A DNA stretch of 64,000 nt from assembly GCF_000468015.1 (NCBI RefSeq), contig NZ_KI260389.1, positions 77,699-141,698 of the forward strand, given 5' to 3'. This stretch comes from Ruminococcus callidus ATCC 27760. GTDB lineage: Bacteria; Bacillota; Clostridia; Oscillospirales; Ruminococcaceae. The notes below the pieces were generated by a model, which was given only the letters and a program-made list of their open reading frames with translations, did not search any database and was not told the DNA's origin. A program made the translations under genes and the position numbers. Shown here piece after piece: positions 1 to 64,000 of this stretch (position 1 is its first letter; each line of letters opens with the position of its first letter).

Positions 1-553
1 TAATAGGTCCATGATTTACAAGAGTTGGTGTGTCATTTCGATCTATATCAAGTTCATAGTAAGATGTAGCCTTAACAGATTCTGCTAGTGCTACAACAAT
101 TGCAGACGGCTGTACAAATCCGCTCACCGCAGGAATACGCAATACAGGCATACTGGTTTGCACTGCAAGCGACGCATATCCTGTGATTTTATAGTTCATG
201 TATACTCCAGTAGTGCTTACCGAAAACTTAATTGTAAAACCTTGATAGGATAAGCATTCTGCAACATTCCCAAATTCATCTAGCCACCCAAAGATAAATG
301 ATACTGGAATACCACTGGAATCTGGATACTGAGCTGCAGACTGTGCTGCACTATACAGTAGTGCTTCAAATGCCGCAATATTCATTTTTCGTGAGGCATC
401 TCCACCAACTATGCAATTCAGTGTCCATGATGTCATAGACTGTATTTCACTATTGCTTAATTCCAAAGATGCAAATGGAGATGGCATTTCTAATCCAAAA
501 TCTGTAATACTTACACCTGCTAATGTAAAATTACAAAATGGTTGTTTTTTCAA
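1..553 (-). CDS. Baseplate/tail hub protein, N-terminal part (runs off left edge)
   Basis: An open minus-strand frame of 184 codons reaches the window edge. I place the start at a TTG (553) because GGAGGTG lies five bases upstream; no ATG in this frame is preceded by such a site. The protein begins MKKQPFCNFTLAGV and shows a beta-rich pattern (ITDFGLEMPSPF, VGGDASRKMNIAAFEALLYS, VSFIFGWLDEFG, YASLAVQTSMPVL). It follows the gp53-like baseplate gene, where contractile phages usually encode the large hub protein. The hub role is inferred from position and general appearance. The start is separated from the upstream toxin-antitoxin cassette by a terminator, so this gene may depend on read-through or a promoter I could not see. 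Confidence 0.6.
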   Translation of the reverse strand, partial: MKKQPFCNFTLAGVSITDFGLEMPSPFASLELSNSEIQSMTSWTLNCIVGGDASRKMNIAAFEALLYSAAQSAAQYPDSSGIPVSFIFGWLDEFGNVAECLSYQGFTIKFSVSTTGVYMNYKITGYASLAVQTSMPVLRIPAVSGFVQPSAIVVALAESVKATSYYELDIDRNDTPTLVNHGPI

Positions 554-570
554 GATGCACACCTCCATAA

Positions 571-616
571 CAAACAAAAAAAATAGCGATAGCTCTTATA
601 AAGAGCTATCGCTATT
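571..616 (-). terminator. Intrinsic terminator of the toxin-antitoxin cassette
   Basis: A perfect 16-bp inverted repeat (582-597 and 601-616) with a 3-base loop is followed on the minus strand by an almost unbroken T run (581-571). It lies just after the toxin gene and just before the next tail gene. Confidence 0.85.
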
Positions 617-682
617 ATTTAAGGTTATGAAGTCAATGCATGATTAGTTTTGATGCAAACACCTCACAATGTTGTATCTTAC

Positions 683-1030
683 TCACACCCAAATGATTTC
701 CATGTTGTCTGGTTCATAAGCACCAAAGCAGTCTTTATGTGTACCAGTATCATACATAGTTACAATTGTATCTTCAAATTTAACGTGATTTCCTGATATT
801 TGATATATTACAACCCAATCGCTGCATCGATTTCCTAGATGTAATTCTTGAAACCCTTTCAATGATCCAGATAGATTATGAACCTTATATTTTACAATTT
901 CCCCATCTGTAAATGATCTAGTTGACAAAATAGTTTCTATATCATCAAGCAATTTCATATTACAACCACGTTTCTTACAACGTTTTCTCCCACGAATATA
1001 TCGATTGCTTAATTGTAGTATACGTGACAA
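683..1030 (-). CDS. YafQ/RelE-superfamily toxin (mRNA interferase-like)
   Basis: The 115-residue protein matches the YafQ branch of the RelE/ParE superfamily along most of its length. A helical N-terminus (residues 1-45) is followed by the diagnostic strand block: LSGSLKGFQELHLGNRCSDW, VVIYQISG, and TGTHKDCFG near residues 93-101. YafQ proteins cleave mRNA at the ribosome, and the C-terminal His (H96 here, in TGTH) is important for activity in that family. The first codon is a TTG immediately after the TAA of the upstream 60-codon gene, so translation is probably coupled. The pair has its own promoter and terminator, as expected of a moron. Toxin activity is inferred. Confidence 0.8.
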   Translation of the reverse strand: MSRILQLSNRYIRGRKRCKKRGCNMKLLDDIETILSTRSFTDGEIVKYKVHNLSGSLKGFQELHLGNRCSDWVVIYQISGNHVKFEDTIVTMYDTGTHKDCFGAYEPDNMEIIWV

Positions 1031-1213
1031 TTAATCAGCCCCTACTTGTTTCAAAAATTTTCTATACTCTTCCAATGATGTAAACGAGTAATATGTGTCG
1101 AGCGAATCAGATTCAATATCATAAGTTTCAGAATTTACATCAACTGACTCTGCCGTTAATATTTTGTCAAGATTATTAGGTTCGTATGGTTGTCGTTTTA
1201 CATAACGTTTCAT
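1031..1213 (-). CDS. Small acidic protein, probable antitoxin of the YafQ-like toxin
   Basis: This 60-residue protein starts at an ATG eight bases after GGAGGTG. The first residues are basic and the rest is acidic and polar (SVDVNSETYDIESDSLDTYY), ending in a helix-like EEYRKFLKQVG. I do not recognise the family, and it lacks an obvious RHH or HTH DNA-binding motif. The antitoxin call rests on position only: it is the first gene of a two-gene cassette, directly abuts the toxin, is small and acidic, and has its own promoter. It could instead be an unrelated small gene. Confidence 0.55.
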   Translation of the reverse strand: MKRYVKRQPYEPNNLDKILTAESVDVNSETYDIESDSLDTYYSFTSLEEYRKFLKQVGAD

Positions 1214-1249
1214 ACAATCACCTCCAAAAGTTCTACAGTTTCTACTCTT

Positions 1250-1278
1250 ATTCTATCGTTGTCTATCCAAAAAGTCAA
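1250..1278 (-). promoter_or_regulatory. Sigma-A-type promoter of the toxin-antitoxin cassette
   Basis: On the minus strand TTGACT (1278-1273) is separated by 17 bases from TAGAAT (1255-1250). Three TAGAA-type repeats follow between the -10 box and the ribosome site and may be an operator. Confidence 0.75.
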
Positions 1279-1314
1279 TGTACAAAATGCACAAATATAA
1301 ACTTGTAAATCCGG

Positions 1315-1770
1315 TTATTCTGTACCAAGATTCATCTGCATTGCTGAAATTGGTGCAAGCAATTCTCCGTTATTGAACAGTGCTGCAATATTCTTCAATA
1401 TGCGTAATCTTTGACCTTCATGAACAGTATATCCATCTTCAATATCATTAAAATAAGAGATTACCCAGCTGTATTGAGGTGAACCGAAGAATCTATTTGA
1501 AATAAGATCTAACCTATTTTCTTCAGATAGTGGCACATCATAATATTCAAATTTTGCATTAGATGTCACTGTATTTTGTGTTTCCAATGTAATGAATCGA
1601 GTCGATTCGTTTGGATCATGCACTATTTGACGCAAACCACGATATCTGCTGATATTATCAAAATCTCGACAAACCGTATACTGAATACCATGGTAATCTA
1701 TTTCCTGATAAGGTGTTAGTGTATCATAATATATTGGTTTGATATACTTTTTTGAGCATAATGAACTCAT
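1315..1770 (-). CDS. Baseplate wedge protein, T4 gp53-like
   Basis: The 151-residue protein contains the gp53/LysM-like core LDLISNRFFGSPQYSWVI, followed by SYFNDIEDGYTVHEGQRLRI. That block is typical of baseplate wedge proteins that join wedges around the central hub. The N-terminal part (residues 1-70) has no pattern I recognise. Its stop overlaps the start of the upstream baseplate gene by four bases, showing a tight tail operon. It is the last tail gene before the inserted toxin-antitoxin cassette. Confidence 0.7.
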   Translation of the reverse strand: MSSLCSKKYIKPIYYDTLTPYQEIDYHGIQYTVCRDFDNISRYRGLRQIVHDPNESTRFITLETQNTVTSNAKFEYYDVPLSEENRLDLISNRFFGSPQYSWVISYFNDIEDGYTVHEGQRLRILKNIAALFNNGELLAPISAMQMNLGTE

Positions 1771-2813
1771 GAGATCAACCCCTTATTCATAACTGTATTA
1801 TAGCTCAATGGTTCTGACGCTACCTCTGTGATAGTTAAGTCTAGTTGACATACTAGATAAAACCCATCCTGTCCGATTGGACTGTCACTGTCCCATGAAA
1901 CATCTACAGAAGTCATAACTCCGGTAATGTATGGCTTTCCTACAAGGTATAAAGTAACTGTTGAAGTTTGAACGGATGCACCCTTATAATCTGGATAGCA
2001 ATTTGCCTCGCAGAACCGGATCAGCTCATTACATTTTCCATCAAGATGATTTCCGCTCCACATATCACGGTGCATCTTAAATGAAAATGTGTTAGACCTC
2101 GGACCTGAACTATGGTACACCTGCCATGGTTCATATTGGTATAAAATATCAGACATAGTTTCATAGTTGGCCTGTACACCATCTTTCAAACCATCTGGAT
2201 ATACAGGAAAATCCATAGACTTACCTGACAGTGAAGAATACAAAGATATTTTGCCCCAAGGGAGCTTAAACCACTGCATTGGATTATTTGTAGGTGTCGA
2301 TGTTAGAATCTGAGAACCACGCTTACCATCATAACTATTGAATATAGATGGATCGATTTTATGGTCATATGTTTTCTCGTCATTCAGCATCATAAAAGAC
2401 TTGTTGTAGATATCTTTTTTCACATGATCCTTGTTTCCTAGTACACCCACAACGCTCAACAGTCTTACAGTTTCTGGAATTTTCAGCATACCATAAAAAC
2501 TTCCAGTCAATTTCAAAAATTTCCATTCAGTTTCATTGAGTAATGCAGCTGTTTCAAACACATCAGAATCACTAGTTAGTGTATTCAAAATTGATCCTTT
2601 TTCTTGGTATGTGACATTATCGCAGGAATCAATATTCAGAGTTTTATAAAAATCAAGAAGTGACTTACCGATATCATGCGATCTTGTTATATTATTCAGA
2701 TTTAGAACGCTATCAATGTCTCTTGAACTAATAAGATTTGCTAATTCTACTAATGATGTTCCAACTGAATTCCCTGTCGGAAGATTTATTGGTAAATACT
2801 GCAAACGCATCAC
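1767..2813 (-). CDS. Baseplate/tail-tube-cap protein (gp48/gp54-type candidate)
   Basis: The 348-residue protein has a helical N-terminal half and a beta-rich C-terminal half. The C-terminal half includes FSFKMHRDMW, LIRFCEANCYPDYKG, VTLYLVGKPYITGVMTSVDV, and DGFYLVCQLDLTITEVA. This tube-fold layout resembles proteins that cap the tail tube on the baseplate hub in contractile phages. The likely start is near 2813: GTG and ATG codons are adjacent, and a TTG at 2804 sits better behind AGGTG. It overlaps the following gp53-like gene. The assignment to the gp48/gp54 role is inferred from pattern and gene order. Confidence 0.5.
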   Translation of the reverse strand: MMRLQYLPINLPTGNSVGTSLVELANLISSRDIDSVLNLNNITRSHDIGKSLLDFYKTLNIDSCDNVTYQEKGSILNTLTSDSDVFETAALLNETEWKFLKLTGSFYGMLKIPETVRLLSVVGVLGNKDHVKKDIYNKSFMMLNDEKTYDHKIDPSIFNSYDGKRGSQILTSTPTNNPMQWFKLPWGKISLYSSLSGKSMDFPVYPDGLKDGVQANYETMSDILYQYEPWQVYHSSGPRSNTFSFKMHRDMWSGNHLDGKCNELIRFCEANCYPDYKGASVQTSTVTLYLVGKPYITGVMTSVDVSWDSDSPIGQDGFYLVCQLDLTITEVASEPLSYNTVMNKGLIS

Positions 2814-2817
2814 CTGC

Positions 2818-3372
2818 TTACGTCAAATTTGATGTTCTTAATCTAGCACTTTTTATAACATGTGGTTCTCCAAACATCGTCGGAGGTCTCAAATCAATAC
2901 GTTTTCCATGATATGTAATGTATCGAGAGTCACCATTAAACGTAGGTCGTTTTCTAAGCCACTGATTACTCTCCTTGTAGCATAAAGTTGATGCAACGTC
3001 AGAAAAAGTATCTGATATATTATCGCACCCTAATAGCACTAGTAAATCATGAATATCCAACGGATCACTATTTACAGATATCACAGTACCCAACATGTAA
3101 CTGTATACCCAGTCTGGAATTTCATACTGAGATTGGGTATGTGCGGATTCAAGATATTTATCAATGTGATATTGTATGGCTGTAACTAAAGACGTATATT
3201 CAATTTTAATAGATTCTGAAACGCATGGGTAGTTATCCGTAAAAAAGCTGTTTGAACTAGTGTTTAAGAACGCTGTGCACATTTCACGATCGCTGATCAT
3301 ATGATATGGATAATTTGGAAGATACCCCTCATTTACATATTTTATTTTTATGATATTATGAATATATATCAT
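2818..3372 (-). CDS. Baseplate-region protein of unknown function
   Basis: I choose the ATG at 3372 because AGGTGGTG lies a normal distance upstream and the ATG overlaps the TGA of the preceding large gene (ATGA). This gives 184 residues. Visible features are an N-terminal YLPNYPYHMISDREMCTAFL, a helical middle, and a conserved-looking C-terminal block YITYHGKRIDLRPPTMFGEP. I do not recognise a domain. Translational coupling to the 947-residue gene and position among baseplate genes make a structural or baseplate-assembly role likely. Confidence 0.5.
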   Translation of the reverse strand: MIYIHNIIKIKYVNEGYLPNYPYHMISDREMCTAFLNTSSNSFFTDNYPCVSESIKIEYTSLVTAIQYHIDKYLESAHTQSQYEIPDWVYSYMLGTVISVNSDPLDIHDLLVLLGCDNISDTFSDVASTLCYKESNQWLRKRPTFNGDSRYITYHGKRIDLRPPTMFGEPHVIKSARLRTSNLT

Positions 3373-6212
3373 GATAAAGCACCACCTGAGAATATATGAA
3401 ACTTTGACGGTTCCCATCCGTCGATAGAATCAGATGCGTCTGTTCCAGTTCCGGACAGAACTTGTGCATTATCTACATAAAATGCATCTACAAGGAATGT
3501 AATTGTACCGGAGATGGTTTTTGCAGTACCATCCGTAGAAACCTCATACTTTTGGCTTAATGCAGTGAAGCTTGTATTTTGTACCACCCATTTATCCGGT
3601 GACGCAATATGATAAGCAGATATAAATTGTCCAGTTACCTTTAATTGCTTTCTTAATAGTTTTTGAGGGTACATCAATGCACCACCCTGTGGAATAACAT
3701 AAGAGTTACCAATGATGAATTTTCCCTCTTGCACGTTTGATGTAGAATCATTACGAACAAGCATAGAGCATCCAACAATTGTACCGTCACTACTAAATGT
3801 AAGGCTTTGTAAACCATACAGAAAATGATTATCATTTGGGGTGCTTGTATCGTAAAAATCTGTTCCAGACGAAATGGTTGGAGTATCGTACTCACGAACA
3901 GTCATATAGTCAACAGTCAATCTAGGATCAGTAGATTTACGCATAACATACCATAAACGCATATCCTCGATAGTATCCTGTGCAAGTCTATCCAGTATTG
4001 TATAGTCATAATATAAGCATGAACGATATAGATTCACATGTGGTGTACCGGAAATGGTATCAATTCTGATTCTCTCACAGTCCTCAATATTTATAGTAAC
4101 ATTAGAATCTGCTGATCCCAAAATCTGTAAATTTACATGAGTGTTAAACCTTGAATCAATTGCCCGAATAGTTAATGTTGTACTCTTAGATGCAATCTCC
4201 TCATCTGTGGCAGCAGACAGATGAATAATTACATTGATTTCGTTCGGTATACCGTCATTTTGAATGCGGTGCATTTGTGTGGCATCCGGAAACGCAACTC
4301 TGTAATTTACATACTCGTCTAACTGTGCTTGAATTTCTGAAATGGACAAACCGGATGATGTTTCAAAATCCTCTCCTAGTTGATATGCTAGTGTTCCAGA
4401 TCTAAGTAAAGAATAATCTAGGATGCGAAGATGACCTTCATCATCACGAATGACATAACCTGCATCTGTAGCAGTGTCTGGTACGTTTAAAAATCCACCA
4501 ATTCGATCTGTCTGAGCCAATGGAATTTCATCTGTAAGCCAAATCGGTGGATCTGTATAAGATTTTTTACCTGAAGTGTCAACAACATAGTAGTATCTAT
4601 CAAACAGGGATAATCCTGATTCCTTATCAATTTTTTGGACACCGGTTGATTCGTCTATTACAGGTGTATCAATCGCAAAATAATCAACTCCGTATGCACC
4701 ACGATATTCATTTTCGTCAAAATGGAAATATGCATTATATACAGATGCATCTGTTATATTTGGGGGATCTGACTGTGTTAAACTTTGAATTAAAACCCCC
4801 ATCGGAGGTACCTGACCTCCGCCAACTGCAACTTCATCTGACGCTGTAGTTAAATTTTTAGTACTACCTATATATTTTACAGCTGATACAATACCAGGTA
4901 TTACTACATACATAGAGGATGGAGGTTGTGTATACTCGGTATTAGATATATCAATTGTGTTATCCTCGCCAACAAGAATGTAATCACCAACATTCCATTT
5001 CTGATTTAAAGCTGGCAAATCTGCTCTATCATTCAAAACATCGACGTAGCATCGTTGCTTTCCAGATGTTAAATGATATAAGTCATTGATTTTCTGCGTG
5101 ATAGATTTCACATGTTCTGTGTATGCTCGATCTACAGTACCAGGTGTGTTTGCTACAAAATCCGCTACTGGAAGCTTATACACTTTCAGCGGATACAATT
5201 GTGCTTCACCGCTAGATGTATGAATAGGATAGTCAATTTCTTTATGAGGTACAACCATTGCAACTTCATCTGTGGAAAGCGTATCAAATAGTGCTTCTGG
5301 GTACCGATTCATTAAATTTTTTACAGCATCAGATGAAGTTCCGGATTTTATAGCTAGTCCTTGATTAGCTGCATTATTCACAAACTCACTATCTGTCATA
5401 GGTGTTGGAGTTTTATCCCATACCATCATAGTATCTGTAGCGTCACACCATGTATCTTTTCCGGTGTCAGGATTTTTTCCTTTCCCAGCAAATACATAAA
5501 GCTTTTTGTAGTTTAAGCCGGATTTTCTCAAATAGTCGTCGGTCAGCATAGCATCTACATTTGAGATCCGACTTGCATCCATGACTGCACATTTCCTCGG
5601 ATAATTTTGCCGAATATTTGTGACTATGCCATTAAAATAGTCGAATGTTGCAAGCAAGAGATGTGCAGTCACCTGTTCCTGTGCATCCGGAACTTCGCTT
5701 GGAGTTTTAAACGCAGTAGTTGGTAAAATAACAATCTGTACACCTTCATACAAATCAGCATATTGTGTGTCTTTAGATTCGGTAAGAATTGATCCGCTCA
5801 TAGTAGCTTCAGTGCTATACATCACACGTAGACCTACGCTAAGATGCCCCGTCAACTCTGCGTCACCATTTACTCTGGCTTCTTCATTTGCAGAAACCAA
5901 ATCTATTGTAATTGGTACAAGCGACTGAATAAAATGACCGTTGACTACAGCGGAACCTTCATTAATTTTTAAAATTGTAGATGATGTAGGTGTTTCATCT
6001 GCAAAGTACTTGGATGACGCATTCATCAAGCTTACGGCAAAATCAGACTCACCATGAACATATGAAGGACCAATCATATAGGACACATTAGAATCTGTAG
6101 CAACAGATTCTCTGGAGCGTAAGTTAAATTCTGTTACAAGTTGACCACCATTTGTAGTATTTGCACATGGGAAAATATTTGTTGTAGCAACTGGAAATTT
6201 GATAAAATCCAA
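3369..6212 (-). CDS. Large baseplate/tail structural protein (947 aa)
   Basis: The start is a TTG at 6212 behind AGGAGGG. The protein is rich in Ser, Thr, Asp and short beta strands, with no membrane segment. It starts MDFIKFPVATTNIFP and carries a possible strand-rich platform region (residues 60-200) and a long beta-repeat-like tail. Such proteins are typical of baseplate-proximal fibres or wedge proteins in large Firmicutes myoviruses. It directly follows the tape measure gene and overlaps the next gene by four bases. I cannot tell from sequence alone whether it is wedge, spike or fibre. Confidence 0.55.
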   Translation of the reverse strand: MDFIKFPVATTNIFPCANTTNGGQLVTEFNLRSRESVATDSNVSYMIGPSYVHGESDFAVSLMNASSKYFADETPTSSTILKINEGSAVVNGHFIQSLVPITIDLVSANEEARVNGDAELTGHLSVGLRVMYSTEATMSGSILTESKDTQYADLYEGVQIVILPTTAFKTPSEVPDAQEQVTAHLLLATFDYFNGIVTNIRQNYPRKCAVMDASRISNVDAMLTDDYLRKSGLNYKKLYVFAGKGKNPDTGKDTWCDATDTMMVWDKTPTPMTDSEFVNNAANQGLAIKSGTSSDAVKNLMNRYPEALFDTLSTDEVAMVVPHKEIDYPIHTSSGEAQLYPLKVYKLPVADFVANTPGTVDRAYTEHVKSITQKINDLYHLTSGKQRCYVDVLNDRADLPALNQKWNVGDYILVGEDNTIDISNTEYTQPPSSMYVVIPGIVSAVKYIGSTKNLTTASDEVAVGGGQVPPMGVLIQSLTQSDPPNITDASVYNAYFHFDENEYRGAYGVDYFAIDTPVIDESTGVQKIDKESGLSLFDRYYYVVDTSGKKSYTDPPIWLTDEIPLAQTDRIGGFLNVPDTATDAGYVIRDDEGHLRILDYSLLRSGTLAYQLGEDFETSSGLSISEIQAQLDEYVNYRVAFPDATQMHRIQNDGIPNEINVIIHLSAATDEEIASKSTTLTIRAIDSRFNTHVNLQILGSADSNVTINIEDCERIRIDTISGTPHVNLYRSCLYYDYTILDRLAQDTIEDMRLWYVMRKSTDPRLTVDYMTVREYDTPTISSGTDFYDTSTPNDNHFLYGLQSLTFSSDGTIVGCSMLVRNDSTSNVQEGKFIIGNSYVIPQGGALMYPQKLLRKQLKVTGQFISAYHIASPDKWVVQNTSFTALSQKYEVSTDGTAKTISGTITFLVDAFYVDNAQVLSGTGTDASDSIDGWEPSKFHIFSGGALS

Positions 6213-6258
6213 AGATATCCCTCCTAGATAATATACCCATATATAAGGTCTTTTTACG

Positions 6259-9200
6259 TCATTTTAGGTTATTTATGCCTAATGCTAAAGCAGATAGGCT
6301 ATTTGGTAGTGCAGAACTATCAGAGTTTGAAAATTCAGTCTGTAGTATAGCATTTACAATCTGCAAAATTTCTGCAAGCAATACGTTTGTCTGAACAGCA
6401 GGATCTAACAGATCTACACTATTTTTTGTTAACGCAGCAGCTAGAGCATATACAGCATCTCTCGATTTTGAATTTTCAGCAGATCTAACCTTATCCCAAC
6501 TAGAACTATCATATCCCACTGCATTTCTGTATGCAGTGTGTTTAACGTAATACTCTGTCCAGCTTGTACAATAAGCATTAAAAGCTTTTTGATAGGCTTC
6601 AAATCGCCCTGCCTTGCCGCCATATGCAAGAAAATCTTCGTGAAACAGTATAAAATCATCATAAAAATCAGACTGTTTCTTATAACTGGTTTCCATCCAT
6701 GAGTTACTAGTAGATAGCTGTGTGATATTATCTACCCAAAATTGATCCTCACGTTGCTCTCGTTCCTGTTTAATTCTGATACCTTCCTCTGCTTGAAATG
6801 CTTCAAATTGCCCCTGAACTGCCTCATTTGTAAGACCTACATCGGTTAGTGCATCAGATAAATTCGATATTCCAAATCTGGTTGCAGTTTTCGCCCAGTT
6901 TTCATAAGAAACATCCTTTCCAGAATTCTCTTCCAAGTAAGAACTCATTGTACCTAGAAACTTCTGCACTGCATTATTTGTTACTCGTGTTGGATTACTA
7001 GATTGAGATTCCCGTGATTTTAATGCAGATACACCTAAAACATCAGATCCTGTAATGGCAGAAGATATACCAGAGCTACTTTTGCCTACAGTCCCCCAAT
7101 GATAGTTAGAAGATGGACTAGAATTAAATATAGATCCAATGGATGATAATGTAGCGTATGCCTGATTCATCCGATTTGTAAATCCTCTGGATGATGTTGC
7201 ATCGTAAAAAGAATTCCATGGCGTGTAAGTATTTACAAGACTTTGCCGTATTTTTGATGTTGTCGAATATGCTGAAATTCCACCCATAAGACTGATAATG
7301 TCGTCTGTTACATTTAGGTTTTGACCAGTTGTTGTCAGCTGATAAGCTGCTGTAGCATTTCCGTTTCCAACTTTTCCAAGTTCAAGGAGTTGCTTTACAT
7401 CTGCCCTTTGTGCGGAACTTTCAACTGCGGATCCAATCAAATTTGTAATTCCTGCTTTAATCTTTCCAAACATAGCAGCAGGATTTACAAGTATCATAAT
7501 GTTTTCTACAGTATGACGAATTCCTTCCAGAAATTCAAGTGCAGACCCTTGCAACTCTACACCATATGTAGCATCCATCAAATCATTTGCAATTTGTTCA
7601 TCCCACATATGTTCTTGAATAGATCTAGCGGCGGCGTTATCAAGTACATATGACAATCCTTCATCGAGCATGTACTCATTGATCTGCTGCATTTTTAACT
7701 GTTCTGCATTTGTGGTAGTTTGACCAGATGCAAGAAGATCCATATTATCCAGCAGTGCAGTGCTATTTGTATCCATAGATGATATAGCCTGAGCTAAGTA
7801 GGAAAAATCCACTCTTGCAAAAGCATCAGAAGACACGCCGAAAATACTAGAGAGTCCTTCTGCAACTTCCATATAAGCGTCTTCTGACATATTCTGACGT
7901 TTTCCTAATTCAGAAAACAGATTTGCAAACACCTTCTGTGGATCTTGCGCTAGTTGCTTCAGAAATTCAGTATTTGACGCATTGATTCCTGCTAGTGAAC
8001 GTAGCGCCACAATCTCTGAGCTATTACCACCAGTCGCCGCCTTGTAAATAGCGTCAGTCATAGACTGTGCTAAATCTGGTGCAATTGCTCCTGTAATAGC
8101 AGAAACAGCAGTCATCACTGCGGAAATCTGAGTAGCATTTCCAGTTTTAGACGCTTGTGCAATCTGTACAGACTCTGTGAATAGATTCTCTGCGTCCTTT
8201 AAACCAGTTGTAAAACCACCTGCAACTTCGCGACTTGCATATAAAATATTATTTGCAAATCCTTCTAACTGTCGATTGGCCTCGTCGATAGCGTCAGATT
8301 GTGACTTGCCTTGTCGGATTGCATTTGCGGCAATAGAAGAATAAGTACTTGCATATGAAAAGAAATCTTGTGTCGGAATTGCGGCATTAAGCTTTGTTGC
8401 AATATACGCAAATTCTTCTGCAACTTTACCACTTAGTCCAGAATCCAACACCTTTGCAAGATTATCTGTAATAGAGCTTGCACTGACAACTTTTGTTAAA
8501 CCCTCAGAACGCAGTCTATCTGCAAATGACGCAATCAAATCTTGTAAGTCATCTTTACTATATCCTTGTGTACCATTTATTTTTCTGAGATTAGTGTCCC
8601 ACACATTATACATTTCTTCAGCAGCCTGCTTTAGAATGTCAAATGGGGCTTTAACCATTGTTTCTACGTCTGCTTTTAACCGATCTGTTTCAGTTTTAAT
8701 TTGATTTTGTCTAGATGTAGCATATCTATCTGCGGTTTCTGATGCTTTCTTTATTAGTTTTGTAGTAGCTTCGATTGCAGGGGACAATGCCCACATAGCA
8801 GCTGTCACTGCAACCATCGCAGCACCTGCTACTACAGCAGCACCGGTTAATCCTCCTATTGCACCTATTGCCAATTCGGAAGATCCGACTAGTTCAGCAC
8901 CGCTGGTACTCATCATACCTGTTAGAGCCTGAATAGTGGATGACACTTCTCCAGATTCACCAAATGCACTAGTAAACATGTTTGCAATACTGGATTTATC
9001 GCCCTTTGATATGAAATCTTTTATCGTACCCAAATCCGCTTCTTTGAACTTAGCTAGTGCATCTCCCCCAAGATTGCTTGAAATGATGTTTTTAATCTGT
9101 TCAGCGGGTTCCTCTGATATACCAGATGCAAGATTAGAAATATCAGACTGTTGTACTGTAACACTTTGTGCATGAATTACAATATTCTGTATGTCAGATA

Positions 9201-9825
9201 CTACATTGCTTTTAGTAGATTTTCTAAATATAGAATCTCCGTCAGCTTGCTGAGATTGAGAACCTTTAGACTTCTCATTTTTAGCATTTGCAGATTGCTG
9301 GCTAGTGCCAAGTATAGTAGATCTTAAATTACTAACAAATTTAGATTTCGCGTCATCTAATTTACCAGTTAATTCTTTTCCAATCGCGGAACCCTTAAAT
9401 GCAGACATCACAGTTTTTCCAAGTTCTGCACCAAGAGTTTTTGGAATATCACCTATTTCTACGCCTAACCCGTCTGCTAAATCTGAAAATACACTTTGAA
9501 TTTGCTCCTTAAAATCAGAACCGATAAGTGCTTCAAAGATTGATTTCTTAAAAGCATCTGCAAAATCATTTGTAGCACCACGAGAAAATCCCTTTCCGGC
9601 TGATATATTTGATTTTGATTTATCTCGAAATGATCTACTACCAGATAAGGTATTGAATGCATTGGACTGTGAAGATTGCCCACTTGATTTCAAAATATCT
9701 TTTACAGTTTTGTCAATAGATTCAAGTATATATAATTCTTTAACTTCAAAATTGCTGAAGTTCTTGGAATTTGACTGATCGCTGCCATTAATCTCAGAAA
9801 TTATGTCATTATTATTTGTAGGCAT
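6259..9825 (-). CDS. Tail tape measure protein
   Basis: At 1188 residues this is the longest gene of the tail cluster. It is Ala/Ser/Gln-rich and mostly helical, with one strongly hydrophobic stretch near residues 320-350 (GGLTGAAVVAGAAMVAVTAA) followed by predicted coiled coil. That is the classic tape-measure layout. It lies immediately downstream of the chaperone pair, as in most tailed phages. The protein sets tail length and is thought to be ejected with DNA. Its size suggests a tail somewhat over 150 nm if the usual length-per-residue relation holds; this is an inference. Confidence 0.85.
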   Translation of the reverse strand: MPTNNNDIISEINGSDQSNSKNFSNFEVKELYILESIDKTVKDILKSSGQSSQSNAFNTLSGSRSFRDKSKSNISAGKGFSRGATNDFADAFKKSIFEALIGSDFKEQIQSVFSDLADGLGVEIGDIPKTLGAELGKTVMSAFKGSAIGKELTGKLDDAKSKFVSNLRSTILGTSQQSANAKNEKSKGSQSQQADGDSIFRKSTKSNVVSDIQNIVIHAQSVTVQQSDISNLASGISEEPAEQIKNIISSNLGGDALAKFKEADLGTIKDFISKGDKSSIANMFTSAFGESGEVSSTIQALTGMMSTSGAELVGSSELAIGAIGGLTGAAVVAGAAMVAVTAAMWALSPAIEATTKLIKKASETADRYATSRQNQIKTETDRLKADVETMVKAPFDILKQAAEEMYNVWDTNLRKINGTQGYSKDDLQDLIASFADRLRSEGLTKVVSASSITDNLAKVLDSGLSGKVAEEFAYIATKLNAAIPTQDFFSYASTYSSIAANAIRQGKSQSDAIDEANRQLEGFANNILYASREVAGGFTTGLKDAENLFTESVQIAQASKTGNATQISAVMTAVSAITGAIAPDLAQSMTDAIYKAATGGNSSEIVALRSLAGINASNTEFLKQLAQDPQKVFANLFSELGKRQNMSEDAYMEVAEGLSSIFGVSSDAFARVDFSYLAQAISSMDTNSTALLDNMDLLASGQTTTNAEQLKMQQINEYMLDEGLSYVLDNAAARSIQEHMWDEQIANDLMDATYGVELQGSALEFLEGIRHTVENIMILVNPAAMFGKIKAGITNLIGSAVESSAQRADVKQLLELGKVGNGNATAAYQLTTTGQNLNVTDDIISLMGGISAYSTTSKIRQSLVNTYTPWNSFYDATSSRGFTNRMNQAYATLSSIGSIFNSSPSSNYHWGTVGKSSSGISSAITGSDVLGVSALKSRESQSSNPTRVTNNAVQKFLGTMSSYLEENSGKDVSYENWAKTATRFGISNLSDALTDVGLTNEAVQGQFEAFQAEEGIRIKQEREQREDQFWVDNITQLSTSNSWMETSYKKQSDFYDDFILFHEDFLAYGGKAGRFEAYQKAFNAYCTSWTEYYVKHTAYRNAVGYDSSSWDKVRSAENSKSRDAVYALAAALTKNSVDLLDPAVQTNVLLAEILQIVNAILQTEFSNSDSSALPNSLSALALGINNLK

Positions 9826-9886
9826 AAAACCACCACCTATGCATAAAACAAGGGATAAGATTCCTTAACCTTATCCCTTATTTCAA

Positions 9887-10135
9887 TTATTTCTTTTTCA
9901 AAGCAGCCTCTCTAGATTTCAATTCAGCAGTAAAGGAATCTACATACTTTTTCCGAATAAAAATCGGTTGCTGCATAAGCCATTCTGTTGACACAGCACC
10001 TTCAGATGCTCGTGCAATAAAAATTGTTTCATCAATTATGTTTTCGTATAGTTGCTGTCGCACTTCTTGATATGTTTTTATTTTTCCCTGCACTTCGATC
10101 GTGTTTCCATTGCCGGAGATCTCCCAGGGACGGGC
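9887..10135 (-). CDS. Frameshifted C-terminal extension of the tail assembly chaperone
   Basis: This frame continues without its own good ribosome site from inside the upstream chaperone gene. It encodes 82 residues ending KYVDSFTAELKSREAALKKK. The middle, EWLMQQPIFIRKKYVDSF, resembles the C-terminal end of gp26/gp51-like baseplate and chaperone proteins. A shift of +1 (or -2) at AAG-TTT-TTT-CGC (10145-10134) would join it to residues 1-243 of the upstream product and make a 325-residue fusion. Position just before the tape measure gene is where such chaperone frameshifts are usual. Confidence 0.6.
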   Translation of the reverse strand, partial: ARPWEISGNGNTIEVQGKIKTYQEVRQQLYENIIDETIFIARASEGAVSTEWLMQQPIFIRKKYVDSFTAELKSREAALKKK

Positions 10136-10865
10136 GAAAAAACTTATCATTAACCAATGCAACAAATGAAGCGTCATTACTATGACATTTCGGACACTGT
10201 GCTGTGCCACCATTACGCAATCCAAAATCAGACAGCTCTGAAATACGATCTCGCAGTATGATATAATCAGCTGCACTCAAATCATTCTTAATTTTATATT
10301 TGATTTCAATCGGAGTTAAATTAGACTTTCCGCCAATTGACGTAACCATATAGCAGATTCTTGCAAGATCACTGTCAAGATTACCGTCAGGTGTTTGAAA
10401 TGCCTTATCGTTTCTACAATTGATAATCTGCTGAATTGTAGGCAGTGCTAAATGTACATCACCGCTGAAATCCAAAAATTCATCTTTTGAAACCACGATG
10501 TCATTTGAAAAATCATCAGGAATAGGAATGCAATTGATAGTTTTCAAATTTACTCGAAATTCTCCGTATGAAACCTTTCCACATGAACGACAGTACACAG
10601 CATTAGTTGTGTAGTATGGTCCATAATTCAAAATTCTAAGGCATCTACAAATCCAATAGTAATCTACTTCCAAAAGATTATGGAAATTTACATTTTCGTC
10701 TACTGCCTCTGGAAGAATGCTATCCAGCATGGTACCTACAAAATCTTCACTACCAACATACTCCAATTCAGATGCTGTTGGAATGCTTTTTAATGTCAGT
10801 GTACCCGGAATATCAGTATATAAATTCTTACCAATCAGTTCGATCTTTTCTGAAATCATTGCCAT
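10032..10865 (-). CDS. Tail/baseplate assembly chaperone, zinc-binding gp26-like
   Basis: I choose ATG 10865, eight bases behind GGAG, giving 277 residues. Two CxxC pairs, YCRSCG (near residue 91) and CPKCHSND (near residue 227), suggest bound zinc. The layout resembles the T4 gp26-type baseplate hub assembly family. The last about 34 residues (RPSLGDLRQWK to the stop) are low-complexity and read through a GC-rich patch. The alternative frame from the same point looks more like a real protein end. The unshifted product may therefore be the abundant short form and the shifted product the long form, as in gpG/gpGT pairs. Confidence 0.65.
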   Translation of the reverse strand: MAMISEKIELIGKNLYTDIPGTLTLKSIPTASELEYVGSEDFVGTMLDSILPEAVDENVNFHNLLEVDYYWICRCLRILNYGPYYTTNAVYCRSCGKVSYGEFRVNLKTINCIPIPDDFSNDIVVSKDEFLDFSGDVHLALPTIQQIINCRNDKAFQTPDGNLDSDLARICYMVTSIGGKSNLTPIEIKYKIKNDLSAADYIILRDRISELSDFGLRNGGTAQCPKCHSNDASFVALVNDKFFRPSLGDLRQWKHDRSAGKNKNISRSATATIRKHN

Positions 10866-10902
10866 GTGAAACACTCCTCAAAGGTTTTAAGGTGAATTAA
10901 AA

Positions 10903-11448
10903 TCAGCGAATATCTTCTGGCTTCAAGTAAATTGCACGAGAAATGACAAACGGAACTTTTACCTTAACAATATCGCCGCCTGTCTGATTGCCACTACCAT
11001 TATCAAGTGCACCGATCCATGTTCCAGGACATTTAATAACATCTCTTGCACGACCTTGTCCGTCATACTTAATGAAGTATACTTGTTTCATGTACTCGGA
11101 TGGTAATCCCATTTTTTCTGTGTCAGGATTATAAACTTGTCTACGCCATGCACGTAAAGCATCAAGTACATTTGGTTCACAATAACAGTTTAATGTCCAG
11201 TCAACATCAGCAAATGTGACCTTAGAAGGGAACTTGATAACACCATTTCCATAATGGACAACGATGCTATCTTGTTGCTCCTGAACAGAACCGACTTCGT
11301 CAGTAGATAATGTCAACAGATCTGCATTTTCGGTTGGAGCTGATCCGTCCATATTATAGATACGCACTTCAAAATTGTTTTGAAGAATTGGAACATAGGC
11401 ATCGACACCGAGCATATGGTTTGTACCCATGTATAAAGGTGTAAACAT
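10903..11448 (-). CDS. Tail tube protein
   Basis: The 181-residue protein sits directly downstream of the sheath gene. It has the composition of gp19-like inner tube subunits: an N-terminal NNFEVRIYNMDG strand, VDWTLNCYCEPNVLDALRAW in the middle, and beta strands ending VKVPFVISRAIYL. These proteins form stacked hexameric rings around the tape measure. Size and the order sheath-tube-chaperone-tape measure fit the family well. Confidence 0.8.
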   Translation of the reverse strand: MFTPLYMGTNHMLGVDAYVPILQNNFEVRIYNMDGSAPTENADLLTLSTDEVGSVQEQQDSIVVHYGNGVIKFPSKVTFADVDWTLNCYCEPNVLDALRAWRRQVYNPDTEKMGLPSEYMKQVYFIKYDGQGRARDVIKCPGTWIGALDNGSGNQTGGDIVKVKVPFVISRAIYLKPEDIR

Positions 11449-11464
11449 ACCACATCACCACCAA

Positions 11465-13327
11465 TCAAGACTTATATTGATTTAAATCGCTTCCAGGAGG
11501 AAGTGCAATTAGATCAACCTTAATGTCATTCACTACACCATTGACTACAAGATAGATTTTACCAATTACAGTATTGGCGTTTACTTGATCCAGGCCGTTA
11601 ATATCAGCAGCCATAGTTACATAGTAATCTTCGATAGCACCCACATTCTTCATAGTATCCAATGTTGGTGTTACCCCAGCATAGAATTTGTCATAAGCTT
11701 GCTGATTATTATATTGGAACGTAATTGCAATACCGCACTTATACACAACATCCTCTACAGCATTTACCAAAAATCTTGTAGATAGATTTGCAAGTGCCTG
11801 GTATGTAGCAGGTAGCACATCATATAATGTCGAGTTGCCCCACACGTTCAAACCAAGTTCTGGTATCTCAGTAATTGCATTCAGGCTAACCCCATCAAGC
11901 TTTTGCCAGATGTCAAGAAAATGCTTAGATACCTTGTAATTCATCTTACCAACGGTAAGATTGTGCTTACGATTTGTAGGCAATGCCCATTCGTACTGTA
12001 AGGATTGATTTAAAATCATTGCTCTTTGTAGCATTAATGCAAGGAATGACGGAGATGCAGTAAAAGCTTTTGATGCTCCTACATACTTGTAAGATCCCCA
12101 TGGTGCAAACAATGCAGAATGCGACGCATATAAAGCCGCATTTGCATCTGTAGTAAGTACATCGGTTCCTACTTTAGAAAGCATCTGAGCATATCCAAGC
12201 TTTTTGGAATCATCATTTGACACATACTGTCTTGATTCTGACTTCGGAATATCAATAAATCCTGTAGCACAACGACTTGTAAACGCAGTTTCCATTATCT
12301 TTTTATGTAATGGAGAAACCTCAGTAAGCTGAACAGATTCGGATGAATTTGTAAGTTCACAAATATTCTGATCGTCCCAACCAGGGCTGATAATGCGATT
12401 TGGATTGTAGTTTAGTTTATCCTGTAGCAGATCATATACAGTATACGCTGCATTATATATCCATTCTTTGTATTTCTGAGTATTTGCCACTAATGAATCA
12501 GTTGGTGCTGTGTCAAATGCGGAAATATACTTACAACTGGATGTTTCTGTATAACCCGCAGATTTATATCTTGTTTCAGCAAGTGTTTTTGCTGATTCCC
12601 ATGCTGTAGAAGCAGTTGAATCAGATGTCATAGTGTCAGAACCACCGGATAGCTGCTGAACTACAGTTGTAGAACCATTGGAATCAAAAGCATGGGTGTC
12701 AACTGAAATATCTGTACTAATGTCAATAAAATCTGATTCGACTTCACTAACATGAGGGATAATATCCGTTGCAGCGTTTGCATCGAATACAAAAATCAAA
12801 TTTTCAACAGCTGTAGTAACACCAGATGCGTCTACTACATATGTAATTAGATTCCAGTATTTCCCGTTAGATGCTTTAGTAAGTGATATCTTTAATCTGT
12901 TACCAAAAGTACCAGGATATTTTGCTGTAAATGTAATGTGTGGCTTTGTGCCGGATGGGGCATAAGCATCTACTGTTTTGGATGCCTTTGCACCAGGACA
13001 AACGCGACAAACAAGAACATCATAGCCAGCAGTAAGTAGGGTTACTGCCATTTGATAACTATAGTCCTTTGCTAATCTGTAATTCGATGCAGGTCCACGA
13101 TACGTAGATGTAAATGCTTCTAGTCCGGATTGCGTTGCTGTAAAATGCTGGAATGATGTCTGCTCTAAAACATCATCAACTGTACCATTATCGCCTACAA
13201 TGGACTCCGGATCACCATAGCATGGTCCCCACATGGCAGTAATCGGCATCGCTACAGTTGCATAAGATGTAGTACCGATATTATACGAATAGTTTTGAGA
13301 AATCTCATTTATTACAATCTGTGCCAC
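11465..13327 (-). CDS. Contractile tail sheath protein
   Basis: The 620-residue protein starts at a GTG behind a purine-rich site. It has the sheath pattern: an N-terminal arm (MAQIVINEISQNYSYNIG), a central variable domain (AYAPSGTKPHITFTAKYPGTFGNRLKI region), and a C-terminal domain with VNAVEDVVYKCGIAITFQ and LDQVNANTVIGKIYLVVNGV. Sheath subunits surround the tube and contract on infection, which places this phage among myoviruses. The first 23 bases overlap the end of the upstream 77-codon gene. Confidence 0.85.
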   Translation of the reverse strand: MAQIVINEISQNYSYNIGTTSYATVAMPITAMWGPCYGDPESIVGDNGTVDDVLEQTSFQHFTATQSGLEAFTSTYRGPASNYRLAKDYSYQMAVTLLTAGYDVLVCRVCPGAKASKTVDAYAPSGTKPHITFTAKYPGTFGNRLKISLTKASNGKYWNLITYVVDASGVTTAVENLIFVFDANAATDIIPHVSEVESDFIDISTDISVDTHAFDSNGSTTVVQQLSGGSDTMTSDSTASTAWESAKTLAETRYKSAGYTETSSCKYISAFDTAPTDSLVANTQKYKEWIYNAAYTVYDLLQDKLNYNPNRIISPGWDDQNICELTNSSESVQLTEVSPLHKKIMETAFTSRCATGFIDIPKSESRQYVSNDDSKKLGYAQMLSKVGTDVLTTDANAALYASHSALFAPWGSYKYVGASKAFTASPSFLALMLQRAMILNQSLQYEWALPTNRKHNLTVGKMNYKVSKHFLDIWQKLDGVSLNAITEIPELGLNVWGNSTLYDVLPATYQALANLSTRFLVNAVEDVVYKCGIAITFQYNNQQAYDKFYAGVTPTLDTMKNVGAIEDYYVTMAADINGLDQVNANTVIGKIYLVVNGVVNDIKVDLIALPPGSDLNQYKS

Positions 13328-13538
13328 TGGTTAACTCATCCCCTTTTTGTGCTTTTTCTTTTTGTACGACTTGCTTTTTCGCAGTAGCCTGTTTCTTTGC
13401 ATTAGATGTCTCGTCTGCACAGGAAACTGCGATAAAATCTGGATTTGTTATATAACCAGATACTTCATGAGATGAACCTGGCTTGAATGTTACACCATAA
13501 AAAGTTTTTGTAGTGCGAGATAGGTTTTTGTAGATCAC
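13305..13538 (-). CDS. Small head-tail region protein
   Basis: This 77-residue protein has a beta-like N-terminal half (YKNLSRTTKTFYGVTFKPGS) and a charged, Lys/Gln/Ala-rich tail. It overlaps the sheath gene by 23 bases. The family is not recognised. Position between the neck genes and the sheath suggests a minor structural or assembly role. Confidence 0.45.
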   Translation of the reverse strand: MIYKNLSRTTKTFYGVTFKPGSSHEVSGYITNPDFIAVSCADETSNAKKQATAKKQVVQKEKAQKGDELTSGTDCNK

Positions 13539-13568
13539 AATATCACCTCACATGACGATATATAAGGT

Positions 13569-14183
13569 TTACGATTTATCGATTAGTTCGGCATTTACAG
13601 AATGTGTAACTCGTTTTAATTTCACAGGAGTATAGCTTACAAGCACGCACCCTTCACACTGCAATGGTAGTATCGTTTGATACAATTTACCACTTTCCAG
13701 ATAGTCAAAACTTCCAGAAGAATGCTGAATCTCAGAATTAGTGTCAATTGTTACACCAAATCGAATCTTACGTTTACAGTAGTACGGCAACTGTATAGTC
13801 AAATAATACATATTCATGTATTTGAACATCAGTTCCTTTAATAACTCATCTCTGTCTGCTGTGTTTGTAGTCAACAGAGTTAAACCATAAGATAGCTTAA
13901 CTGGTATTGCTTTCTCATAGTATAAATTATTAGTTTCAGTATCTAAAACTGAAGATACCCCAAAATGTGCTCGTGTAAAATTCATTCGATCTGCGTCAAT
14001 GGATGTATTATCATCTCGATCTAGTGCTACAATTGGAAATGATACACTGTCATCTTGAATTTGTGCAGCTAGTCCTATAATCTGTTCTGGAGAAATCACT
14101 TTAACAACTGGATTTTCTACATGATTTGGGTTAAAGCTACGCATCAAATCGTCCACAATTGCATTATCATATAGGTATAGCAC
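13569..14183 (-). CDS. Neck / tail-terminator candidate
   Basis: The 204-residue protein has no membrane segment. It contains FPIVALDRDDNTSIDADRMN, then a strand-rich C-terminal half (YLTIQLPYYCKRKIRFGVTI, GKLYQTILPLQCEGCVLV). This pattern occurs in phage proteins that close the tail tube or join it to the head. It is preceded by another neck-like gene and followed by the sheath, which matches the usual place of a tail terminator. The call is from context and general pattern. Confidence 0.5.
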   Translation of the reverse strand: MLYLYDNAIVDDLMRSFNPNHVENPVVKVISPEQIIGLAAQIQDDSVSFPIVALDRDDNTSIDADRMNFTRAHFGVSSVLDTETNNLYYEKAIPVKLSYGLTLLTTNTADRDELLKELMFKYMNMYYLTIQLPYYCKRKIRFGVTIDTNSEIQHSSGSFDYLESGKLYQTILPLQCEGCVLVSYTPVKLKRVTHSVNAELIDKS

Positions 14184-14195
14184 AAATTCACCACC

Positions 14196-14732
14196 TTATC
14201 TATCACCTGGCAACTCTGATACATAAGTTCCTCGATAATCTATCGGATCTTGTAGGAAATAATTTGATTTATCAAATGTCTTTGCAATTTCTTTTCTGGT
14301 ACGTCCTACAGTCTGTTTATCATATACAGGAATTACTTGTGCAATCATATGATCCGGTGCTTGTATATCACATGTCAACTCTGTAACACGGAATGTTCGA
14401 TCTGGCATACCAGTATACTGACCGGATATATGAAATAAGCAGTCTTTTTGCAAGTTTTGTAAATTAAAGCTGCAATGTACCAAAAATGGCAAGTCCTTAT
14501 CATTTTCAACTACCCATCCGAGTCGTTTATATGTTTTGACCTTTGGATTTCCGTCAAAAAATATCTGTGTGTGAATCATTTCTGAATAGCTATCTATAAC
14601 AGACTCACCTTGTGCATTGGAATCTGCAAATAAAGGATATTGATATTTACATTGGATTCCTTGTAAGATTAGAGCTTCGTCATAGCGATCACGCATCAGC
14701 TGTATGTCAGGACCTATAAGATTATTTTGCAT
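14196..14732 (-). CDS. Head-tail connector/neck protein candidate
   Basis: The 178-residue protein begins MQNNLIGPDIQLMRDRYDEA. It contains a beta-barrel-like region (HTQIFFDGNPKVKTYKRLGW, DLPFLVHCSFNLQNLQKDC, YTGMPDRTFRVTELTCDI). Such proteins commonly follow the portal in phage late operons and fill the gap between portal and tail. No domain is certain. Confidence 0.45.
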   Translation of the reverse strand: MQNNLIGPDIQLMRDRYDEALILQGIQCKYQYPLFADSNAQGESVIDSYSEMIHTQIFFDGNPKVKTYKRLGWVVENDKDLPFLVHCSFNLQNLQKDCLFHISGQYTGMPDRTFRVTELTCDIQAPDHMIAQVIPVYDKQTVGRTRKEIAKTFDKSNYFLQDPIDYRGTYVSELPGDR

Positions 14733-14747
14733 AGTACATCACCAGAA

Positions 14748-15041
14748 TTATAAAATTTTGATACCATAGGCTTCAGCACAATCATGCTCAATTTTACATC
14801 CCCTATAATCCTGCCATCCGTCAGCGAAATATACTACATCAGCAGTGGACAAAAGTTCTAATGACTTGCCAAGGAACCACAATGGCTTTGCGTCATGTGG
14901 TGCAGCTTTAAAGAAACTGTCAATGACTTCTACATCTTCATTCAAATAATGCATTGCAGTCTGAATTGCAGTACGTCGTTCTGCAATGATCTGTTCGTCG
15001 GATTTACCACGCATCGGCTGTGAAATGAATAGCTTTTTCAT
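14748..15041 (-). CDS. DUF4406 nucleoside-deoxyribosyltransferase-like protein
   Basis: The 97-residue protein starts MKKLFISQPMRGKSDEQI, the hallmark of DUF4406. It continues with LGKSLELLSTADVVYFADGW and CKIEHDCAEAYGIKIL. The fold belongs to the nucleoside 2-deoxyribosyltransferase/TIR-like superfamily. Phage members have no firmly established role, but a nucleotide or NAD-related substrate is plausible. It is a metabolic-type gene lying unexpectedly inside the neck gene cluster next to a DUF6275 gene. Confidence 0.8.
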   Translation of the reverse strand: MKKLFISQPMRGKSDEQIIAERRTAIQTAMHYLNEDVEVIDSFFKAAPHDAKPLWFLGKSLELLSTADVVYFADGWQDYRGCKIEHDCAEAYGIKIL

Positions 15042-15054
15042 AATTTAACTCCTA

Positions 15055-15297
15055 TCACTCTGTAATCACTTTGTTCTCAAACTTCTTGTAAGCGTCAAGG
15101 TACCACTCGTGCTTGTCACCATTATATGTCAGTTCATAGTACATACCATCGAACAATGTGGTAGACAACAGATACTTCCAATTCTGAAGTGCTTTGCATT
15201 TCCATACTGTATACACTCCAAAATCAATGTTACCATCTGTTACATCTAAATGACTCTTAACATATTCAGTTACAATTGCAATTGCTTTGTTATCCAC
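15055..15297 (-). CDS. DUF6275 family protein
   Basis: The 80-residue protein has the typical features of this small phage/Firmicutes family: an N-terminal helix AIAIVTEYVKSHLD, then VYTVWKCKALQNWKYLLST, GMYYELTYNGDKHEWYLDAY, and a short end. Function is unknown. It is transcribed with the DUF4406 gene. Confidence 0.7.
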   Translation of the reverse strand: MDNKAIAIVTEYVKSHLDVTDGNIDFGVYTVWKCKALQNWKYLLSTTLFDGMYYELTYNGDKHEWYLDAYKKFENKVITE

Positions 15298-15299
15298 AA

Positions 15300-15917
15300 T
15301 TATTCACCATCCATATTATCTTTTAGAATATCATCGATTGACGCTACATAATCTAACCAACCCCAAGACCATTTATTTGTATCAGAAATTCTTGATAAAA
15401 TAATTGTACTTCCAGTTTCAAGACTTACACGAAACTCTTTGTATGATGGAGAGTACAAGTTATCTATCCATTTCGGATTCTTGTCAACATTAAATGCCAC
15501 AATATGAGATTTTGAGATTTTTATGCTGTTCTCAAAACTTGGAACTGATATTACGCGAATCTTATCAAATCCAAATGCTTGTACAGATTTCAGATAATCT
15601 AACTGATCTTGTGGTAAATGTGCTTTAGGATTGAATGTGATAAGAAATCCATACTTGCTCAATATCGAAAGAATCGTATCTGTTGATAGTTCATAAGCAA
15701 TCTGACTTCCAAGTTTAGATACAAGACTGCCACGCGCATTCAAAATGCACGAGAATAGGATTCCAAAATCTGCATGACATATCTGAATACGAAGTCCTAC
15801 AAGACGACTATCCTGAATAAAATCAGATACAAATATTCGTAAATCACGGCTATTATTGGATTGGCATCCAGATAATTGGTGCCAATCTGAAATATTATAT
15901 CGTAAAGGCTCAGACAT
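15300..15917 (-). CDS. Hypothetical protein in head-neck cluster
   Basis: I choose ATG 15917 (overlapping the TGA of the upstream gene), giving 205 residues that start MSEPLRYNISDWHQL. The protein is mixed alpha/beta, without Cys clusters, membrane segments or motifs I recognise. It ends with WSWGWLDYVASIDDILKD. Position after the portal suggests a structural or head-related role, but there is nothing specific. Confidence 0.4.
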   Translation of the reverse strand: MSEPLRYNISDWHQLSGCQSNNSRDLRIFVSDFIQDSRLVGLRIQICHADFGILFSCILNARGSLVSKLGSQIAYELSTDTILSILSKYGFLITFNPKAHLPQDQLDYLKSVQAFGFDKIRVISVPSFENSIKISKSHIVAFNVDKNPKWIDNLYSPSYKEFRVSLETGSTIILSRISDTNKWSWGWLDYVASIDDILKDNMDGE

Positions 15918-16245
15918 CAGAATCACCATCTTCTGCAACGTAGTATTTTAGCTCTGTCTGAAATGCAATTAGATCATCTGAGTTTACATTCGGATAATTT
16001 GCAAAATACCGTCCAATCATATCAAGCTTTAACTGGAAGTACAACATTCTCAGTTGTAAATCAGAAATTTCAGGATGCTTTTCAGCGAAAATAAAATATC
16101 GTGTAATTACACTACTGAACGCTTTTACAGTTTCTGGTGTAACTGATGTCAAATCAGATCTGCACAATGTTCTGAAATTTGTGCTATTGTACAACTTCAA
16201 ATCATGGAAAAATAGATTTGATATAGATGCTTGATTAGAGTTCAC
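15910..16245 (-). CDS. Hypothetical small helical protein downstream of portal
   Basis: The best start is the GTG at 16245, nine bases behind AAGGAG inside the 3-prime end of the portal gene; the upstream ATG is too close to that site. The product is 111 residues, largely helical (ETVKAFSSVITRYFIFAEKH, LQLRMLYFQLKLDMIGRYF). The family is not recognised. It may be a connector or scaffolding accessory. Confidence 0.45.
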   Translation of the reverse strand: MNSNQASISNLFFHDLKLYNSTNFRTLCRSDLTSVTPETVKAFSSVITRYFIFAEKHPEISDLQLRMLYFQLKLDMIGRYFANYPNVNSDDLIAFQTELKYYVAEDGDSDV

Positions 16246-17716
16246 TTGTATCATCTCCTTCTTCCAAATTTAACCGCCAACTATTAGCGTCTGATCCCAT
16301 TTGAGGAAATCCCTCTGTGAGGATCTCAGATAGTCCTTCTCTGTATGCATCTGATTTTGTAACACCTAAATTCTTTAGAACATTTACAAATGTATCCGCT
16401 TGACTCAGTGCAGAATCACGTCTGTCAAACTGAATTGTAGATTGGGTTGTAATGATCGGATTCATGTGTAGCTCAAAGTTATCAGCATATGCACTCATAT
16501 TATTTAACTTGAAATATGTATTCAATGCACTCGTCCACCCTGCTTTGTATGCGGTCTCTATTCTTGTCAGAATATTAGCGTATAGAGCAGAACGCTGTGA
16601 CATAACAGAACCAGCACCGCCTAAACCCTCATTAGATGAAAAGTTCATTGCTTCTTTTGGCACACCGAGAACAGATAGTTTCTTGTTTTGATAATATTCC
16701 AACAAGTTATTATCAGCCTCTGTAAAGTCAGCCATGTTCAAATCTGTTATAGATACAATATCTTGACCTTTACGTTTTGGAAGGTAAATTAAATTATTCG
16801 GGCTTTGTGGATTTACAAAGCTTTGAACGTCTCCAGTAGACGTATTGATAGACAGATTTTGCTCAATCGCATCTTTAATTTGTTGCAAATATGCGGTAAC
16901 AGCCTCTTCGTCATTTGAATCACCGCAGTCTACATTTACAAAACGCACTACACGACTCAAAGATGAAAGTAGTGTTGCATCCTCTAACAAATTTAATGTC
17001 TGTGTAGGTGAAATTGCATTGCTCATAAGCGGTTCAGCAAACATGATATCCCATGTCTTTACAGATCCATCAGCTTGTTTGGTGTCAATTGTGTAGTCAC
17101 CTAAGATTCCACCCAAAGAGAAGTGTAGGATCGATGATTCAGGATAGCGAATGTGTCCGCTAAAATCATCATCTGGTGCGTACATATAACCGCATGGTTG
17201 TCCCTGATACCACAAATGCAGAACATCTTCTGGAGGTATTTTATATGATGGAATAATATCGAAATCTCTGTTTGGAATAGTATTATTGTCTAAGGCTATA
17301 CCAATCTGTTTTGTAGAATAAGTGGACTCCTTATACATATCTGTTGTTGGTATATATAAGTTACCAATAGTTGCAAGTTCTAAAATATGGTCTCTTGCGT
17401 AAGAATTGATATTCCATTTCTTGAAAAGACCATTTATGATATCAGCTAACTGTTTGTTATCAGATGTAGCCCATAAAATTTGCCCAGATGTATTCGTTGT
17501 AGTAGCATCTGTAGCATAATAGGACAATGCTGTCGCAATTTGAGAATCCCTTGCAAGACCTCGCATTGTATCAATTTTAGATTTAATATCGGTTATGCTA
17601 GTATTACCTCTTGTATCAGTCGTCCGAAATACAGACCCGGTAACAATAGATCTTATATAAGAAACAGCATCATGCTTAGTTATGCTCTTATTTAGTTTAT
17701 CAAGTAATCTACTCAC
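16235..17716 (-). CDS. Portal protein
   Basis: The 493-residue protein starts at a GTG behind GGGGTGA. It shows the portal pattern: an N-terminal region with ARDSQIATALSYYATDATTT, a middle IIPSYKIPPEDVLHLWY, a stem/clip region, YYQNKKLSVLGVPKEAMNFS, then a long helix with LTRIETAYKAGWTSALNTY and the C-terminal crown. Portals form the 12-subunit ring through which DNA is packaged. It lies downstream of terminase, separated from it only by the ligase-like gene. Confidence 0.85.
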   Translation of the reverse strand: MSRLLDKLNKSITKHDAVSYIRSIVTGSVFRTTDTRGNTSITDIKSKIDTMRGLARDSQIATALSYYATDATTTNTSGQILWATSDNKQLADIINGLFKKWNINSYARDHILELATIGNLYIPTTDMYKESTYSTKQIGIALDNNTIPNRDFDIIPSYKIPPEDVLHLWYQGQPCGYMYAPDDDFSGHIRYPESSILHFSLGGILGDYTIDTKQADGSVKTWDIMFAEPLMSNAISPTQTLNLLEDATLLSSLSRVVRFVNVDCGDSNDEEAVTAYLQQIKDAIEQNLSINTSTGDVQSFVNPQSPNNLIYLPKRKGQDIVSITDLNMADFTEADNNLLEYYQNKKLSVLGVPKEAMNFSSNEGLGGAGSVMSQRSALYANILTRIETAYKAGWTSALNTYFKLNNMSAYADNFELHMNPIITTQSTIQFDRRDSALSQADTFVNVLKNLGVTKSDAYREGLSEILTEGFPQMGSDANSWRLNLEEGDDTSEL

Positions 17717-17728
17717 GGTATCACCCCA

Positions 17729-19297
17729 TTATGACATTACAGATTGCAAATCTGTATCTATTTCATATTCAGCAAAGAATGAGGTTTCGTCAAATATAGG
17801 AATATTATAGGATCTAGCACTTGATACAACTTTGCTATCAATATTCTCTCGAACAGATCCGGTAATTACACAATCTACGTCAGATGTAAAGTGTGTGGTG
17901 ACGTGTGCAGCATAACTACTTAGAATGGCTGATACATCTGTGATACTACCATGCACAAAATCGCCTGTCAGACAAATTGTTTTACCTCGGAAAATAGGTG
18001 CTCCATTGAATCGCTTGTCCTGGTTATGAAAAATAATTTGTACACTCGTGACAACAGTGGTAAGATCAGATAGATTACAAGGATCATGGAACCACATTAT
18101 CAATTTATTTAAATCCGGATGCTTTATACCTAGATCAGATGTTATACAATCTGTATTCTGGGCATAATAGAGGAATGTTTTAATATTGTTATTGCAAGCG
18201 TTTGCAAACAATGTAAACACATCATCATTTGTAATGAGCTTTACAGGAATAAATGCTCGTAAAATGCATGCAAGTGTGGTCTCTACCCTTTTATTTGCAT
18301 AAGTATCCAAGAGAAATAAATCTGGAATACAAGTTAAGGTGTGACTTTTTATCAAAGCAAAAATCGTTGTACTCTTAGGAACATCCATCCGGAGAACTGA
18401 AAGAAAGTGTGTGACTTTGCTCAGTAGTTTAGACGTGCAATGCGGATCAGAGCATTGTACATATCCACTAGATGGTACCGAAAAAGTTTTTCCACAAAAT
18501 GAGCAAGTTAGCATATTGCTTCTTTTTTCAGCCTTCCATCTACCAATATACTTTGAATGTACTGGCTGATTATCAGAATCCAATACCAATAAGGAGTTTG
18601 TACCAATGCTCCATCGTACAATGTCGGAATAATCGTATGCTATCGGGACATTATTATCAGTATTATATACTCTTACTTTAATGTACCCATTATCATCCAC
18701 ATATTTTTCGATATGATCCACAGTGAATTGTTTCAATTGTAAAGACTCATATAAAATATCTGATCCTCTAAAAATAATACAGTCAGATATAATCGGATCA
18801 TTGAATGGAAATCTATCGCTATTAATCCACTTTGTGAATGCATCATCTGATACATTTGCAGGTGCAACCCATGCTGGCAACAAATGAAAATTATCTATCA
18901 TTAATGTAGAACGCATTTGATTTGCACCCTTTAATGGTACAATTGTACTTTCGGCAGTAGCAGCGAAAAAGTTAAACTTGTCTGGGTATTTCAAATATGA
19001 ATCAACAAGTGAATCATACACAGCCTGTGGAAGATCCCCAGATGCAGAAAACTGAGTTCCAGTATATAAAACACCTGTTACCCATGTTTTTCCAGATGTA
19101 ATATGAATCTTCCCTGGAACAGTATTGCTAGCAAGTAAAGGCATCATCAGTTTTGATGTAACATCTTGCTTATCTAAATTAAAGCCCTTATATACACGAG
19201 CTAGATTTCCGGATGTATTATACTCTAGTGTCAAATGTAAGCCGACTGGAACAGCTAATACATAATCTCCAGGTTTGAGAAGGTTTCTCTTATACAT
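17729..19297 (-). CDS. Degenerate NAD-dependent DNA ligase-like protein with zinc finger and BRCT
   Basis: I choose ATG 19297 behind AAGGTGA (522 residues). Residues about 12-75 align with the LigA adenylation core, but the KIDG of motif I is VPVG (followed by LHLTLEY), so the catalytic Lys and Asp are absent. The TRGDG..DVT region is YKGFNLDKQDVT, and motif IV DGVVIK is DCIIFR. A four-Cys zinc finger follows (CSFCG ... CSDPHC, near residues 265-290). After that comes a ligase-like SKLLSKVTHFLSVLRMD, a helical HhH-like part, and a clear C-terminal BRCT domain (RGKTICLTGDFVHGS ... VITGS). Domain Ia is missing. The protein probably cannot adenylate, so a DNA-end or nick-binding role near packaging is an inference. 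Confidence 0.75.
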   Translation of the reverse strand: MYKRNLLKPGDYVLAVPVGLHLTLEYNTSGNLARVYKGFNLDKQDVTSKLMMPLLASNTVPGKIHITSGKTWVTGVLYTGTQFSASGDLPQAVYDSLVDSYLKYPDKFNFFAATAESTIVPLKGANQMRSTLMIDNFHLLPAWVAPANVSDDAFTKWINSDRFPFNDPIISDCIIFRGSDILYESLQLKQFTVDHIEKYVDDNGYIKVRVYNTDNNVPIAYDYSDIVRWSIGTNSLLVLDSDNQPVHSKYIGRWKAEKRSNMLTCSFCGKTFSVPSSGYVQCSDPHCTSKLLSKVTHFLSVLRMDVPKSTTIFALIKSHTLTCIPDLFLLDTYANKRVETTLACILRAFIPVKLITNDDVFTLFANACNNNIKTFLYYAQNTDCITSDLGIKHPDLNKLIMWFHDPCNLSDLTTVVTSVQIIFHNQDKRFNGAPIFRGKTICLTGDFVHGSITDVSAILSSYAAHVTTHFTSDVDCVITGSVRENIDSKVVSSARSYNIPIFDETSFFAEYEIDTDLQSVMS

Positions 19298-19320
19298 AGT
19301 CATTCACCTTTCAGAAAATA

Positions 19321-20730
19321 TTATCTTTTATACATGCTTGCAAGCGTACTCATTACCGAGTTGCCGTAATGATTAGATCGGTTAGATTTATTTACACCAA
19401 GAATTGCTGGTCCAATAGATTGAATAGGAATAGATGTTCCTGGATTCTGCAAGATAGCATCCCAAATGCACCCAGCAAAGGAATCGGCCAGATCCTTCCC
19501 CCCACCAACCGGGTGGTCCACCTTCCCTGTAACACTATCCCTTTGTAGATGTACAAGTTCATCTTGTAATAATGTACTATCTAGCATATCGACTCTTTGA
19601 TCTATCAAAATATCTCGAAGTGCTATATAACCGTCTGGTGTTCTATCTAATGATATTTTTGGCGAATCAAATCCCTCTTGTTCTAATTGCTGGCCTATGT
19701 ATTCACTCTGAAACTGGTCACGAGATACAATAGGAATATCGTAGCCACGATCTCTAAGCCAACATATAAAAGCAAGTATCTTACTATATGGAATTTTATC
19801 TCCTCTTGGTGCCTCAATAGCGACAGAGAACATATGTGTTAAAAATGGGAGTGATACTCTACTACCGTCTTTGCCAGTAACATCTTTTCTGTTTGTAATA
19901 CCACATCCAGATATACCTGTTCTATCTCCATTTAATGATAAGTCAAGATGAATATAGATAGATGTATGCTTGAATTCTGGGAGAACAGCATCCTCATGAA
20001 AAAATTCTTCGATGGTATAAGCATCATGTACACCAATTTGAAGAATATCATTATAAAATGGATTTCTTCGATTCTTATTTATACACAAGGTTAAAGATTC
20101 CTGTGTAATAAAGGACAATGCTCCAACGTTTGCAATACCAGCTAAATCTCGTAGTGCAATTTCAAAATCTGCTAGAAAATCAGATCTCATATCAACAGGT
20201 GGTGTTAAAATGGTATACCCTTGTTGCTTTAAATCATCTAATGCTTCTGGAAAGCATTGATTGTCTGGTATAACAAATCCTCGATGATGCCTATCCCCTA
20301 CAGCAATGTAGAATTTTTCTTTTGAGAATGTTTCTGGTGGCAATACTTCCCACTGTGGAGCGTCAGTTATCATCATATGATCTCCTGCCCCAGCAGCTAA
20401 CTGCTCTTGTACATAGGACTCCATGAAGTCGCTATCACTACGTTTGGAACTGACAGCAAACAGTTTTCCGAAAACTTCACCGCCATGTTTGAACGTGCCT
20501 TTCACACGAGCTGATATCGTATTATAGGTCTCTCGCATGTGTGCTTTTGCTTTGTTTACATCCTTTACGCCAGCCTGTGAGAAGTTTATTTCATCCATTA
20601 CAGCACAATTATGAGAAATATAATTTGAATTCCCATGAATAATAAAATTATGATATGGTATAGCATTTATCACATCGTATACTGGAACTGGTGTGTCATA
20701 CTGAATTTTCTCAACTTTAGTAACCCTCAT
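19321..20730 (-). CDS. terL: Terminase large subunit, C-terminal half, preceded by C-intein
   Basis: I choose ATG 20730 behind GGGGTG. Residues 1-41 are a C-intein (block F VYDVINAIPYHNFII and block G YISHN). Cys42 then begins the C-extein with CAVMDEINF, the Walker B of terminase. The 428-residue extein includes the RNase H-like nuclease domain (IYIHLDLSLNGDRTG, VSRDQFQSEYIGQQL, GKVDHPVGGGKDLADSFAGC), which cuts concatemeric DNA. The ATPase N-half is encoded separately upstream, so protein trans-splicing is needed to give about 640 residues of intact terminase. Confidence 0.9.
   Translation of the reverse strand: MRVTKVEKIQYDTPVPVYDVINAIPYHNFIIHGNSNYISHNCAVMDEINFSQAGVKDVNKAKAHMRETYNTISARVKGTFKHGGEVFGKLFAVSSKRSDSDFMESYVQEQLAAGAGDHMMITDAPQWEVLPPETFSKEKFYIAVGDRHHRGFVIPDNQCFPEALDDLKQQGYTILTPPVDMRSDFLADFEIALRDLAGIANVGALSFITQESLTLCINKNRRNPFYNDILQIGVHDAYTIEEFFHEDAVLPEFKHTSIYIHLDLSLNGDRTGISGCGITNRKDVTGKDGSRVSLPFLTHMFSVAIEAPRGDKIPYSKILAFICWLRDRGYDIPIVSRDQFQSEYIGQQLEQEGFDSPKISLDRTPDGYIALRDILIDQRVDMLDSTLLQDELVHLQRDSVTGKVDHPVGGGKDLADSFAGCIWDAILQNPGTSIPIQSIGPAILGVNKSNRSNHYGNSVMSTLASMYKR
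20608..20730 (-). mobile_element. C-terminal half of split intein (41 aa)
   Basis: It encodes MRVTKVEKIQYDTPVPV through ISHN. It has the block F and block G motifs and the terminal His-Asn before a +1 Cys. Length (41) is normal for natural split C-inteins. Its partner N-intein is 1.1 kb upstream. Confidence 0.9.
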
Positions 20731-20741
20731 AAGATACACCC

Positions 20742-21824
20742 CTAACTAATCGGTGTTCGCTGTATGCTGGACGTTAGGGATTCATATCTCTTTACAGACT
20801 TACCAGATGCGATGTTTATAACAGAAGATAATGATATACTTGGATATCCATTATGCTGTAAATAAATCATCAATTCCTTACATGAATAACATTGAAAGTC
20901 ACCATATGTATATACATATTTACGATGCGATTCCGATATTGTTCTAGTTGTCTGGAAATCCTTTCCTTTCTTCCACCAATTACTCAAATATAAATCTAAT
21001 TCATCTTCTCGAATTTTCTTAGTAACCCCATCTTTATTGATATAAAGATTTTTTGCATTAAGTCTACCGTAGCAAAATCCTGAAATTAGATACTTTTGAA
21101 CATCCTTAGTTTCGATCAAGCGTTCTACTACACCGTTATTCATCCATATCGGTTTATAGCCTAATTTGTATTTCAGCTTTTGGGCAATACTAATCCTATG
21201 TCGAGATTCATCTGAGCGCTTAATTCCAGTCAAATTTGCAGAGTACTCTGCAATTCTAGAATCAACATCCTTTGTCAATCCCTTATTCCATGGAGTTTTA
21301 CCAATCAATTTAAATCGATGCGATTCAGATAGTGATTTCCCATGCAGTTTACTTGGATGGCTAAGCTTTACGCCACGTTTTGAATTGCTAATTTTAAGTT
21401 TTGTAGCAGCAGACACAGTATGTCCTGTTAGTCCAGCTACTAATTTTTTTCGTATTTCTGGTGTACTCCACATCTTTTTTGCATTGTCTCGAAGTTTATC
21501 AATTACGACCTGATTGAACTTTTGTGTATGATAATCTCCACCAGTAGTATTGTTATAGCCGTACATAGGATCATTTGATTTATATTCAGAAATAAGCCGT
21601 CGTTCTTCTAATTGTGCATCATGCAATGTAAGATCTGACATTAAAATATCATGTTGTATATTATCCCATCCATATTTCTGTATTGCAGACCAAAAATGAT
21701 GATTATTTTTATATCCTGCACCATTAGATCTCCAGCGACATTCTGGATGTTCCATTCCTGTAATACCAATATAAACTTTTCCATTTGGTGTCGTATGCCT
21801 GTAAACATAATACAAAATAATCAC
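20742..21824 (-). CDS. Free-standing GIY-YIG homing endonuclease with NUMOD3 repeats
   Basis: The first residues YYVYRHTTPNGKVYIGIT form the GIY-YIG core (GIY as YYV, YIG as YIG). They are followed by WDNIQHDILMSDLTLHDAQL and the conserved Glu region EERRLISEY. Between residues about 120 and 220 are NUMOD3-type DNA-binding repeats (TKLKISNSKRG, HRFKLIGKTPWNKGL, SRHRISIAQKL). The start is uncertain: GTG 21824 is too near AGGA, while TTG 21815 is better spaced. The gene lies between the two terminase halves with 11-base gaps on each side, so it is a separate polypeptide, not fused to the intein. It ends with TAG. Confidence 0.85.
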   Translation of the reverse strand: MIILYYVYRHTTPNGKVYIGITGMEHPECRWRSNGAGYKNNHHFWSAIQKYGWDNIQHDILMSDLTLHDAQLEERRLISEYKSNDPMYGYNNTTGGDYHTQKFNQVVIDKLRDNAKKMWSTPEIRKKLVAGLTGHTVSAATKLKISNSKRGVKLSHPSKLHGKSLSESHRFKLIGKTPWNKGLTKDVDSRIAEYSANLTGIKRSDESRHRISIAQKLKYKLGYKPIWMNNGVVERLIETKDVQKYLISGFCYGRLNAKNLYINKDGVTKKIREDELDLYLSNWWKKGKDFQTTRTISESHRKYVYTYGDFQCYSCKELMIYLQHNGYPSISLSSVINIASGKSVKRYESLTSSIQRTPIS

Positions 21825-21835
21825 GTCCTATTTTA

Positions 21836-22753
21836 TCATACTGTCAGCAAGTCATCATTTTCGGATATATCTTGAAGTCGTTTATAGGTTCCATCTGACA
21901 TCATAATGCGATGATCTGGAGTCCCCTCAATAATAGATCCATCTTCTAATGTAAGACGTATAGTGCTCGACGCATATCTAGTTTTTTTCACAAGTGCTTT
22001 AGATTCAAAAATATCACCATGATCTGAGTATTGCAATATACTATGCATTGAACCTTCTAAATCTTTTAGTTGATATATACCATCCGACGTATATATTTCG
22101 GTTGTACCGACTAGACAAAAAACCTGCTGACCAAGTGCATGTGACGCATCAGAGCCATAATCGATTACAATTTTTCCACCCTCTGGGATATAGTAGAAAT
22201 CTCTATCACTTCTTGAAAATGTACCATGAGCGTTAAACCATGGACTGGCTTTCAACGTATCGTTGAACTCACGGAATGCTACACCCTTTGCAAGATCCTT
22301 TGTAATGTTAAAAAACAGAATCGAAAATTTAGAAATATCTTTCTTACCAAAGAATTTTTGTGGATCTCTCAAACACATTAATCGATATAGCATGTATGCT
22401 GTACCTGTAATCGCTGTGGAGGATTTACCGATACGAGTAGCACCAGTTAAAACCCATTCGTGATACTTGTTTCCAGCGTCAAACATCCGCCGAAGTTCTT
22501 TTCTCCAAAATGGATATACTGCTTTACCGCATCTATTGGTTTTTCCGAGATATGTTTCGGATTCTATAAAAGTATCAATTGTAACAGGAATCTCTTTGAA
22601 ATCCTCTAACCAAATTTGCTCATATGTTGGAGAATGTCCTGTATCAGATATTTCCTCCAATATTTTACGCAAATATGATTTTTCCTCTGGTGTGGAACTA
22701 GAGTATATTCCACGAATACGATCTAAAATATCATTACAAGCGACATCATCCAT
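21836..22753 (-). CDS. terL: Terminase large subunit, N-terminal half, followed by N-intein
   Basis: I prefer ATG 22753 behind GGCGGTGA, overlapping the stop of the small-subunit candidate; ATG 22771 is possible. The N-extein (about 212 residues) has the packaging ATPase Walker A, TGATRIGKSST, and ends ALGQQVF. There a 93-residue N-intein begins with Cys (CLVGTTEIYTSDG, block A) and includes block B EGTPDHRIMM. The frame ends after the intein at TGA. The break falls exactly before Walker B, so no packaging ATPase can form without splicing. Confidence 0.9.
   Translation of the reverse strand: MDDVACNDILDRIRGIYSSSTPEEKSYLRKILEEISDTGHSPTYEQIWLEDFKEIPVTIDTFIESETYLGKTNRCGKAVYPFWRKELRRMFDAGNKYHEWVLTGATRIGKSSTAITGTAYMLYRLMCLRDPQKFFGKKDISKFSILFFNITKDLAKGVAFREFNDTLKASPWFNAHGTFSRSDRDFYYIPEGGKIVIDYGSDASHALGQQVFCLVGTTEIYTSDGIYQLKDLEGSMHSILQYSDHGDIFESKALVKKTRYASSTIRLTLEDGSIIEGTPDHRIMMSDGTYKRLQDISENDDLLTV
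21839..22117 (-). mobile_element. N-terminal half of split intein (93 aa)
   Basis: Residues CLVGTTEI through ENDDLLTV contain block A with Cys1, then TIRLTLEDGSIIEGTPDHRI with the TxxH of block B. A length near 90 is typical of natural split N-inteins such as gp41-type ones. No endonuclease domain is present. Confidence 0.9.
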
Positions 22754-23264
22754 CGGAATCACCGCCTGCATCTAGATTCTTTAATTCTAGCATGAGCGAT
22801 TGTGCCTTTGAACGGACGCTGTCTCGCTCTTCTGGACTCAGCAAACTATCAGATTTTGCAGTATCTGCATCATCTGGAGTAAGTTCTACTACAGTAAATT
22901 CTTTAATATCAAGATATGGCTGTAGCAACTTATGAGATTCAATCATACTTTTCTGTAGTTTCTCTTGTATATTTAGAAGCATCATCCACGTTGTAGGATC
23001 AGAACTAGATGCAGAGTCAATTGCAGAATCAATGCAACTATATAATTTATCCTCTAACTTGTCCATAAGTTCTGTGTATCGAATGATTCTCATAAGCTGG
23101 TGATATACACGCATAGCGGTTATATTTTGAAGTGCTTGTCTAGTAGATCCGCCATTGGCATCTGTGCATGCCAATAAGGATGTACGCATTTTGCACACAT
23201 CCTCTTTCTGTCGTTGATACAGCGGATTCAGAACAGTATTGCCATCAACGGTTTTGATGCTCAA
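22746..23264 (-). CDS. Terminase small subunit candidate
   Basis: The best start is TTG 23264, six bases behind GGTGGTG (172 residues). The protein is mostly helical with a coiled-coil-like centre (YHQLMRIIRYTELMDKLEDK, MLLNIQEKLQKSMIESHKLL). It has an acidic tail (LSPEERDSVRSKAQSLM to GGDSDG) whose stop overlaps the large subunit start. Small terminases are poorly conserved; position directly upstream of terL and helical oligomer-like composition support the call. No clear DNA-binding motif is seen. Confidence 0.5.
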   Translation of the reverse strand: MSIKTVDGNTVLNPLYQRQKEDVCKMRTSLLACTDANGGSTRQALQNITAMRVYHQLMRIIRYTELMDKLEDKLYSCIDSAIDSASSSDPTTWMMLLNIQEKLQKSMIESHKLLQPYLDIKEFTVVELTPDDADTAKSDSLLSPEERDSVRSKAQSLMLELKNLDAGGDSDG

Positions 23265-23283
23265 TGTATTCACCACCAGTCAG

Positions 23284-23481
23284 TTACTGAAGTTCAAACA
23301 AAATAACACTTAAATTTGCAATAGATTCCCGTGCAAGAATATCACCAGATTTTGCACTATCACCAAGTGCATAGATAGCAGCAGTAATAGAATCTGTTGC
23401 ATCAGTGTATTTGCCTGAGTTTTTAGTAGATTTTGACGCTGAAATAGTCTGCTTCTTTGTCTTTTTCACCTTAATACTCAT
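23284..23481 (-). CDS. Small basic/helical hypothetical protein
   Basis: This 65-residue protein begins with a Lys-rich stretch (MSIKVKKTKKQTISASKS) and then has an amphipathic helix. ATGA overlap with the upstream gene indicates coupling. The family is unknown; it may bind DNA through its basic start. Confidence 0.4.
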   Translation of the reverse strand: MSIKVKKTKKQTISASKSTKNSGKYTDATDSITAAIYALGDSAKSGDILARESIANLSVILFELQ

Positions 23482-23801
23482 GCTACAACTACCACCTTTC
23501 TGAAAGTTTTCAGATCTGCATATATAGAATCAGTATCATTTAAAAGATTCTCATATTTTGTAAAGCTTTTTTGAAACTCATCGTCATCGTGATACACATC
23601 TGTTGATCCAACCAGAGATTTCAACTTTATAAAATCACTAGCAAGTACATCAAGATTAGGAAATCTCTTATAGGTTTCAATCTCTAAATCTGCAAGAGCT
23701 TCAACTGTTTGAAAATCCCAAATATAATTACGCATGCAAGCATATATGTTCACATAACTGTTTTGTAATTTAGATGCAGGGATCAATTTCACCACCACCA
23801 A
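23478..23801 (-). CDS. Hypothetical protein, packaging-region operon
   Basis: The 107-residue helical protein starts in a GTG run behind GGTGG; the exact start is uncertain. No motif is recognised. It overlaps genes on both sides, so it belongs to the same translation-coupled string that leads to terminase. Confidence 0.4.
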   Translation of the reverse strand: MVVVKLIPASKLQNSYVNIYACMRNYIWDFQTVEALADLEIETYKRFPNLDVLASDFIKLKSLVGSTDVYHDDDEFQKSFTKYENLLNDTDSIYADLKTFRKVVVVA

Positions 23802-23976
23802 AAACCATTCTATTTACAAGTTGTATCATAGAATTGGTTGTAAGATTATTAACTGTTTGAAGTCGATGTAATTCTAAATCTATATCGCTGTCTTGCACAT
23901 CTGACATATACTTAGAATAATAATCGTAAAATGGAATCGCATCGGACTTCGTCATTTCAGATATTGTTTCAAGCAT
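23770..23976 (-). CDS. Small hypothetical protein, packaging-region operon
   Basis: The 68-residue protein starts at ATG behind AAGGAAG. It is helical and acidic (YYSKYMSDVQDSDIDLEL). It overlaps the next gene by 32 bases. Function is unknown. Confidence 0.4.
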   Translation of the reverse strand: MLETISEMTKSDAIPFYDYYSKYMSDVQDSDIDLELHRLQTVNNLTTNSMIQLVNRMVFGGGEIDPCI

Positions 23977-24289
23977 CGTATACTTCCTTTATTTTTGCAA
24001 CGGTACTGTGTATAGAATCCGGTATTTCAGATTCCTGGATTCTATTTGATATATAACAATCATAAAAATACTGTAATGCTAAAATACTGTTTGATAATTG
24101 TGCTATGGTAGGAATCTTAATAATTTCTCCACCTGCATATTTTGATAAAGTTATCAGACTTTCTGCCCCAATAATTGAAAATAACTCTGGCAGCCATGCA
24201 AATTCTGGAATGTTTTCAAGTGGAGGAAGCAAACCTAGTAAGTAATGAAAATCGATATCTTCTACAAGTGGAAGTGATTTATCAGTCAT
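23969..24289 (-). CDS. Mor/DUF-like helical protein in packaging operon
   Basis: I choose ATG 24289, which overlaps the upstream TGA (106 residues). The middle, PELFSIIGAESLITLSKYAG followed by GEIIKIPTI, resembles the start of the Mor transcription-activator family, whose N-terminal domain dimerises and whose C-terminal helices bind DNA. Here the C-terminal part (ALQYFYDCYISNRIQESEI) is short and lacks an obvious HTH. It may be a structural cousin rather than a true activator. Position in the packaging operon is compatible with either. Confidence 0.4.
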   Translation of the reverse strand: MTDKSLPLVEDIDFHYLLGLLPPLENIPEFAWLPELFSIIGAESLITLSKYAGGEIIKIPTIAQLSNSILALQYFYDCYISNRIQESEIPDSIHSTVAKIKEVYDA

Positions 24290-24989
24290 TCTGTACACCA
24301 TCCACAGAATTATTTGTATCTGTAGTTGTTAAGTCAAATACAATAGCATTATCTGTTCTTGCAAGTCGATTAAATACCAAGTAGTAATAGTTAGCTGCAT
24401 TTAGAACATCGATGACATTTGGCATCATAGAATTTAGATTTACATCATCATTATAATAAATCCATAGTTCTTCTGACTTTATAGAAATTCGTGCTACACC
24501 AGATGTTTCGGATCGTGCATTGAGTGTACCCTTCAATTCACCAACAAGACTGCTGTACAAGTTTTGAGTCACAATAAGTGGATTCTGTAATGTAGTATTT
24601 GCAGTTACAGATTTTTGAGATGTAATAGAACTTGAATCTATAGATGAATCTTCTACAGCAGTATCAGGTGCAGTGTCAGAATCATCTTCAGAATCTGGAT
24701 TCAACTCACTATCTAAATCTGAGATTTTAGAACTTAAATTAGATTTTTTAGATACAGGTCTAATAGGAGATGGATTTGTAGATTCAGGTTTGTCACGATT
24801 TACAGCATTGTCAGAACTTGTGTCATATGATTCAGATGGTTCACAATCGTCCATAGGCTTGTATTCATCATCCAAATACTCTTCAAGCTGCTTAACAAGC
24901 TCAGCGTTTTCAAATGCACCTAATGCTGCAAGCACTTTTTCTTGGTGCTTGCTAGATTTGAACATTTTTGAAGCATAAATAGATATCAC
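24282..24989 (-). CDS. Acidic Ser/Asp-rich hypothetical protein
   Basis: The 235-residue protein starts at a GTG behind AGGTGA. Residues about 45-135 are disordered, rich in Asp, Ser, Thr and Pro (SDLDSELNPDSEDDSDTAPD). An ordered C-terminal domain follows (LYSSLVGELKGTLNARSETS ... YYYLVFNRL). The layout, a disordered acidic centre between short ordered ends, could suit a scaffold-like or assembly protein, but this is only a guess. Confidence 0.4.
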   Translation of the reverse strand: MISIYASKMFKSSKHQEKVLAALGAFENAELVKQLEEYLDDEYKPMDDCEPSESYDTSSDNAVNRDKPESTNPSPIRPVSKKSNLSSKISDLDSELNPDSEDDSDTAPDTAVEDSSIDSSSITSQKSVTANTTLQNPLIVTQNLYSSLVGELKGTLNARSETSGVARISIKSEELWIYYNDDVNLNSMMPNVIDVLNAANYYYLVFNRLARTDNAIVFDLTTTDTNNSVDGVQND

Positions 24990-25384
24990 GAAATCACCTC
25001 ATCTCGTGTCATATACATATATGGCTTGTCTGGATTGTCATCTTGCACCACATATGAAAAATAGAAAGATATATAGTCGTCCAGATCAATATCTACGAAA
25101 CGAAATCTGAAAATGTGATATCCAACGTCAAGATTCAGCATAGATGACTCTAAACGAATCCAAGGACGATGGTTTTCTCGAAACAGTTTTGTAGAAAAGT
25201 CTATATTCTTTGGACCAGATGCATAATTGAAATCAATAACCTCAAATAGTGATAGTTGATTACATGTATCATCTGGAAGTTTCAGCCATATATAAAATTC
25301 AATCCCGTTTTTATTGATTACAGTGGTATTAGATAATGCGTCATAGTACGGATATAAATCAAAACGGTTATACTCATGATTCAT
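24986..25384 (-). CDS. Hypothetical beta-rich protein
   Basis: I choose ATG 25384, overlapping the upstream stop (132 residues). It is strand-rich with many aromatics (FYIWLKLPDDTCNQLSLFEV, YHIFRFRFVDIDLDDYISFY). The composition suggests a jelly-roll or tail/head decoration-type fold. No family is recognised. Confidence 0.4.
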   Translation of the reverse strand: MNHEYNRFDLYPYYDALSNTTVINKNGIEFYIWLKLPDDTCNQLSLFEVIDFNYASGPKNIDFSTKLFRENHRPWIRLESSMLNLDVGYHIFRFRFVDIDLDDYISFYFSYVVQDDNPDKPYMYMTRDEVIS

Positions 25385-25670
25385 GTGCATCACCACTATA
25401 CGCCGAAATTACATAAAAATTCTGAATCTGATTACCATATGCGTCTAGCTTGTGCTTTACAGTATAGCCTAATGATTCTAGCTTTGTAATTAAAGCATCT
25501 GTGAGCGGTTGATTCCAATCTGCTACAATATTTCCATCGTCGCTTGTATTTGCTGCATAGTTTATCGCTCGTGCAACAGCACATTCTAAACGAGAATCTA
25601 CAGATTCTTTTGCAGATTTCAATGCCTCAGATGCAGATAACAGTGTACTTAAATCTTTTGGTGCAATCAT
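25374..25670 (-). CDS. Hypothetical protein, first gene of the late packaging/tail operon
   Basis: The 98-residue protein starts at ATG behind GAGGAGGG, the strongest ribosome site in this area. The N-terminal half is helical (STLLSASEALKSAKESVDSR), followed by LITKLESLGYTVKHKLDAYG. It is the most upstream gene of the structural gene string on this strand. The 85 bases between it and the replication gene cluster hold no clear promoter, so it may be read through from the replication genes. Confidence 0.45.
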   Translation of the reverse strand: MIAPKDLSTLLSASEALKSAKESVDSRLECAVARAINYAANTSDDGNIVADWNQPLTDALITKLESLGYTVKHKLDAYGNQIQNFYVISAYSGDAHES

Positions 25671-25755
25671 AGTTGTCCCTCCTCGAAAGAATTAATACAT
25701 CTATGCTATATAAGGTTACGAAAAAAGTGAGTATCCAAACGGATACCCACAATGG

Positions 25756-26526
25756 TTAAATCATAGAAATATCAAACAAAAATTTTGCAAGTATAACATG
25801 CGAAGGGATTTTTCCAGATGCTAAATCTCGTATGCAGTTGTACCCAATCCGTTTTATTGTTGGATTTGATACCGTAGTTACGATATAGTTTAGCAGAAAA
25901 TCAATCGGTATCTGAGTCCCATCCGGAAACTTTTGCATCTTCCACATCTTAGTAGATACAGAATCACTAGAATACATACAATTCATAATGTCTGAAAAAT
26001 GATCTAGTTGAACTTGTGTAAATTTCGACGCTATATCAACATCACGAAAGTCATGCAAGCACCCTCGAATTGATGAACAACTACGAATGTCAAAGTCTAT
26101 ACTATCTGCATAAATCTTGACATCATTTGTTGTTGGTGCTGTACACTCTGTGACCATACATCTGCTTATGATAGTTGGTAGTACATTTGATACATTTTTA
26201 CAAGTCACTATGATATATACATTTTTAGGAGGTTCCTCTAACAGCTTCAAAACCGCATTTGAAACACCTATCACTCCAGCATCTATGTTCTCAAAACATA
26301 TAGTAATACTAGTTGCTAGTTGTCTGCAATAATCTACAGTTTCCTTTACCTCAGACATTTTAGGTTGAACTACCTTGAAATCGTCTGTGTGAATCATATT
26401 AGAATATTGCTTTGCCATATAGGTCTTTCCGCAGCTATATGGGCTGCATATCAAAATGCTGTGAATGTTAGAATCTGCATAAGTTTGCAATTGGCTCAGT
26501 ACAGCAGATTGGCAGGATAGTACCAT
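25756..26526 (-). CDS. holB: Clamp loader delta-prime subunit (HolB-like)
   Basis: I choose ATG 26526 behind AGGTGATAA (256 residues). The AAA+ core has a P-loop-like ICSPYSCGKTYMAK, the sensor region VSNAVLKLLEEPPKNVYIIV, and VLPTIISRCM, which corresponds to the SRC motif of clamp loader subunits. The C-terminal half would be the collar domain. It partners with DnaX and delta encoded in the same operon to load the beta clamp. An intact-looking GKT is unusual for delta-prime, which is often ATP-inactive. Confidence 0.8.
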   Translation of the reverse strand: MVLSCQSAVLSQLQTYADSNIHSILICSPYSCGKTYMAKQYSNMIHTDDFKVVQPKMSEVKETVDYCRQLATSITICFENIDAGVIGVSNAVLKLLEEPPKNVYIIVTCKNVSNVLPTIISRCMVTECTAPTTNDVKIYADSIDFDIRSCSSIRGCLHDFRDVDIASKFTQVQLDHFSDIMNCMYSSDSVSTKMWKMQKFPDGTQIPIDFLLNYIVTTVSNPTIKRIGYNCIRDLASGKIPSHVILAKFLFDISMI

Positions 26527-26531
26527 AGTTA

Positions 26532-27662
26532 TCACCTGATATCTACAACTTGACCGTTGACATTGATTTCTGCACCATCAACATCGATCAAAATATATTT
26601 TCTACCGTCTTTGTGATATGTATGAAGCGTATCGCAATTACCCATGCTCAATGCAATATCAGCTCTACCTGTCTTAATTGCAAGTTTCTTGTCTGTAAGA
26701 TTTGACACTAAAATATTGTCAGATACGCAATAACATTCAAATAATTCATCCACATGGTCAATAATAGTCTGTGGCATATTTAATTCTGATAAAATAGACT
26801 TCATTGTAAACGCGTCAAGCACAAATGGGGATGAATCATGTTCATGCTCAGCTGCAAGAACATTAATACGATTTACAACATCAAGCCATACAGAATAAGT
26901 CAAATGCTCATCAAGTATATTATCAAGCATTTCGCTGAAAATAGATCTCTGCATCACATATGGGATTCCGCACTTACAATGCAATACTTGACTTACAAGA
27001 TTCGTATTGATCTCAGATGGCTTACTTGTCATATAGATAATATGATTTACGTCTGCGCTTCGATCTGTAAACACAGGATACATGAAACCGTCTGTAGGTG
27101 TCTGAGATACAATTCTGTCATAAGCATTTTTCTTTTCAATTGTGTTATCAGACTCATTATAAATCAGACCATCTTCTCGAAGTTCTACGGGACAAAATGC
27201 AGTAACAATAAAATTGAAATCTGAATAATCTGATTCGTTTTCGGTATCATCTTTATGCTTATGGAACACTGTGTATGTACAATGACCAATCAGAACTGCA
27301 TAAGTTGACATCAGCATACCGTTTTCTGCTACGTTTGAAAGAAACTCAGATACAGCGTCTGTATCCAGCAGTTTAGTGTTTACAAGTGACCGAATGTTGG
27401 TTACAACAGGATCAGAATCTTTTACAGGATCTAAAAATGGATACTCATGCAGATTCTTACCAATGGACCCTCTGATTGATCTCTTCAATGCCTTAATGAT
27501 ACAGGAGTACTCCGGTTCAGATAGTGTATATGCACTTTTGGTATTCACGCACCGAACTGCATGCTCGCTATCGATAAACGCCGTAGTCACAGTATTTAAT
27601 GTAAACAGGTCATCATCTTCAGAGAAATGTCTCCGAATTTCGCTTAAAGTTTTCTTATTCAT
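26532..27662 (-). CDS. DUF4317 family protein between clamp-loader genes
   Basis: I choose ATG 27662, behind GCGAGG at the end of the delta gene (376 residues). It matches DUF4317 along its length: MNKKTLSEIRRHFSEDDDLF, LKRSIRGSIGKNLHEYPFLD, VLIGHCTYTVFHK, FNFIVTAFCPVELREDGLIY and DGFMYPVFTDRSADVNHIIY. The family is common in Firmicutes chromosomes and has no assigned role. Here it sits between the delta and delta-prime subunit genes, tightly spaced, which suggests a link with the clamp loader or replication fork. Confidence 0.8.
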   Translation of the reverse strand: MNKKTLSEIRRHFSEDDDLFTLNTVTTAFIDSEHAVRCVNTKSAYTLSEPEYSCIIKALKRSIRGSIGKNLHEYPFLDPVKDSDPVVTNIRSLVNTKLLDTDAVSEFLSNVAENGMLMSTYAVLIGHCTYTVFHKHKDDTENESDYSDFNFIVTAFCPVELREDGLIYNESDNTIEKKNAYDRIVSQTPTDGFMYPVFTDRSADVNHIIYMTSKPSEINTNLVSQVLHCKCGIPYVMQRSIFSEMLDNILDEHLTYSVWLDVVNRINVLAAEHEHDSSPFVLDAFTMKSILSELNMPQTIIDHVDELFECYCVSDNILVSNLTDKKLAIKTGRADIALSMGNCDTLHTYHKDGRKYILIDVDGAEINVNGQVVDIR

Positions 27663-27663
27663 A

Positions 27664-28578
27664 TTATACCTCGCAAGAAAATAAATTGGAATCTGGAATG
27701 TGTTCAAACTGTGTCAACACTATCAAATACACAAGTGTATCATATACATTGATATTGTCAGTCCGCAAATCAGATAATTTGTAGTACACGCTAGTAAACA
27801 TATTATATATGTCTAGATCAGTCCAACGGTCAACATATTTTCGATAAGGTGATTTATAGAACTTGTTTTTATGAAGTTTGTCCAATTCAAGCATTGTACT
27901 CAGCATCATATAAAACACCTGATTCAAGTCACCCGGATATGTATCAATTAGCTGCATGATGTATCGAAAGTTTCGAGATGCAATTGCAGTACGAAGCTCT
28001 AAGTCATCTGTTTCATTTTGACAATGAAAAATTTGCTGAATATTATCACTATCAAACTGTGATATCATAGAACATTTTGATATACATGCACATACATGAT
28101 ATGCAGTACTATAATCATATGTATATGTAGCAACTATCTGCAAAATTGATTCTGGTAAATCTGGATAATCTGACAAAATGTACTTATACACAAGATTTTT
28201 GTTTACACGATTGATTTCAACTGCAAAGTCAGAAAGATATTTCATACACTTTGCAGTCGCTTTGTCACTTTGATATATACATACAAGCGTACCATTGATA
28301 CTTACATTCGATAGTTCAGCTATAGAATCATCATTCAGTGAATTCAAAAAACCATCATCATATCGAACAATATACAGTTTCTGAGGTTCTGGTAAGAGCG
28401 ATTTAGTCTTAGAACGTTTGATTACGTCCTCGACAGTATCACACTCTATAGAAACTTTATATATTGACTTCAATATACGAATATATTTATGCTTGATTCC
28501 ATAGTCATCGCCGCAGAAGATATAGATCTTTCCAGGATTTTTTGATAGTATTTGCTTTCCTGCATCCTGAATCAGCAT
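27664..28578 (-). CDS. holA: Clamp loader delta subunit (HolA-like)
   Basis: The 304-residue protein starts MLIQDAGKQILSKNPGKIYI. It has the delta-subunit opening FCGDDYGIKHKYIRILKSIY, a short SLLPEPQKLYIVRYDD segment (interaction with the clamp in the family), and helical collar-like C-terminal half. No P-loop is present, as expected for delta. Delta opens the beta ring. Its start overlaps the last base of the upstream nuclease gene. Confidence 0.75.
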   Translation of the reverse strand: MLIQDAGKQILSKNPGKIYIFCGDDYGIKHKYIRILKSIYKVSIECDTVEDVIKRSKTKSLLPEPQKLYIVRYDDGFLNSLNDDSIAELSNVSINGTLVCIYQSDKATAKCMKYLSDFAVEINRVNKNLVYKYILSDYPDLPESILQIVATYTYDYSTAYHVCACISKCSMISQFDSDNIQQIFHCQNETDDLELRTAIASRNFRYIMQLIDTYPGDLNQVFYMMLSTMLELDKLHKNKFYKSPYRKYVDRWTDLDIYNMFTSVYYKLSDLRTDNINVYDTLVYLIVLTQFEHIPDSNLFSCEV

Positions 28579-29081
28579 TACAGATCACCATCCAAAATAC
28601 CTTTAAATGTCGGAAGTGACACAATCATAACCGGATATGATACATCTGGAAAGTCTGAAACAATAATAGCATATGAATAATGCAATGTGTCCTTCATATA
28701 CTTGTGTTTAATGACAATTCCAGATTTATTGCACTTAATATCTGGGTTATGAACACACTCCAATGTAAGTATATTCACGCATCGTTTTGGCAGCATACAC
28801 CATGTATTTTCAATTTTCTGGGTTCCATTATCGGCAAATAAAATGGGGCAACGCATTTCAGATTCAGCCTCATGTTGAATCTTATTCCAAACGCGGCTGT
28901 AAAATTTGATGTCATTCACAGTCTTTGTATGCGTTTTGCACTCACCTAAATGGCAGTCAGACCGAATATCGCCTGGATGAAAATCTCTGGCACCGCTACC
29001 AGGTACAACATCCCATCCTAAATATTCGGCGATCATATGCTCCTGTTTACAGCTGTAGTGTTTGGTTGGATTCTGATCCAT
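28578..29081 (-). CDS. PD-(D/E)XK nuclease, Holliday-junction-resolvase-like
   Basis: I choose ATG 29081, behind GGAGG inside the end of the recombinase gene (167 residues). The core is EHMIAEYLGWDVVPGSGARD followed by FHPGDIRSDCHLGECKTHTK, which gives the E, GD and ExK signature of PD-(D/E)XK enzymes related to Hjc and phage resolvases. Overlap with the recombinase gene supports a role in recombination or branch resolution before packaging. Confidence 0.75.
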   Translation of the reverse strand: MDQNPTKHYSCKQEHMIAEYLGWDVVPGSGARDFHPGDIRSDCHLGECKTHTKTVNDIKFYSRVWNKIQHEAESEMRCPILFADNGTQKIENTWCMLPKRCVNILTLECVHNPDIKCNKSGIVIKHKYMKDTLHYSYAIIVSDFPDVSYPVMIVSLPTFKGILDGDL

Positions 29082-30240
29082 TTTCATCCTCCGTTCCTGC
29101 ATCTGTAGTGATTCCATTGATGTCATCTGTAATGAACTTCTTTAATCGCTCGTAGTATTCAGTATTGGTTGCCAGATACTCATACACCTTAGATAATCCA
29201 TTCAGCTTAATCGGTTTACCATCAGCAGTTTCTAGCACCTCTCCAGTGTATGGATCACAAATTGTGAACCATGCACCCGCTTTATGGATAACTCCATACC
29301 GCTTAATTGCAAGTGAAGCATAGTCGAAGTCTGGCCGAATACCAGACTGGCACATCAAAAAGTAACTTCCCTGCTTTCGGTCATAAGGTGCAGTTTTCTG
29401 CTTAACAATTTTAGCATTGATAATATATCCTGCTGGATTCTCAGTTTTTGTAGGAAGTTCATTTCCAAGAAAATCGACAGGAGCTCCGATTCGGAACTGA
29501 ACTCGCAGACCAGCGTAAAATTTTGCGGCTTTACCACCAGGTGTATTCGCTACATATGGATTATCAAGGTTATCTCGAGTTTGATTAATTGTAAGCAGTG
29601 TACAATGATATCTTGATAGTTTAGGAACAATTTTTCTAAAGAATATGGTTAGTAATCCGGCCAAAGGAGCTACAGTTCGCTCTCCATATTTCTTTTCAAG
29701 TTCTTTTCCTGTAACCAAAGATGGAATAGAATCCAGTACAAGAAGTCCAATTTCACCAGTACAAATCAAATCCTCTATAGTTTGAAGTATATCCTCTGCC
29801 GGAACATCAGGTGGTTGCATAAGTTTGATATCAGTATGTGCAATACCTAATTTTTCAGACCAATCAAGATCAAACGTATGCTCTAAATCAATATATGTCA
29901 CTTTTTTAGGTCCAACACATTCAAAATCTTCCAATTCAGAGCGAGCAGACTTATCTCCAGATGTAATTCTAGAACTTAATAGCTCAATATGCTCCATATA
30001 TTCTTGTTTGAATATCTCAATTGCATTTTTGCAAATATCAACAGCAGTGGTAGTTTTTCCACCACTAAATTCACCAAAAAACTCAGTAATTTTATCACGA
30101 GGAATACCACCATATGTACACCAGTTCATTAATGGTGATGAAAACGGTAATTTTTCACCATGTGTAATGTTAGCAGTATTCATCAAGTCACTACAATTCC
30201 ACTCTTTTTTCTTTTTGTTGATAATGTCATCAAATGTCAT
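29047..30240 (-). CDS. RecA/UvsX-type recombinase
   Basis: I choose ATG 30240 behind GGGGTGA (397 residues). The RecA core is clear: Walker A GEFSGGKTTT (near residues 56-65), Walker B IGLLVLDSIPSL, and the DNA-binding loop region TINQTRDNLDNPYVANTPGG. There is a lid-type helical insertion between residues about 75 and 110. It is longer than bacterial RecA and closer in layout to phage UvsX-like proteins. It promotes strand exchange in recombination-dependent replication. Confidence 0.85.
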   Translation of the reverse strand: MTFDDIINKKKKEWNCSDLMNTANITHGEKLPFSSPLMNWCTYGGIPRDKITEFFGEFSGGKTTTAVDICKNAIEIFKQEYMEHIELLSSRITSGDKSARSELEDFECVGPKKVTYIDLEHTFDLDWSEKLGIAHTDIKLMQPPDVPAEDILQTIEDLICTGEIGLLVLDSIPSLVTGKELEKKYGERTVAPLAGLLTIFFRKIVPKLSRYHCTLLTINQTRDNLDNPYVANTPGGKAAKFYAGLRVQFRIGAPVDFLGNELPTKTENPAGYIINAKIVKQKTAPYDRKQGSYFLMCQSGIRPDFDYASLAIKRYGVIHKAGAWFTICDPYTGEVLETADGKPIKLNGLSKVYEYLATNTEYYERLKKFITDDINGITTDAGTEDENGSESNQTLQL

Positions 30241-30245
30241 GAAAA

Positions 30246-30785
30246 TCACCCCTTGATATAGGACTTTACATTATAGTCTGGAAGATCTGACACTTCACTT
30301 ATTGGATTCACTTGTTCTGTCTTTCGTCTTGCATCCCAAATCTTCTTTGAACTCATAATCAACTCACGACAGAATGAAATTTCATTCTCTACTCGTGTAA
30401 TCACAGAATCAAATGCAGTTACAAGCAACTTATCAGGAATCATTTGTAACTCTGCGTCAGATTTTCGTTTTGGTGCAGTAGTTTCAGATGATGATTTTAT
30501 CAAATCCGATTCTTTTTGCTTATTTCTAAGCTTTACAACCTCATAACTGAGCCGAAACTGATTCAAAACCTCTGAAACATCAAACAGTTTCATTGGTAAA
30601 TCAATTAAAATCTGGCTAAGTTCATCGTCTGTAATCGGATGTGTTTTTGATTGCACACGTTCAAATAAAACTCGTGCATTTAAAAAATATTCAGCGAATT
30701 TCTCATCATAAATCTCACTACACCATGACACAACTGATTCAATATCCTTAGTGTTCTCAGACATCACAGAATTTAAATCAATCAT
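30246..30785 (-). CDS. Hypothetical replication/recombination accessory protein
   Basis: The 179-residue protein is largely helical (FAEYFLNARVLFERVQSK, SEVLNQFRLSYEVVKLRNK, ITRVENEISFCRELIMSS). No catalytic motif is seen. It lies between dnaX and the recombinase with overlaps on both sides. By position it could be a recombination mediator of UvsY kind, but the sequence does not prove this. Confidence 0.5.
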   Translation of the reverse strand: MIDLNSVMSENTKDIESVVSWCSEIYDEKFAEYFLNARVLFERVQSKTHPITDDELSQILIDLPMKLFDVSEVLNQFRLSYEVVKLRNKQKESDLIKSSSETTAPKRKSDAELQMIPDKLLVTAFDSVITRVENEISFCRELIMSSKKIWDARRKTEQVNPISEVSDLPDYNVKSYIKG

Positions 30786-31813
30786 CCACTCGCCTTCTTC
30801 CTTGGTGGCATACAGAGAAATGTTAATGCAATTTCCTGCTGATATGAAGTAGTTCTAAGTTCTCGAAGCATCTTAATAAGGATGTTTGAGAGCTTCAAAC
30901 ATACTGATGCATGAGCAGTTGTATACAAAGATATTTTATCAGCATAGTGAGATGGTATCATCGTAGCATCAATATCTTGCATGAACACATATTTTACAAT
31001 GTTCATAACAAATGAATGAAATGATTCAAACCACTTTACAAAATTCTTGCCGCTATTATAGACATGATTAATCATTGATGTTATCTTTGCATTATCATGC
31101 TTTGTAATAGCGCTCAGCAAGGCAAAATAATCATCATAGTCTGGAAGCCCTAAAGCAATAGACAAAGATTCTGATGTAATATTATTGCTGTAAGTCAATG
31201 CTTTATCAAGGAGCGTAAGTGCGTCTCGCATACCACCATTTGCAAGTTTTGCAATATAGGAAATTGCATCCTCTGTATATGTGATATTAGAAGAATCTGA
31301 ATTTTCTCTGGAGATAACATATTCAAGACGATCCTTAATTTCAGTTACGCTTAATTTTGATAGCTGAAATGTCTGAACTCGTGACAATATAGTTTCCGGA
31401 ATTTTTTCCGGATTTGTTGTACAAAAAATAAAAATGCTCATGGCTGGTACATCCTCAATGGTTTTGAGAAGTGCTTGCCAACTTGAATTTGTCAATGAAT
31501 GGCATTCATCTATAATGAACACCTTGTACTTTTGCCCTACTGGGTACAACTTTGCTTGTTGAATAAGGTCTCGAATGATATCAACACCATTATTTGACGC
31601 AGCATCCAGTTCAATGACATTACCATCTTCGCCATTCAATGATGATGCGATAATACGAGCCATAGTAGTTTTACCTGTACCAGCAGGACCTATCAACAGA
31701 AAGTTTCTGTTTGATAATTCATGACAGCATATGTTTCTTAGCATATCCACAACAAATGGCTGTGCTACAACATCATCCCATGATGTAGGTCTATATTTAT
31801 TTGCTAATGACAA
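30782..31813 (-). CDS. dnaX: Clamp loader gamma/tau subunit (DnaX-like)
   Basis: The likely start is TTG 31813 behind GGGGGTGA (343 residues, starting SLANKYRPTSWDDVVAQ). It has Walker A LLIGPAGTGKTTMARI, Walker B VFIIDECHSL, sensor ALLKTIEDVPAMSIFIFCTT and SRC-type ILSRVQ. The zinc module usual in bacterial DnaX is missing. It is the ATPase motor of the clamp loader. Length equals a short gamma form without tau extension. Confidence 0.9.
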   Translation of the reverse strand: MSLANKYRPTSWDDVVAQPFVVDMLRNICCHELSNRNFLLIGPAGTGKTTMARIIASSLNGEDGNVIELDAASNNGVDIIRDLIQQAKLYPVGQKYKVFIIDECHSLTNSSWQALLKTIEDVPAMSIFIFCTTNPEKIPETILSRVQTFQLSKLSVTEIKDRLEYVISRENSDSSNITYTEDAISYIAKLANGGMRDALTLLDKALTYSNNITSESLSIALGLPDYDDYFALLSAITKHDNAKITSMINHVYNSGKNFVKWFESFHSFVMNIVKYVFMQDIDATMIPSHYADKISLYTTAHASVCLKLSNILIKMLRELRTTSYQQEIALTFLCMPPRKKASG

Positions 31814-31817
31814 AGTA

Positions 31818-32591
31818 TCACCCCCACTCTGTGCATTTCTTTTGATACTCGCAATTTCTACACATATAATCAGCATGCGGTAGTTTCTCTGGAGCTAGAT
31901 TGTGGTCAACCATCTCCATGATATAATCAAATTTGTTTTTCACATGTATCATATCATCAATGCTGAAATGTTCTTCGTAGCATTTCATACCACCATATTG
32001 TCTATCTTCATAAAGCATTAAGACATCTGGAAGTTGTAGTAATGTACTATAGCACATCACCTGATCCATATGCACTGATTTTGGATCTGTCAATTCTTCC
32101 CAACTATTATACTCTGAAGTTTTGATCTCCAGAAGATATAGTTTGTTGTTCCACCGAACAATACCATCACACGCAAATTTAATCGGTGGATATTGAATAG
32201 ATATTCTAGATTCAAATCCAGCTTTTTGAATGGTGTAGTCATATGGATAATCTGGAATGCCAGAAAGATATGTTTCTACATCAATCCAGTCTTGTCCAAG
32301 CATTTTAGATAACTTTGATTGAATTGCAGTATGTCTAGCAGTTCCAACCTCTGCTGTGTGCTGTAGGCTTAAATCTGGAACCTGAACAACATCAGGAGTT
32401 GTTCCACGCAACCGAAACCAATTCTTCCTAGCACATCGAAAGCTGGACGGTGCAAATGTCCTCGATTTAGGTCTATTAAGACTGCTCTGTACAGTGTCAT
32501 GCAGATACATCTCGTAAGCATCCAAAAAGTTGCTGCTATTGGCAGAATTAAATCGGACAACCGCCGCCATGTTAGCGGTCTTAAAGCCCAT
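31818..32591 (-). CDS. Cas4/RecB-family exonuclease with Fe-S cysteine cluster
   Basis: The 257-residue protein has SSFRCARKNWFRLRG with the first Cys. The PD-(D/E)XK core follows: GTARHTAIQSKL, FACDGIVRWNNKLYLLEIKT, and the Q motif MDQVMCYSTLL. The C-terminal Cys cluster is YMCRNCEYQKKC. This layout is that of Cas4/AddB-type nucleases with an iron-sulfur cluster. In a phage replisome it could trim DNA ends for recombination or degrade host DNA. It is not near any CRISPR array. Confidence 0.8.
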   Translation of the reverse strand: MGFKTANMAAVVRFNSANSSNFLDAYEMYLHDTVQSSLNRPKSRTFAPSSFRCARKNWFRLRGTTPDVVQVPDLSLQHTAEVGTARHTAIQSKLSKMLGQDWIDVETYLSGIPDYPYDYTIQKAGFESRISIQYPPIKFACDGIVRWNNKLYLLEIKTSEYNSWEELTDPKSVHMDQVMCYSTLLQLPDVLMLYEDRQYGGMKCYEEHFSIDDMIHVKNKFDYIMEMVDHNLAPEKLPHADYMCRNCEYQKKCTEWG

Positions 32592-33694
32592 CACTCACAC
32601 GCTCCAAGAACAACTGTGAGATAATCACACTCGCAGGTAATTCCAACAATTTCATCTCCATTATATGTAGGTCGGATTGTAACATCATCACTTGGAAGGT
32701 GAGATACCACTTTACCAAACAAGTCTGGATTAAACTTCAGTGTGTATGAATTCACTGGACCATTTACAACAGGAATCTTACATTCCATAGTAGGTGTCTT
32801 AAAATCGATGTACTCCCCAGTGAAATCACAATTGATTGTGTAACCTCTTGGAGCAAGCATCGATGCCTGAGACATTGCCTTTTTCAAATCAGCAGTTTTT
32901 GCAAGCATGCTTGTATCATTATTAGACTGCATCAAACCAATAATCATATCAGCATTATAGCTGCCAACTTCGTCGGATTCATAAATTGGTGCAAAACTTG
33001 CAAGGCATTCATACGCATCTGTAATAGATGCCACTACAAATTTGTCATCACGCTTTACAAGTACACCAGATGTAATGCTAGCCAGAACATTTACAACTGT
33101 ATCCTGAATCATACATGTTTCTTCAATTCCAGAAATGGAACTGTGTGTAAGCAGACTGTTATCCATATCGCAAACAAGTGCATCACCATCAGAAGAAACA
33201 TAAACAAGTGTATAAAGTACATTACTGGACGCGTCAGACTTCACATACAACTGACTAGATTTGATTGCTTTCCAGTCAGAAACATCAATAGTAATTGCCT
33301 TATCAAGTTCTGCACTTGTAATCTCTGAAATAACATTCGGAATGAAATCCATCGTAGATGCTGCCTTTTGAAGCATATACTTAGAACTGCCGCTATGCAG
33401 AATAAGGCAGTCTCCTGTGAATTCAAACACAACTCGATCTGAACCAGAAAGTGTTCCTACAAGCTTTTTGAATAAAGCTGCATCCACATATACAGATGAA
33501 TCAGCACCATCGCCAGATCCCTTAAAATTGATGCTGGTAGACACAAATTCACCATCGTGATGAATTGTCAGTGTTGTATTGGACGCTGAAATGTATACAA
33601 CACTGCTTTTCGGATAGTATCTTGTGATATTGGCATCTACAATTGCCAGATTTACACCACTAATCAGCGGCTTTGTACTTACGGAAAACTTCAT
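32591..33694 (-). CDS. dnaN: DNA polymerase III beta sliding clamp
   Basis: The 367-residue protein has the length and three-domain layout of bacterial beta clamps. An N-terminal MKFSVSTKPLISGVNLA is followed by the VFEFTGDCLILHSGSSKYML block, the NADMIIGLMQSNNDTSML region, and a C-terminal end near VGITCECDYLTVVLGAC. Conservation is weak at the sequence level, but composition and neighbourhood (dnaX, delta, delta-prime, polymerase) agree. It gives processivity to the phage polymerase. Confidence 0.75.
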   Translation of the reverse strand: MKFSVSTKPLISGVNLAIVDANITRYYPKSSVVYISASNTTLTIHHDGEFVSTSINFKGSGDGADSSVYVDAALFKKLVGTLSGSDRVVFEFTGDCLILHSGSSKYMLQKAASTMDFIPNVISEITSAELDKAITIDVSDWKAIKSSQLYVKSDASSNVLYTLVYVSSDGDALVCDMDNSLLTHSSISGIEETCMIQDTVVNVLASITSGVLVKRDDKFVVASITDAYECLASFAPIYESDEVGSYNADMIIGLMQSNNDTSMLAKTADLKKAMSQASMLAPRGYTINCDFTGEYIDFKTPTMECKIPVVNGPVNSYTLKFNPDLFGKVVSHLPSDDVTIRPTYNGDEIVGITCECDYLTVVLGACE

Positions 33695-33714
33695 GATAAA
33701 ACAAACCTCCTAAG

Positions 33715-35931
33715 TTATACATGTTTTTCGCCGGGTGCATATCCAGTATGCACTTTTGTATGGATGTGTTCTAGGAACTCACCCTCTGTAATATTATAAC
33801 GATTGCAATAGTCTAACATATCGGATTCTACGGTGTCACTCCATACACCATTTACACCAAGGGCTTCATCACCTTCAGGCTTTCCCCCATCTGCTGTTTT
33901 ATACACAGGAAGATCATACCCAACTTCAAATAGATGATACTGAATCCAGGCGATTTCATCCTTCTCTGTAGGGTGTACAGTGAATGGCTGTTTATAGCGA
34001 CATGGATATTCCAGACCATACCAGCGATATGTTGTTGTGACATCACATTTGATGGAAAATGGTAGGAAATTTGCAGCAGAGCACATAGAACTACTCAAAA
34101 TCTCTCCGCCCTCTTTCCACTTGTCGATAGGAACTTCTGCAATCAGCTCATCATGAACTGGAACAAGGACTCTACCACCAATCTTATTCCATTCTGGATT
34201 ATTCTCTACTTTTAGCATAGCTAATTTTGTTAAATCAGCAGCACTTCCTTGAATAATTGAGTTTCCTGTGATATACACACTACCATTTCGTCGAGCAATC
34301 CAAGTACCATTTCCAGTTGTAACGCACCAAACGGTATCAACCACTGATGCAGATTTATGATCTGGATATATATGAGCTCGTTTACGTTTATTTATATAAA
34401 CAAGATAATACGGATTTTTTGTATTTATATACCCTGATGGATTAGAAACATTCCCATAGTGAATAGATGATTCAGTAGGATCGATTTTATACATATGAGA
34501 TACATGACCCCCAATCACACACAAATACTGAAATATATCAGCTTTTTCAGCAGAATTGCAAGTATAGCAAGTTTGACTACCACTCGTCCAACCATCACCC
34601 TGAATCATAGCACTAATTAAAATATTTGCTTGCCGTTCAGATAAACTTGAAACAAACTCATATTTCAATGTTCGGTTTTCTAGCAAATTTAAAACATCCA
34701 GTGTCACATCACATTTATACAAATATATATCATGATAAGTGTTATTTCTAACATTATCAGTATACTTGATACCTAAACGGTGCAACACAGAAATCATATC
34801 TTGATAAACACCTGCACCTTTAGCACGTTTAGTGTCTTGATACAATCTTACACAATAATGCTTAGATGAAATGGTCCCATCAGTTGCAATCCAGCCAATC
34901 AATTTTATAAAATCATCGCTATATGATGATTCTGGAATATTGTTATCGCTCATCCGCAATATAGGTGGATCAACCCATTTAATATTCATGATGTGTTCTG
35001 TAGTAACAAACTTTGCCCCCTTATTCCCAGCTTGACAAACCCATCTGTGATTTGGAGTGGAAACCGCAGAGAATGCGTTTGACTTAAACTCAAATACTTC
35101 ATGTTCACCGGGGTAAATATGCACTGCTTGTACTTTATCATGTGTGATGCAATTCAGATTCATAGAATAACTCAAAATAGAATCTCCTACAGAAACTTGA
35201 TTGTATCGTTTCCAACCGGAAGTTGTCAGTATCTCTGTCTCAGTATCAACACAGTTTACACACTGTCTCGATCCATCAGCAATTTTGCGGTTATTATTAA
35301 TAACCTTGATATGATCTTCTTCGGCAAGTGCTCTGATACGTTTTGCAACTTGTCCAAAATACTTATAAGACTTTAATTCACGATATAATGCGACTTTTAC
35401 TCTATCTGGAATGTCATCTGTTACATCCAAAGTAGACGCATCAAGTGGATCAATGTCCGGATTCACATAACCCTTCAAAGGTTTAAATTCAAATTCTGGA
35501 AGTTGCATTTCTGGAATATGCCGCCTTCTTCCAAGGATGGTTTCAACATACCCCTTTTCTTTTGCGCATCTCTGTGCATTAATCATCAGTTTCCGGAGTG
35601 CAGGAAACGCATTCAGAACTGAGTCGTACACATACTGTGCTTGTTTTAATTTCTTCTCATCAGACCAATCCATATGACTATATAGCTGGTCTGCAATCGT
35701 GTTAATAGAACGTCCATATAAAATTCCAAGTACCACACTTTTAGATTCTGAACGTCTTGCTTTTCCTTCTGGTTGATAAGCTCCGGTAGTAGGATTGAAT
35801 TCAAGGCAATCTTCATAGCTCATATTAAATGCGATAGACGCAATGAAACTATAAATATCCTTGTTCTCCTGAAAAGACCGGATCATATTTTCGTCCTGAC
35901 TGACAAATGCGGTCAATTTTGGTTCTTGCTG
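33715..35931 (-). CDS. polA: Family A DNA polymerase, second exon, with in-frame intein
   Basis: This reading frame has no start of its own. It begins at 35931 with QQEPKLTAFVSQ, which completes motif A after splicing. It contains motif B (ARRSESKSVVLGILYGRS), the GRRRHIPEM region, and then a 331-residue intein (34261-35253). After the intein come SIIQGSAADLTKLAM and motif C VHDE. Spliced and without intein the polymerase is about 861 residues (454 + 407). Invasions by a group I intron and an intein both sit in highly conserved active-site regions. Confidence 0.9.
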   Translation of the reverse strand, partial: QQEPKLTAFVSQDENMIRSFQENKDIYSFIASIAFNMSYEDCLEFNPTTGAYQPEGKARRSESKSVVLGILYGRSINTIADQLYSHMDWSDEKKLKQAQYVYDSVLNAFPALRKLMINAQRCAKEKGYVETILGRRRHIPEMQLPEFEFKPLKGYVNPDIDPLDASTLDVTDDIPDRVKVALYRELKSYKYFGQVAKRIRALAEEDHIKVINNNRKIADGSRQCVNCVDTETEILTTSGWKRYNQVSVGDSILSYSMNLNCITHDKVQAVHIYPGEHEVFEFKSNAFSAVSTPNHRWVCQAGNKGAKFVTTEHIMNIKWVDPPILRMSDNNIPESSYSDDFIKLIGWIATDGTISSKHYCVRLYQDTKRAKGAGVYQDMISVLHRLGIKYTDNVRNNTYHDIYLYKCDVTLDVLNLLENRTLKYEFVSSLSERQANILISAMIQGDGWTSGSQTCYTCNSAEKADIFQYLCVIGGHVSHMYKIDPTESSIHYGNVSNPSGYINTKNPYYLVYINKRKRAHIYPDHKSASVVDTVWCVTTGNGTWIARRNGSVYITGNSIIQGSAADLTKLAMLKVENNPEWNKIGGRVLVPVHDELIAEVPIDKWKEGGEILSSSMCSAANFLPFSIKCDVTTTYRWYGLEYPCRYKQPFTVHPTEKDEIAWIQYHLFEVGYDLPVYKTADGGKPEGDEALGVNGVWSDTVESDMLDYCNRYNITEGEFLEHIHTKVHTGYAPGEKHV
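34261..35253 (-). mobile_element. LAGLIDADG intein in DNA polymerase
   Basis: The 331-residue intein begins CVDTETEILTTSGWKRYNQV and contains block B VSTPNHRWV. It has two LAGLIDADG-type helices (KLIGWIATDGTISS and ILISAMIQGDGWTSG) and ends VYITGN before Ser. The penultimate residue is Gly, not the usual His. The insertion point is CVN/SIIQGSAAD. Confidence 0.9.
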
Positions 35932-36294
35932 CTTTATCGGTTATGCGTTCGCTAAACGCTTCCCTTATTACTAAGGGTGTCGGATCAACTCTTAAATGTG
36001 CATAGCTGTTACCACATATACACAAATCTCTGAATTTCCATTTAATAGATTTACAATAGGGTAATATCACCTAAACACTAACTCGCCTGAGCTGTACTCT
36101 ACTAACTTGGTTATCTCAACTGACCTATGATTGAAAACTCATATTTATGTATTTCTACAAATGTCAATTTCTAGCTTTCGATGATCTCTACACACGGTAC
36201 TATAGCACCTTGCTCGGGATTAACCCATAAGTGAACCACATCTCATAGGCATTCCCCGAATTAACAGAGTTTTACTTCAGCCAACTTTCCGTAA
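35932..36294 (-). ncRNA. Group I intron in polymerase gene, no endonuclease ORF
   Basis: The 363-nt intron starts after exon CTTCAGT (36295 is its last T) and ends with G at 35932. P1 forms between exon CTTCAGT and intron GCTGAAG with the required U-G pair. The core contains a P-like AATTCGGGGAATGCC, a Q-like AATCCCGAGCAAG, R-like TGTAGAGATCATCG, and P7 partner TTGATCC (GATCA with TGATC). Near the 3-prime end are P9-type hairpins CCCTTA/TAAGGG and GCGTT/AACGC. Splicing restores SDFS-QQEPK of motif A in frame. Too short for an endonuclease, so mobility would need one in trans. Confidence 0.92.
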
Positions 36295-37656
36295 ACTGAA
36301 GTCTGACGATAAAAGTACATATCCAGGAGTTGCACGGAACATATGCCGAATATCATTATGCTTACTAGGAATGTTCTGCATGTTTGGTGACTTGGATGAC
36401 ATGCGCCCAGTATCAGCTCCTATTGCTCGGAACTCACAATGAATTCTGCTATCCGGAGAAGTTGCATTTGGCAATTTTTCTACAAACGTAGAAATCAAAG
36501 TTACCAAGCTCCGACACTTCAATATCTGATTGACAACCGGAACATTAAATGTACTAAGAATTGATTTATCAGTACCTCTATGTTTTGGATCACCAAGACG
36601 TAATAGGTCATACACAATCCATGTAACATGCTTTGATGAGCATTCATTGAAATCAACGCTTGAATTAAATGGGCATCTGGTATTAGTAACATATTTTGGA
36701 TCATCTATCAATTCCTGAACCATATCACGAAGCTTGCTACGTTCTTTTTCCAGTGTTGGGATATACTTCGCATGCAGCATCTTTGCCATCGACTTTTCCA
36801 GATAAATGCCTCGTCTGTGCATATTCTGACAAATTGCAATCATGGGAAATTCTACATTCCATACCAAATCTGCAATTGCTTCAAATCCATGTTTTTTGCA
36901 CTTTGGATTATCTTTCAGTAAATAGGGCAACTGCCACATAAATAACTCATAGGTAATCTTAGCATCATGTGCAGCGTACAATTTTGCAATTTCAGGACGA
37001 CAATATGGAAACTGTGCAGGCGTAAAGAAATCTCGAAATTTCATCGGATCTCCCTTACCTCGCAATACATATTTACAATACAACCCCTTCAATGAGTTAT
37101 CTTTCTCATTTTCCTTCAGACAGCGCCATGCAGTGATACAATCATAGTAGCAGCTCTTAATAAAATCTACTTTGAGGTCTTTGTAGATCATAGCAAGGTC
37201 GAAATCAGCATTTGCGAAAATCAGTCTTACATCGCTATCTGCTATTCTTTGATATTCTTCTGTCACATCTTCGTATGTAAGCTGATTTGCATACGGTTCA
37301 TCAAAAATAGGTACAATGTGTTTATTTGGAATATAACACTCTACACCACCAGGATAGTATAAAGATGATCCAACAATTGTGTCATTTAACCGATCCAGAC
37401 CTGTAGTTTCTGTATCAATTGCAGCGTAGCCAGTCTTTATAAGTTCTGTAACGTAATCATGTAGCTGTGCTTTTGACGTAATGAGGATAGCATTAGAATC
37501 CTTGAAATACTCTTCCACGTTTCGTGAAATTTCTTCAAGGTCTGATGTGATGCTCTTAGACACTGTTTTCCGTTTTGCTGGAACAGTTAGAGCATTATTG
37601 CTTTTTACAGCTGCCGCTTTTATCTGCGACATCTGAGCAGCATTAAATAGTCCCAT
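36295..37656 (-). CDS. polA: Family A DNA polymerase, first exon (3'-5' exonuclease domain and palm start)
   Basis: I choose ATG 37656 behind AGAGGTGATAA. The exon encodes 454 residues: an N-terminal basic stretch, a DnaQ-type 3'-5' exonuclease with YAAIDTETTGLD (ExoI), NADFDLAMIY (ExoII) and YAAHDAKITYEL (ExoIII). The start of the polymerase domain follows, through TGRMSSKSPNMQNIP and VLLSSDFS (motif A). In the unspliced message the frame would stop after LRKVG at 36277, giving a dead polymerase. The gene is related to SPO1-like and bacterial Pol I types. Confidence 0.9.
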
Positions 37657-37677
37657 GAGATTATCACCTCTATCAAG

Positions 37678-37707
37678 ATGCCCTCTATGAATTCTCAAAG
37701 AGGGCAT
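37678..37707 (-). terminator. Hairpin between ssb and polymerase genes
   Basis: ATGCCCTCT (37678-37686) pairs with AGAGGGCAT (37699-37707), a 9-bp stem without a good T run on the minus strand. It may lower read-through or protect the ssb message. Confidence 0.45.
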
Positions 37708-37738
37708 TTGTCATTTATACGGATTGAATCGGATTAAA

Positions 37739-38461
37739 TTAAAACGGAACATCTGAATCATCGAGTTCCATAACATCAGCCATAGACGAATCAGGTAACT
37801 CACTAAAATCTTCATTAGTCGGAGTGGTTGCTGTATTCTCTCCAGATGATGCATAAGCTCTCGGTACCGGAACATACTCTGGAATGTTACTTGAATCTCC
37901 ATAACTATTTCCAGATGACGCGCTGTCAATCCATGTAGATAGAGTTCCGGCATCTACTTCCTTGCAGATATGTTCGTAATAGTCAGGCATAACTGCCTTG
38001 TTATTAGACAGAATCATATCATACGGCAACGTTGTATTCTTACCGACAACCATGATGATGTATCGGGTAGCCATATCCCCTGCTGCACCGTTTCTGGTGA
38101 TTCGATACACGAACTCAGACGGATTCGGATATCGATCATTTCCAAAAAAGTCCTTATGAACTTGTGGCAGAAACTTCTGTGTACGATCCCAGAACTGAAT
38201 TTCATTTTCTACTACATTGTAAAGCGGAATGAACAACTTTGTCTGTCTACGAATACCTCTACTGCATGCGGGGCATCCTGTACCGCAACAATGCACATAA
38301 CCTGAATAATCTGCACTCTTGATGTAGTGTACATCAGCAATGAGCACATCATTCTTACTCTGATACAGCGGAATCACATCTGCCATATCTCCATCATCGG
38401 CAAGCCGAAACTTACCTGCATATTTTTCTTCTTCATACTGATTTGCTGTCTTAAATCCCAT
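37739..38461 (-). CDS. Single-stranded DNA-binding protein, T4 gp32-like
   Basis: The 240-residue protein has a basic-aromatic core with YVHCCGTGCPAC (His57, Cys59, Cys63, Cys66), the zinc-binding pattern of gp32-type SSB. It includes KLFIPLYNVVENEIQFWDR and NPSEFVYRITRNGAAGD. A Ser/Thr/Pro-rich linker leads to an acidic C-terminal tail ending DDSDVPF, used in the family to contact other replication proteins. It likely coats single strands for the recombinase and polymerase. Confidence 0.85.
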   Translation of the reverse strand: MGFKTANQYEEEKYAGKFRLADDGDMADVIPLYQSKNDVLIADVHYIKSADYSGYVHCCGTGCPACSRGIRRQTKLFIPLYNVVENEIQFWDRTQKFLPQVHKDFFGNDRYPNPSEFVYRITRNGAAGDMATRYIIMVVGKNTTLPYDMILSNNKAVMPDYYEHICKEVDAGTLSTWIDSASSGNSYGDSSNIPEYVPVPRAYASSGENTATTPTNEDFSELPDSSMADVMELDDSDVPF

Positions 38462-38519
38462 TTAGAATTCCTCCAGTTTTATTTCGATATGTTTAATTTG
38501 CAGTCTGACCTCCTGCTAC

Positions 38520-38548
38520 TATATATAACGAGTGAACTGAAATGTCAT
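38520..38548 (-). promoter_or_regulatory. Candidate promoter of ssb
   Basis: On the minus strand ATGACA (38548-38543), 17 bases, TATATA (38525-38520), about 60 bases before the ssb ATG. It lies at the end of the upstream gene. An own promoter would fit the high demand for SSB. Confidence 0.45.
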
Positions 38549-38922
38549 TGAAATCTCTTCTTGTATACTCGAGATTCATGTTGCTTTTCCTGTTTTCTCA
38601 TAGCACCTAAAGCCTCATTTAACTTATTTATAAACCGAATGCCCTCTGGACTGCTTAGCACATCTACGAGAGCTTGACACTCGTACACATAATCCTTGGC
38701 TGCTCGTCTTTTCTTTAAGTTTTCCATCTGCTTTGTGGCTAATCTAGCTCGATCTGCATAATTCAAATCTTCGAGTTCTAGTGCATGATTAAAATCATTT
38801 GTCTTTTTATCATGGATAGAAACAGATTCTTTTGCGTGATCATGCTGTAAAACGGTTTCTCTAAAATAACGCAATACGGATTCAAGATCTGTAGAGTTTT
38901 TATGCTTCACAGTTTTTGCCAT
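38545..38922 (-). CDS. Hypothetical basic helical protein
   Basis: The 125-residue protein is highly charged and helical (YADRARLATKQMENLKKRRA, FINKLNEALGAMRKQEKQ). No motif is recognised. It sits between primase and ssb genes and so may be a replication accessory. Confidence 0.5.
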   Translation of the reverse strand: MAKTVKHKNSTDLESVLRYFRETVLQHDHAKESVSIHDKKTNDFNHALELEDLNYADRARLATKQMENLKKRRAAKDYVYECQALVDVLSSPEGIRFINKLNEALGAMRKQEKQHESRVYKKRFQ

Positions 38923-38941
38923 TATGTTTCACCTCGCAATT

Positions 38942-39937
38942 TTACTCGACGTATAAGTTATCAAACTCATCTTTTGTAAGATCATTTATATCCTTACCAG
39001 CAGGAATATTTGCGTAAGACCATACAATTGCAACGCTATGCAATGCACGTTTTAATTTTTCTGTAGCCTTACGCCCTGCCTCGTCTGGATCAAATGCTAG
39101 AACAAACTCATTTACACCAAGTTCCTTTAACTGTTGAATTTGATATGAGTTTCCAGTTCCAAGCAAAGCAACAGCAGGTTTCTCATACACCCAACATGTT
39201 AGTGCATTGAAACAGCTTTCGCAGACAATAACAGATTTACAATTAGCAGGAAGTTCATATAATCCATATACAGGCTTTGTAACACCTGTTGGGTAATTAA
39301 AAAATTTGCCTGCAATAGATCGACGACAGAAAAATAACGTATGACCGGATTTATCACGAACAGGAAACGTAATGCATGGTGTAGGCTTTTTTCTGCCGGG
39401 AGCAATCCAATTTCCGTCATACCCTATATCAAACTTTTCTATAATAGCATCAGTCAGTTTACGATCATACATATATGGAACAGTATATCGATACTTTGAA
39501 AGTTCTTCTTCTGAAACATAAGTTTGTTCTGTCTTTGAATGTATTTTCAAGTAATCGATAGCGTACTGGTTTACGAGTGATGTTACAGTATCTCCATCCA
39601 GCAAAAAGTCAAATGACGCTAAATCATCATCAAATCCAGGAATGTTTTCTTTCAGCCAGTCTAATCCGGATTTTGAAATATTATGTAATTTCAGAAGATC
39701 TGAAATCATCTCATCCAAAGTGTGTGCATACTGGCATGCAAAACAATGACAAAACCCTGCTGGATAGCGATGACCATTTCTGTACTCATCTGAAATCAGA
39801 ACACCACATGATGGTTTACGTTCCTTACCATCAGAATGAAACGGGCAATATATCTGCATATAGTTACCCACTTTACGGCTTGTCCGGATGAGTTTCATGG
39901 ATTCTAGCTTATCTAAAACGGATATAATATCAAGCAT
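38942..39937 (-). CDS. DnaG-type primase
   Basis: The 331-residue protein has an N-terminal zinc-binding domain (YCPFHSDGKERKPSCG ... FCHCFAC). A Toprim domain follows, with VIVCESCFNALTCW, VALLGTGNSYQIQQL and LAFDPDEAGRKAT. It is shorter than bacterial DnaG because the helicase-binding C-terminal domain is missing. It makes RNA primers for lagging-strand synthesis, working with the DnaB-like helicase encoded just upstream. Confidence 0.85.
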   Translation of the reverse strand: MLDIISVLDKLESMKLIRTSRKVGNYMQIYCPFHSDGKERKPSCGVLISDEYRNGHRYPAGFCHCFACQYAHTLDEMISDLLKLHNISKSGLDWLKENIPGFDDDLASFDFLLDGDTVTSLVNQYAIDYLKIHSKTEQTYVSEEELSKYRYTVPYMYDRKLTDAIIEKFDIGYDGNWIAPGRKKPTPCITFPVRDKSGHTLFFCRRSIAGKFFNYPTGVTKPVYGLYELPANCKSVIVCESCFNALTCWVYEKPAVALLGTGNSYQIQQLKELGVNEFVLAFDPDEAGRKATEKLKRALHSVAIVWSYANIPAGKDINDLTKDEFDNLYVE

Positions 39938-39954
39938 ACTTACACCTCAACTGA

Positions 39955-41286
39955 TTAAAATTCAACATCCTCAGAATCCTCTAATACAATGCTCATATCT
40001 GGTTGATTGACACTTACAGTACCGCTAAGATCAACCTTTGGAGCAATTGTAGCCGGCATAGTATCAGCACTTGGGAGATATTTCATATTGCCAGTATTGA
40101 TATCCCATGCATAGGAAAACTCTGGTTTCTGATTATTTGCATTTCTTGCTTTCTCTAAGCGTATGTCCAGAACATGTTTATCGAATATCTGTCGCATAGC
40201 AAACACCTGAGTAGCAATTCTGGCAGGATGGTCAGATCCTTCGATGTTGTAAATGTTTGGAAACACTTCCCCTTTATCATCCTTGTTGTTTCTGGATTCA
40301 CGATTTGCCTGCATCATAACTACTACAGCACATCCACATTGTTTACTGAGCCGGAACAGATCCGCACATAGATTTTTATACTTGGTGTAATCTTTATCAG
40401 ATTTCTCAGTATCAGACATATATGACAGACCGTCTATGACTAAAAGCTTGATCTTATGTTTTTTCACAAGCTTTTTCAAAAATGGTACATTCACAACTTC
40501 GTCTGGAGCATCTTTGTCCTCCAAAACGTATGCACTAGTTGTCTGTGATGCAAGATCTTTCAAATAAGCATGATATTGCTCTGTATATTGACCTTGAAAC
40601 AGCAGGTTATTTTGAAATTTTCCACGCCATGTATCAAATCGAGTTCCGAGAAAACTAGCCTGCATTTCCGGTGAATAATATAAAACTGGAAATCCATGAC
40701 CTTGTGCAGATTCCATCATTCTTGTGCCAACCCATGACTTACCAGTATTTGTACGAGCAACTAGAATTACAAGTTCCTCTACAGTAGACAAACCACCATA
40801 CATACACTTATCGATTTCGTCAAACCCTGTAGGAATTCGTTCTTGCTGACTATATTCTAAAACTTGATCGCTTCTCTGTTCTGAATCCTTCACCAAATCC
40901 ATTGGTTGAGACGAATCAAGCATAGCCACTCTCTCGCACTGATTTGATAAATACTCCCATGCTTCTGTAACATCAGCAGATCCTAAGTCTTTTAGCTTAT
41001 TAAAAGTTTCGACAAGCATGATGCGTTGCTTGTTTTTATTTATTTCATGGATTAAGTATTCAATCGGTTCATCTACGCGAACTAGTGCAACATCCTCAAA
41101 TTCCGACTGAAATGTGAAAACATCCGGAACCTCTCCGTATTTATCACGATGCCGCATGATAAACTGTATATGTGGTCTGAAGATTGAATAATAGCTTTCG
41201 TCAAATTCACAGAGTTTTTCAACGTCAGATTGTGAATCACAAGTCAAAATTTTCGATATCATTTGCAATTCAATGGAACCATTCAC
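39955..41286 (-). CDS. Replicative DNA helicase, DnaB-like
   Basis: The 443-residue protein has Walker A LVARTNTGKSWVGTRM, Walker B KLLVIDGLSYM, and the H4-like CAVVVMMQANRESRNNKD. An N-terminal helical domain (residues 1-130) precedes the RecA-like motor. It unwinds DNA at the fork. Its start overlaps the stop of the helicase-loader candidate (ATGA type). Confidence 0.88.
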   Translation of the reverse strand: MNGSIELQMISKILTCDSQSDVEKLCEFDESYYSIFRPHIQFIMRHRDKYGEVPDVFTFQSEFEDVALVRVDEPIEYLIHEINKNKQRIMLVETFNKLKDLGSADVTEAWEYLSNQCERVAMLDSSQPMDLVKDSEQRSDQVLEYSQQERIPTGFDEIDKCMYGGLSTVEELVILVARTNTGKSWVGTRMMESAQGHGFPVLYYSPEMQASFLGTRFDTWRGKFQNNLLFQGQYTEQYHAYLKDLASQTTSAYVLEDKDAPDEVVNVPFLKKLVKKHKIKLLVIDGLSYMSDTEKSDKDYTKYKNLCADLFRLSKQCGCAVVVMMQANRESRNNKDDKGEVFPNIYNIEGSDHPARIATQVFAMRQIFDKHVLDIRLEKARNANNQKPEFSYAWDINTGNMKYLPSADTMPATIAPKVDLSGTVSVNQPDMSIVLEDSEDVEF

Positions 41287-41873
41287 GCTGACATCACCGC
41301 CCCTCTAAGCACAGATTGAAGTTTGTTGAAAAACAGACCACTGCCAATCAAACTGTTCACCTTTGGAGATACAATGATGGTTGTCAGATTACTAGCCTGT
41401 CGGTTATGAATTAAATTTAGTAAAGTCTGTGCTTGAAAATCCTTGAACTGCACATAGTCAATATTTGAGATGATTAGGACTTTTGCAGTGCTGGACCATA
41501 TCTGTGCATACTCCAAATCTTCTGGAGTATCTTTTGCTGACCAGCTTTTTTGAATATTGTCCAGATATGACGAAAAGTTCAAATGATACACGTTGCAGTG
41601 TAATCTATTTCCCTTCCAATGCTTGCATATAGCACAGTAGGTAAGCAAGTTGGATGATGCTATAGTGTCATTTGTCTCAACAGTACAAAGCTTATTTTCA
41701 GCATGATCTAGTATCTCACACACTCGATCTAGTATTTTTCGAGATGTGTTATAAACCGAATTTTGCATGTCAATGTGATTTCGCTCTAGCAAGTATGTTG
41801 TTTCTACTAGTGACGGGCATGCTAAGTCACAAACTGGTTCAGTGCAATGAGCACTGAAAATACAAGATCTCAT
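41283..41873 (-). CDS. Helicase-loader candidate lacking a P-loop, N-terminal Cys cluster
   Basis: The 196-residue protein starts MRSCIFSAHCTEPVCDLACP, four cysteines that could bind zinc or iron-sulfur. Another pair occurs at YCAICKHWKGNRLHC. The C-terminal half (KVLIISNIDYVQFKDFQAQT, LTTIIVSPKVNSLI) looks like the Walker B and sensor-1 strands of a DnaC/DnaI-type AAA+ fold, but no GKT/S loop is present. It directly precedes the helicase gene. The loader role is inferred from position and this partial resemblance. Confidence 0.5.
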   Translation of the reverse strand: MRSCIFSAHCTEPVCDLACPSLVETTYLLERNHIDMQNSVYNTSRKILDRVCEILDHAENKLCTVETNDTIASSNLLTYCAICKHWKGNRLHCNVYHLNFSSYLDNIQKSWSAKDTPEDLEYAQIWSSTAKVLIISNIDYVQFKDFQAQTLLNLIHNRQASNLTTIIVSPKVNSLIGSGLFFNKLQSVLRGAVMSA

Positions 41874-42997
41874 TTAGCGTAGTTCACCGCCCTCAGAATT
41901 GGATTTCTAGATTGTTTATACGAAACACGAGATTTTACACATTGAGATGCAAGAGCTAAAGAATCTGCATAGCCATAAGTGGCATATTTTTCGGATTCCA
42001 TGAAAAGCGTCAGAAATGGCTCTAGCGTCCCGTATAACGCCCATTTAGTTTGGGCATGTAATTTGTCACGTTCAAGTAGGAAACGCCGTACAACGTATTC
42101 CTTGATGTATTCCGTGGACTTTGGGATGTACTTGCTGTCTGGAAGCTCATTCCACACCTGCAAAACGTCATGCAGCTCTCCGTTTAGTTCTATATTTTGG
42201 TAGAAGCTTACAAATTTTCCATCAACAACACGCATTAGCTTGTACAGGTGGGGATATCGGATAATGTTATCTCTCACTTCATCATGTGTAAATCCTTCGA
42301 TTGGAAATATAACCCCAAGGTTCTCATCAAAAGCAAGATCACCATATGGCTCATACATAACAGCGGCTCTAGTATGTATACAGCGGTTTGGAAACAGATT
42401 AAGCAAATCGGATGATTTCATTTTCGAGATATCTGTAGTCACTGAGATCTGACTTTGATTTTCTGGAATAACTGGAAGGGATGTATAAATCACATACTCC
42501 TGACCATTTACAACTTCCTGCAACCACGGTTTTGTTACGTCGAATTGTGGAATCATTGGTGGTCGAATATACAGATCTTCTTTCGGTGTCGGTGTTGCTT
42601 GACGCATAGTGCTAGATTTACAAGTCACCATTGATGATGTCGATTCTATTGTTTCCTGGAAATCAATTGAAGAATTGGATTCTACAACATCCCATTCGAT
42701 ATCTGCAAGATTTAAATACAAGCTACCCAACACGTCGAATATGGAGTCGTCCGGAACAACTGGCATAGACTGAAAGGGATCATTCAAATTCCATGATTCT
42801 GGCCAGGTGTCATCAGAAACTGCATAATAACTCGCTGTGTTCAGAGCAGTTATAACTTGGTTTTTGTATTTTATAGAATTCCGAAAGTGGTCAACAACAT
42901 AGGTCACAATCTCAGAATGCTTTGTAGATAAAGCACCTTTACACTTTGCTGGGTACTTGAACTTATCTGGAATCTGTGTGAACTTGATCTTACTCAC
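41870..42997 (-). CDS. Hypothetical protein at the front of the replication operon
   Basis: The 375-residue protein is mostly soluble. It has a Ser/Thr-rich middle (residues 105-140) and a helical C-terminal half (YIKEYVVRRFLLERDKLHAQ). I do not recognise a domain. It overlaps genes on both sides, so it is part of the replication operon and may be an initiator-type or helicase-associated protein. Confidence 0.45.
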   Translation of the reverse strand: MSKIKFTQIPDKFKYPAKCKGALSTKHSEIVTYVVDHFRNSIKYKNQVITALNTASYYAVSDDTWPESWNLNDPFQSMPVVPDDSIFDVLGSLYLNLADIEWDVVESNSSIDFQETIESTSSMVTCKSSTMRQATPTPKEDLYIRPPMIPQFDVTKPWLQEVVNGQEYVIYTSLPVIPENQSQISVTTDISKMKSSDLLNLFPNRCIHTRAAVMYEPYGDLAFDENLGVIFPIEGFTHDEVRDNIIRYPHLYKLMRVVDGKFVSFYQNIELNGELHDVLQVWNELPDSKYIPKSTEYIKEYVVRRFLLERDKLHAQTKWALYGTLEPFLTLFMESEKYATYGYADSLALASQCVKSRVSYKQSRNPILRAVNYAK

Positions 42998-43793
42998 TCA
43001 ACTCTCCTCCAACAACTGAAAACTGATCAAGATACGAAAGATTTGACTCATATTCACCATCGTAGTCATCTAGTTCAGGGATATTTGAATCCATAAGTTT
43101 CTCAGTTATGATATTTTTTCGCAATCCGCACGCCCGAAAGTTTGAATCATACTCAGGTTCACAAAATGAAAGGCAATCCAAACCATAGTCCCACAGGTAG
43201 TCAAAAATCAGCTGAGAAGCAAAATTACCGTATAGTCCTGCGCTGGACTTGGCAATCTGAAATGCATTAAATGGAAGTGCATATCTGCAATCCCCAGATT
43301 TCAAATCAGCTTCAAATTTCTGAAATGCATCATGAAACGCATTAAGTTGCCCATGCTCTAGATAATATCCATAAGAAATTACTAGTGATGGGATTAAATT
43401 CCGATAATACTTGCAGTGGAGTTTTAAATCTCTACCTGTATACTTAGTCAAAATCCGGCTATGAAACCATCTGGAAAGATAATAAGCACACTGAGAAATT
43501 GCTGGAATTGGGATTGGATCATCTCGTAACTGATCTAAAGCTTCGGCATACAGGTAATTGATTTTTGCAAACGATGGCTGTTGCTGTCCTTGTATCGCAG
43601 AAACTGGTTTCCTAGGTGTAGAAAATTTCATTCGCTTGGTTAAAATCTTAACTGTCTCATTGCATGCTTTGATGATATGATTTGTCATATCTTTTGTGGT
43701 GTCATACATGGTTGTTGTTGTTTTGATTTCCTGCTCTTTGGCATAAGCTAATACTCGATCTGCACTCGCAACTGCACTTTCAATTCGTCTCAT
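42990..43793 (-). CDS. Hypothetical protein, first gene of the replication operon
   Basis: The 267-residue protein starts at ATG behind GGGGGAA. It is helical with Tyr-rich segments (YAEALDQLRDDPIPIPAISQ, LHCKYYRNLIPSLVISYGYY). The C-terminus is acidic. As the first gene after a 574-base divergent region that carries iteron-like repeats, it is a candidate origin-binding or regulatory protein. There is no recognisable HTH. Confidence 0.45.
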   Translation of the reverse strand: MRRIESAVASADRVLAYAKEQEIKTTTTMYDTTKDMTNHIIKACNETVKILTKRMKFSTPRKPVSAIQGQQQPSFAKINYLYAEALDQLRDDPIPIPAISQCAYYLSRWFHSRILTKYTGRDLKLHCKYYRNLIPSLVISYGYYLEHGQLNAFHDAFQKFEADLKSGDCRYALPFNAFQIAKSSAGLYGNFASQLIFDYLWDYGLDCLSFCEPEYDSNFRACGLRKNIITEKLMDSNIPELDDYDGEYESNLSYLDQFSVVGGELSE

Positions 43794-44367
43794 AGATATT
43801 CCCCCATATCTGTTTTGTAAATTTGTAGGGCATCACCCTGACATTAAACCATAACGATGAACTCAAAAATTGACCTTCACAAAAAATCTGTTTTGTTCAT
43901 GCTTTAAGGGAATAATTTCCAGCTATAATCCTCTTGAAATTTTATTGAGTTTCATTGTAGAGTTTCATTGTTTTATTGTATTTTATTGTTATATATATAG
44001 TATATACCCTGATCTTTGCACATTATCGTCATTTTGGTTCACCACAAAGTTTACAATTCCATGTTCTTGTACTATGCTCTAAATTGCATATGTAATGCAG
44101 AAATAGCATCTAAACTGCAAATTTTGCACATCGCAATCTTAGGTTTAAAATTACTAAAATATGGATACTAAGAATTATATAATACACATTTCAAAGTGCT
44201 TTGCAGATTTAATTTGGTTTATAAGCCATGCACCATGTATGTAGATTTCAGAAAAATCCATCACCATATTTTCACTTCTTGTGGTGTCCCTCGTTATATG
44301 TTTTAGAAGCAAAAACGCACACTGCGAAACAAAAGTTGATAGTCAAAAATCTGAAAGGAAAATTACA
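43794..44367. promoter_or_regulatory. Divergent AT-rich intergenic region between replication operon and antirepressor
   Basis: This 574-base region separates leftward replication genes from the rightward antirepressor. It holds the 43940-43988 repeat array, a run of TA steps (43988-44006), and no credible gene. Promoters for both directions should lie here, but I could not pick clear -35/-10 pairs. Confidence 0.5.
43940..43988 (+). repeat. Iteron-like array of five TTTYATTG repeats
   Basis: TTTTATTG at 43940, TTTCATTG at 43950 and 43963, and TTTTATTG at 43971 and 43981, spaced 8 to 13 bases, followed by an alternating TA stretch. The array could bind an initiator or a transcription regulator next to a DNA-unwinding element. 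Confidence 0.5.
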
Positions 44368-45141
44368 ATGAAAGAAACTACATATGCGGTTACACATTAC
44401 TCTAATGAGCATTTTGGAGAAGTTCGCACATTGATCATCAATAGCACACCATACTTCTTCACAAAAGATATTGCAACTGCACTCGGATACAGCAACCCAA
44501 GAGAAGCCATGGTCAAGCATGTAGATTGTGGGGATAAGTGCATGGTGAATTGTAATATTGGTGGTGAGATTCAACCCGTGCCAGTCATCAATGAGGGTGG
44601 CTTCTACAGTCTTGTCAACTTCAGTGACTTGTACAGCAGACTTCTATTCAAGCGTTGGATTACGTCAGAAGTACTTCCAGACATTCGAAGTCGTATCCTA
44701 AATGAATCTACAACACCAGATGTAAAATACTTGTACGACATCATCAAATCACAATCAGATACGATTCAGAGCATGACCAGACAATTGGAAACGTGCAAGA
44801 CGTTCAAGTCAGATGCCAAAACGTATGATGCTAAATCTGATAATTCTAAATCGTTTGAACCAATTGGAATTGACGTTTACACATTTACCAGAAAGCTGAG
44901 GGATTACTACGGCGTAACATTTGGGCGTAAGGGCATGTTTGCATGGTTGAGAGAAAACGGATTTCTGTACAGTGACAGAGATCACAGAAATTACCCTACC
45001 GAGAAGTATGCAAATGCAGGGTGGTTTGTCGTAAAGCGTCGGCTTTCAGAAACCGGCTATTTGCTGTACACACAGACACTGATTACTCCACTTGGTGAAA
45101 AACGACTCTTACAAGAACTTGGGGTAGACATTGATGCATGA
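44368..45141 (+). CDS. Antirepressor, Bro-N plus KilAC-type C-terminal domain
   Basis: I choose ATG 44368 behind GAAAGGA (257 residues). The Bro-N domain (residues about 15-110) has YFFTKDIATALGYSNPREAM, GGFYSLVNFSDLY and the typical FKRWITSEVLPDIRS. The C-terminal domain (DVYTFTRKLRDYYGVTFGRK, WLRENGFLYSDRD) is KilAC/ANT-like. Such proteins inactivate phage repressors. It is the first plus-strand gene after the replication operon. A second, interrupted copy of this architecture is at 57069. Confidence 0.85.
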   Translation: MKETTYAVTHYSNEHFGEVRTLIINSTPYFFTKDIATALGYSNPREAMVKHVDCGDKCMVNCNIGGEIQPVPVINEGGFYSLVNFSDLYSRLLFKRWITSEVLPDIRSRILNESTTPDVKYLYDIIKSQSDTIQSMTRQLETCKTFKSDAKTYDAKSDNSKSFEPIGIDVYTFTRKLRDYYGVTFGRKGMFAWLRENGFLYSDRDHRNYPTEKYANAGWFVVKRRLSETGYLLYTQTLITPLGEKRLLQELGVDIDA

Positions 45142-45262
45142 CTTGTTGAATCATTGATAATTACCCCTACTTACTATAATGATTGCAAAAAGCTATTTTT
45201 CATGCTAATAGATTTCCGGTCTATTAGTAGGCACTAAAACATGGCAGGAGTTAATATTAAAA

Positions 45263-45298
45263 CAAAAAAAAGACCACCCTCTAGATGAGGATAGTCTT
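45263..45298 (-). terminator. Minus-strand terminator-like hairpin upstream of lipoprotein
   Basis: AAGACYA-type stem 45270-45298 with two mismatches, followed on the minus strand by eight Ts. It could stop antisense transcription from the cargo operon or act as a leader hairpin of the lipoprotein message. Confidence 0.5.
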
Positions 45299-45314
45299 GT
45301 TAGGATGCGATATT

Positions 45315-45692
45315 ATGAAATTCTTCAGGTATTTTGTTTATACGCTCACAACCAGCACTATATTGCTATGTGGTGGCTGTGTTAGCACACCTGCATCTGA
45401 ATACACTTACAAAGAAGATCATTACCAAGATTACGGCATAGTCACATACCGTGAATGCTATCTCGATGGTCCACCTCTACGACGGGAATTGATATACAAA
45501 TCAGTCGTGACATGGGCTGGTATACAGCACATTTACACAGATGCCCAGTTCTACAATTTTTACGCTATGAACAGCAAGGTTGCTATCGACTGTTGTGACT
45601 ATTACAGAGCCAGAGTTGATCCAGATACACTGCAACCTGGGGATTACGAATTATATAGACGTGATTTCTCATTAACGCCTGCACTGAAATAA
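45315..45692 (+). CDS. Small secreted lipoprotein
   Basis: I choose ATG 45315 behind AGGATG (125 residues). The signal peptide is FFRYFVYTLTTSTILLCGGC with a lipobox-like CGGC (Cys at -3 is unusual). The mature part is hydrophilic and Tyr-rich, with no recognised domain. Phage lipoproteins expressed from early or lysogenic genes often block superinfection at the cell surface; that role is a guess here. It converges on the zinc-ribbon gene across a strong hairpin. Confidence 0.65.
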   Translation: MKFFRYFVYTLTTSTILLCGGCVSTPASEYTYKEDHYQDYGIVTYRECYLDGPPLRRELIYKSVVTWAGIQHIYTDAQFYNFYAMNSKVAIDCCDYYRARVDPDTLQPGDYELYRRDFSLTPALK

Positions 45693-45693
45693 G

Positions 45694-45737
45694 AAAAGCC
45701 ACATATATCATACAAATGCATGATATATGTGGCTTTT
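45694..45737. terminator. Bidirectional terminator between convergent genes
   Basis: A perfect 18-bp stem (45694-45711 and 45720-45737) with an 8-base loop, A-rich at one side and T-rich at the other, serves both the lipoprotein gene and the cargo operon. Confidence 0.85.
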
Positions 45738-45756
45738 ACTTCAAGTATTAAATTAA

Positions 45757-46986
45757 TCAAAATCCATATACATATGGATTCCATTTAAATCCACAACTAG
45801 GACAAGTGAACCCATCATCGCCAACGCCAGTTGTAAACCATCCATAACCGCAGCTTGGGCAATAAACATTTGCAGATTCATCCATGTAACTAGAATCTTC
45901 CTCTAGTTCAGCATCATATAGGTTTATCCAGCCCATTCCAGATTTCAATTTTCCCCAAACATCTAAATTTGAAGTATGACCTGGTTCCATGTACTCTTCG
46001 ACAATGGTGTAGTATTGTTGATCTGTAATTGTTCCTACGATATTGCCACTATAGCTTGGTTTATCATATATGTTTAATTTTGGATTTTTGATTTGGATTT
46101 CATACGGCATAAATGTGTCAGCCTCAGTAGTTGTATCATCAGGCGATCCATTTTCCCATGATTGATTATGTTTACCATCAAATTTCACTTGTTCTGCATT
46201 CATGTAAGCCAATGATGATCTTTCAATTACAACAGTTATAGCAGATTCATCAAATTTTAAATATCCACTCACATCTCCAGTATCAAACTTAGCAATATTA
46301 CCTTCTATCAATGCTGAAACATCATCAATTGAGCTTAAACGATAGTACCATAGAGTAAACACTAGTGTTTTGTCAGATACGTTTGATATTGTTAATTCTC
46401 TAGCGTTTCCAAAATCAGAGCTATGCCAAAAACCAATATAATTGTTTAAGTCAATGAGATTTGTTGTAGTAGTTTCTGCGGTTGTAGTAGTCATACTGGT
46501 TGTTTCTGTGGTAGTTACCTGTGTGGTAGTCAATTCAGCTGTCACAACTGTTGTACTTGCAGATGTACTCGTAGACGTTTCTACAGATAATTCGTCATCT
46601 ACTTTGTGATTGATGGAACTTACAATTATAAGCGATACAAGAATACTGATTACAACTATGACAGCTGTTATGGTAATTCCGAGAATCAGTTTTTTGTTAT
46701 GTATATGATTTGAATGACATTCTGGTGAATCTAGCTTTGCACTTGATACTACATCTGCGTTTGTATGTTCACTCTCTAGGTTTTGTTGCGGTTCTTGCAC
46801 TTTTGTTCCACAAACAGGACAAATACCTGTTTGCATATCAATAGGGTTCCCACAATTCCAGCACAGCCTGCTGTCATTCGATTTTACGTCTGTTGAATGT
46901 ACTGCATCTTGATCTATACAAAATCCACATAGATAACAATCTTTTGCATTATCATCAAGTTCTGTACCACAATTCGGGCATAGCAT
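45757..46986 (-). CDS. Membrane protein with zinc ribbons and SH3-like domain
   Basis: The 409-residue protein has two N-terminal zinc ribbons (MLCPNCGTELDDNAKDC, CWNCG ... CPVCG). One transmembrane segment lies near residues 100-125 (ILGITITAVIVVISILVSLI), and a Thr/Ser-rich linker follows (residues 135-178). A lipocalin-like beta region comes next, then an SH3-like region (PKLNIYDKPSYSGNIVGTIT ... WGKLKSGMGWINL) and a final zinc ribbon (YCPSCG ... CPSCG). This layout is typical of Ruminococcaceae chromosomal proteins, so the gene is probably host-derived cargo. It may sense or modify the cell envelope. Confidence 0.7.
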   Translation of the reverse strand: MLCPNCGTELDDNAKDCYLCGFCIDQDAVHSTDVKSNDSRLCWNCGNPIDMQTGICPVCGTKVQEPQQNLESEHTNADVVSSAKLDSPECHSNHIHNKKLILGITITAVIVVISILVSLIIVSSINHKVDDELSVETSTSTSASTTVVTAELTTTQVTTTETTSMTTTTAETTTTNLIDLNNYIGFWHSSDFGNARELTISNVSDKTLVFTLWYYRLSSIDDVSALIEGNIAKFDTGDVSGYLKFDESAITVVIERSSLAYMNAEQVKFDGKHNQSWENGSPDDTTTEADTFMPYEIQIKNPKLNIYDKPSYSGNIVGTITDQQYYTIVEEYMEPGHTSNLDVWGKLKSGMGWINLYDAELEEDSSYMDESANVYCPSCGYGWFTTGVGDDGFTCPSCGFKWNPYVYGF

Positions 46987-47001
46987 AGTAATTCACCTCT
47001 G

Positions 47002-48252
47002 TCAGTTTTTCGTTTTTGGTAGCTTTACATTATGATATATTATAAGTCCTACTATTGCAGTTAAACAGAATGATGCTAATATTAAGAAAAATCCAATTCC
47101 GAGTATAGATTTCAATTTCACACCATCTTCAATGATGAATGTTTGAAATAGATGTTTTAAATCTATAAACGTGACAACTTCTCCGATGATGCCTATTATA
47201 GGAGCTCCTACAGCAATGTACTTTTTGTATTTACCTAATGGTTTTATATAATTCATGATGATGATTAGTATTGGAACTAAAAATATGAGTATGCTGAAAA
47301 TCGACTTGTTATCCCCTAATTTAAGTTCTTTTATTCCAACTAAAGTACTAAATACACTTGCAGTAATTCTATTTCCAGTATCTTCTGCGGACTTAGCATA
47401 AAAACTTGCAAACGGAAAAAATGTAAATACTAGAGTTATTATTGAACATATCGTCATAATGTGATTTCTGACAAATTTGTTTTTTATCGGGATATTTTCA
47501 AAATTTTCATCATGTGGTTGTGCGGCAGCAGCAGATTTTAATGTATTAACTGCTTTTGATGCTATGTGACTTATGGATTGTGACGCTTCAGATCCTGATA
47601 CTACATACTGATTTGAATTTGATTCCGCAGGCTTAGATACTGGATTTGATGCAACTTGTATATGATTAGATTTATTTTGCATCTTTGCAATTTCCGTATC
47701 ACGATATAACACATCAACGCTATTTGGGCAGCTGTCGATTAACAATTGCATAAATTCAAGGTTTCCAATGAAATATACTTCGTAAATATCTGTACCAATG
47801 TAATCTGTAAGCTCTTGAAAAATTCCCTTCCACTGCAAATCCCTGATTTGAATTGAGTTTATCCATTCGTCAATTGATCGATTTTGAATTCTAGTCGTAT
47901 CGAATGCATGTCCATTTATAGTAATTTTAGTTACAAATGGATTTTCGCTATACAGAATTGTTACTGTGTTATTTGAACTTATAAGATTTACAGGTGAATC
48001 TTTCAGTGCATATTTCACCATTTCAAATGATGCGGCATCACTTTCAAACAACAGTGTATAATCAGGTTTTCCGGTAAATGACCTTAATTCTTCATATAGG
48101 CCTTTCCATTTTACTCCCTTTGAACTCAATGGAAATAGCCATTGTTCTATCGGGAAATCTCTGATACATTTTGTATCAAGTGTTTTATCATCATAAGATA
48201 TTTTCAGTGTATCTTTTTCTCTATCGTACACTATCTTTACAATAGGTTTCAT
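47002..48252 (-). CDS. Membrane protein with duplicated N-terminal domain
   Basis: The 416-residue protein has two related copies of a soluble domain. Copy 1 has FPIEQWLFPLSSKGVKWKGL ... YTLLFESD, and copy 2 has RSIDEWINSIQIRDLQWKGI ... YEVYFIGN, each about 90 residues. A polar linker and four transmembrane segments follow (residues about 265-290, 315-335, 345-365 and 385-408). Function is unknown. It is co-transcribed with the zinc-ribbon protein and the HsdM/S-like gene. Confidence 0.6.
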   Translation of the reverse strand: MKPIVKIVYDREKDTLKISYDDKTLDTKCIRDFPIEQWLFPLSSKGVKWKGLYEELRSFTGKPDYTLLFESDAASFEMVKYALKDSPVNLISSNNTVTILYSENPFVTKITINGHAFDTTRIQNRSIDEWINSIQIRDLQWKGIFQELTDYIGTDIYEVYFIGNLEFMQLLIDSCPNSVDVLYRDTEIAKMQNKSNHIQVASNPVSKPAESNSNQYVVSGSEASQSISHIASKAVNTLKSAAAAQPHDENFENIPIKNKFVRNHIMTICSIITLVFTFFPFASFYAKSAEDTGNRITASVFSTLVGIKELKLGDNKSIFSILIFLVPILIIIMNYIKPLGKYKKYIAVGAPIIGIIGEVVTFIDLKHLFQTFIIEDGVKLKSILGIGFFLILASFCLTAIVGLIIYHNVKLPKTKN

Positions 48253-48265
48253 AGTTTTGTCACCT

Positions 48266-49261
48266 CTATACAGTAAATGTCTTTGCGATTTTATTCTGAA
48301 TATCCATAGAAAACATAGGAATCTGTATATTCAACAGTTCGTCTAAATCAAGTTTTGCAATAGTTACTCCAGATTTGCAATTGTTCAGTTCATACTGTCC
48401 ACATTCGCTTTCTAAAAATGCCTTTACATAATATGGATTTACCTTGTCTGCGTCTAGTTCTAAAACATACATTCTTCCAACAGCGATTACATTTGCATCT
48501 TCAAAGTCGGCAATCTGCGTTTTTGATGTATCTCCGAATTTGGGAATAATCAAACTCTTATTCGGAATTTTATGATTTAGATAAGAATCTGATTCTTTTA
48601 GATATTTGAGTGCAGATGTTTTAGCGTTCGAATTGAGATCATTAGTGCTAAACGCATACATACTTGTTTCAGATTTAGATATTGCATTTTTCAAGTCTGT
48701 TGGATTCATCTCAATTCCACAAATCACTTTCTTTGTAATGCTTTTGAGTGTCACAGGATTTTCAAAGTTCAAGTTGTGATCGAAATAGCGTACAGGATAT
48801 AACTGATAGTTTAATGATATGATTTCATCTTTGGATACACAGCGGCTTATATCTGTATTCGATTTGCATGCTGTTGCAATCTTAGAAATATCGTCATCAG
48901 ACAGAATCTTATGATTTTCGTTTGTATGGTAAACACCTGTAGCATCAACCATATACACGTTACCATCAGATTCACCAAGTACGAGCATAGCAATTTGTGC
49001 GTTTGTTGTATGCAGCAATCCAGGTTTAAGCGATACGACAGCCTTTAGTCGATTGTTTTCAATCAGATCTTTTCGGACTGTCTGATATGCTTTTCGATCA
49101 TCAAATACTCCACCGTTCAAAATGAATACAACTGAATTAGTATCAGCTGTGTTTACTAAATCCGAAATTGTCATGACATCAGTTTGCGTTGATGGCTTTT
49201 TAGAAATTGATTCTTCCAATTCCTTCAAAGAGTCCGCTAATTTCAACTTGATTTGTTTCAT
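48266..49261 (-). CDS. HsdM C-terminal / HsdS-like chimera (methyltransferase motifs absent)
   Basis: The N-terminal part of this 331-residue protein (residues 40-135) resembles the C-terminal portion of type I N6-adenine methylase subunits: FILNGGVFDDRKAYQTVRKD, LIENNRLKAVVSLKPGLLHT, AQIAMLVLGESDG, and SDDDISKIATA. The SAM motif and NPPF/Y motif are missing. The C-terminal half looks like one HsdS target-recognition unit (YYVKAFLESECGQYEL, SGVTIAKLDLDELLNIQIP). It cannot methylate by itself. It might interfere with host type I restriction or be an unknown DNA-binding protein. It ends with TAG. Confidence 0.6.
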   Translation of the reverse strand: MKQIKLKLADSLKELEESISKKPSTQTDVMTISDLVNTADTNSVVFILNGGVFDDRKAYQTVRKDLIENNRLKAVVSLKPGLLHTTNAQIAMLVLGESDGNVYMVDATGVYHTNENHKILSDDDISKIATACKSNTDISRCVSKDEIISLNYQLYPVRYFDHNLNFENPVTLKSITKKVICGIEMNPTDLKNAISKSETSMYAFSTNDLNSNAKTSALKYLKESDSYLNHKIPNKSLIIPKFGDTSKTQIADFEDANVIAVGRMYVLELDADKVNPYYVKAFLESECGQYELNNCKSGVTIAKLDLDELLNIQIPMFSMDIQNKIAKTFTV

Positions 49262-49301
49262 TTTACACCCCCAAATTGGAATAAATAATTTTTACAAATA
49301 C

Positions 49302-49310
49302 ATTATATCA
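49302..49310 (-). promoter_or_regulatory. Extended -10 promoter of the cargo operon
   Basis: TGATATAAT on the minus strand about 40 bases upstream of the HsdM/S-like ATG. No good -35 is seen; the TG dinucleotide would compensate. Confidence 0.45.
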
Positions 49311-49403
49311 CATTTCACGACATTGTTCTATTTGCAAATTGTACAAATTTTAAAGTGTGTACTGTGTGCAATTTGACGAAAATCATATTGATATACGCAT
49401 TTG

Positions 49404-49916
49404 TCATTTGTTTATTTTACCAAAGATATAGTTTTGAAACTGCGTATACAAACGAATATCATCATGCTGGACACCGTTCCGCTTATAATTTTGTATACAC
49501 ACTATCTGCTTCTTTGCTGCGGATAATGGAATACTGCATAGTTTTACAAGCTGATACACATCATCTACGTTGATAGCTGACAAGACTGGAATCGGGGCTA
49601 ATAGATTTAATCCAAATCGGTATGCTTCTTCATCAGATAGTTGGATTCCAGTGAATACACGACCTATTTCGCATGCTATTAAAAGCCTTTGATTTTCGAT
49701 TGAAGTAGAATCATCTATTAATATACACATCTGTCCGTCAATTTTAATCAACCCACCAATGATATTTATACGATCTTGTCGTTTTGTTATATCACTCAGT
49801 TTTACGATCTTCACTTGAAACACTTTGCAAATTTTTCGAAGTTTAACAGGCAATGCTGTAATATTGCATTGAATTAAGCATGCCGTACTTTGTTCTATCA
49901 TATTATAAGATTTCAT
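49404..49916 (-). CDS. ImmA/IrrE-like protein with lost zinc site
   Basis: The 170-residue protein follows a repressor gene as ImmA follows ImmR in ICEBs1-type elements. The usual HExxH helix is here RLLIACEIGRVFTG: the first His is Cys and the second is Arg, while the downstream Glu helix (EEAYRFGLNLLAPI) is kept. ImmA cleaves repressors through zinc. This version should not hold zinc normally, so it may be a non-cleaving regulator. It is translated from the same message as the 152-residue repressor (37-base gap). Confidence 0.65.
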   Translation of the reverse strand: MKSYNMIEQSTACLIQCNITALPVKLRKICKVFQVKIVKLSDITKRQDRINIIGGLIKIDGQMCILIDDSTSIENQRLLIACEIGRVFTGIQLSDEEAYRFGLNLLAPIPVLSAINVDDVYQLVKLCSIPLSAAKKQIVCIQNYKRNGVQHDDIRLYTQFQNYIFGKINK

Positions 49917-49952
49917 AAGACCACCTCATGAGTATTATGCTGTAATCCCGCA

Positions 49953-50411
49953 TCAATATTCATCTGATGAATCTTTTGCATTTTTCAAAGCATTTATGTC
50001 AATCCCAGACTGCTCAGATTCGCCTGTATTGGTTTTTGTTGTGGTGTGACTATAGTTTTCCTCTTGGTTTCGTAGCATCGATTCTAGGGAATCCTGACGC
50101 TTGTTTTCATACATCTGTTCTAGTCTACCAATTATTTTTATCTGATCTCGATCTGAGAATTTTCGATAAATGTGGAGCACTTCAATTTCATTCTCAGATA
50201 GATTATTTTCAGATTCTTTTCCGGTCAGAATATATTCTGGAGATGTACCTAGAAACTCTGCGATTGCAACAATTTTATCCGAAGATGGATTTGTTCCGTG
50301 TGTTTTCCAGTCAGATATAGCGGCAGTTGAGATTCCTGTGTACGCAGCTAGTTCTTTCTGCATCTTCCCTTTCGATTTTAGCAGCTGAAAAATTCTTTGT
50401 GAAATTGTCAT
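49953..50411 (-). CDS. XRE-family repressor, module A (ImmR-like)
   Basis: The 152-residue protein has an N-terminal HTH (RIFQLLKSKGKMQKELAAYT, GISTAAISDWKTHGTNPSSD), then a linker and an acidic/polar C-terminal part. It pairs with the ImmA-like gene. Its likely operator is the inverted repeat at 50457-50486, which overlaps a rightward promoter, so it should repress rightward transcription. Confidence 0.8.
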   Translation of the reverse strand: MTISQRIFQLLKSKGKMQKELAAYTGISTAAISDWKTHGTNPSSDKIVAIAEFLGTSPEYILTGKESENNLSENEIEVLHIYRKFSDRDQIKIIGRLEQMYENKRQDSLESMLRNQEENYSHTTTKTNTGESEQSGIDINALKNAKDSSDEY

Positions 50412-50456
50412 AATTCTGTCTCCTCTCTTTTAGATATATTCACAAATAATTCAGTA

Positions 50457-50500
50457 ATCCGTATTTATGTATTGACAAATACGGATATACGAATTACAAT
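50457..50500 (+). promoter_or_regulatory. Module A operator and rightward promoter
   Basis: ATCCGTATTT (50457-50466) and AAATACGGAT (50477-50486) form a perfect inverted repeat. It overlaps TTGACA (50472-50477), 17 bases, TACAAT (50495-50500). The promoter points to a region without a proper gene. Confidence 0.75.
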
Positions 50501-50581
50501 ATGAATATAGCAAGTGCTATCAGTAAATATGGCTGATACATATAGGGGATTTTTACAGTCGAGTTTTGCAGTATTTCTTAT

Positions 50582-50610
50582 AGTATAATTTTTTCTTGAT
50601 GATTTGTCAA
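50582..50610 (-). promoter_or_regulatory. Leftward promoter of module A repressor
   Basis: TTGACA (50610-50605), 17 bases, TATACT (50587-50582). It faces the rightward module A promoter, so the two transcripts would overlap as antisense for about 75 bases or more. Confidence 0.75.
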
Positions 50611-50649
50611 TAGTATCATTCTGTGAAACCGATTTCATATAGTAAAAAT

Positions 50650-50691
50650 ATAGCCTGTACTAATCAGTTTGTTCTGAATAGTACAGGCTAT
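50650..50691. terminator. Terminator between module A and module B operon
   Basis: ATAGCCTGTACT (50650-50661) pairs with AGTACAGGCTAT (50680-50691), with T runs on both sides, better on the minus strand. It ends the module B operon and also any rightward transcript from module A. Confidence 0.8.
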
Positions 50692-50708
50692 GTTTAGTTT
50701 ATGATGAT

Positions 50709-51284
50709 TTAGCTTCGGAAAGCAGATTTCACTCGATTGACAATATAGCTTAACGCTTGACGATATGTCTGGAATTTGTGTCCGCTCACAATGATTTCAA
50801 GACTATCGTATTGTAGGTCATCTGGGTTCTTTTCATTCAAATCACGGTAATTTTCAAGTTCTCTAGCATAGTATTCATTTCTAGCATCAAATCTATCCCA
50901 ATTTTTATTATTGCCCTTATGCTTTGTCAGACGATGATCTGAAATTCTAAGATTTAGAATGATTTTCACATTCAGTGCCTCATACTCATCCTCTTTGCAG
51001 AGTACAAAATAACACGACTTACTATTATTTCGGTTACTGAAATTCGGACCTTCTAATGTTTCAAAGCCAATAGCTTTTAGATTAATTGCAACAGAATTCA
51101 TGAATGCGTAGTAATGCTCTTCTGCGGTTTCTTCTATTACATCGTCTAATTCAGAATCTGTCAAATTCGGATTGAATGCCGCTGTAATACCATCGTTGAA
51201 TGCGTATATGAGATCAATCTCAAACTCCAATGTGTTTACGTTACTACTGCTTTTGATATATCGTTTTCTTTTACGGATTTTCAT
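50709..51284 (-). CDS. Hypothetical protein, last gene of module B operon
   Basis: I choose ATG 51284 behind AGGGTG (191 residues). It begins with a very basic KIRKRKRYIK, followed by an acidic helical part (DSELDDVIEETAEEHYYAFM) and a mixed C-terminal domain. No family is recognised. It is co-transcribed with two paralogous small proteins and an XRE repressor. Confidence 0.5.
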   Translation of the reverse strand: MKIRKRKRYIKSSSNVNTLEFEIDLIYAFNDGITAAFNPNLTDSELDDVIEETAEEHYYAFMNSVAINLKAIGFETLEGPNFSNRNNSKSCYFVLCKEDEYEALNVKIILNLRISDHRLTKHKGNNKNWDRFDARNEYYARELENYRDLNEKNPDDLQYDSLEIIVSGHKFQTYRQALSYIVNRVKSAFRS

Positions 51285-51308
51285 AATAGTCAACACCCTG
51301 TAAAAATC

Positions 51309-51779
51309 TCACATATTATTAAACCGTCCTTTATCTCTAAGAAGCTCATCCAGTTTTTCATCAATCTGAGCGTTTGCAACACACCCGTAGGTACTTAGCT
51401 CATGAGTAAGCCAGTGAAAGTATTTACAACAAATATCATCTACATCTTTACAGACCGTTTCAACTGGTTCAGTAACCTTTGCATGACATTTATATTCTAT
51501 GTCACGTATGGTAACACTCATCCATGCTATGTCTGTTACAAGATCCCACTTTTTATAATATGTCCATTTATAAAGTTGTTTTGCTGTAGGCAACTTCTTT
51601 TTGATCACAGATACAGAATTTAGATTACGAGCAATTTCAAATTTCCATTTCTTTGCGTCAGCATTCTCCGGAAACAAGTATAGCTGTATAATTGTATCAA
51701 TTATCTTATCTGTACGAGACGATAATTCTCTTTCCAGATCACGTAGCAGATCTGCACGTTCTGTTACAAATAGCCTCAT
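51309..51779 (-). CDS. Module B accessory protein, paralogue 1
   Basis: The 156-residue protein starts MRLFVTERADLLRDLERELS. It is similar along its length to the next gene upstream: shared ordering of helices, and KLPTAKQLYKWTYYKKW versus KYPTANKIYAWTYEQNC. Helical, no membrane segment, several Cys. Function is unknown. Good start behind GAGGTGA. Confidence 0.55.
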   Translation of the reverse strand: MRLFVTERADLLRDLERELSSRTDKIIDTIIQLYLFPENADAKKWKFEIARNLNSVSVIKKKLPTAKQLYKWTYYKKWDLVTDIAWMSVTIRDIEYKCHAKVTEPVETVCKDVDDICCKYFHWLTHELSTYGCVANAQIDEKLDELLRDKGRFNNM

Positions 51780-51802
51780 TTCTGTTTCACCTCTAATTCG
51801 TA

Positions 51803-52255
51803 CTATCGAAATAATTCATCTAATTTATCGTATATATCAGTGCTAGCGGCTTTTCCAGATGTGCTTAGCATATTAGCAAGCCAGCTAAAATACTCTTTAC
51901 AAATTTTGTTGAAGTCATCCATAATGTCCTTTACTGGTTCAATTGTCTCAATACTATAGTCATTGCAAATTTCACGGACGAAATTAGAAAATTTAGTATA
52001 ATTTGTTAGCATTGCACAATTTTGTTCGTATGTCCACGCATAAATCTTATTTGCAGTAGGATACTTTTTAGTATTTTTCAACTTATTAACACTACAAATT
52101 TGATTTGCAATTTCAGATTTCCAGTGATTCACAGCTGGATGATCTGGCATTAGATAGCATTTTAACATATGCTCTATAACTTCTCCGGTGTGTGCAGATA
52201 GTGTTCTTTCGACTTCTCTTTGCATTTCTGCAAAGCCTCTAATGTAAATCTTCAC
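51803..52255 (-). CDS. Module B accessory protein, paralogue 2
   Basis: I choose GTG 52255, nine bases behind GAGGCG, because it aligns exactly with the start of paralogue 1 (150 residues). It shares with it W(K)xEIAxQ/N, the PTA block and a C-terminal KLDELFR/LLR. This points to a tandem duplication. It overlaps the repressor gene only before this start. The stop is TAG. Confidence 0.55.
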   Translation of the reverse strand: MKIYIRGFAEMQREVERTLSAHTGEVIEHMLKCYLMPDHPAVNHWKSEIANQICSVNKLKNTKKYPTANKIYAWTYEQNCAMLTNYTKFSNFVREICNDYSIETIEPVKDIMDDFNKICKEYFSWLANMLSTSGKAASTDIYDKLDELFR

Positions 52256-52268
52256 AAAAATCAACGCC

Positions 52269-52541
52269 TCAGTCATTCAGAATGTCATTGATAGCATTGA
52301 TATGTTCCTTGATTTTGTTTAACTTTAATGATTCAGTAGATACTGTTTGTTCTCGTCCTAGTAAGTAGTCTGTTGTTACATCAAAATAATTTGCGATTGC
52401 GACTAGGGTAGCATTATTAGGTTCTCTTGCACCAGTTTCATAATTTTTGTATGTGCCTTGACCAATACCAATTCCTTCTGCAACCTCTTTTTGAGTCTTT
52501 CCGGACTTTTTCCGGATAGCTTTCAAATTATCTGTATTCAT
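52269..52541 (-). CDS. XRE-family repressor, module B
   Basis: The 90-residue protein has a complete HTH (LKAIRKKSGKTQKEVAEGIG, IGQGTYKNYETGAREPNNAT) with a short C-terminal helix. It is first in a leftward operon with three accessory genes. Five similar operator sites lie upstream, one of them inside its own promoter, so it is probably autoregulated and represses the opposing rightward promoter. Confidence 0.85.
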   Translation of the reverse strand: MNTDNLKAIRKKSGKTQKEVAEGIGIGQGTYKNYETGAREPNNATLVAIANYFDVTTDYLLGREQTVSTESLKLNKIKEHINAINDILND

Positions 52542-52559
52542 CTAATCACCACCTTATAA

Positions 52560-52588
52560 AGGATAGCACGTTTTGTCCTATGTGTCAA
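52560..52588 (-). promoter_or_regulatory. Module B repressor promoter with internal operator
   Basis: TTGACA (52588-52583), 17 bases, TATCCT (52565-52560); the spacer contains operator AGGACAAAACGTGCT. Confidence 0.75.
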
Positions 52589-52738
52589 TAGCATTTTTAA
52601 AATTCAGGCATGAAATAGGACGATTCGTAGATTTGCATAAATTGCATTAGGACATTTTGTGTATGATTTTGTTAGAAATCGGTTGACATCATAGGACGAT
52701 ATGTGCTATAATCATATTGCAAAGGACGATACGTCCTT
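52565..52738. promoter_or_regulatory. Module B operators (five sites)
   Basis: Sites near 52565-52580, 52616-52631, 52648-52663, 52692-52708 and 52722-52738 share the core AGGACGATWYGTSCT. The last, AAGGACGATACGTCCTT, is a perfect inverted repeat around ATA. Two flank the rightward promoter. Confidence 0.8.
52683..52712 (+). promoter_or_regulatory. Module B rightward early promoter
   Basis: TTGACA (52683-52688), 18 bases, TATAAT (52707-52712), with an operator in the spacer and another just after the expected start of transcription. Confidence 0.85.
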
Positions 52739-52768
52739 AAATTAAAACCATGAAAGGAAGTTATTATT

Positions 52769-52822
52769 ATGAAATCTATCGAAACTCGAAGTATTACTGT
52801 ATTCCACGGGCGAGCACCTTAA
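52769..52822 (+). pseudogene. Beheaded early gene of module B (17 codons left)
   Basis: ATG 52769 has an excellent GAAAGGAAG site and follows the rightward promoter. The frame gives MKSIETRSITVFHGRAP and then stops inside the 3-prime end of the module C repressor gene on the other strand. The likely reading is that insertion of module C near 52790 replaced the rest of this gene. A genuine 17-residue peptide is possible. Confidence 0.55.
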
Positions 52823-53147
52823 TACATCTAATCAAATTTTCTCGATCTGATTCATTCATGTTTAAGTATGCTACGAGTAAGGCGGCTTGATCTTTAGTAA
52901 GTTGAAATTTATCTATGAGTTGCTGTAATGGACTTGTTGAGGTATCTGCTGTTTGTCTGCCAAGCAGGCAGTCCGTAGAAATATTATAGAGGTCAGCAAG
53001 TTTTTGAAGTGCTGGAACACCTACACCTCTTACGCCAGATTCGTATTTCTGATACACTGAATAGCTAATATCTGTTTTTTCAGCTACTTCCTGCATTGTA
53101 AGACCTTTTGATTCTCTCAACTGTTTTAAGATGTTTTTAATCTCCAT
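52794..53147 (-). CDS. XRE-family repressor, module C
   Basis: I choose ATG 53147 behind AGAGGTG (117 residues); the long upstream extension of the frame crosses the operators and promoter. HTH: ILKQLRESKGLTMQEVAEKT, DISYSVYQKYESGVRGVGVP. The C-terminal part (LQQLIDKFQLTKDQAALLVA, MNESDRENLIRCIKVL) is a dimerisation-type helix pair. Five operators lie upstream. Confidence 0.85.
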   Translation of the reverse strand: MEIKNILKQLRESKGLTMQEVAEKTDISYSVYQKYESGVRGVGVPALQKLADLYNISTDCLLGRQTADTSTSPLQQLIDKFQLTKDQAALLVAYLNMNESDRENLIRCIKVLARGIQ

Positions 53148-53171
53148 ATGTAAGCACCTCTTTCTCATGCC

Positions 53172-53200
53172 ATTATAGCACAATTGTTCTAAAAAGTCAA
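53172..53200 (-). promoter_or_regulatory. Module C repressor promoter
   Basis: TTGACT (53200-53195), 17 bases, TATAAT (53177-53172); the spacer holds operator AGAACAATTGTGCT. Confidence 0.8.
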
Positions 53201-53330
53201 TCATTGAAATCAATAAAATGCACTTTTGTGCATAGTATCTAAAGAAATAGAAGAACATTTGTGCAATATTGCATCTTGATATTTGGAACAAAAGAGCATA
53301 TAATATAATCATGGGGAGAACAAATGTTCT
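53177..53330. promoter_or_regulatory. Module C operators (five sites)
   Basis: Sites at 53177-53190, 53219-53232, 53252-53265, 53285-53298 and 53317-53330 share RGAACANWTGTKCT. The last, AGAACAAATGTTCT, is nearly palindromic. One site lies in each promoter spacer. Confidence 0.8.
53276..53304 (+). promoter_or_regulatory. Module C rightward early promoter
   Basis: TTGATA (53276-53281), 17 bases, TATAAT (53299-53304), with an operator between and one at the transcript start. Confidence 0.8.
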
Positions 53331-53420
53331 AAATCAATTAAACTCAAAACCCCTGAACAGAACCATTCTTGAAAACAGAGCGTTTTCAATACTAAAAAAA
53401 TATCGAAAGGATATGATCTT

Positions 53421-53771
53421 ATGAAATTCAATGAAAACAGAAGACCGGACGGAATGCGAATTGTGAAAAATCAGGTTACAAGATCTGAGTTTCACAGAAA
53501 TGTAGAGAGAATCAATCAGCTTCTCAATCAGCTGAGAAACATCAATAGTATGTGGCGTTCTTTCATCTACACAAAGTCAGAATTTCGCAACAGCCGTGCA
53601 AAGGATGTAATGATCATCGATTGTGCTTGTGATCTTCTCGAAGATGTGGATTACGACATCTGGGAGGCAGATGATGTTGTGGATGTAGCATATGAGCTTG
53701 AGGAAAGAATCAATCATATTTGCAAAAACAACATTGCACCGTCTACATGGCGGCAGTTCGTAGAGGACTAA
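53421..53771 (+). CDS. Module C early gene, unknown function
   Basis: The 116-residue protein starts MKFNENRRPDGMRIVKNQVT behind GAAAGGA. It is basic at first, with later acidic helices (CDLLEDVDYDIWEADDVVDV). No family is recognised. It is under the module C rightward promoter and so is normally repressed. Its stop is directly next to the stop of the Mrr-like gene on the other strand, with no terminator between. Confidence 0.6.
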   Translation: MKFNENRRPDGMRIVKNQVTRSEFHRNVERINQLLNQLRNINSMWRSFIYTKSEFRNSRAKDVMIIDCACDLLEDVDYDIWEADDVVDVAYELEERINHICKNNIAPSTWRQFVED

Positions 53772-54620
53772 TTATAGGTTCTTGAAGAAATCTTCGTCTA
53801 TGATGTATACTTCTTGTTTCTTACAACCTATTTGATAGTCAAGAAGATATTGAACAATTTGTTCTCCGTCCATTAGATGAATTGTTTTCTGATCGATTCG
53901 ATTCGCCTCGTCAATTGCAAGTTGTGTAAATCCGGAGGTTGTTATGAACAAACCCATTTCAATATTTGGTGACATAGATCCACGGAAATTGCGGATTGCT
54001 GGTGCACCAATTTTTCCACCATAGTGTTTACATTGAAACGCAATGTTTACCGAAAATATGGTATTTAATTTTAATCTACCGAATCCGTCAATTCCACCAT
54101 CTTTTGCTTTCTTTGTTGTTGACACATCGGTAATACCACATTTCTCCAAAATCAGTTTGCATAGTGTTTCAAATCCATACGGATTCATAGCATCAATGGC
54201 ATCCTGCAATTGTGTAATCCATGGTGTATCTTCTGGGTCACTGTTGATGACATCGCTAATTGTAACAGGAATTGTTGTTGGTACCTGTTTCTGTTTCATG
54301 ATGAAATCTAGCTGTTCTGAATCAAACGATTCTACTCGTCTGTATCCAGGAAGTATTGTCCATATCGATCTTTCACGATTTATCAGAACGCTAGACTTCT
54401 TCATTGCAGTTCTTACCCACCGCAATCGATATATAAGCTCTGTCTCATTTTTGTTTATGTGTTTTTCTGTTACAGTAGCCTTTGATAGATGCAGAAGTTC
54501 TACAACTCCATCGTGTATCTGGTTGTTTGTTGCAGTTCCGCCTAGATTTTTGATTACTTTAAATGTTGGATTGATTAAATCTATGTAGTCTGGAACTAAA
54601 CTTGGCTTTCGTTTTGACAT
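53772..54620 (-). CDS. Mrr-type (type IV) restriction endonuclease
   Basis: I choose ATG 54620 behind GGAGGG (282 residues). The N-terminal half is an Mrr_N winged helix (YIDLINPTFKVIKNLGGTAT, ELIYRLRWVRTAMKKSSVLI, WTILPGYRRVE). The C-terminal half is the Mrr catalytic domain: YGFETLCKLILEKCG, KAKDGGIDGFGR and FQCKHYGG give the D-(G/Q)xK site. Mrr enzymes cut modified DNA. With its own promoter it could act against competing phages. It may have travelled together with the neighbouring repressor modules. Confidence 0.85.
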   Translation of the reverse strand: MSKRKPSLVPDYIDLINPTFKVIKNLGGTATNNQIHDGVVELLHLSKATVTEKHINKNETELIYRLRWVRTAMKKSSVLINRERSIWTILPGYRRVESFDSEQLDFIMKQKQVPTTIPVTISDVINSDPEDTPWITQLQDAIDAMNPYGFETLCKLILEKCGITDVSTTKKAKDGGIDGFGRLKLNTIFSVNIAFQCKHYGGKIGAPAIRNFRGSMSPNIEMGLFITTSGFTQLAIDEANRIDQKTIHLMDGEQIVQYLLDYQIGCKKQEVYIIDEDFFKNL

Positions 54621-54640
54621 ATTTATCCCTCCTACATTAT

Positions 54641-54669
54641 AGTATACCATAAATAGAAGCGTATTTCAA
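54641..54669 (-). promoter_or_regulatory. Promoter of the Mrr-like gene
   Basis: TTGAAA (54669-54664), 17 bases, TATACT (54646-54641), followed 20 bases later by the gene's ribosome site. Confidence 0.75.
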
Positions 54670-54772
54670 CAAAATATGACATATATTTTCGTGAATTTGT
54701 TCGTTATTGATTTTACAAGACAAATATTTCAGATATGACTTAGGTTGATGTTGAGTATCAGTTATAGAGTTG

Positions 54773-55000
54773 TCAATTTACAATGGATTCTTTAGAATCA
54801 TCTGATCTCTCAAATTCTATGATATCTCCAGGCTGACAGTCCAGCAATGCACAAAGTCTATCAATGGTTTCGGTTGTAATAGTTCCACCGTCCATAATCT
54901 TTTTAATTACTGCTGGATGTATCCCGTTAGATCGTAGATCTGTTTTTCTAACGCCCTTTTGCTGCATGATTTCAAATAACTTCCCATATAAAATTGACAT
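54773..55000 (-). CDS. Small XRE/Cro-type repressor, module D
   Basis: I choose ATG 55000 behind GGAGGCG (75 residues). HTH: LFEIMQQKGVRKTDLRSNGI, HPAVIKKIMDGGTITTETID, then LLDCQPGDIIEFE, the hallmark of the small HTH_26/Cro-like family. Four operators of the type TTCACGATAGTGAA lie upstream. Confidence 0.85.
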   Translation of the reverse strand: MSILYGKLFEIMQQKGVRKTDLRSNGIHPAVIKKIMDGGTITTETIDRLCALLDCQPGDIIEFERSDDSKESIVN

Positions 55001-55023
55001 TTTAATCGCCTCCAATAAGTTCT

Positions 55024-55052
55024 ATTATACACGATAGTGACATAAAAGTCAA
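55024..55052 (-). promoter_or_regulatory. Module D repressor promoter
   Basis: TTGACT (55052-55047), 17 bases, TATAAT (55029-55024), with operator D1 in the spacer. Confidence 0.8.
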
Positions 55053-55162
55053 TAGAAAATAGTACACGATACTGTACAAAAATATACCGCAAATTTTGGT
55101 CATATTGTCAATTGCATTTTTGTTCACTATCGTGTATACTATATACAGTTCACGATAGTGAA
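55028..55162. promoter_or_regulatory. Module D operators (four sites)
   Basis: TACACGATAGTGAC (55028-55041), TACACGATACTGTA (55063-55076), TTCACTATCGTGTA (55123-55136) and TTCACGATAGTGAA (55149-55162) share the core CACGATAGTG. Confidence 0.85.
55112..55140 (+). promoter_or_regulatory. Module D rightward promoter
   Basis: TTGCAT (55112-55117), 17 bases, TATACT (55135-55140). Operators D3 and D4 cover its spacer and start. Confidence 0.7.
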
Positions 55163-55419
55163 CAAAGCGTATTGCGTATATACACAATAAACTGTGTATA
55201 AGCAACAGTGTTTATGAAATACATATTCAATAGCAAATTGCAGTTTCAGAAAGTGAGATGATTCCACACAGATTCCAAAATCGCGTTTTATTTGATTGGA
55301 GATGATAAACATTAGTTAAAAATTTTATAAAAAGAAAATCCGTGGGAGTACCGCTACATTTTCTTTTTCAAATGCAACTGGTAAAATTTACTAGTATAAT
55401 CAAATGGAGGTAATTTACT

Positions 55420-56067
55420 ATGAGAGAATTTAAGAAAACCTACAAGCTGTTCAAGTCTGCTCTGGATTCTGTTACTGATGCAGATTACACAGAGGTTCGT
55501 GGTTGGTTACAGCTTTCCGACGAACTGAAAGCAACTGCACTGTACGTAGCATTCTATCCGGAAATCGCAATGGCTTGGAACAAGATCTACAGCATGTATC
55601 CGTGGGTAGATGAGTGCACCGCAGTATCTACACTGTTGCAGTATCTGATGAAGAACGTCAGCATCATCAAGGAACACCCTCAGCGATTCAAGCCACAGTA
55701 CATCTACACAGTGGCATATAAGTGCATGTATTCACTCGGACATGTGAATGACGTTCGGAGATGGTATCAGAACCGTGCTAGTACGCTCGAAAAGATTCGC
55801 GATGATGAACCTATTGACGACATCATGGAGTGCTCTGACAACAAGCCACGTTACATCGAACGGCTGATTGATACCAGATCTGTGGAAGATTTTGTAGCCG
55901 CTAAGCAGGTTTGGGATTATGTCGATGCTATGGCAAAGCGTGATCCGGTATATGAAACTGCACGAGATATTCTGCTTAGCGGTAAGAAACCCAGAAAGAT
56001 GCATGAGCGTAAGCGTGTCGAGGAAGTGATTGCTTCCATAAAAATTTTTATCTCGACGCTGGTATAA
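55420..56067 (+). CDS. Sigma-factor-like protein 1
   Basis: The 215-residue protein starts at ATG 13 bases after TGGAGG. The middle (LLQYLMKNVSIIKE, YIYTVAYKCMYSLGHVNDVR) resembles sigma-70 region 2. The end (VWDYVDAMAKRDPVYETARD, VEEVIASIKIFISTL) resembles a short region 4. It is closely similar in layout to the next gene, suggesting duplication. A role in switching RNA polymerase to phage promoters is plausible but unproven. Third codon positions are more GC-rich than in the rest of the window. Confidence 0.5.
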   Translation: MREFKKTYKLFKSALDSVTDADYTEVRGWLQLSDELKATALYVAFYPEIAMAWNKIYSMYPWVDECTAVSTLLQYLMKNVSIIKEHPQRFKPQYIYTVAYKCMYSLGHVNDVRRWYQNRASTLEKIRDDEPIDDIMECSDNKPRYIERLIDTRSVEDFVAAKQVWDYVDAMAKRDPVYETARDILLSGKKPRKMHERKRVEEVIASIKIFISTLV

Positions 56068-56166
56068 TAATGCAGTTTGTCTGCATGGCGTTCCATCGTT
56101 ATATAAAGCGTAAGACATACAAGGCTAAATAAAAATAAATTGTTAATTTTGAAAGGAAGTATACTT

Positions 56167-57003
56167 ATGAACACAAAGGTATTTACAGATGCAAGAATCC
56201 GTTTCGCAGACGCACTCAGCTACTATGTAGCACCCGGCGAGGAAATCAGCTACGCAATCTGGCTGACTATCCCCGAATCCTTGAAGGCTGTCGCACTGTA
56301 TGTGCAGTTCTATCCAGAGATTATGACTGCATTGGTAAAGTCCACATCTGAGTATATCCCTGATGAGGATTTGCTGTCTTTCCTGCTCCAGTATCTCCAG
56401 AAGAACGTAGATAAGATGACTATCAAAAAGTACAATGGTGCTTACATCTATCGCATTGCCTATAACTGCATGGCAGCACCGCGTAGAAACGTTGTACCAC
56501 AGAAGCGTTTTGCTGTGGAAGTTCCACAGTACTGTGTTACAGCTGACGGCGAACAGCTGGATCGGTTTGATACATGTGTGGATTCTGAATCCTCTGACAT
56601 TGCGGACGCAATCGCTGACAAGGAATTCTGGAATATCATTCAGAATGCCGCACCAGAAGTGCGTGAGGTGATCTACAGCTTGCTCGGACGTACAAAGCTG
56701 CCCAAGTACATCAAAAAGAAGCAGAAGACTGAAATTATCAAGCAACTGCGTAGAACATTTATCAAGTTCAGACCACAGTATTGTGATGATAACACTATGC
56801 GGTTCTATTCCGTAATCAACGCTGGGGATTATGTAGAATCTGCTGTCGTAGAAATGGCAAATGGTGATCTCACTGTTTACTATGGAGAAAATGAGGAACT
56901 GCACGGCGTTACATATTATAAGTTCTTTGGTGCAAAGCGGGATTATTTTGTTCCGTTCGATGCGGCTATCGACCTAAAGGTTATGGACGTGCAGTTGTAC
57001 TAA
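56167..57003 (+). CDS. Sigma-factor-like protein 2
   Basis: I choose ATG 56167 behind GAAAGGAAG (278 residues). It shares with the preceding gene LLSFLLQYLQKNVDK and YIYRIAYNCM (sigma region 2-like), then EFWNIIQNAAPEVREVIYSL and KKQKTEIIKQLRRTF (region 4-like). An extra C-terminal domain of about 75 residues (FYSVINAGDYVESAVVEMAN ... VMDVQLY) has beta character. It is part of the operon controlled by module D. Confidence 0.5.
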   Translation: MNTKVFTDARIRFADALSYYVAPGEEISYAIWLTIPESLKAVALYVQFYPEIMTALVKSTSEYIPDEDLLSFLLQYLQKNVDKMTIKKYNGAYIYRIAYNCMAAPRRNVVPQKRFAVEVPQYCVTADGEQLDRFDTCVDSESSDIADAIADKEFWNIIQNAAPEVREVIYSLLGRTKLPKYIKKKQKTEIIKQLRRTFIKFRPQYCDDNTMRFYSVINAGDYVESAVVEMANGDLTVYYGENEELHGVTYYKFFGAKRDYFVPFDAAIDLKVMDVQLY

Positions 57004-57068
57004 TCTAAGTTAAAAACATATTTCCGCACGTTTTCATAAAATAATTCTAAAATTGGAGGAATTTCAAA

Positions 57069-57854
57069 ATGGCAAACGAAAATGTAGAAGTATGGGTATT
57101 CGAGGGTTCGACTGTTCGTACAGTTCAGATGAATGGTGAACCGTTGTGGGTGCTGAAAGATGTATGCGGTGTGTTGGATATTAGCAATAGTCGCAATATT
57201 TCTGCAAGATTGGACGATGATGAAAAGGGTGTCTATCTGGTGGACACCCCTGGTGGGGTACAGAATATGACCATCATCAGCGAATCTGGTCTGTATGCAA
57301 CAATTATGCGTAGTGACAAGCCGCAGGCAAAGCCGTTCAGAAAGTGGGTAACATCCGAAGTACTCCCCGCTATTCGTAAGCACGGTATGTATGCAATTGA
57401 CGATGTGCTGAACGATCCGGACATGCTGATCAACGCTCTGCTCAGATTGAAGGAAGAACGTGCAAAGGCAAAGGCACTGGAACAGACAGTTGCAGTACAA
57501 ACATAGCAGATTGCAGAACTGCAGCCCAAGGCAAGTTACTATGATAAGGTTCTGGAATGCAATGATCTGGTTCCTATCTCCATAATTGCTAAGGATTATG
57601 GATGGTCTGCAAACCACATGAATCAAGTACTTCGTGAAAAAGGTGTGCAGTACAAGCAGGGCGGTAAGATCTGGTTGTTATACCAGAAGTATGCGGAAAT
57701 GGGATTGACTTCAACTAAGACATATTACTATGATGATGCAAACGGTCATGGTCATGTTGTTCCGCATACCCACTGGACACAGAAAGGGCGGTTGTTCATT
57801 TACGATTTGTTGAAGGAAGATGGCATTCTGCCGATTATGGAAAGAGAGTTTTGA
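57069..57854 (+). pseudogene. Antirepressor (Bro-N/KilAC) interrupted by an in-frame amber codon
   Basis: The first part (57069-57506, 145 residues) is a Bro-N domain: WVLKDVCGVLDISNSRNISA, ESGLYATIMRSDKPQAKPFR, KWVTSEVLPAIRKHG. A TAG at 57504 stops it. The same frame then continues without gap for 115 codons to 57854 with the KilAC end: QIAELQPKASYYDKVLECND, ISIIAKDYGWSANHMNQVLR, HTHWTQKGRLFIYDLL. Homologues commonly have a Gln at the stop position (VQT-Q-QIAELQPKA), so one base change explains it. It is either a recent null allele or a read-through or suppressed gene. Confidence 0.8.
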
Positions 57855-57941
57855 TTGAGAAAGTACATTATTATGTTGGCAGCACTGGCGGTATTCATGA
57901 TGTGGATTGGCTGGGAAGTCTGCGGATTTGTTTGTAAGTAA
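57855..57941 (+). CDS. Tiny single-pass membrane peptide (28 aa)
   Basis: TTG 57855 directly follows the TGA of the antirepressor and lies behind GGAAAGAGAG. The peptide is RKYIIMLAALAVFMMW then IGWEVCGFVCK, one hydrophobic helix. It is the last gene before a terminator. Function is unknown. Confidence 0.4.
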   Translation: MRKYIIMLAALAVFMMWIGWEVCGFVCK

Positions 57942-57962
57942 GTCTTTTCGACATAAAATAAA

Positions 57963-58002
57963 GTTTTACCCCATGTAGAAATATATCTGCATGGGGTAAA
58001 AC
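57963..58002 (+). terminator. Terminator of the sigma-like/antirepressor operon
   Basis: GTTTTACCCCATG (57963-57975) pairs with CATGGGGTAAAAC (57990-58002), followed by CTTTTAT. Confidence 0.75.
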
Positions 58003-58056
58003 CTTTTATAGAATATTGACGAATCATGACGCATTTGTTTGAAGGAGGATGCGATA

Positions 58057-58788
58057 ATGTCTAAGAACCACGAGTATATAAAGCAGAGAACACAAGAATT
58101 GTATGATTCTCTGCCACACGATTTGGAATCCAGAAAAGCATGTACAGATATTCGAGATGAAATCATACAATTAAACTATACGTTTTTTGGATACATTGCT
58201 TCTAGCACTTATGTAGATAACACCACATATGAGGATAAATTTCAAACAGCACTGTGTTCATTCTTAGGGATGTGGTGGAAGTACAAGTGGACACCAAAAT
58301 ATCGTGCGGATTTATCATTTGGTGTATTCTTTAAGCCTAGAATTTCTGAAGAAATCAGACGCTATCTAAGCCCAGTAGGATACTCTACACGCCGTAGTTT
58401 GTGCTTAAAAGCTGCAAAACAGTTGGGAAAAGAATGGAGTGCCGTTACATATGATGATCTTGAAAAAGTAAATCTGCCTGCAAACGATATGATTGCACTG
58501 AAAGCCGTTTTGGGTGCACCATATCCAGCAGACTTATCTGAATATGAGCTATTCTTAGAAGCCCCAGAACACAAACATGGAATCGATTATTACCAGACTG
58601 ATACTTATGACAGTGTAGAAGAACTACTGATTCAGGAAATGATTGAAACTGAATCTAAACTATCTGATGCCAAATTAATTGAGTTGGCAGATCTATATAC
58701 TATTGATTATATGACACTAAAAACAGCACTTCCAAAAGCTATGGAAGTGCTGTATAAAAGACTAAAATCAAATGATTACACTAGCTAA
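58057..58788 (+). CDS. Sigma-factor-like protein 3
   Basis: I choose ATG 58057 behind GGAGGATG (243 residues). The region FQTALCSFLGMWWKYKWTPK, GVFFKPRISEEIRRYLSP matches sigma-70 region 2 with its aromatic core and the following helix. Then RRSLCLKAAKQLGKEWSAVT resembles region 3. The C-terminal half (AKLIELADLYTIDYMTLKTA) resembles region 4. It is probably the phage late or middle sigma factor. It ends 8 bases inside the convergent KTSC gene. Confidence 0.6.
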   Translation: MSKNHEYIKQRTQELYDSLPHDLESRKACTDIRDEIIQLNYTFFGYIASSTYVDNTTYEDKFQTALCSFLGMWWKYKWTPKYRADLSFGVFFKPRISEEIRRYLSPVGYSTRRSLCLKAAKQLGKEWSAVTYDDLEKVNLPANDMIALKAVLGAPYPADLSEYELFLEAPEHKHGIDYYQTDTYDSVEELLIQEMIETESKLSDAKLIELADLYTIDYMTLKTALPKAMEVLYKRLKSNDYTS

Positions 58789-59341
58789 CTGCATTTGGTA
58801 GCTTTCCATGCTTATCCCCAGTTAGCTTAGAGTATTTGTAGTAGTTTCTGATATATTTCCAGAAAAAGTGACCTTTACTAGGTGCTGATTGCCATTTTCG
58901 ATATAATGTAGGTGGAACATCATAGAACATGTATACATCACCTGGGCCACCATTTTTTGATTTAAACTGCACAAGCAAATCTCCTGTTTTATCTTTTCGA
59001 TTTTTGATATTCAGCCCGATTGACCAAATATTCGAAGATTTCACTCTGCTTAGGTTGTTTGAAAAGTTAGAGGTGTTTAAGGCAGCATATACTTTTTGTC
59101 TTGCTGAACTTGAAATGAATGTAGCACACAGTATATCTGGCATAGTATCTAGCTTAATCCAGTTTTCTGCGGATTGAACTGTATGAAATCCTTTTTCTAG
59201 TAGATTGTCAGTAACATAGTGATCGTCTTTTTGGACATAATATCTGTCAGATTTGCAAACGATTCGATAGTTTTCATAGCAATCACTATAGTACACAGTT
59301 GTACCAAAAACGCGGTGTTTTCGAAATGTCAAAATTATCAC
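58781..59341 (-). CDS. KTSC-domain protein
   Basis: The 186-residue protein carries at its end a KTSC-like domain: SSNIWSIGLNIKN, DLLVQFKSKNGGPGDVYMFY, DVPPTLYRKWQSAPSKGHFF, WKYIRNYYKYSKL. The N-terminal half is strand-rich and not recognised. KTSC domains have a presumed RNA or nucleic-acid role. It overlaps the sigma-like gene tail to tail. The stop is TAG. Confidence 0.7.
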   Translation of the reverse strand: MIILTFRKHRVFGTTVYYSDCYENYRIVCKSDRYYVQKDDHYVTDNLLEKGFHTVQSAENWIKLDTMPDILCATFISSSARQKVYAALNTSNFSNNLSRVKSSNIWSIGLNIKNRKDKTGDLLVQFKSKNGGPGDVYMFYDVPPTLYRKWQSAPSKGHFFWKYIRNYYKYSKLTGDKHGKLPNAVS

Positions 59342-59360
59342 CCGATTGTATACAAGGTTA

Positions 59361-59732
59361 TCAGCATCTGTACTTTAAGTATGTGTATAGTGTAGCAAGG
59401 AATTCTGAATTTGTAGGACGTACATCATCAAGTGTACAAATTCCATCAAATATCATATCCCAATACTCATGATTCACACGATACATACTCACATCGATTG
59501 CATGACGAATTGCACGCTCTACTCGCTGACTAGTGGAATTAAATGCTCTTGCAATCTCCGGATAAAGGCGTTTTGTGATGGAATGCATATAGGATTCATC
59601 TTTTGCAATGAGTTCGATTGCGTATCGAATGTAGTTAAATCCGAAAAGGTTTGATGAAATACCAAGCTTCTGGATTGTATAAACAACATCAGATACATTG
59701 ATTCCCTTGGTTGTTTGATTTTCATTCTGCAT
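59361..59732 (-). CDS. Stand-alone Spo0A C-terminal (DNA-binding) domain protein
   Basis: The 123-residue protein aligns with the C-terminal effector domain of the sporulation regulator Spo0A: FNYIRYAIELIAKDESYMHS, ITKRLYPEIARAFNSTSQRV, ERAIRHAIDVSMYRVN, and RPTNSEFLATL. The helix SQRVERAIRHAI (residues 68-79) corresponds to the recognition helix. The receiver domain is missing, so binding would not depend on phosphorylation. It could act on 0A-box promoters of the host or on phage promoters. Confidence 0.85.
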   Translation of the reverse strand: MQNENQTTKGINVSDVVYTIQKLGISSNLFGFNYIRYAIELIAKDESYMHSITKRLYPEIARAFNSTSQRVERAIRHAIDVSMYRVNHEYWDMIFDGICTLDDVRPTNSEFLATLYTYLKYRC

Positions 59733-59817
59733 GATAAGTACCTCACAATTTATTTGTAATTTGTAGAGTTTTAGTGTTTCCTACAATTATACTAACGAGC
59801 GTCAGATCAGAACATGC

Positions 59818-59852
59818 AAGAGCGTCGTATTTTGGCTTAATACGACGCTCTT
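59818..59852 (+). terminator. Strong hairpin with orphan start region
   Basis: AAGAGCGTCGTATT pairs with AATACGACGCTCTT (14 bp, 7-base loop), followed on the plus strand by GTTTT and then GGAGG-TATAAA-ATG, the start of a frame of only nine codons. It may be a terminator or the leader of a lost plus-strand gene. Confidence 0.55.
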
Positions 59853-59889
59853 GTTTTGGAGGTATAAAATGAAAGAAATTTTGAAGATG

Positions 59890-60303
59890 TCAATATAATG
59901 TGATATGGTGATCATATGCCTTATCAATCCGTTTGTGAACTTTTTGCATAATCACAGATTTTGCGGTATCTAGATCATTTAACAGCTCAGGCTTTAGTAA
60001 ATCATACCCAAGTGTTCTTTCATCTGGGGATACTTCAATTGTATTTACTCGAATCTTATTTTGATATGTAGTTATACTTATATTTAGTGTCATCTCTTGA
60101 ACGTCATTTTTGATTCCACCAAATTCTTCTTTTAATTCGTACAGCAAAGTTGTGTACACATCAAAAGTATTACCGGATTTTTTATACTGAAATGCACCGT
60201 CCAGATGGTTATATAAATACTTTCCAAGTCGATTTACCAGTTGGCTTGCTGATATCTTTGATTGATTTTTGTTTGACGCTGAGTATACTTTATACAATAG
60301 CAT
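59890..60303 (-). CDS. Hypothetical protein downstream of large virion gene
   Basis: I choose ATG 60303 behind AGGTGGTG (137 residues), overlapping the stop region of the upstream virion gene. It is mixed alpha/beta (LVNRLGKYLYNHLDGAFQYK, MTLNISITTYQNKIRVNTIE). No family is recognised. It may be a tail-fibre chaperone or minor virion protein by position. Confidence 0.45.
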   Translation of the reverse strand: MLLYKVYSASNKNQSKISASQLVNRLGKYLYNHLDGAFQYKKSGNTFDVYTTLLYELKEEFGGIKNDVQEMTLNISITTYQNKIRVNTIEVSPDERTLGYDLLKPELLNDLDTAKSVIMQKVHKRIDKAYDHHITLY

Positions 60304-60316
60304 TAGACACCACCTA

Positions 60317-63300
60317 TCAGACAAGTGCTATTTTTCCATTTTCGATTTTTATTTTCCACTCACCATCTCCACAAGTAGATAGTGCAGAAATAAGCTGCCG
60401 AATCTGGTCTGTTAGCAAGTCTAGTGTTTTATCGCCAGCTAAGGCGTTCAAAAGTTGCATCCACGTTAGCTTACCAACAGATTTACTTTGTATAGTTCCA
60501 GATGTACCATATAGTCCATAAGGGGAATTTTCATGATCTGAAAGTGATAATACCCTAGATTTTAAATTACCTGTCTGTATCATAGCACATTGCGGTGCAT
60601 TTCCCACACTATCTTGATACATGCTTGGTACTGATAATAACATGGTTTTTTCCACGGTATCAGTAGATACTTTATTTTGCAACGTAAACAGCAAATCACC
60701 AGCACTTGTAAATGCACCTGATTCGTGTTTTCCATTTGTATAAAATGATACAGACTGTATCAGGTTTTCACGATGTGCGGATATGTTATTATTTAAGGTT
60801 TGACCTGTACCCATGTCTGTAGTGATTGCAGTTACTAAGAAGTCGTGCAAGGACATACTTTGAAATTTTGATAAAATCCCTGCGTTTGTCATGGACTGTA
60901 CCCCGAACGCATCGCTTGCTGTCATATTAGTGTGATACAGACTATACATCGGCAACAGAGTATCGCCTTCGTAGATACAGCTGTTTTGACCATTCAGAGG
61001 TGTCATTGCATCTTTTAATATGGTGTGCACTTGATCATCTGTGTGAATATATGCCCATCCGTGATTGTACGTTAGACCATCAGAACTAGATCCATTATTC
61101 CACATGCTTCCAAGTAAACCACTTTGTGTTGCTGTTCCATCAGACAGCTGTACTGTATTTGACATGGACGGAATTTTGTATTCAGATGAAATTACACCAG
61201 AGTTTGTGGTTTTTGTAACAAATATGCGTATTCTATACTGTACTGTAACATCTACATAATTGTCTGATTTACGAACTGGCCAAGCAAACGTATCCTGAGT
61301 TCTTGTAGTGTCTGAGCGTGTAGACGGTACAATATAGTAGTAATCAGTTCTTCTGGATTCTGGAATAGTCGATAATATGAGGACCGCATTATCCCAGTAT
61401 CCTCCAGATTTTAGTTTCTTAGTATCTGGATCGTACTCATATCCACAGAGATTTTTGATTTTATCTGACAGATAGCCAACAATACGCTTTTTTACTATGA
61501 CAACGGGTTCATTGTATTTTAGTTTTTCTTCTGGGTGCGATTGCAGATATGTACCAGACAATGTTTCTTCATTGTAAGTAATTGTATATGTATTCGGTTC
61601 ATTATCCCAAACAGATTTACTTGCATCATATCCAGATAGCGCATTTACAGTAACGCCGTTTCTTGGAGAATTTCCATCAACTACTAAGTATGGATTAATC
61701 ATGTTTAGATTGTATACATATAAATCATTCAAAACTGAAGATGTTTCTACTTTAGATATAGGCACAACATCTTGATACTGATTCAGCTGATGTATTACAT
61801 AATTAGAATCCCGAATAAGTGCTGTATTATTGGGATAGCTATCCTCTAATATCTTTGCAGTATCTTGATTTGTATATAGCTTTACTGTACCCGGTGCTGT
61901 TGTATCGATCGGACACATTGCATTCGGCAACGCAATATCATCGGATGATACACCGAATGTCAACCAAAATACAGAATCTGTGCCTGGGTGACAACCAATT
62001 GTAAAGTTATAGTACAATTTGTTTTTGATTGATACTGGATTATCAAACTGAACTTTATACGTTGCAAATGCTGAATCTGGAGTTTTCAGTAGCTGTATAT
62101 ATTGTTCCAGCGTTTGAATTTCTGATGCAGGAAATAAACTAAATGCACAATCATCTTGCATGTTTATGTAAAACAGATTTTTAGCGTATGAATACTTATA
62201 ACTATCTTGACACAGTTTATTCCATATCGACTTCAATATGGTCTTAGATATTGTGTACCCAGCGTCTTTTTTATTTTTTGATACCAGTGATAATGTAGTC
62301 CAGTCGGAATCTGACATAGTGTAATCCAGTTTCGATGCGTCAGATTCATCTCCATGAAATAATCCATAAACCGGTGATTCAACAGATGCGATATATGGAT
62401 TATTTGAGTTAGATACTGCGGATTTTAGTCGCATGCCATATAGTGCAGGTGGGAGATCATCTGAAGCTGAATATGTTGCAAGTACAGAAGCACCGGTTTT
62501 TACGGTCTTTAGCTTTTGTACGTTTATATCAATCGTAGACACAGGGCTATTTTGTGCGTAAAAATCAATTGGATTCGTGGTTTCTGTGTCAATAACACTG
62601 TCAGTTGTCACATGGACTGCGTCATTTTGTTTTGGAAATGATCTGATATAATCCGTACTTGCATACAAAGATGCATATGCTGCTGGCGTTTGAAATACGA
62701 TTTTAGAAGACCATGGGAATTCTGCTGGACCTAAAAAGTCACCATCTTCAGAATTACTCGATGTACTTTTCGATAATGTGCTTATAATAGATCGATTTAA
62801 AAAACCTGTCAATATAATATAAAATGGGTGTGTGATTTGATCAGCAAATGCAATTCTCAAAGTTGGTACAACTGTCATATTAGGAGCAAGCGCCTTTTCT
62901 GGTGGTTTTTTCATATTATCTGACCATGCTCCTGGCTGAATCACTATGCCATCTACGATTTTTGAATATTCTGATACATATGTAGTATATTCTGATTCTG
63001 ATACATTTGAAATTGTGCTTGGTGGTATAGCACTACTAGAATCTACAGCTCCAGTAGGGGAACTTGAATTGGTATTGTTGATTAGAATTCCGTAATCTGA
63101 AATAGACGTAGCCCATCCGGATTCTGCACTTTTAAAATCTGTATCACCATTTCTTCCAGCCCCTAAAAATACTGAGGCTATGATTGTAGATGCTGCACAT
63201 AGTCTAGATGATTCTGGTAATGAGAAATCTCGATAGTGCATACCTTGAACTTCATCTGTCCCTATATGCAACACCATAGAGTTTCCCATTCCAAGCATAG

Positions 63301-63424
63301 ATGAAAGCCATGTTTTTTCGTCTACTGGTGGATGCTCCGGATCTGTCGTGATTGCATGTCTTACATATAGCTCATATGCTGAATATCCAACAACTCGTCC
63401 TTCATTCCAAAGTGTCTTTGCCAT
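60317..63424 (-). CDS. Large virion structural protein (tail fibre/baseplate type)
   Basis: The 1035-residue protein starts MAKTLWNEGRVVGYSAYELY. It is rich in Ser, Thr, Asn, Tyr and short strands, without membrane segments. Segments such as WLSSMLGMGNSMVLHIGTDE near the start and a helical end (LLDLLTDQIRQLISAL) suit a fibre or appendage protein that binds other virion proteins at its N-terminus. It follows another virion gene on the same strand. The exact role is not visible. Confidence 0.6.
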   Translation of the reverse strand: MAKTLWNEGRVVGYSAYELYVRHAITTDPEHPPVDEKTWLSSMLGMGNSMVLHIGTDEVQGMHYRDFSLPESSRLCAASTIIASVFLGAGRNGDTDFKSAESGWATSISDYGILINNTNSSSPTGAVDSSSAIPPSTISNVSESEYTTYVSEYSKIVDGIVIQPGAWSDNMKKPPEKALAPNMTVVPTLRIAFADQITHPFYIILTGFLNRSIISTLSKSTSSNSEDGDFLGPAEFPWSSKIVFQTPAAYASLYASTDYIRSFPKQNDAVHVTTDSVIDTETTNPIDFYAQNSPVSTIDINVQKLKTVKTGASVLATYSASDDLPPALYGMRLKSAVSNSNNPYIASVESPVYGLFHGDESDASKLDYTMSDSDWTTLSLVSKNKKDAGYTISKTILKSIWNKLCQDSYKYSYAKNLFYINMQDDCAFSLFPASEIQTLEQYIQLLKTPDSAFATYKVQFDNPVSIKNKLYYNFTIGCHPGTDSVFWLTFGVSSDDIALPNAMCPIDTTAPGTVKLYTNQDTAKILEDSYPNNTALIRDSNYVIHQLNQYQDVVPISKVETSSVLNDLYVYNLNMINPYLVVDGNSPRNGVTVNALSGYDASKSVWDNEPNTYTITYNEETLSGTYLQSHPEEKLKYNEPVVIVKKRIVGYLSDKIKNLCGYEYDPDTKKLKSGGYWDNAVLILSTIPESRRTDYYYIVPSTRSDTTRTQDTFAWPVRKSDNYVDVTVQYRIRIFVTKTTNSGVISSEYKIPSMSNTVQLSDGTATQSGLLGSMWNNGSSSDGLTYNHGWAYIHTDDQVHTILKDAMTPLNGQNSCIYEGDTLLPMYSLYHTNMTASDAFGVQSMTNAGILSKFQSMSLHDFLVTAITTDMGTGQTLNNNISAHRENLIQSVSFYTNGKHESGAFTSAGDLLFTLQNKVSTDTVEKTMLLSVPSMYQDSVGNAPQCAMIQTGNLKSRVLSLSDHENSPYGLYGTSGTIQSKSVGKLTWMQLLNALAGDKTLDLLTDQIRQLISALSTCGDGEWKIKIENGKIALV

Positions 63425-63438
63425 TTTTAATTACCTCC

Positions 63439-64000
63439 TTAGGTTACCGTATACGAAAACATCAGTCTGTAAATGGTAGACGGTTTAAAATTACCTCTTA
63501 AATATAATTTATGGTCCGGATTGTAAGATACGTTTGCTATAAAGTTTTCAGTTCCAGCATTGTTACTGCCCGTCCCGTATACAGAATTAGCCGGAGTCAC
63601 AGCAACAAACGGATCAATATCTGTCACGTCACAAATCGTAATGCTGGTCATGGCAACGTTCGGTGTAAAACTGCATTTAACCCATGCAATCTGACCGATT
63701 CTTCGGAATTCTGTACTTATATTATTAAACTTGCTTTTATCAACAATATAAGTAGTAACGTTTGACCACCCAGAATCAGTTAGAGTTGTGGCTTCGGTAG
63801 CTTTAGCTACGGTGCTGGTCAGAAACGCCTGATCGTAATAGGCTGTGTCGGCTGCAGTGCCTTCCGGTTCATCAGACTGTATCAGCTGCTGAGATGTCCA
63901 AGACTTATACTTACCGTATACGGCGTAATTTCCGTTCCAGTACCCCCAAGGCATATACGCCCAAACGGTATATGTGTCATGTGCTGTAGTTATCACTTTG
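63439..64000 (-). CDS. Virion protein, C-terminal part (runs off right edge)
   Basis: The frame is open to the window edge and a GTG at 63996 has no proper ribosome site, so the start is probably outside. At least 187 residues are visible, strand-rich: TYTVWAYMPWGYWNGNYAVY, IAWVKCSFTPNVAMTSITIC, HKLYLRGNFKPSTIYRLMFS. It looks like a receptor-binding or fibre-associated protein encoded just before the 1035-residue protein. Confidence 0.55.
   Translation of the reverse strand, partial: KVITTAHDTYTVWAYMPWGYWNGNYAVYGKYKSWTSQQLIQSDEPEGTAADTAYYDQAFLTSTVAKATEATTLTDSGWSNVTTYIVDKSKFNNISTEFRRIGQIAWVKCSFTPNVAMTSITICDVTDIDPFVAVTPANSVYGTGSNNAGTENFIANVSYNPDHKLYLRGNFKPSTIYRLMFSYTVT

Follow-up and report, generated by a model that had tools for sequence, protein, structure and literature searches.

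A Phage Terminase Gene Fractured by a Canonical Split Intein and a GIY-YIG Endonuclease Gene: A Probable Selfish Mobile Unit

Introduction

The gene for the large terminase subunit (terL) of a phage found with Ruminococcus callidus ATCC 27760 is a fractured gene: a conserved enzyme gene lies in two separate open reading frames (ORFs) that carry complementary intein halves, with a free-standing endonuclease gene between them. It is highly probable, in our estimation, that the insert is a selfish mobile unit composed of a split class 1 intein and a GIY-YIG homing endonuclease, lodged at a conserved codon just before Walker B in a gene that the phage cannot do without, and that the locus is a fractured gene mobilised by homing. 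The evidence comprises the anatomy of the locus, a complete set of splicing residues, a Hint fold predicted in a relative, a predicted GIY-YIG fold, a constraint on the first residue after the intein (Cys+1), frequent gain and loss of the intein, and a recent, precise presence/absence pair among related phages.

In this model, the two terL halves and the endonuclease would be translated separately from one strand. The N-intein and C-intein would then associate, fold as a single Hint domain and excise themselves, ligating ALGQQVF to CAVMDEINF to give an intact, full-length terminase. The insert would be cheap for the phage because splicing yields an intact terminase. In a mixed infection, the endonuclease would cut insert-less terL near the site, and repair from the insert-bearing genome would copy the whole unit into the cut gene.

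Anatomy of the Fractured terL Locus

The window analyzed here (64,000 nt) belongs to a phage contig of 144,696 bp, which has no terminal repeat that could be found and is binned with a bacterial assembly of 3.1 Mb. Directly downstream of terL come one ORF encoding a BRCT domain and then a T4-like portal gene. The features of the locus are listed in Table 1. Translations and profile matches bear out, to the base, the original prediction of a fractured terL with a 93-aa N-intein closed by TGA, a separate GIY-YIG gene and a 41-aa C-intein. No second terL, contiguous or otherwise, was found in the whole assembly in searches with either half.

Table 1. Features of the fractured terL locus (window positions).
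Feature	Position	Strand	Basis or remarks
N-half ORF of terL	22771-21836	-	ORF and translation; N-extein, N-intein and TGA
TerL N-extein (aa 1-218), with the Walker A half of the ATPase and ALGQQVF at its end	22118..22771	-	ORF, translation
N-intein, 93 aa (CLVGTTEIYT...TPDH...DDLLTV), with Cys1 and block B TPDH	21839..22117	-	TGA at 21836-21838
GIY-YIG endonuclease gene, free-standing, TAG stop	20742..21824	-	PHROG homing endonuclease match
C-intein of 41 aa starting at ATG 20730, with block F (HNF) and terminal HN (ISHN)	20608..20730	-	Translation, alignment to C-inteins of relatives
C-extein of TerL, 428 aa, CAVMDEINF from 20607 (Cys+1, AVMDE Walker B), nuclease domain, TAA at 19321	19321..20607	-	tblastn
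Whole inserted unit, 1,510 bp (N-intein, GIY-YIG gene, C-intein)	20608..22117	-	Site empty in 66/86 terL alleles compared

The identity of the host gene is supported from both sides of the break. The N-half matches a TerL PHROG (E 2e-8), and against the intact TerL from contig 3300029969_000013 (L012/L035 among the relatives compared) its extein has 79% identity and the C-extein 70% (L012). In tblastn searches, the C-extein also matches TerL in Listeria phage LIS04 (35%) and in Bacillus phage SP-15 (36%), besides some 340 further phage records. Each half can be aligned to unbroken TerLs from other phages, in agreement with the earlier proposal that the break falls just before Walker B and that joining ALGQQVF to CAVMDEINF restores a terminase motif. 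The insertion point lies directly before the DE of Walker B.

As arithmetic on their coordinates indicates, the N-half, the endonuclease ORF and the C-half are adjacent on the minus strand in three different frames, and therefore no simple read-through joins them. The endonuclease ORF has two candidate starts, GTG at 21824 (360 aa) and TTG at 21815 (357 aa), of which the TTG has the better Shine-Dalgarno sequence (-7.9 kcal/mol). The ATG of the C-half at 20730 is preceded by AGGGG (-9.0 kcal/mol). These separate Shine-Dalgarno sequences of the C-half and the endonuclease are counted in favor of the mobile unit described above.

An event at the RNA level, whether a group I or II intron or a frameshift or read-through, could in principle remove or span the endonuclease gene and so give one contiguous, intein-containing TerL. 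Introns are known in phage terL genes (ICP1; PMC10448857), one is probable in the DNA polymerase gene of this very phage, and the LIS04 N-half seems to hold an intron-like insert. Against this, only about 20 nt between the terL halves are non-coding, which leaves little room for a ribozyme, and a search of 20500-22300 returned no Rfam match even at E 1; an intron in the gap was rejected on that search. Two frameshifts would be needed to join the three frames, and the C-half has a strong ribosome-binding site of its own. We regard an RNA-level event as extremely improbable here. An in-frame GIY-YIG intein, like read-through, was rejected for the window on account of the three frames, and is partly true of two relatives, L101 and L140, in which nuclease and N-intein form one in-frame fusion.

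The Intein and Its Splicing Residues

The sequence of the window intein is that expected of class 1. Its blocks are complete, with Cys1, TPDH, HNF, the terminal HN and Cys+1, and these correspond to the Cys or Ser at position 1, the TxxH of block B, the terminal His-Asn and the Cys, Ser or Thr at +1 that define the class. The N-intein matches the NCBIfam model intein_Nterm above its cut-off, and a profile of the window intein and its relatives matches the split DnaE, NrdJ-1 and gp41-1 inteins with E values down to 1e-12. The N-intein of the window aligns to contiguous inteins of relatives, and its C-intein to C-inteins of relatives. The Hint fold of class 1 inteins is predicted through one of these relatives, the contiguous intein of L043, in whose alignment the window halves stand: the AlphaFold model, which is of L043 and not of the two window halves folded together, has a Hint fold (pLDDT 96.3) that matches the NrdJ-1 and Npu DnaE inteins. 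On this model, the window break maps to residues 93-101, a loop between two strands. The loop between these strands is the usual place of a homing-endonuclease domain or of a natural split in inteins.

The host gene itself bears on splicing. Cys+1 is present in all 20 intein-bearing alleles compared, as against 25 of 64 empty alleles (Fisher p 6e-7), and the association persists after phylogenetic pairing (independent pairs about 10:0, median p about 0.002). Selection for splicing thus appears to be visible in the host gene through Cys+1. Three contiguous (cis) alleles (L017, L091 and L144) have their insertion point displaced by one or a few codons. The two window halves are presumably joined by protein trans-splicing, to which the Cys+1 constraint lends indirect support.

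An alternative possibility is that the two terL pieces act as separate, non-covalent subunits and that the intein halves are dead remnants. The pieces are indeed separate ORFs with their own ribosome-binding sites, and PMC10448857 cites a phage ribonucleotide reductase that still works as two peptides although an endonuclease gene interrupts its own. Here, however, the break is not between domains but within the ATPase fold, immediately ahead of the Walker B DE. All splicing residues are kept in the window intein, the Cys+1 that is variable in empty alleles is invariant in those with an intein, and the contiguous inteins of relatives, at the site or within a few codons of it, must splice for an intact TerL to be made. 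Non-covalent association is thus very improbable as an account of this locus, and trans-splicing is the preferred reading.

The GIY-YIG Endonuclease

The protein encoded between the intein halves matches a homing endonuclease PHROG (E 2e-22); its match to TIGR01453, the group I intron endonuclease family, is below cut-off. It had been described beforehand as a GIY-YIG endonuclease with NUMOD3 repeats, and while its nature as a homing-type GIY-YIG endonuclease stands, the repeats come down to one NUMOD3 match below the Pfam cut-off (E 0.017). The model of the protein has a mean pLDDT of 63.6 and is good only over the N-terminal ~80 residues and a C-terminal stretch. The top fold match of the N-terminal domain model is the I-TevI catalytic domain (probability 0.99, TM 0.72 on the target, E 0.24). 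The sequence contains YVY at residues 3-5, KVYIG at 13-17, R27, E70/E71 and N88, and these Tyr, Tyr, Arg, Glu and Asn residues are what we take to be the expected catalytic-fold residues of the family. A GIY-YIG catalytic fold is thus predicted by both model and residues, and the window nuclease is presumed to cleave DNA and may target this terL site.

GIY-YIG genes accompany a split intein at this site in five other phages (L101, L047, L111, L140, and L033). Homologues of the window gene in the same intein loop have identities, in aligned rows, of 39% (L101), 29-47% (L047) and 36% (L111); the GIY-YIG gene of L140 is more distant (23%), and that of L033 lies on the opposite strand. A wider search for relatives of the window gene returned mostly unrelated free-standing GIY-YIG genes.

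Distribution and Mobility at the terL Site

TerL relatives were gathered from phage records as well as viral and genome contigs, giving 86 distinct alleles. A search for intein-less terL at the same site had been proposed; 66 alleles are empty, 12 have a contiguous mini-intein and eight a split intein. On the TerL tree of these alleles, a minimum of 17 gains or losses is needed to explain where inteins occur, and their presence shows no more clustering than do shuffled labels. By these sequence comparisons, the terL site is an intein hot spot.

The clearest case is that of L101 and L100. Their DNA is 98.6-98.9% identical across 8.7 kb, and L101 has in addition a precise insert of N-intein, GIY-YIG gene and C-intein that is the same length as that in the window (1,510 bp). 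The outgroup L109, which is 77-79% identical in the terL region, is empty at the site, and gain in L101 is therefore the simpler reading. The precise insert in L101, set against the near-identical and empty L100, indicates that elements of this kind move as a single unit. Together with the repeated gain or loss, this pair is indirect evidence that the endonuclease drives transfer of the unit. In a second pair, L047 and L049 (84-86% identical), L047 has an insert at the same codon. No clear gradient of co-conversion around the junction was seen in either pair. The evidence for recent mobility comes from these cousins and not from the window's own copy, since no empty relative of the window exceeds ~77% identity in the DNA flanking the site.

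It could still be that trans-splicing is real while the GIY-YIG gene is an unrelated passenger, with the split intein inherited vertically or moved by general recombination. Free-standing GIY-YIG genes are common in phages, L033 has the nuclease in reverse orientation, and SP-15, LIS04 and L050 lack it in the gap. Such a passenger would not readily account for homologous GIY-YIG genes recurring in the same intein loop in distant phages, in two of them fused to the N-intein, or for the unit that distinguishes L101 from L100. We therefore hold this explanation to be unlikely, and favor homing by the endonuclease.

The original prediction also included the suggestion that a split terminase would act as a regulatory device with a built-in delay in packaging. 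Splicing takes time in principle, and the idea is otherwise that prediction's own; opposed to it are the adjacency of the terL halves and the nuclease on one strand, the 17 unclustered changes in intein presence, the existence of near-identical phages with and without the insert, and the quick splicing of published TerL inteins (PMC5050341). A delay is not supported; repeated presence and absence in near relatives is the pattern expected of a dispensable selfish element, and we give a regulatory role next to no credence.

The alleles at this site take other forms as well. The halves are split without a GIY-YIG gene in SP-15, LIS04, L031 and L050, and the intein halves are ~60 kb apart in the record of Streptococcus phage GXN1. 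The C-extein reading frame is interrupted immediately past the splice junction in L047 and L111, at the same codon in both; CTT TGA C and a 22-nt gap lie across these junctions. No second terL was found in either record, and the GIY-YIG ORF of L047 has a frame break too.

It is tentatively suggested, at somewhat less than an even chance, that a single life cycle at this codon of terL has two phases, the split intein with its GIY-YIG gene and the contiguous mini-intein. On this view, the split form would invade terL, the endonuclease gene would later be lost, and the halves would be re-fused into a cis mini-intein, making the fracture reversible. Three of 10 cis mini-inteins (L043, L094, and L095) keep a Met at exactly the start codon of the split forms, preceded by a Shine-Dalgarno-like sequence (-4.4, -7.1, and -5.8 kcal/mol, respectively) that, taken one by one, is not significant against shuffles. 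In the intein tree, which is weakly supported, split forms with GIY-YIG genes are interleaved with cis forms, the latter mostly on longer branches. Together, the retained Met with its Shine-Dalgarno-like sequence and the interleaved tree suggest a reversal of the fracture by loss of the nuclease gene.

Relation to Known Systems

Enzyme genes broken by split inteins, with a free-standing endonuclease between the halves, were reportedly described by Dassa et al. in 2009, mainly from phages; the best-known endonuclease there is said to be Vsr-like, and the hosts to be enzymes of DNA synthesis and repair rather than TerL. The earlier expectation that the intervening nuclease would be of a family different from the known ones did not hold, as GIY-YIG is already published in AceL NrdHF. 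In that system, a putative GIY-YIG homing endonuclease lies between canonical split intein halves (98 + 48 aa) in a fractured nrdHF, and trans-splicing was demonstrated by experiment (PMC7891396). The host there is a ribonucleotide reductase subunit and the intein is of class 3, lacking Cys1, whereas the window has TerL and a class 1 intein with Cys1. Naturally split inteins are likewise known in phage terminase large subunits, namely AceL-TerL and GOS-TerL, which splice and have atypical splits of 25/104 and 37/115 aa (PMC11766414). The window intein, with 93 + 41 aa, is canonical and falls outside this atypical pattern (N-intein of 25-37 aa, C-intein of 104-115 aa).

Listeria phage LIS04 (OQ999172) and Bacillus phage SP-15 (KT624200) have a split intein at the same TerL codon as the window, but have no GIY-YIG gene in the gap; their N-half holds additional inserts along with an endonuclease gene that is a different one. 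Their terL genes are annotated piecemeal, and the LIS04 genome announcement is silent on both intein and terminase. The mycobacteriophage TerL1-e intein lies at the Walker B of TerL and splices in an assay (PMC5050341); unlike that of the window, it is a contiguous cis intein in a different TerL family. In Pseudomonas phage MIJ3, a split intein in DNA polymerase B (PolB) has an HNH endonuclease gene between the gene halves (PMC6892783), as against TerL and GIY-YIG in the window. A fractured gene with GIY-YIG and split TerL inteins are thus already known. What is new is the combination of TerL, a canonical split and GIY-YIG, together with an allelic series that includes a near-identical presence/absence pair; no paper describing either was found in our literature collection, which is incomplete.

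Implications

For protein ligation, the window offers a candidate split intein of canonical 93/41 form. The terL site offers a natural series that runs from empty alleles through contiguous mini-inteins to split forms with a nuclease fused to the N-intein, with a free nuclease, or with another nuclease or none, and to halves ~60 kb apart. With this series and the L101/L100 pair, the origin of split inteins and the joint mobilisation of both halves by an endonuclease are open to direct testing.

Frame breaks and further inserts in terL of relatives

In the two split-intein relatives that belong to one clade (L047 and L111), which carry a split intein and a GIY-YIG gene at the same terL site as the window, the frame of the C-extein (the TerL part that follows the intein) is broken at the same Leu position directly past the splice junction. 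The break in L047 reads CTT TGA C, with one extra T, and constitutes an RF2-like +1 motif. In L111, CTG is followed by 22 nt beginning TAATAG and then by CTG GAT, a gap that resembles a translational bypass gap. In both phages, crossing the gap would regain the native CG(F/M)LDEVNF, and the C-extein frame is intact in their intein-free kin (L046, L048, and L049). These breaks may reflect recoding, a scar left at a nuclease cut site, or an assembly error, all of which are possible.

Additional inserts were also observed in terL. The N-half is itself interrupted again in two phages: that of Bacillus phage SP-15 holds a further intein close to the P-loop as well as an insert bearing an endonuclease gene, and that of Listeria phage LIS04 holds an intron-like, endonuclease-carrying insert directly upstream of the N-intein. 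A second, contiguous intein-like insert lies late in the C-extein (near DHP), toward the C-terminal end of TerL, in L111 and four other relatives (L033, L026, L011, and L018). In Streptococcus phage GXN1 (PQ819873; L010 and L011), about 60 kb separate the TerL N-half with its N-intein from the C-half with its C-intein; if the assembly is right, this terL is a fully dispersed split gene.

Neighboring and other interrupted genes of the window

The BRCT domain of the ORF adjoining terL is similar to that of NAD-dependent DNA ligases, and the same ORF features a zinc-ribbon-like Cys motif. In the DNA polymerase A gene, a probable group I-like intron interrupts motif A (DFS|QQEPK); the Rfam group I model matched it weakly (E 0.23) along the entire model. 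This gene also contains an intein.

Features of the window and of terL in relatives
Feature	Location	Strand	Remark
C-extein frame break	L047:8946-8965		
C-extein frame break	L111:6027-6064		
SP-15 terL N-half, again broken	L009 816-4102		
LIS04 terL N-half, again broken	L008 2011-4134		
ORF with C-terminal BRCT domain	window 17729-19303	(-)	between terL and portal
Group I-like intron in DNA polymerase A gene	window 35930-36297	(-)	~370 nt, without ORF
Contiguous intein with LAGLIDADG-type domain, same polymerase gene	window 34261-35253	(-)	Pfam LAGLIDADG_3

Stop codons in more distant relatives

In-frame stop codons occur in terL of several of the more distant relatives (L057, L129, L137, L139, L146, L152, and others), and these sequences suggest that a stop codon has been reassigned in them.
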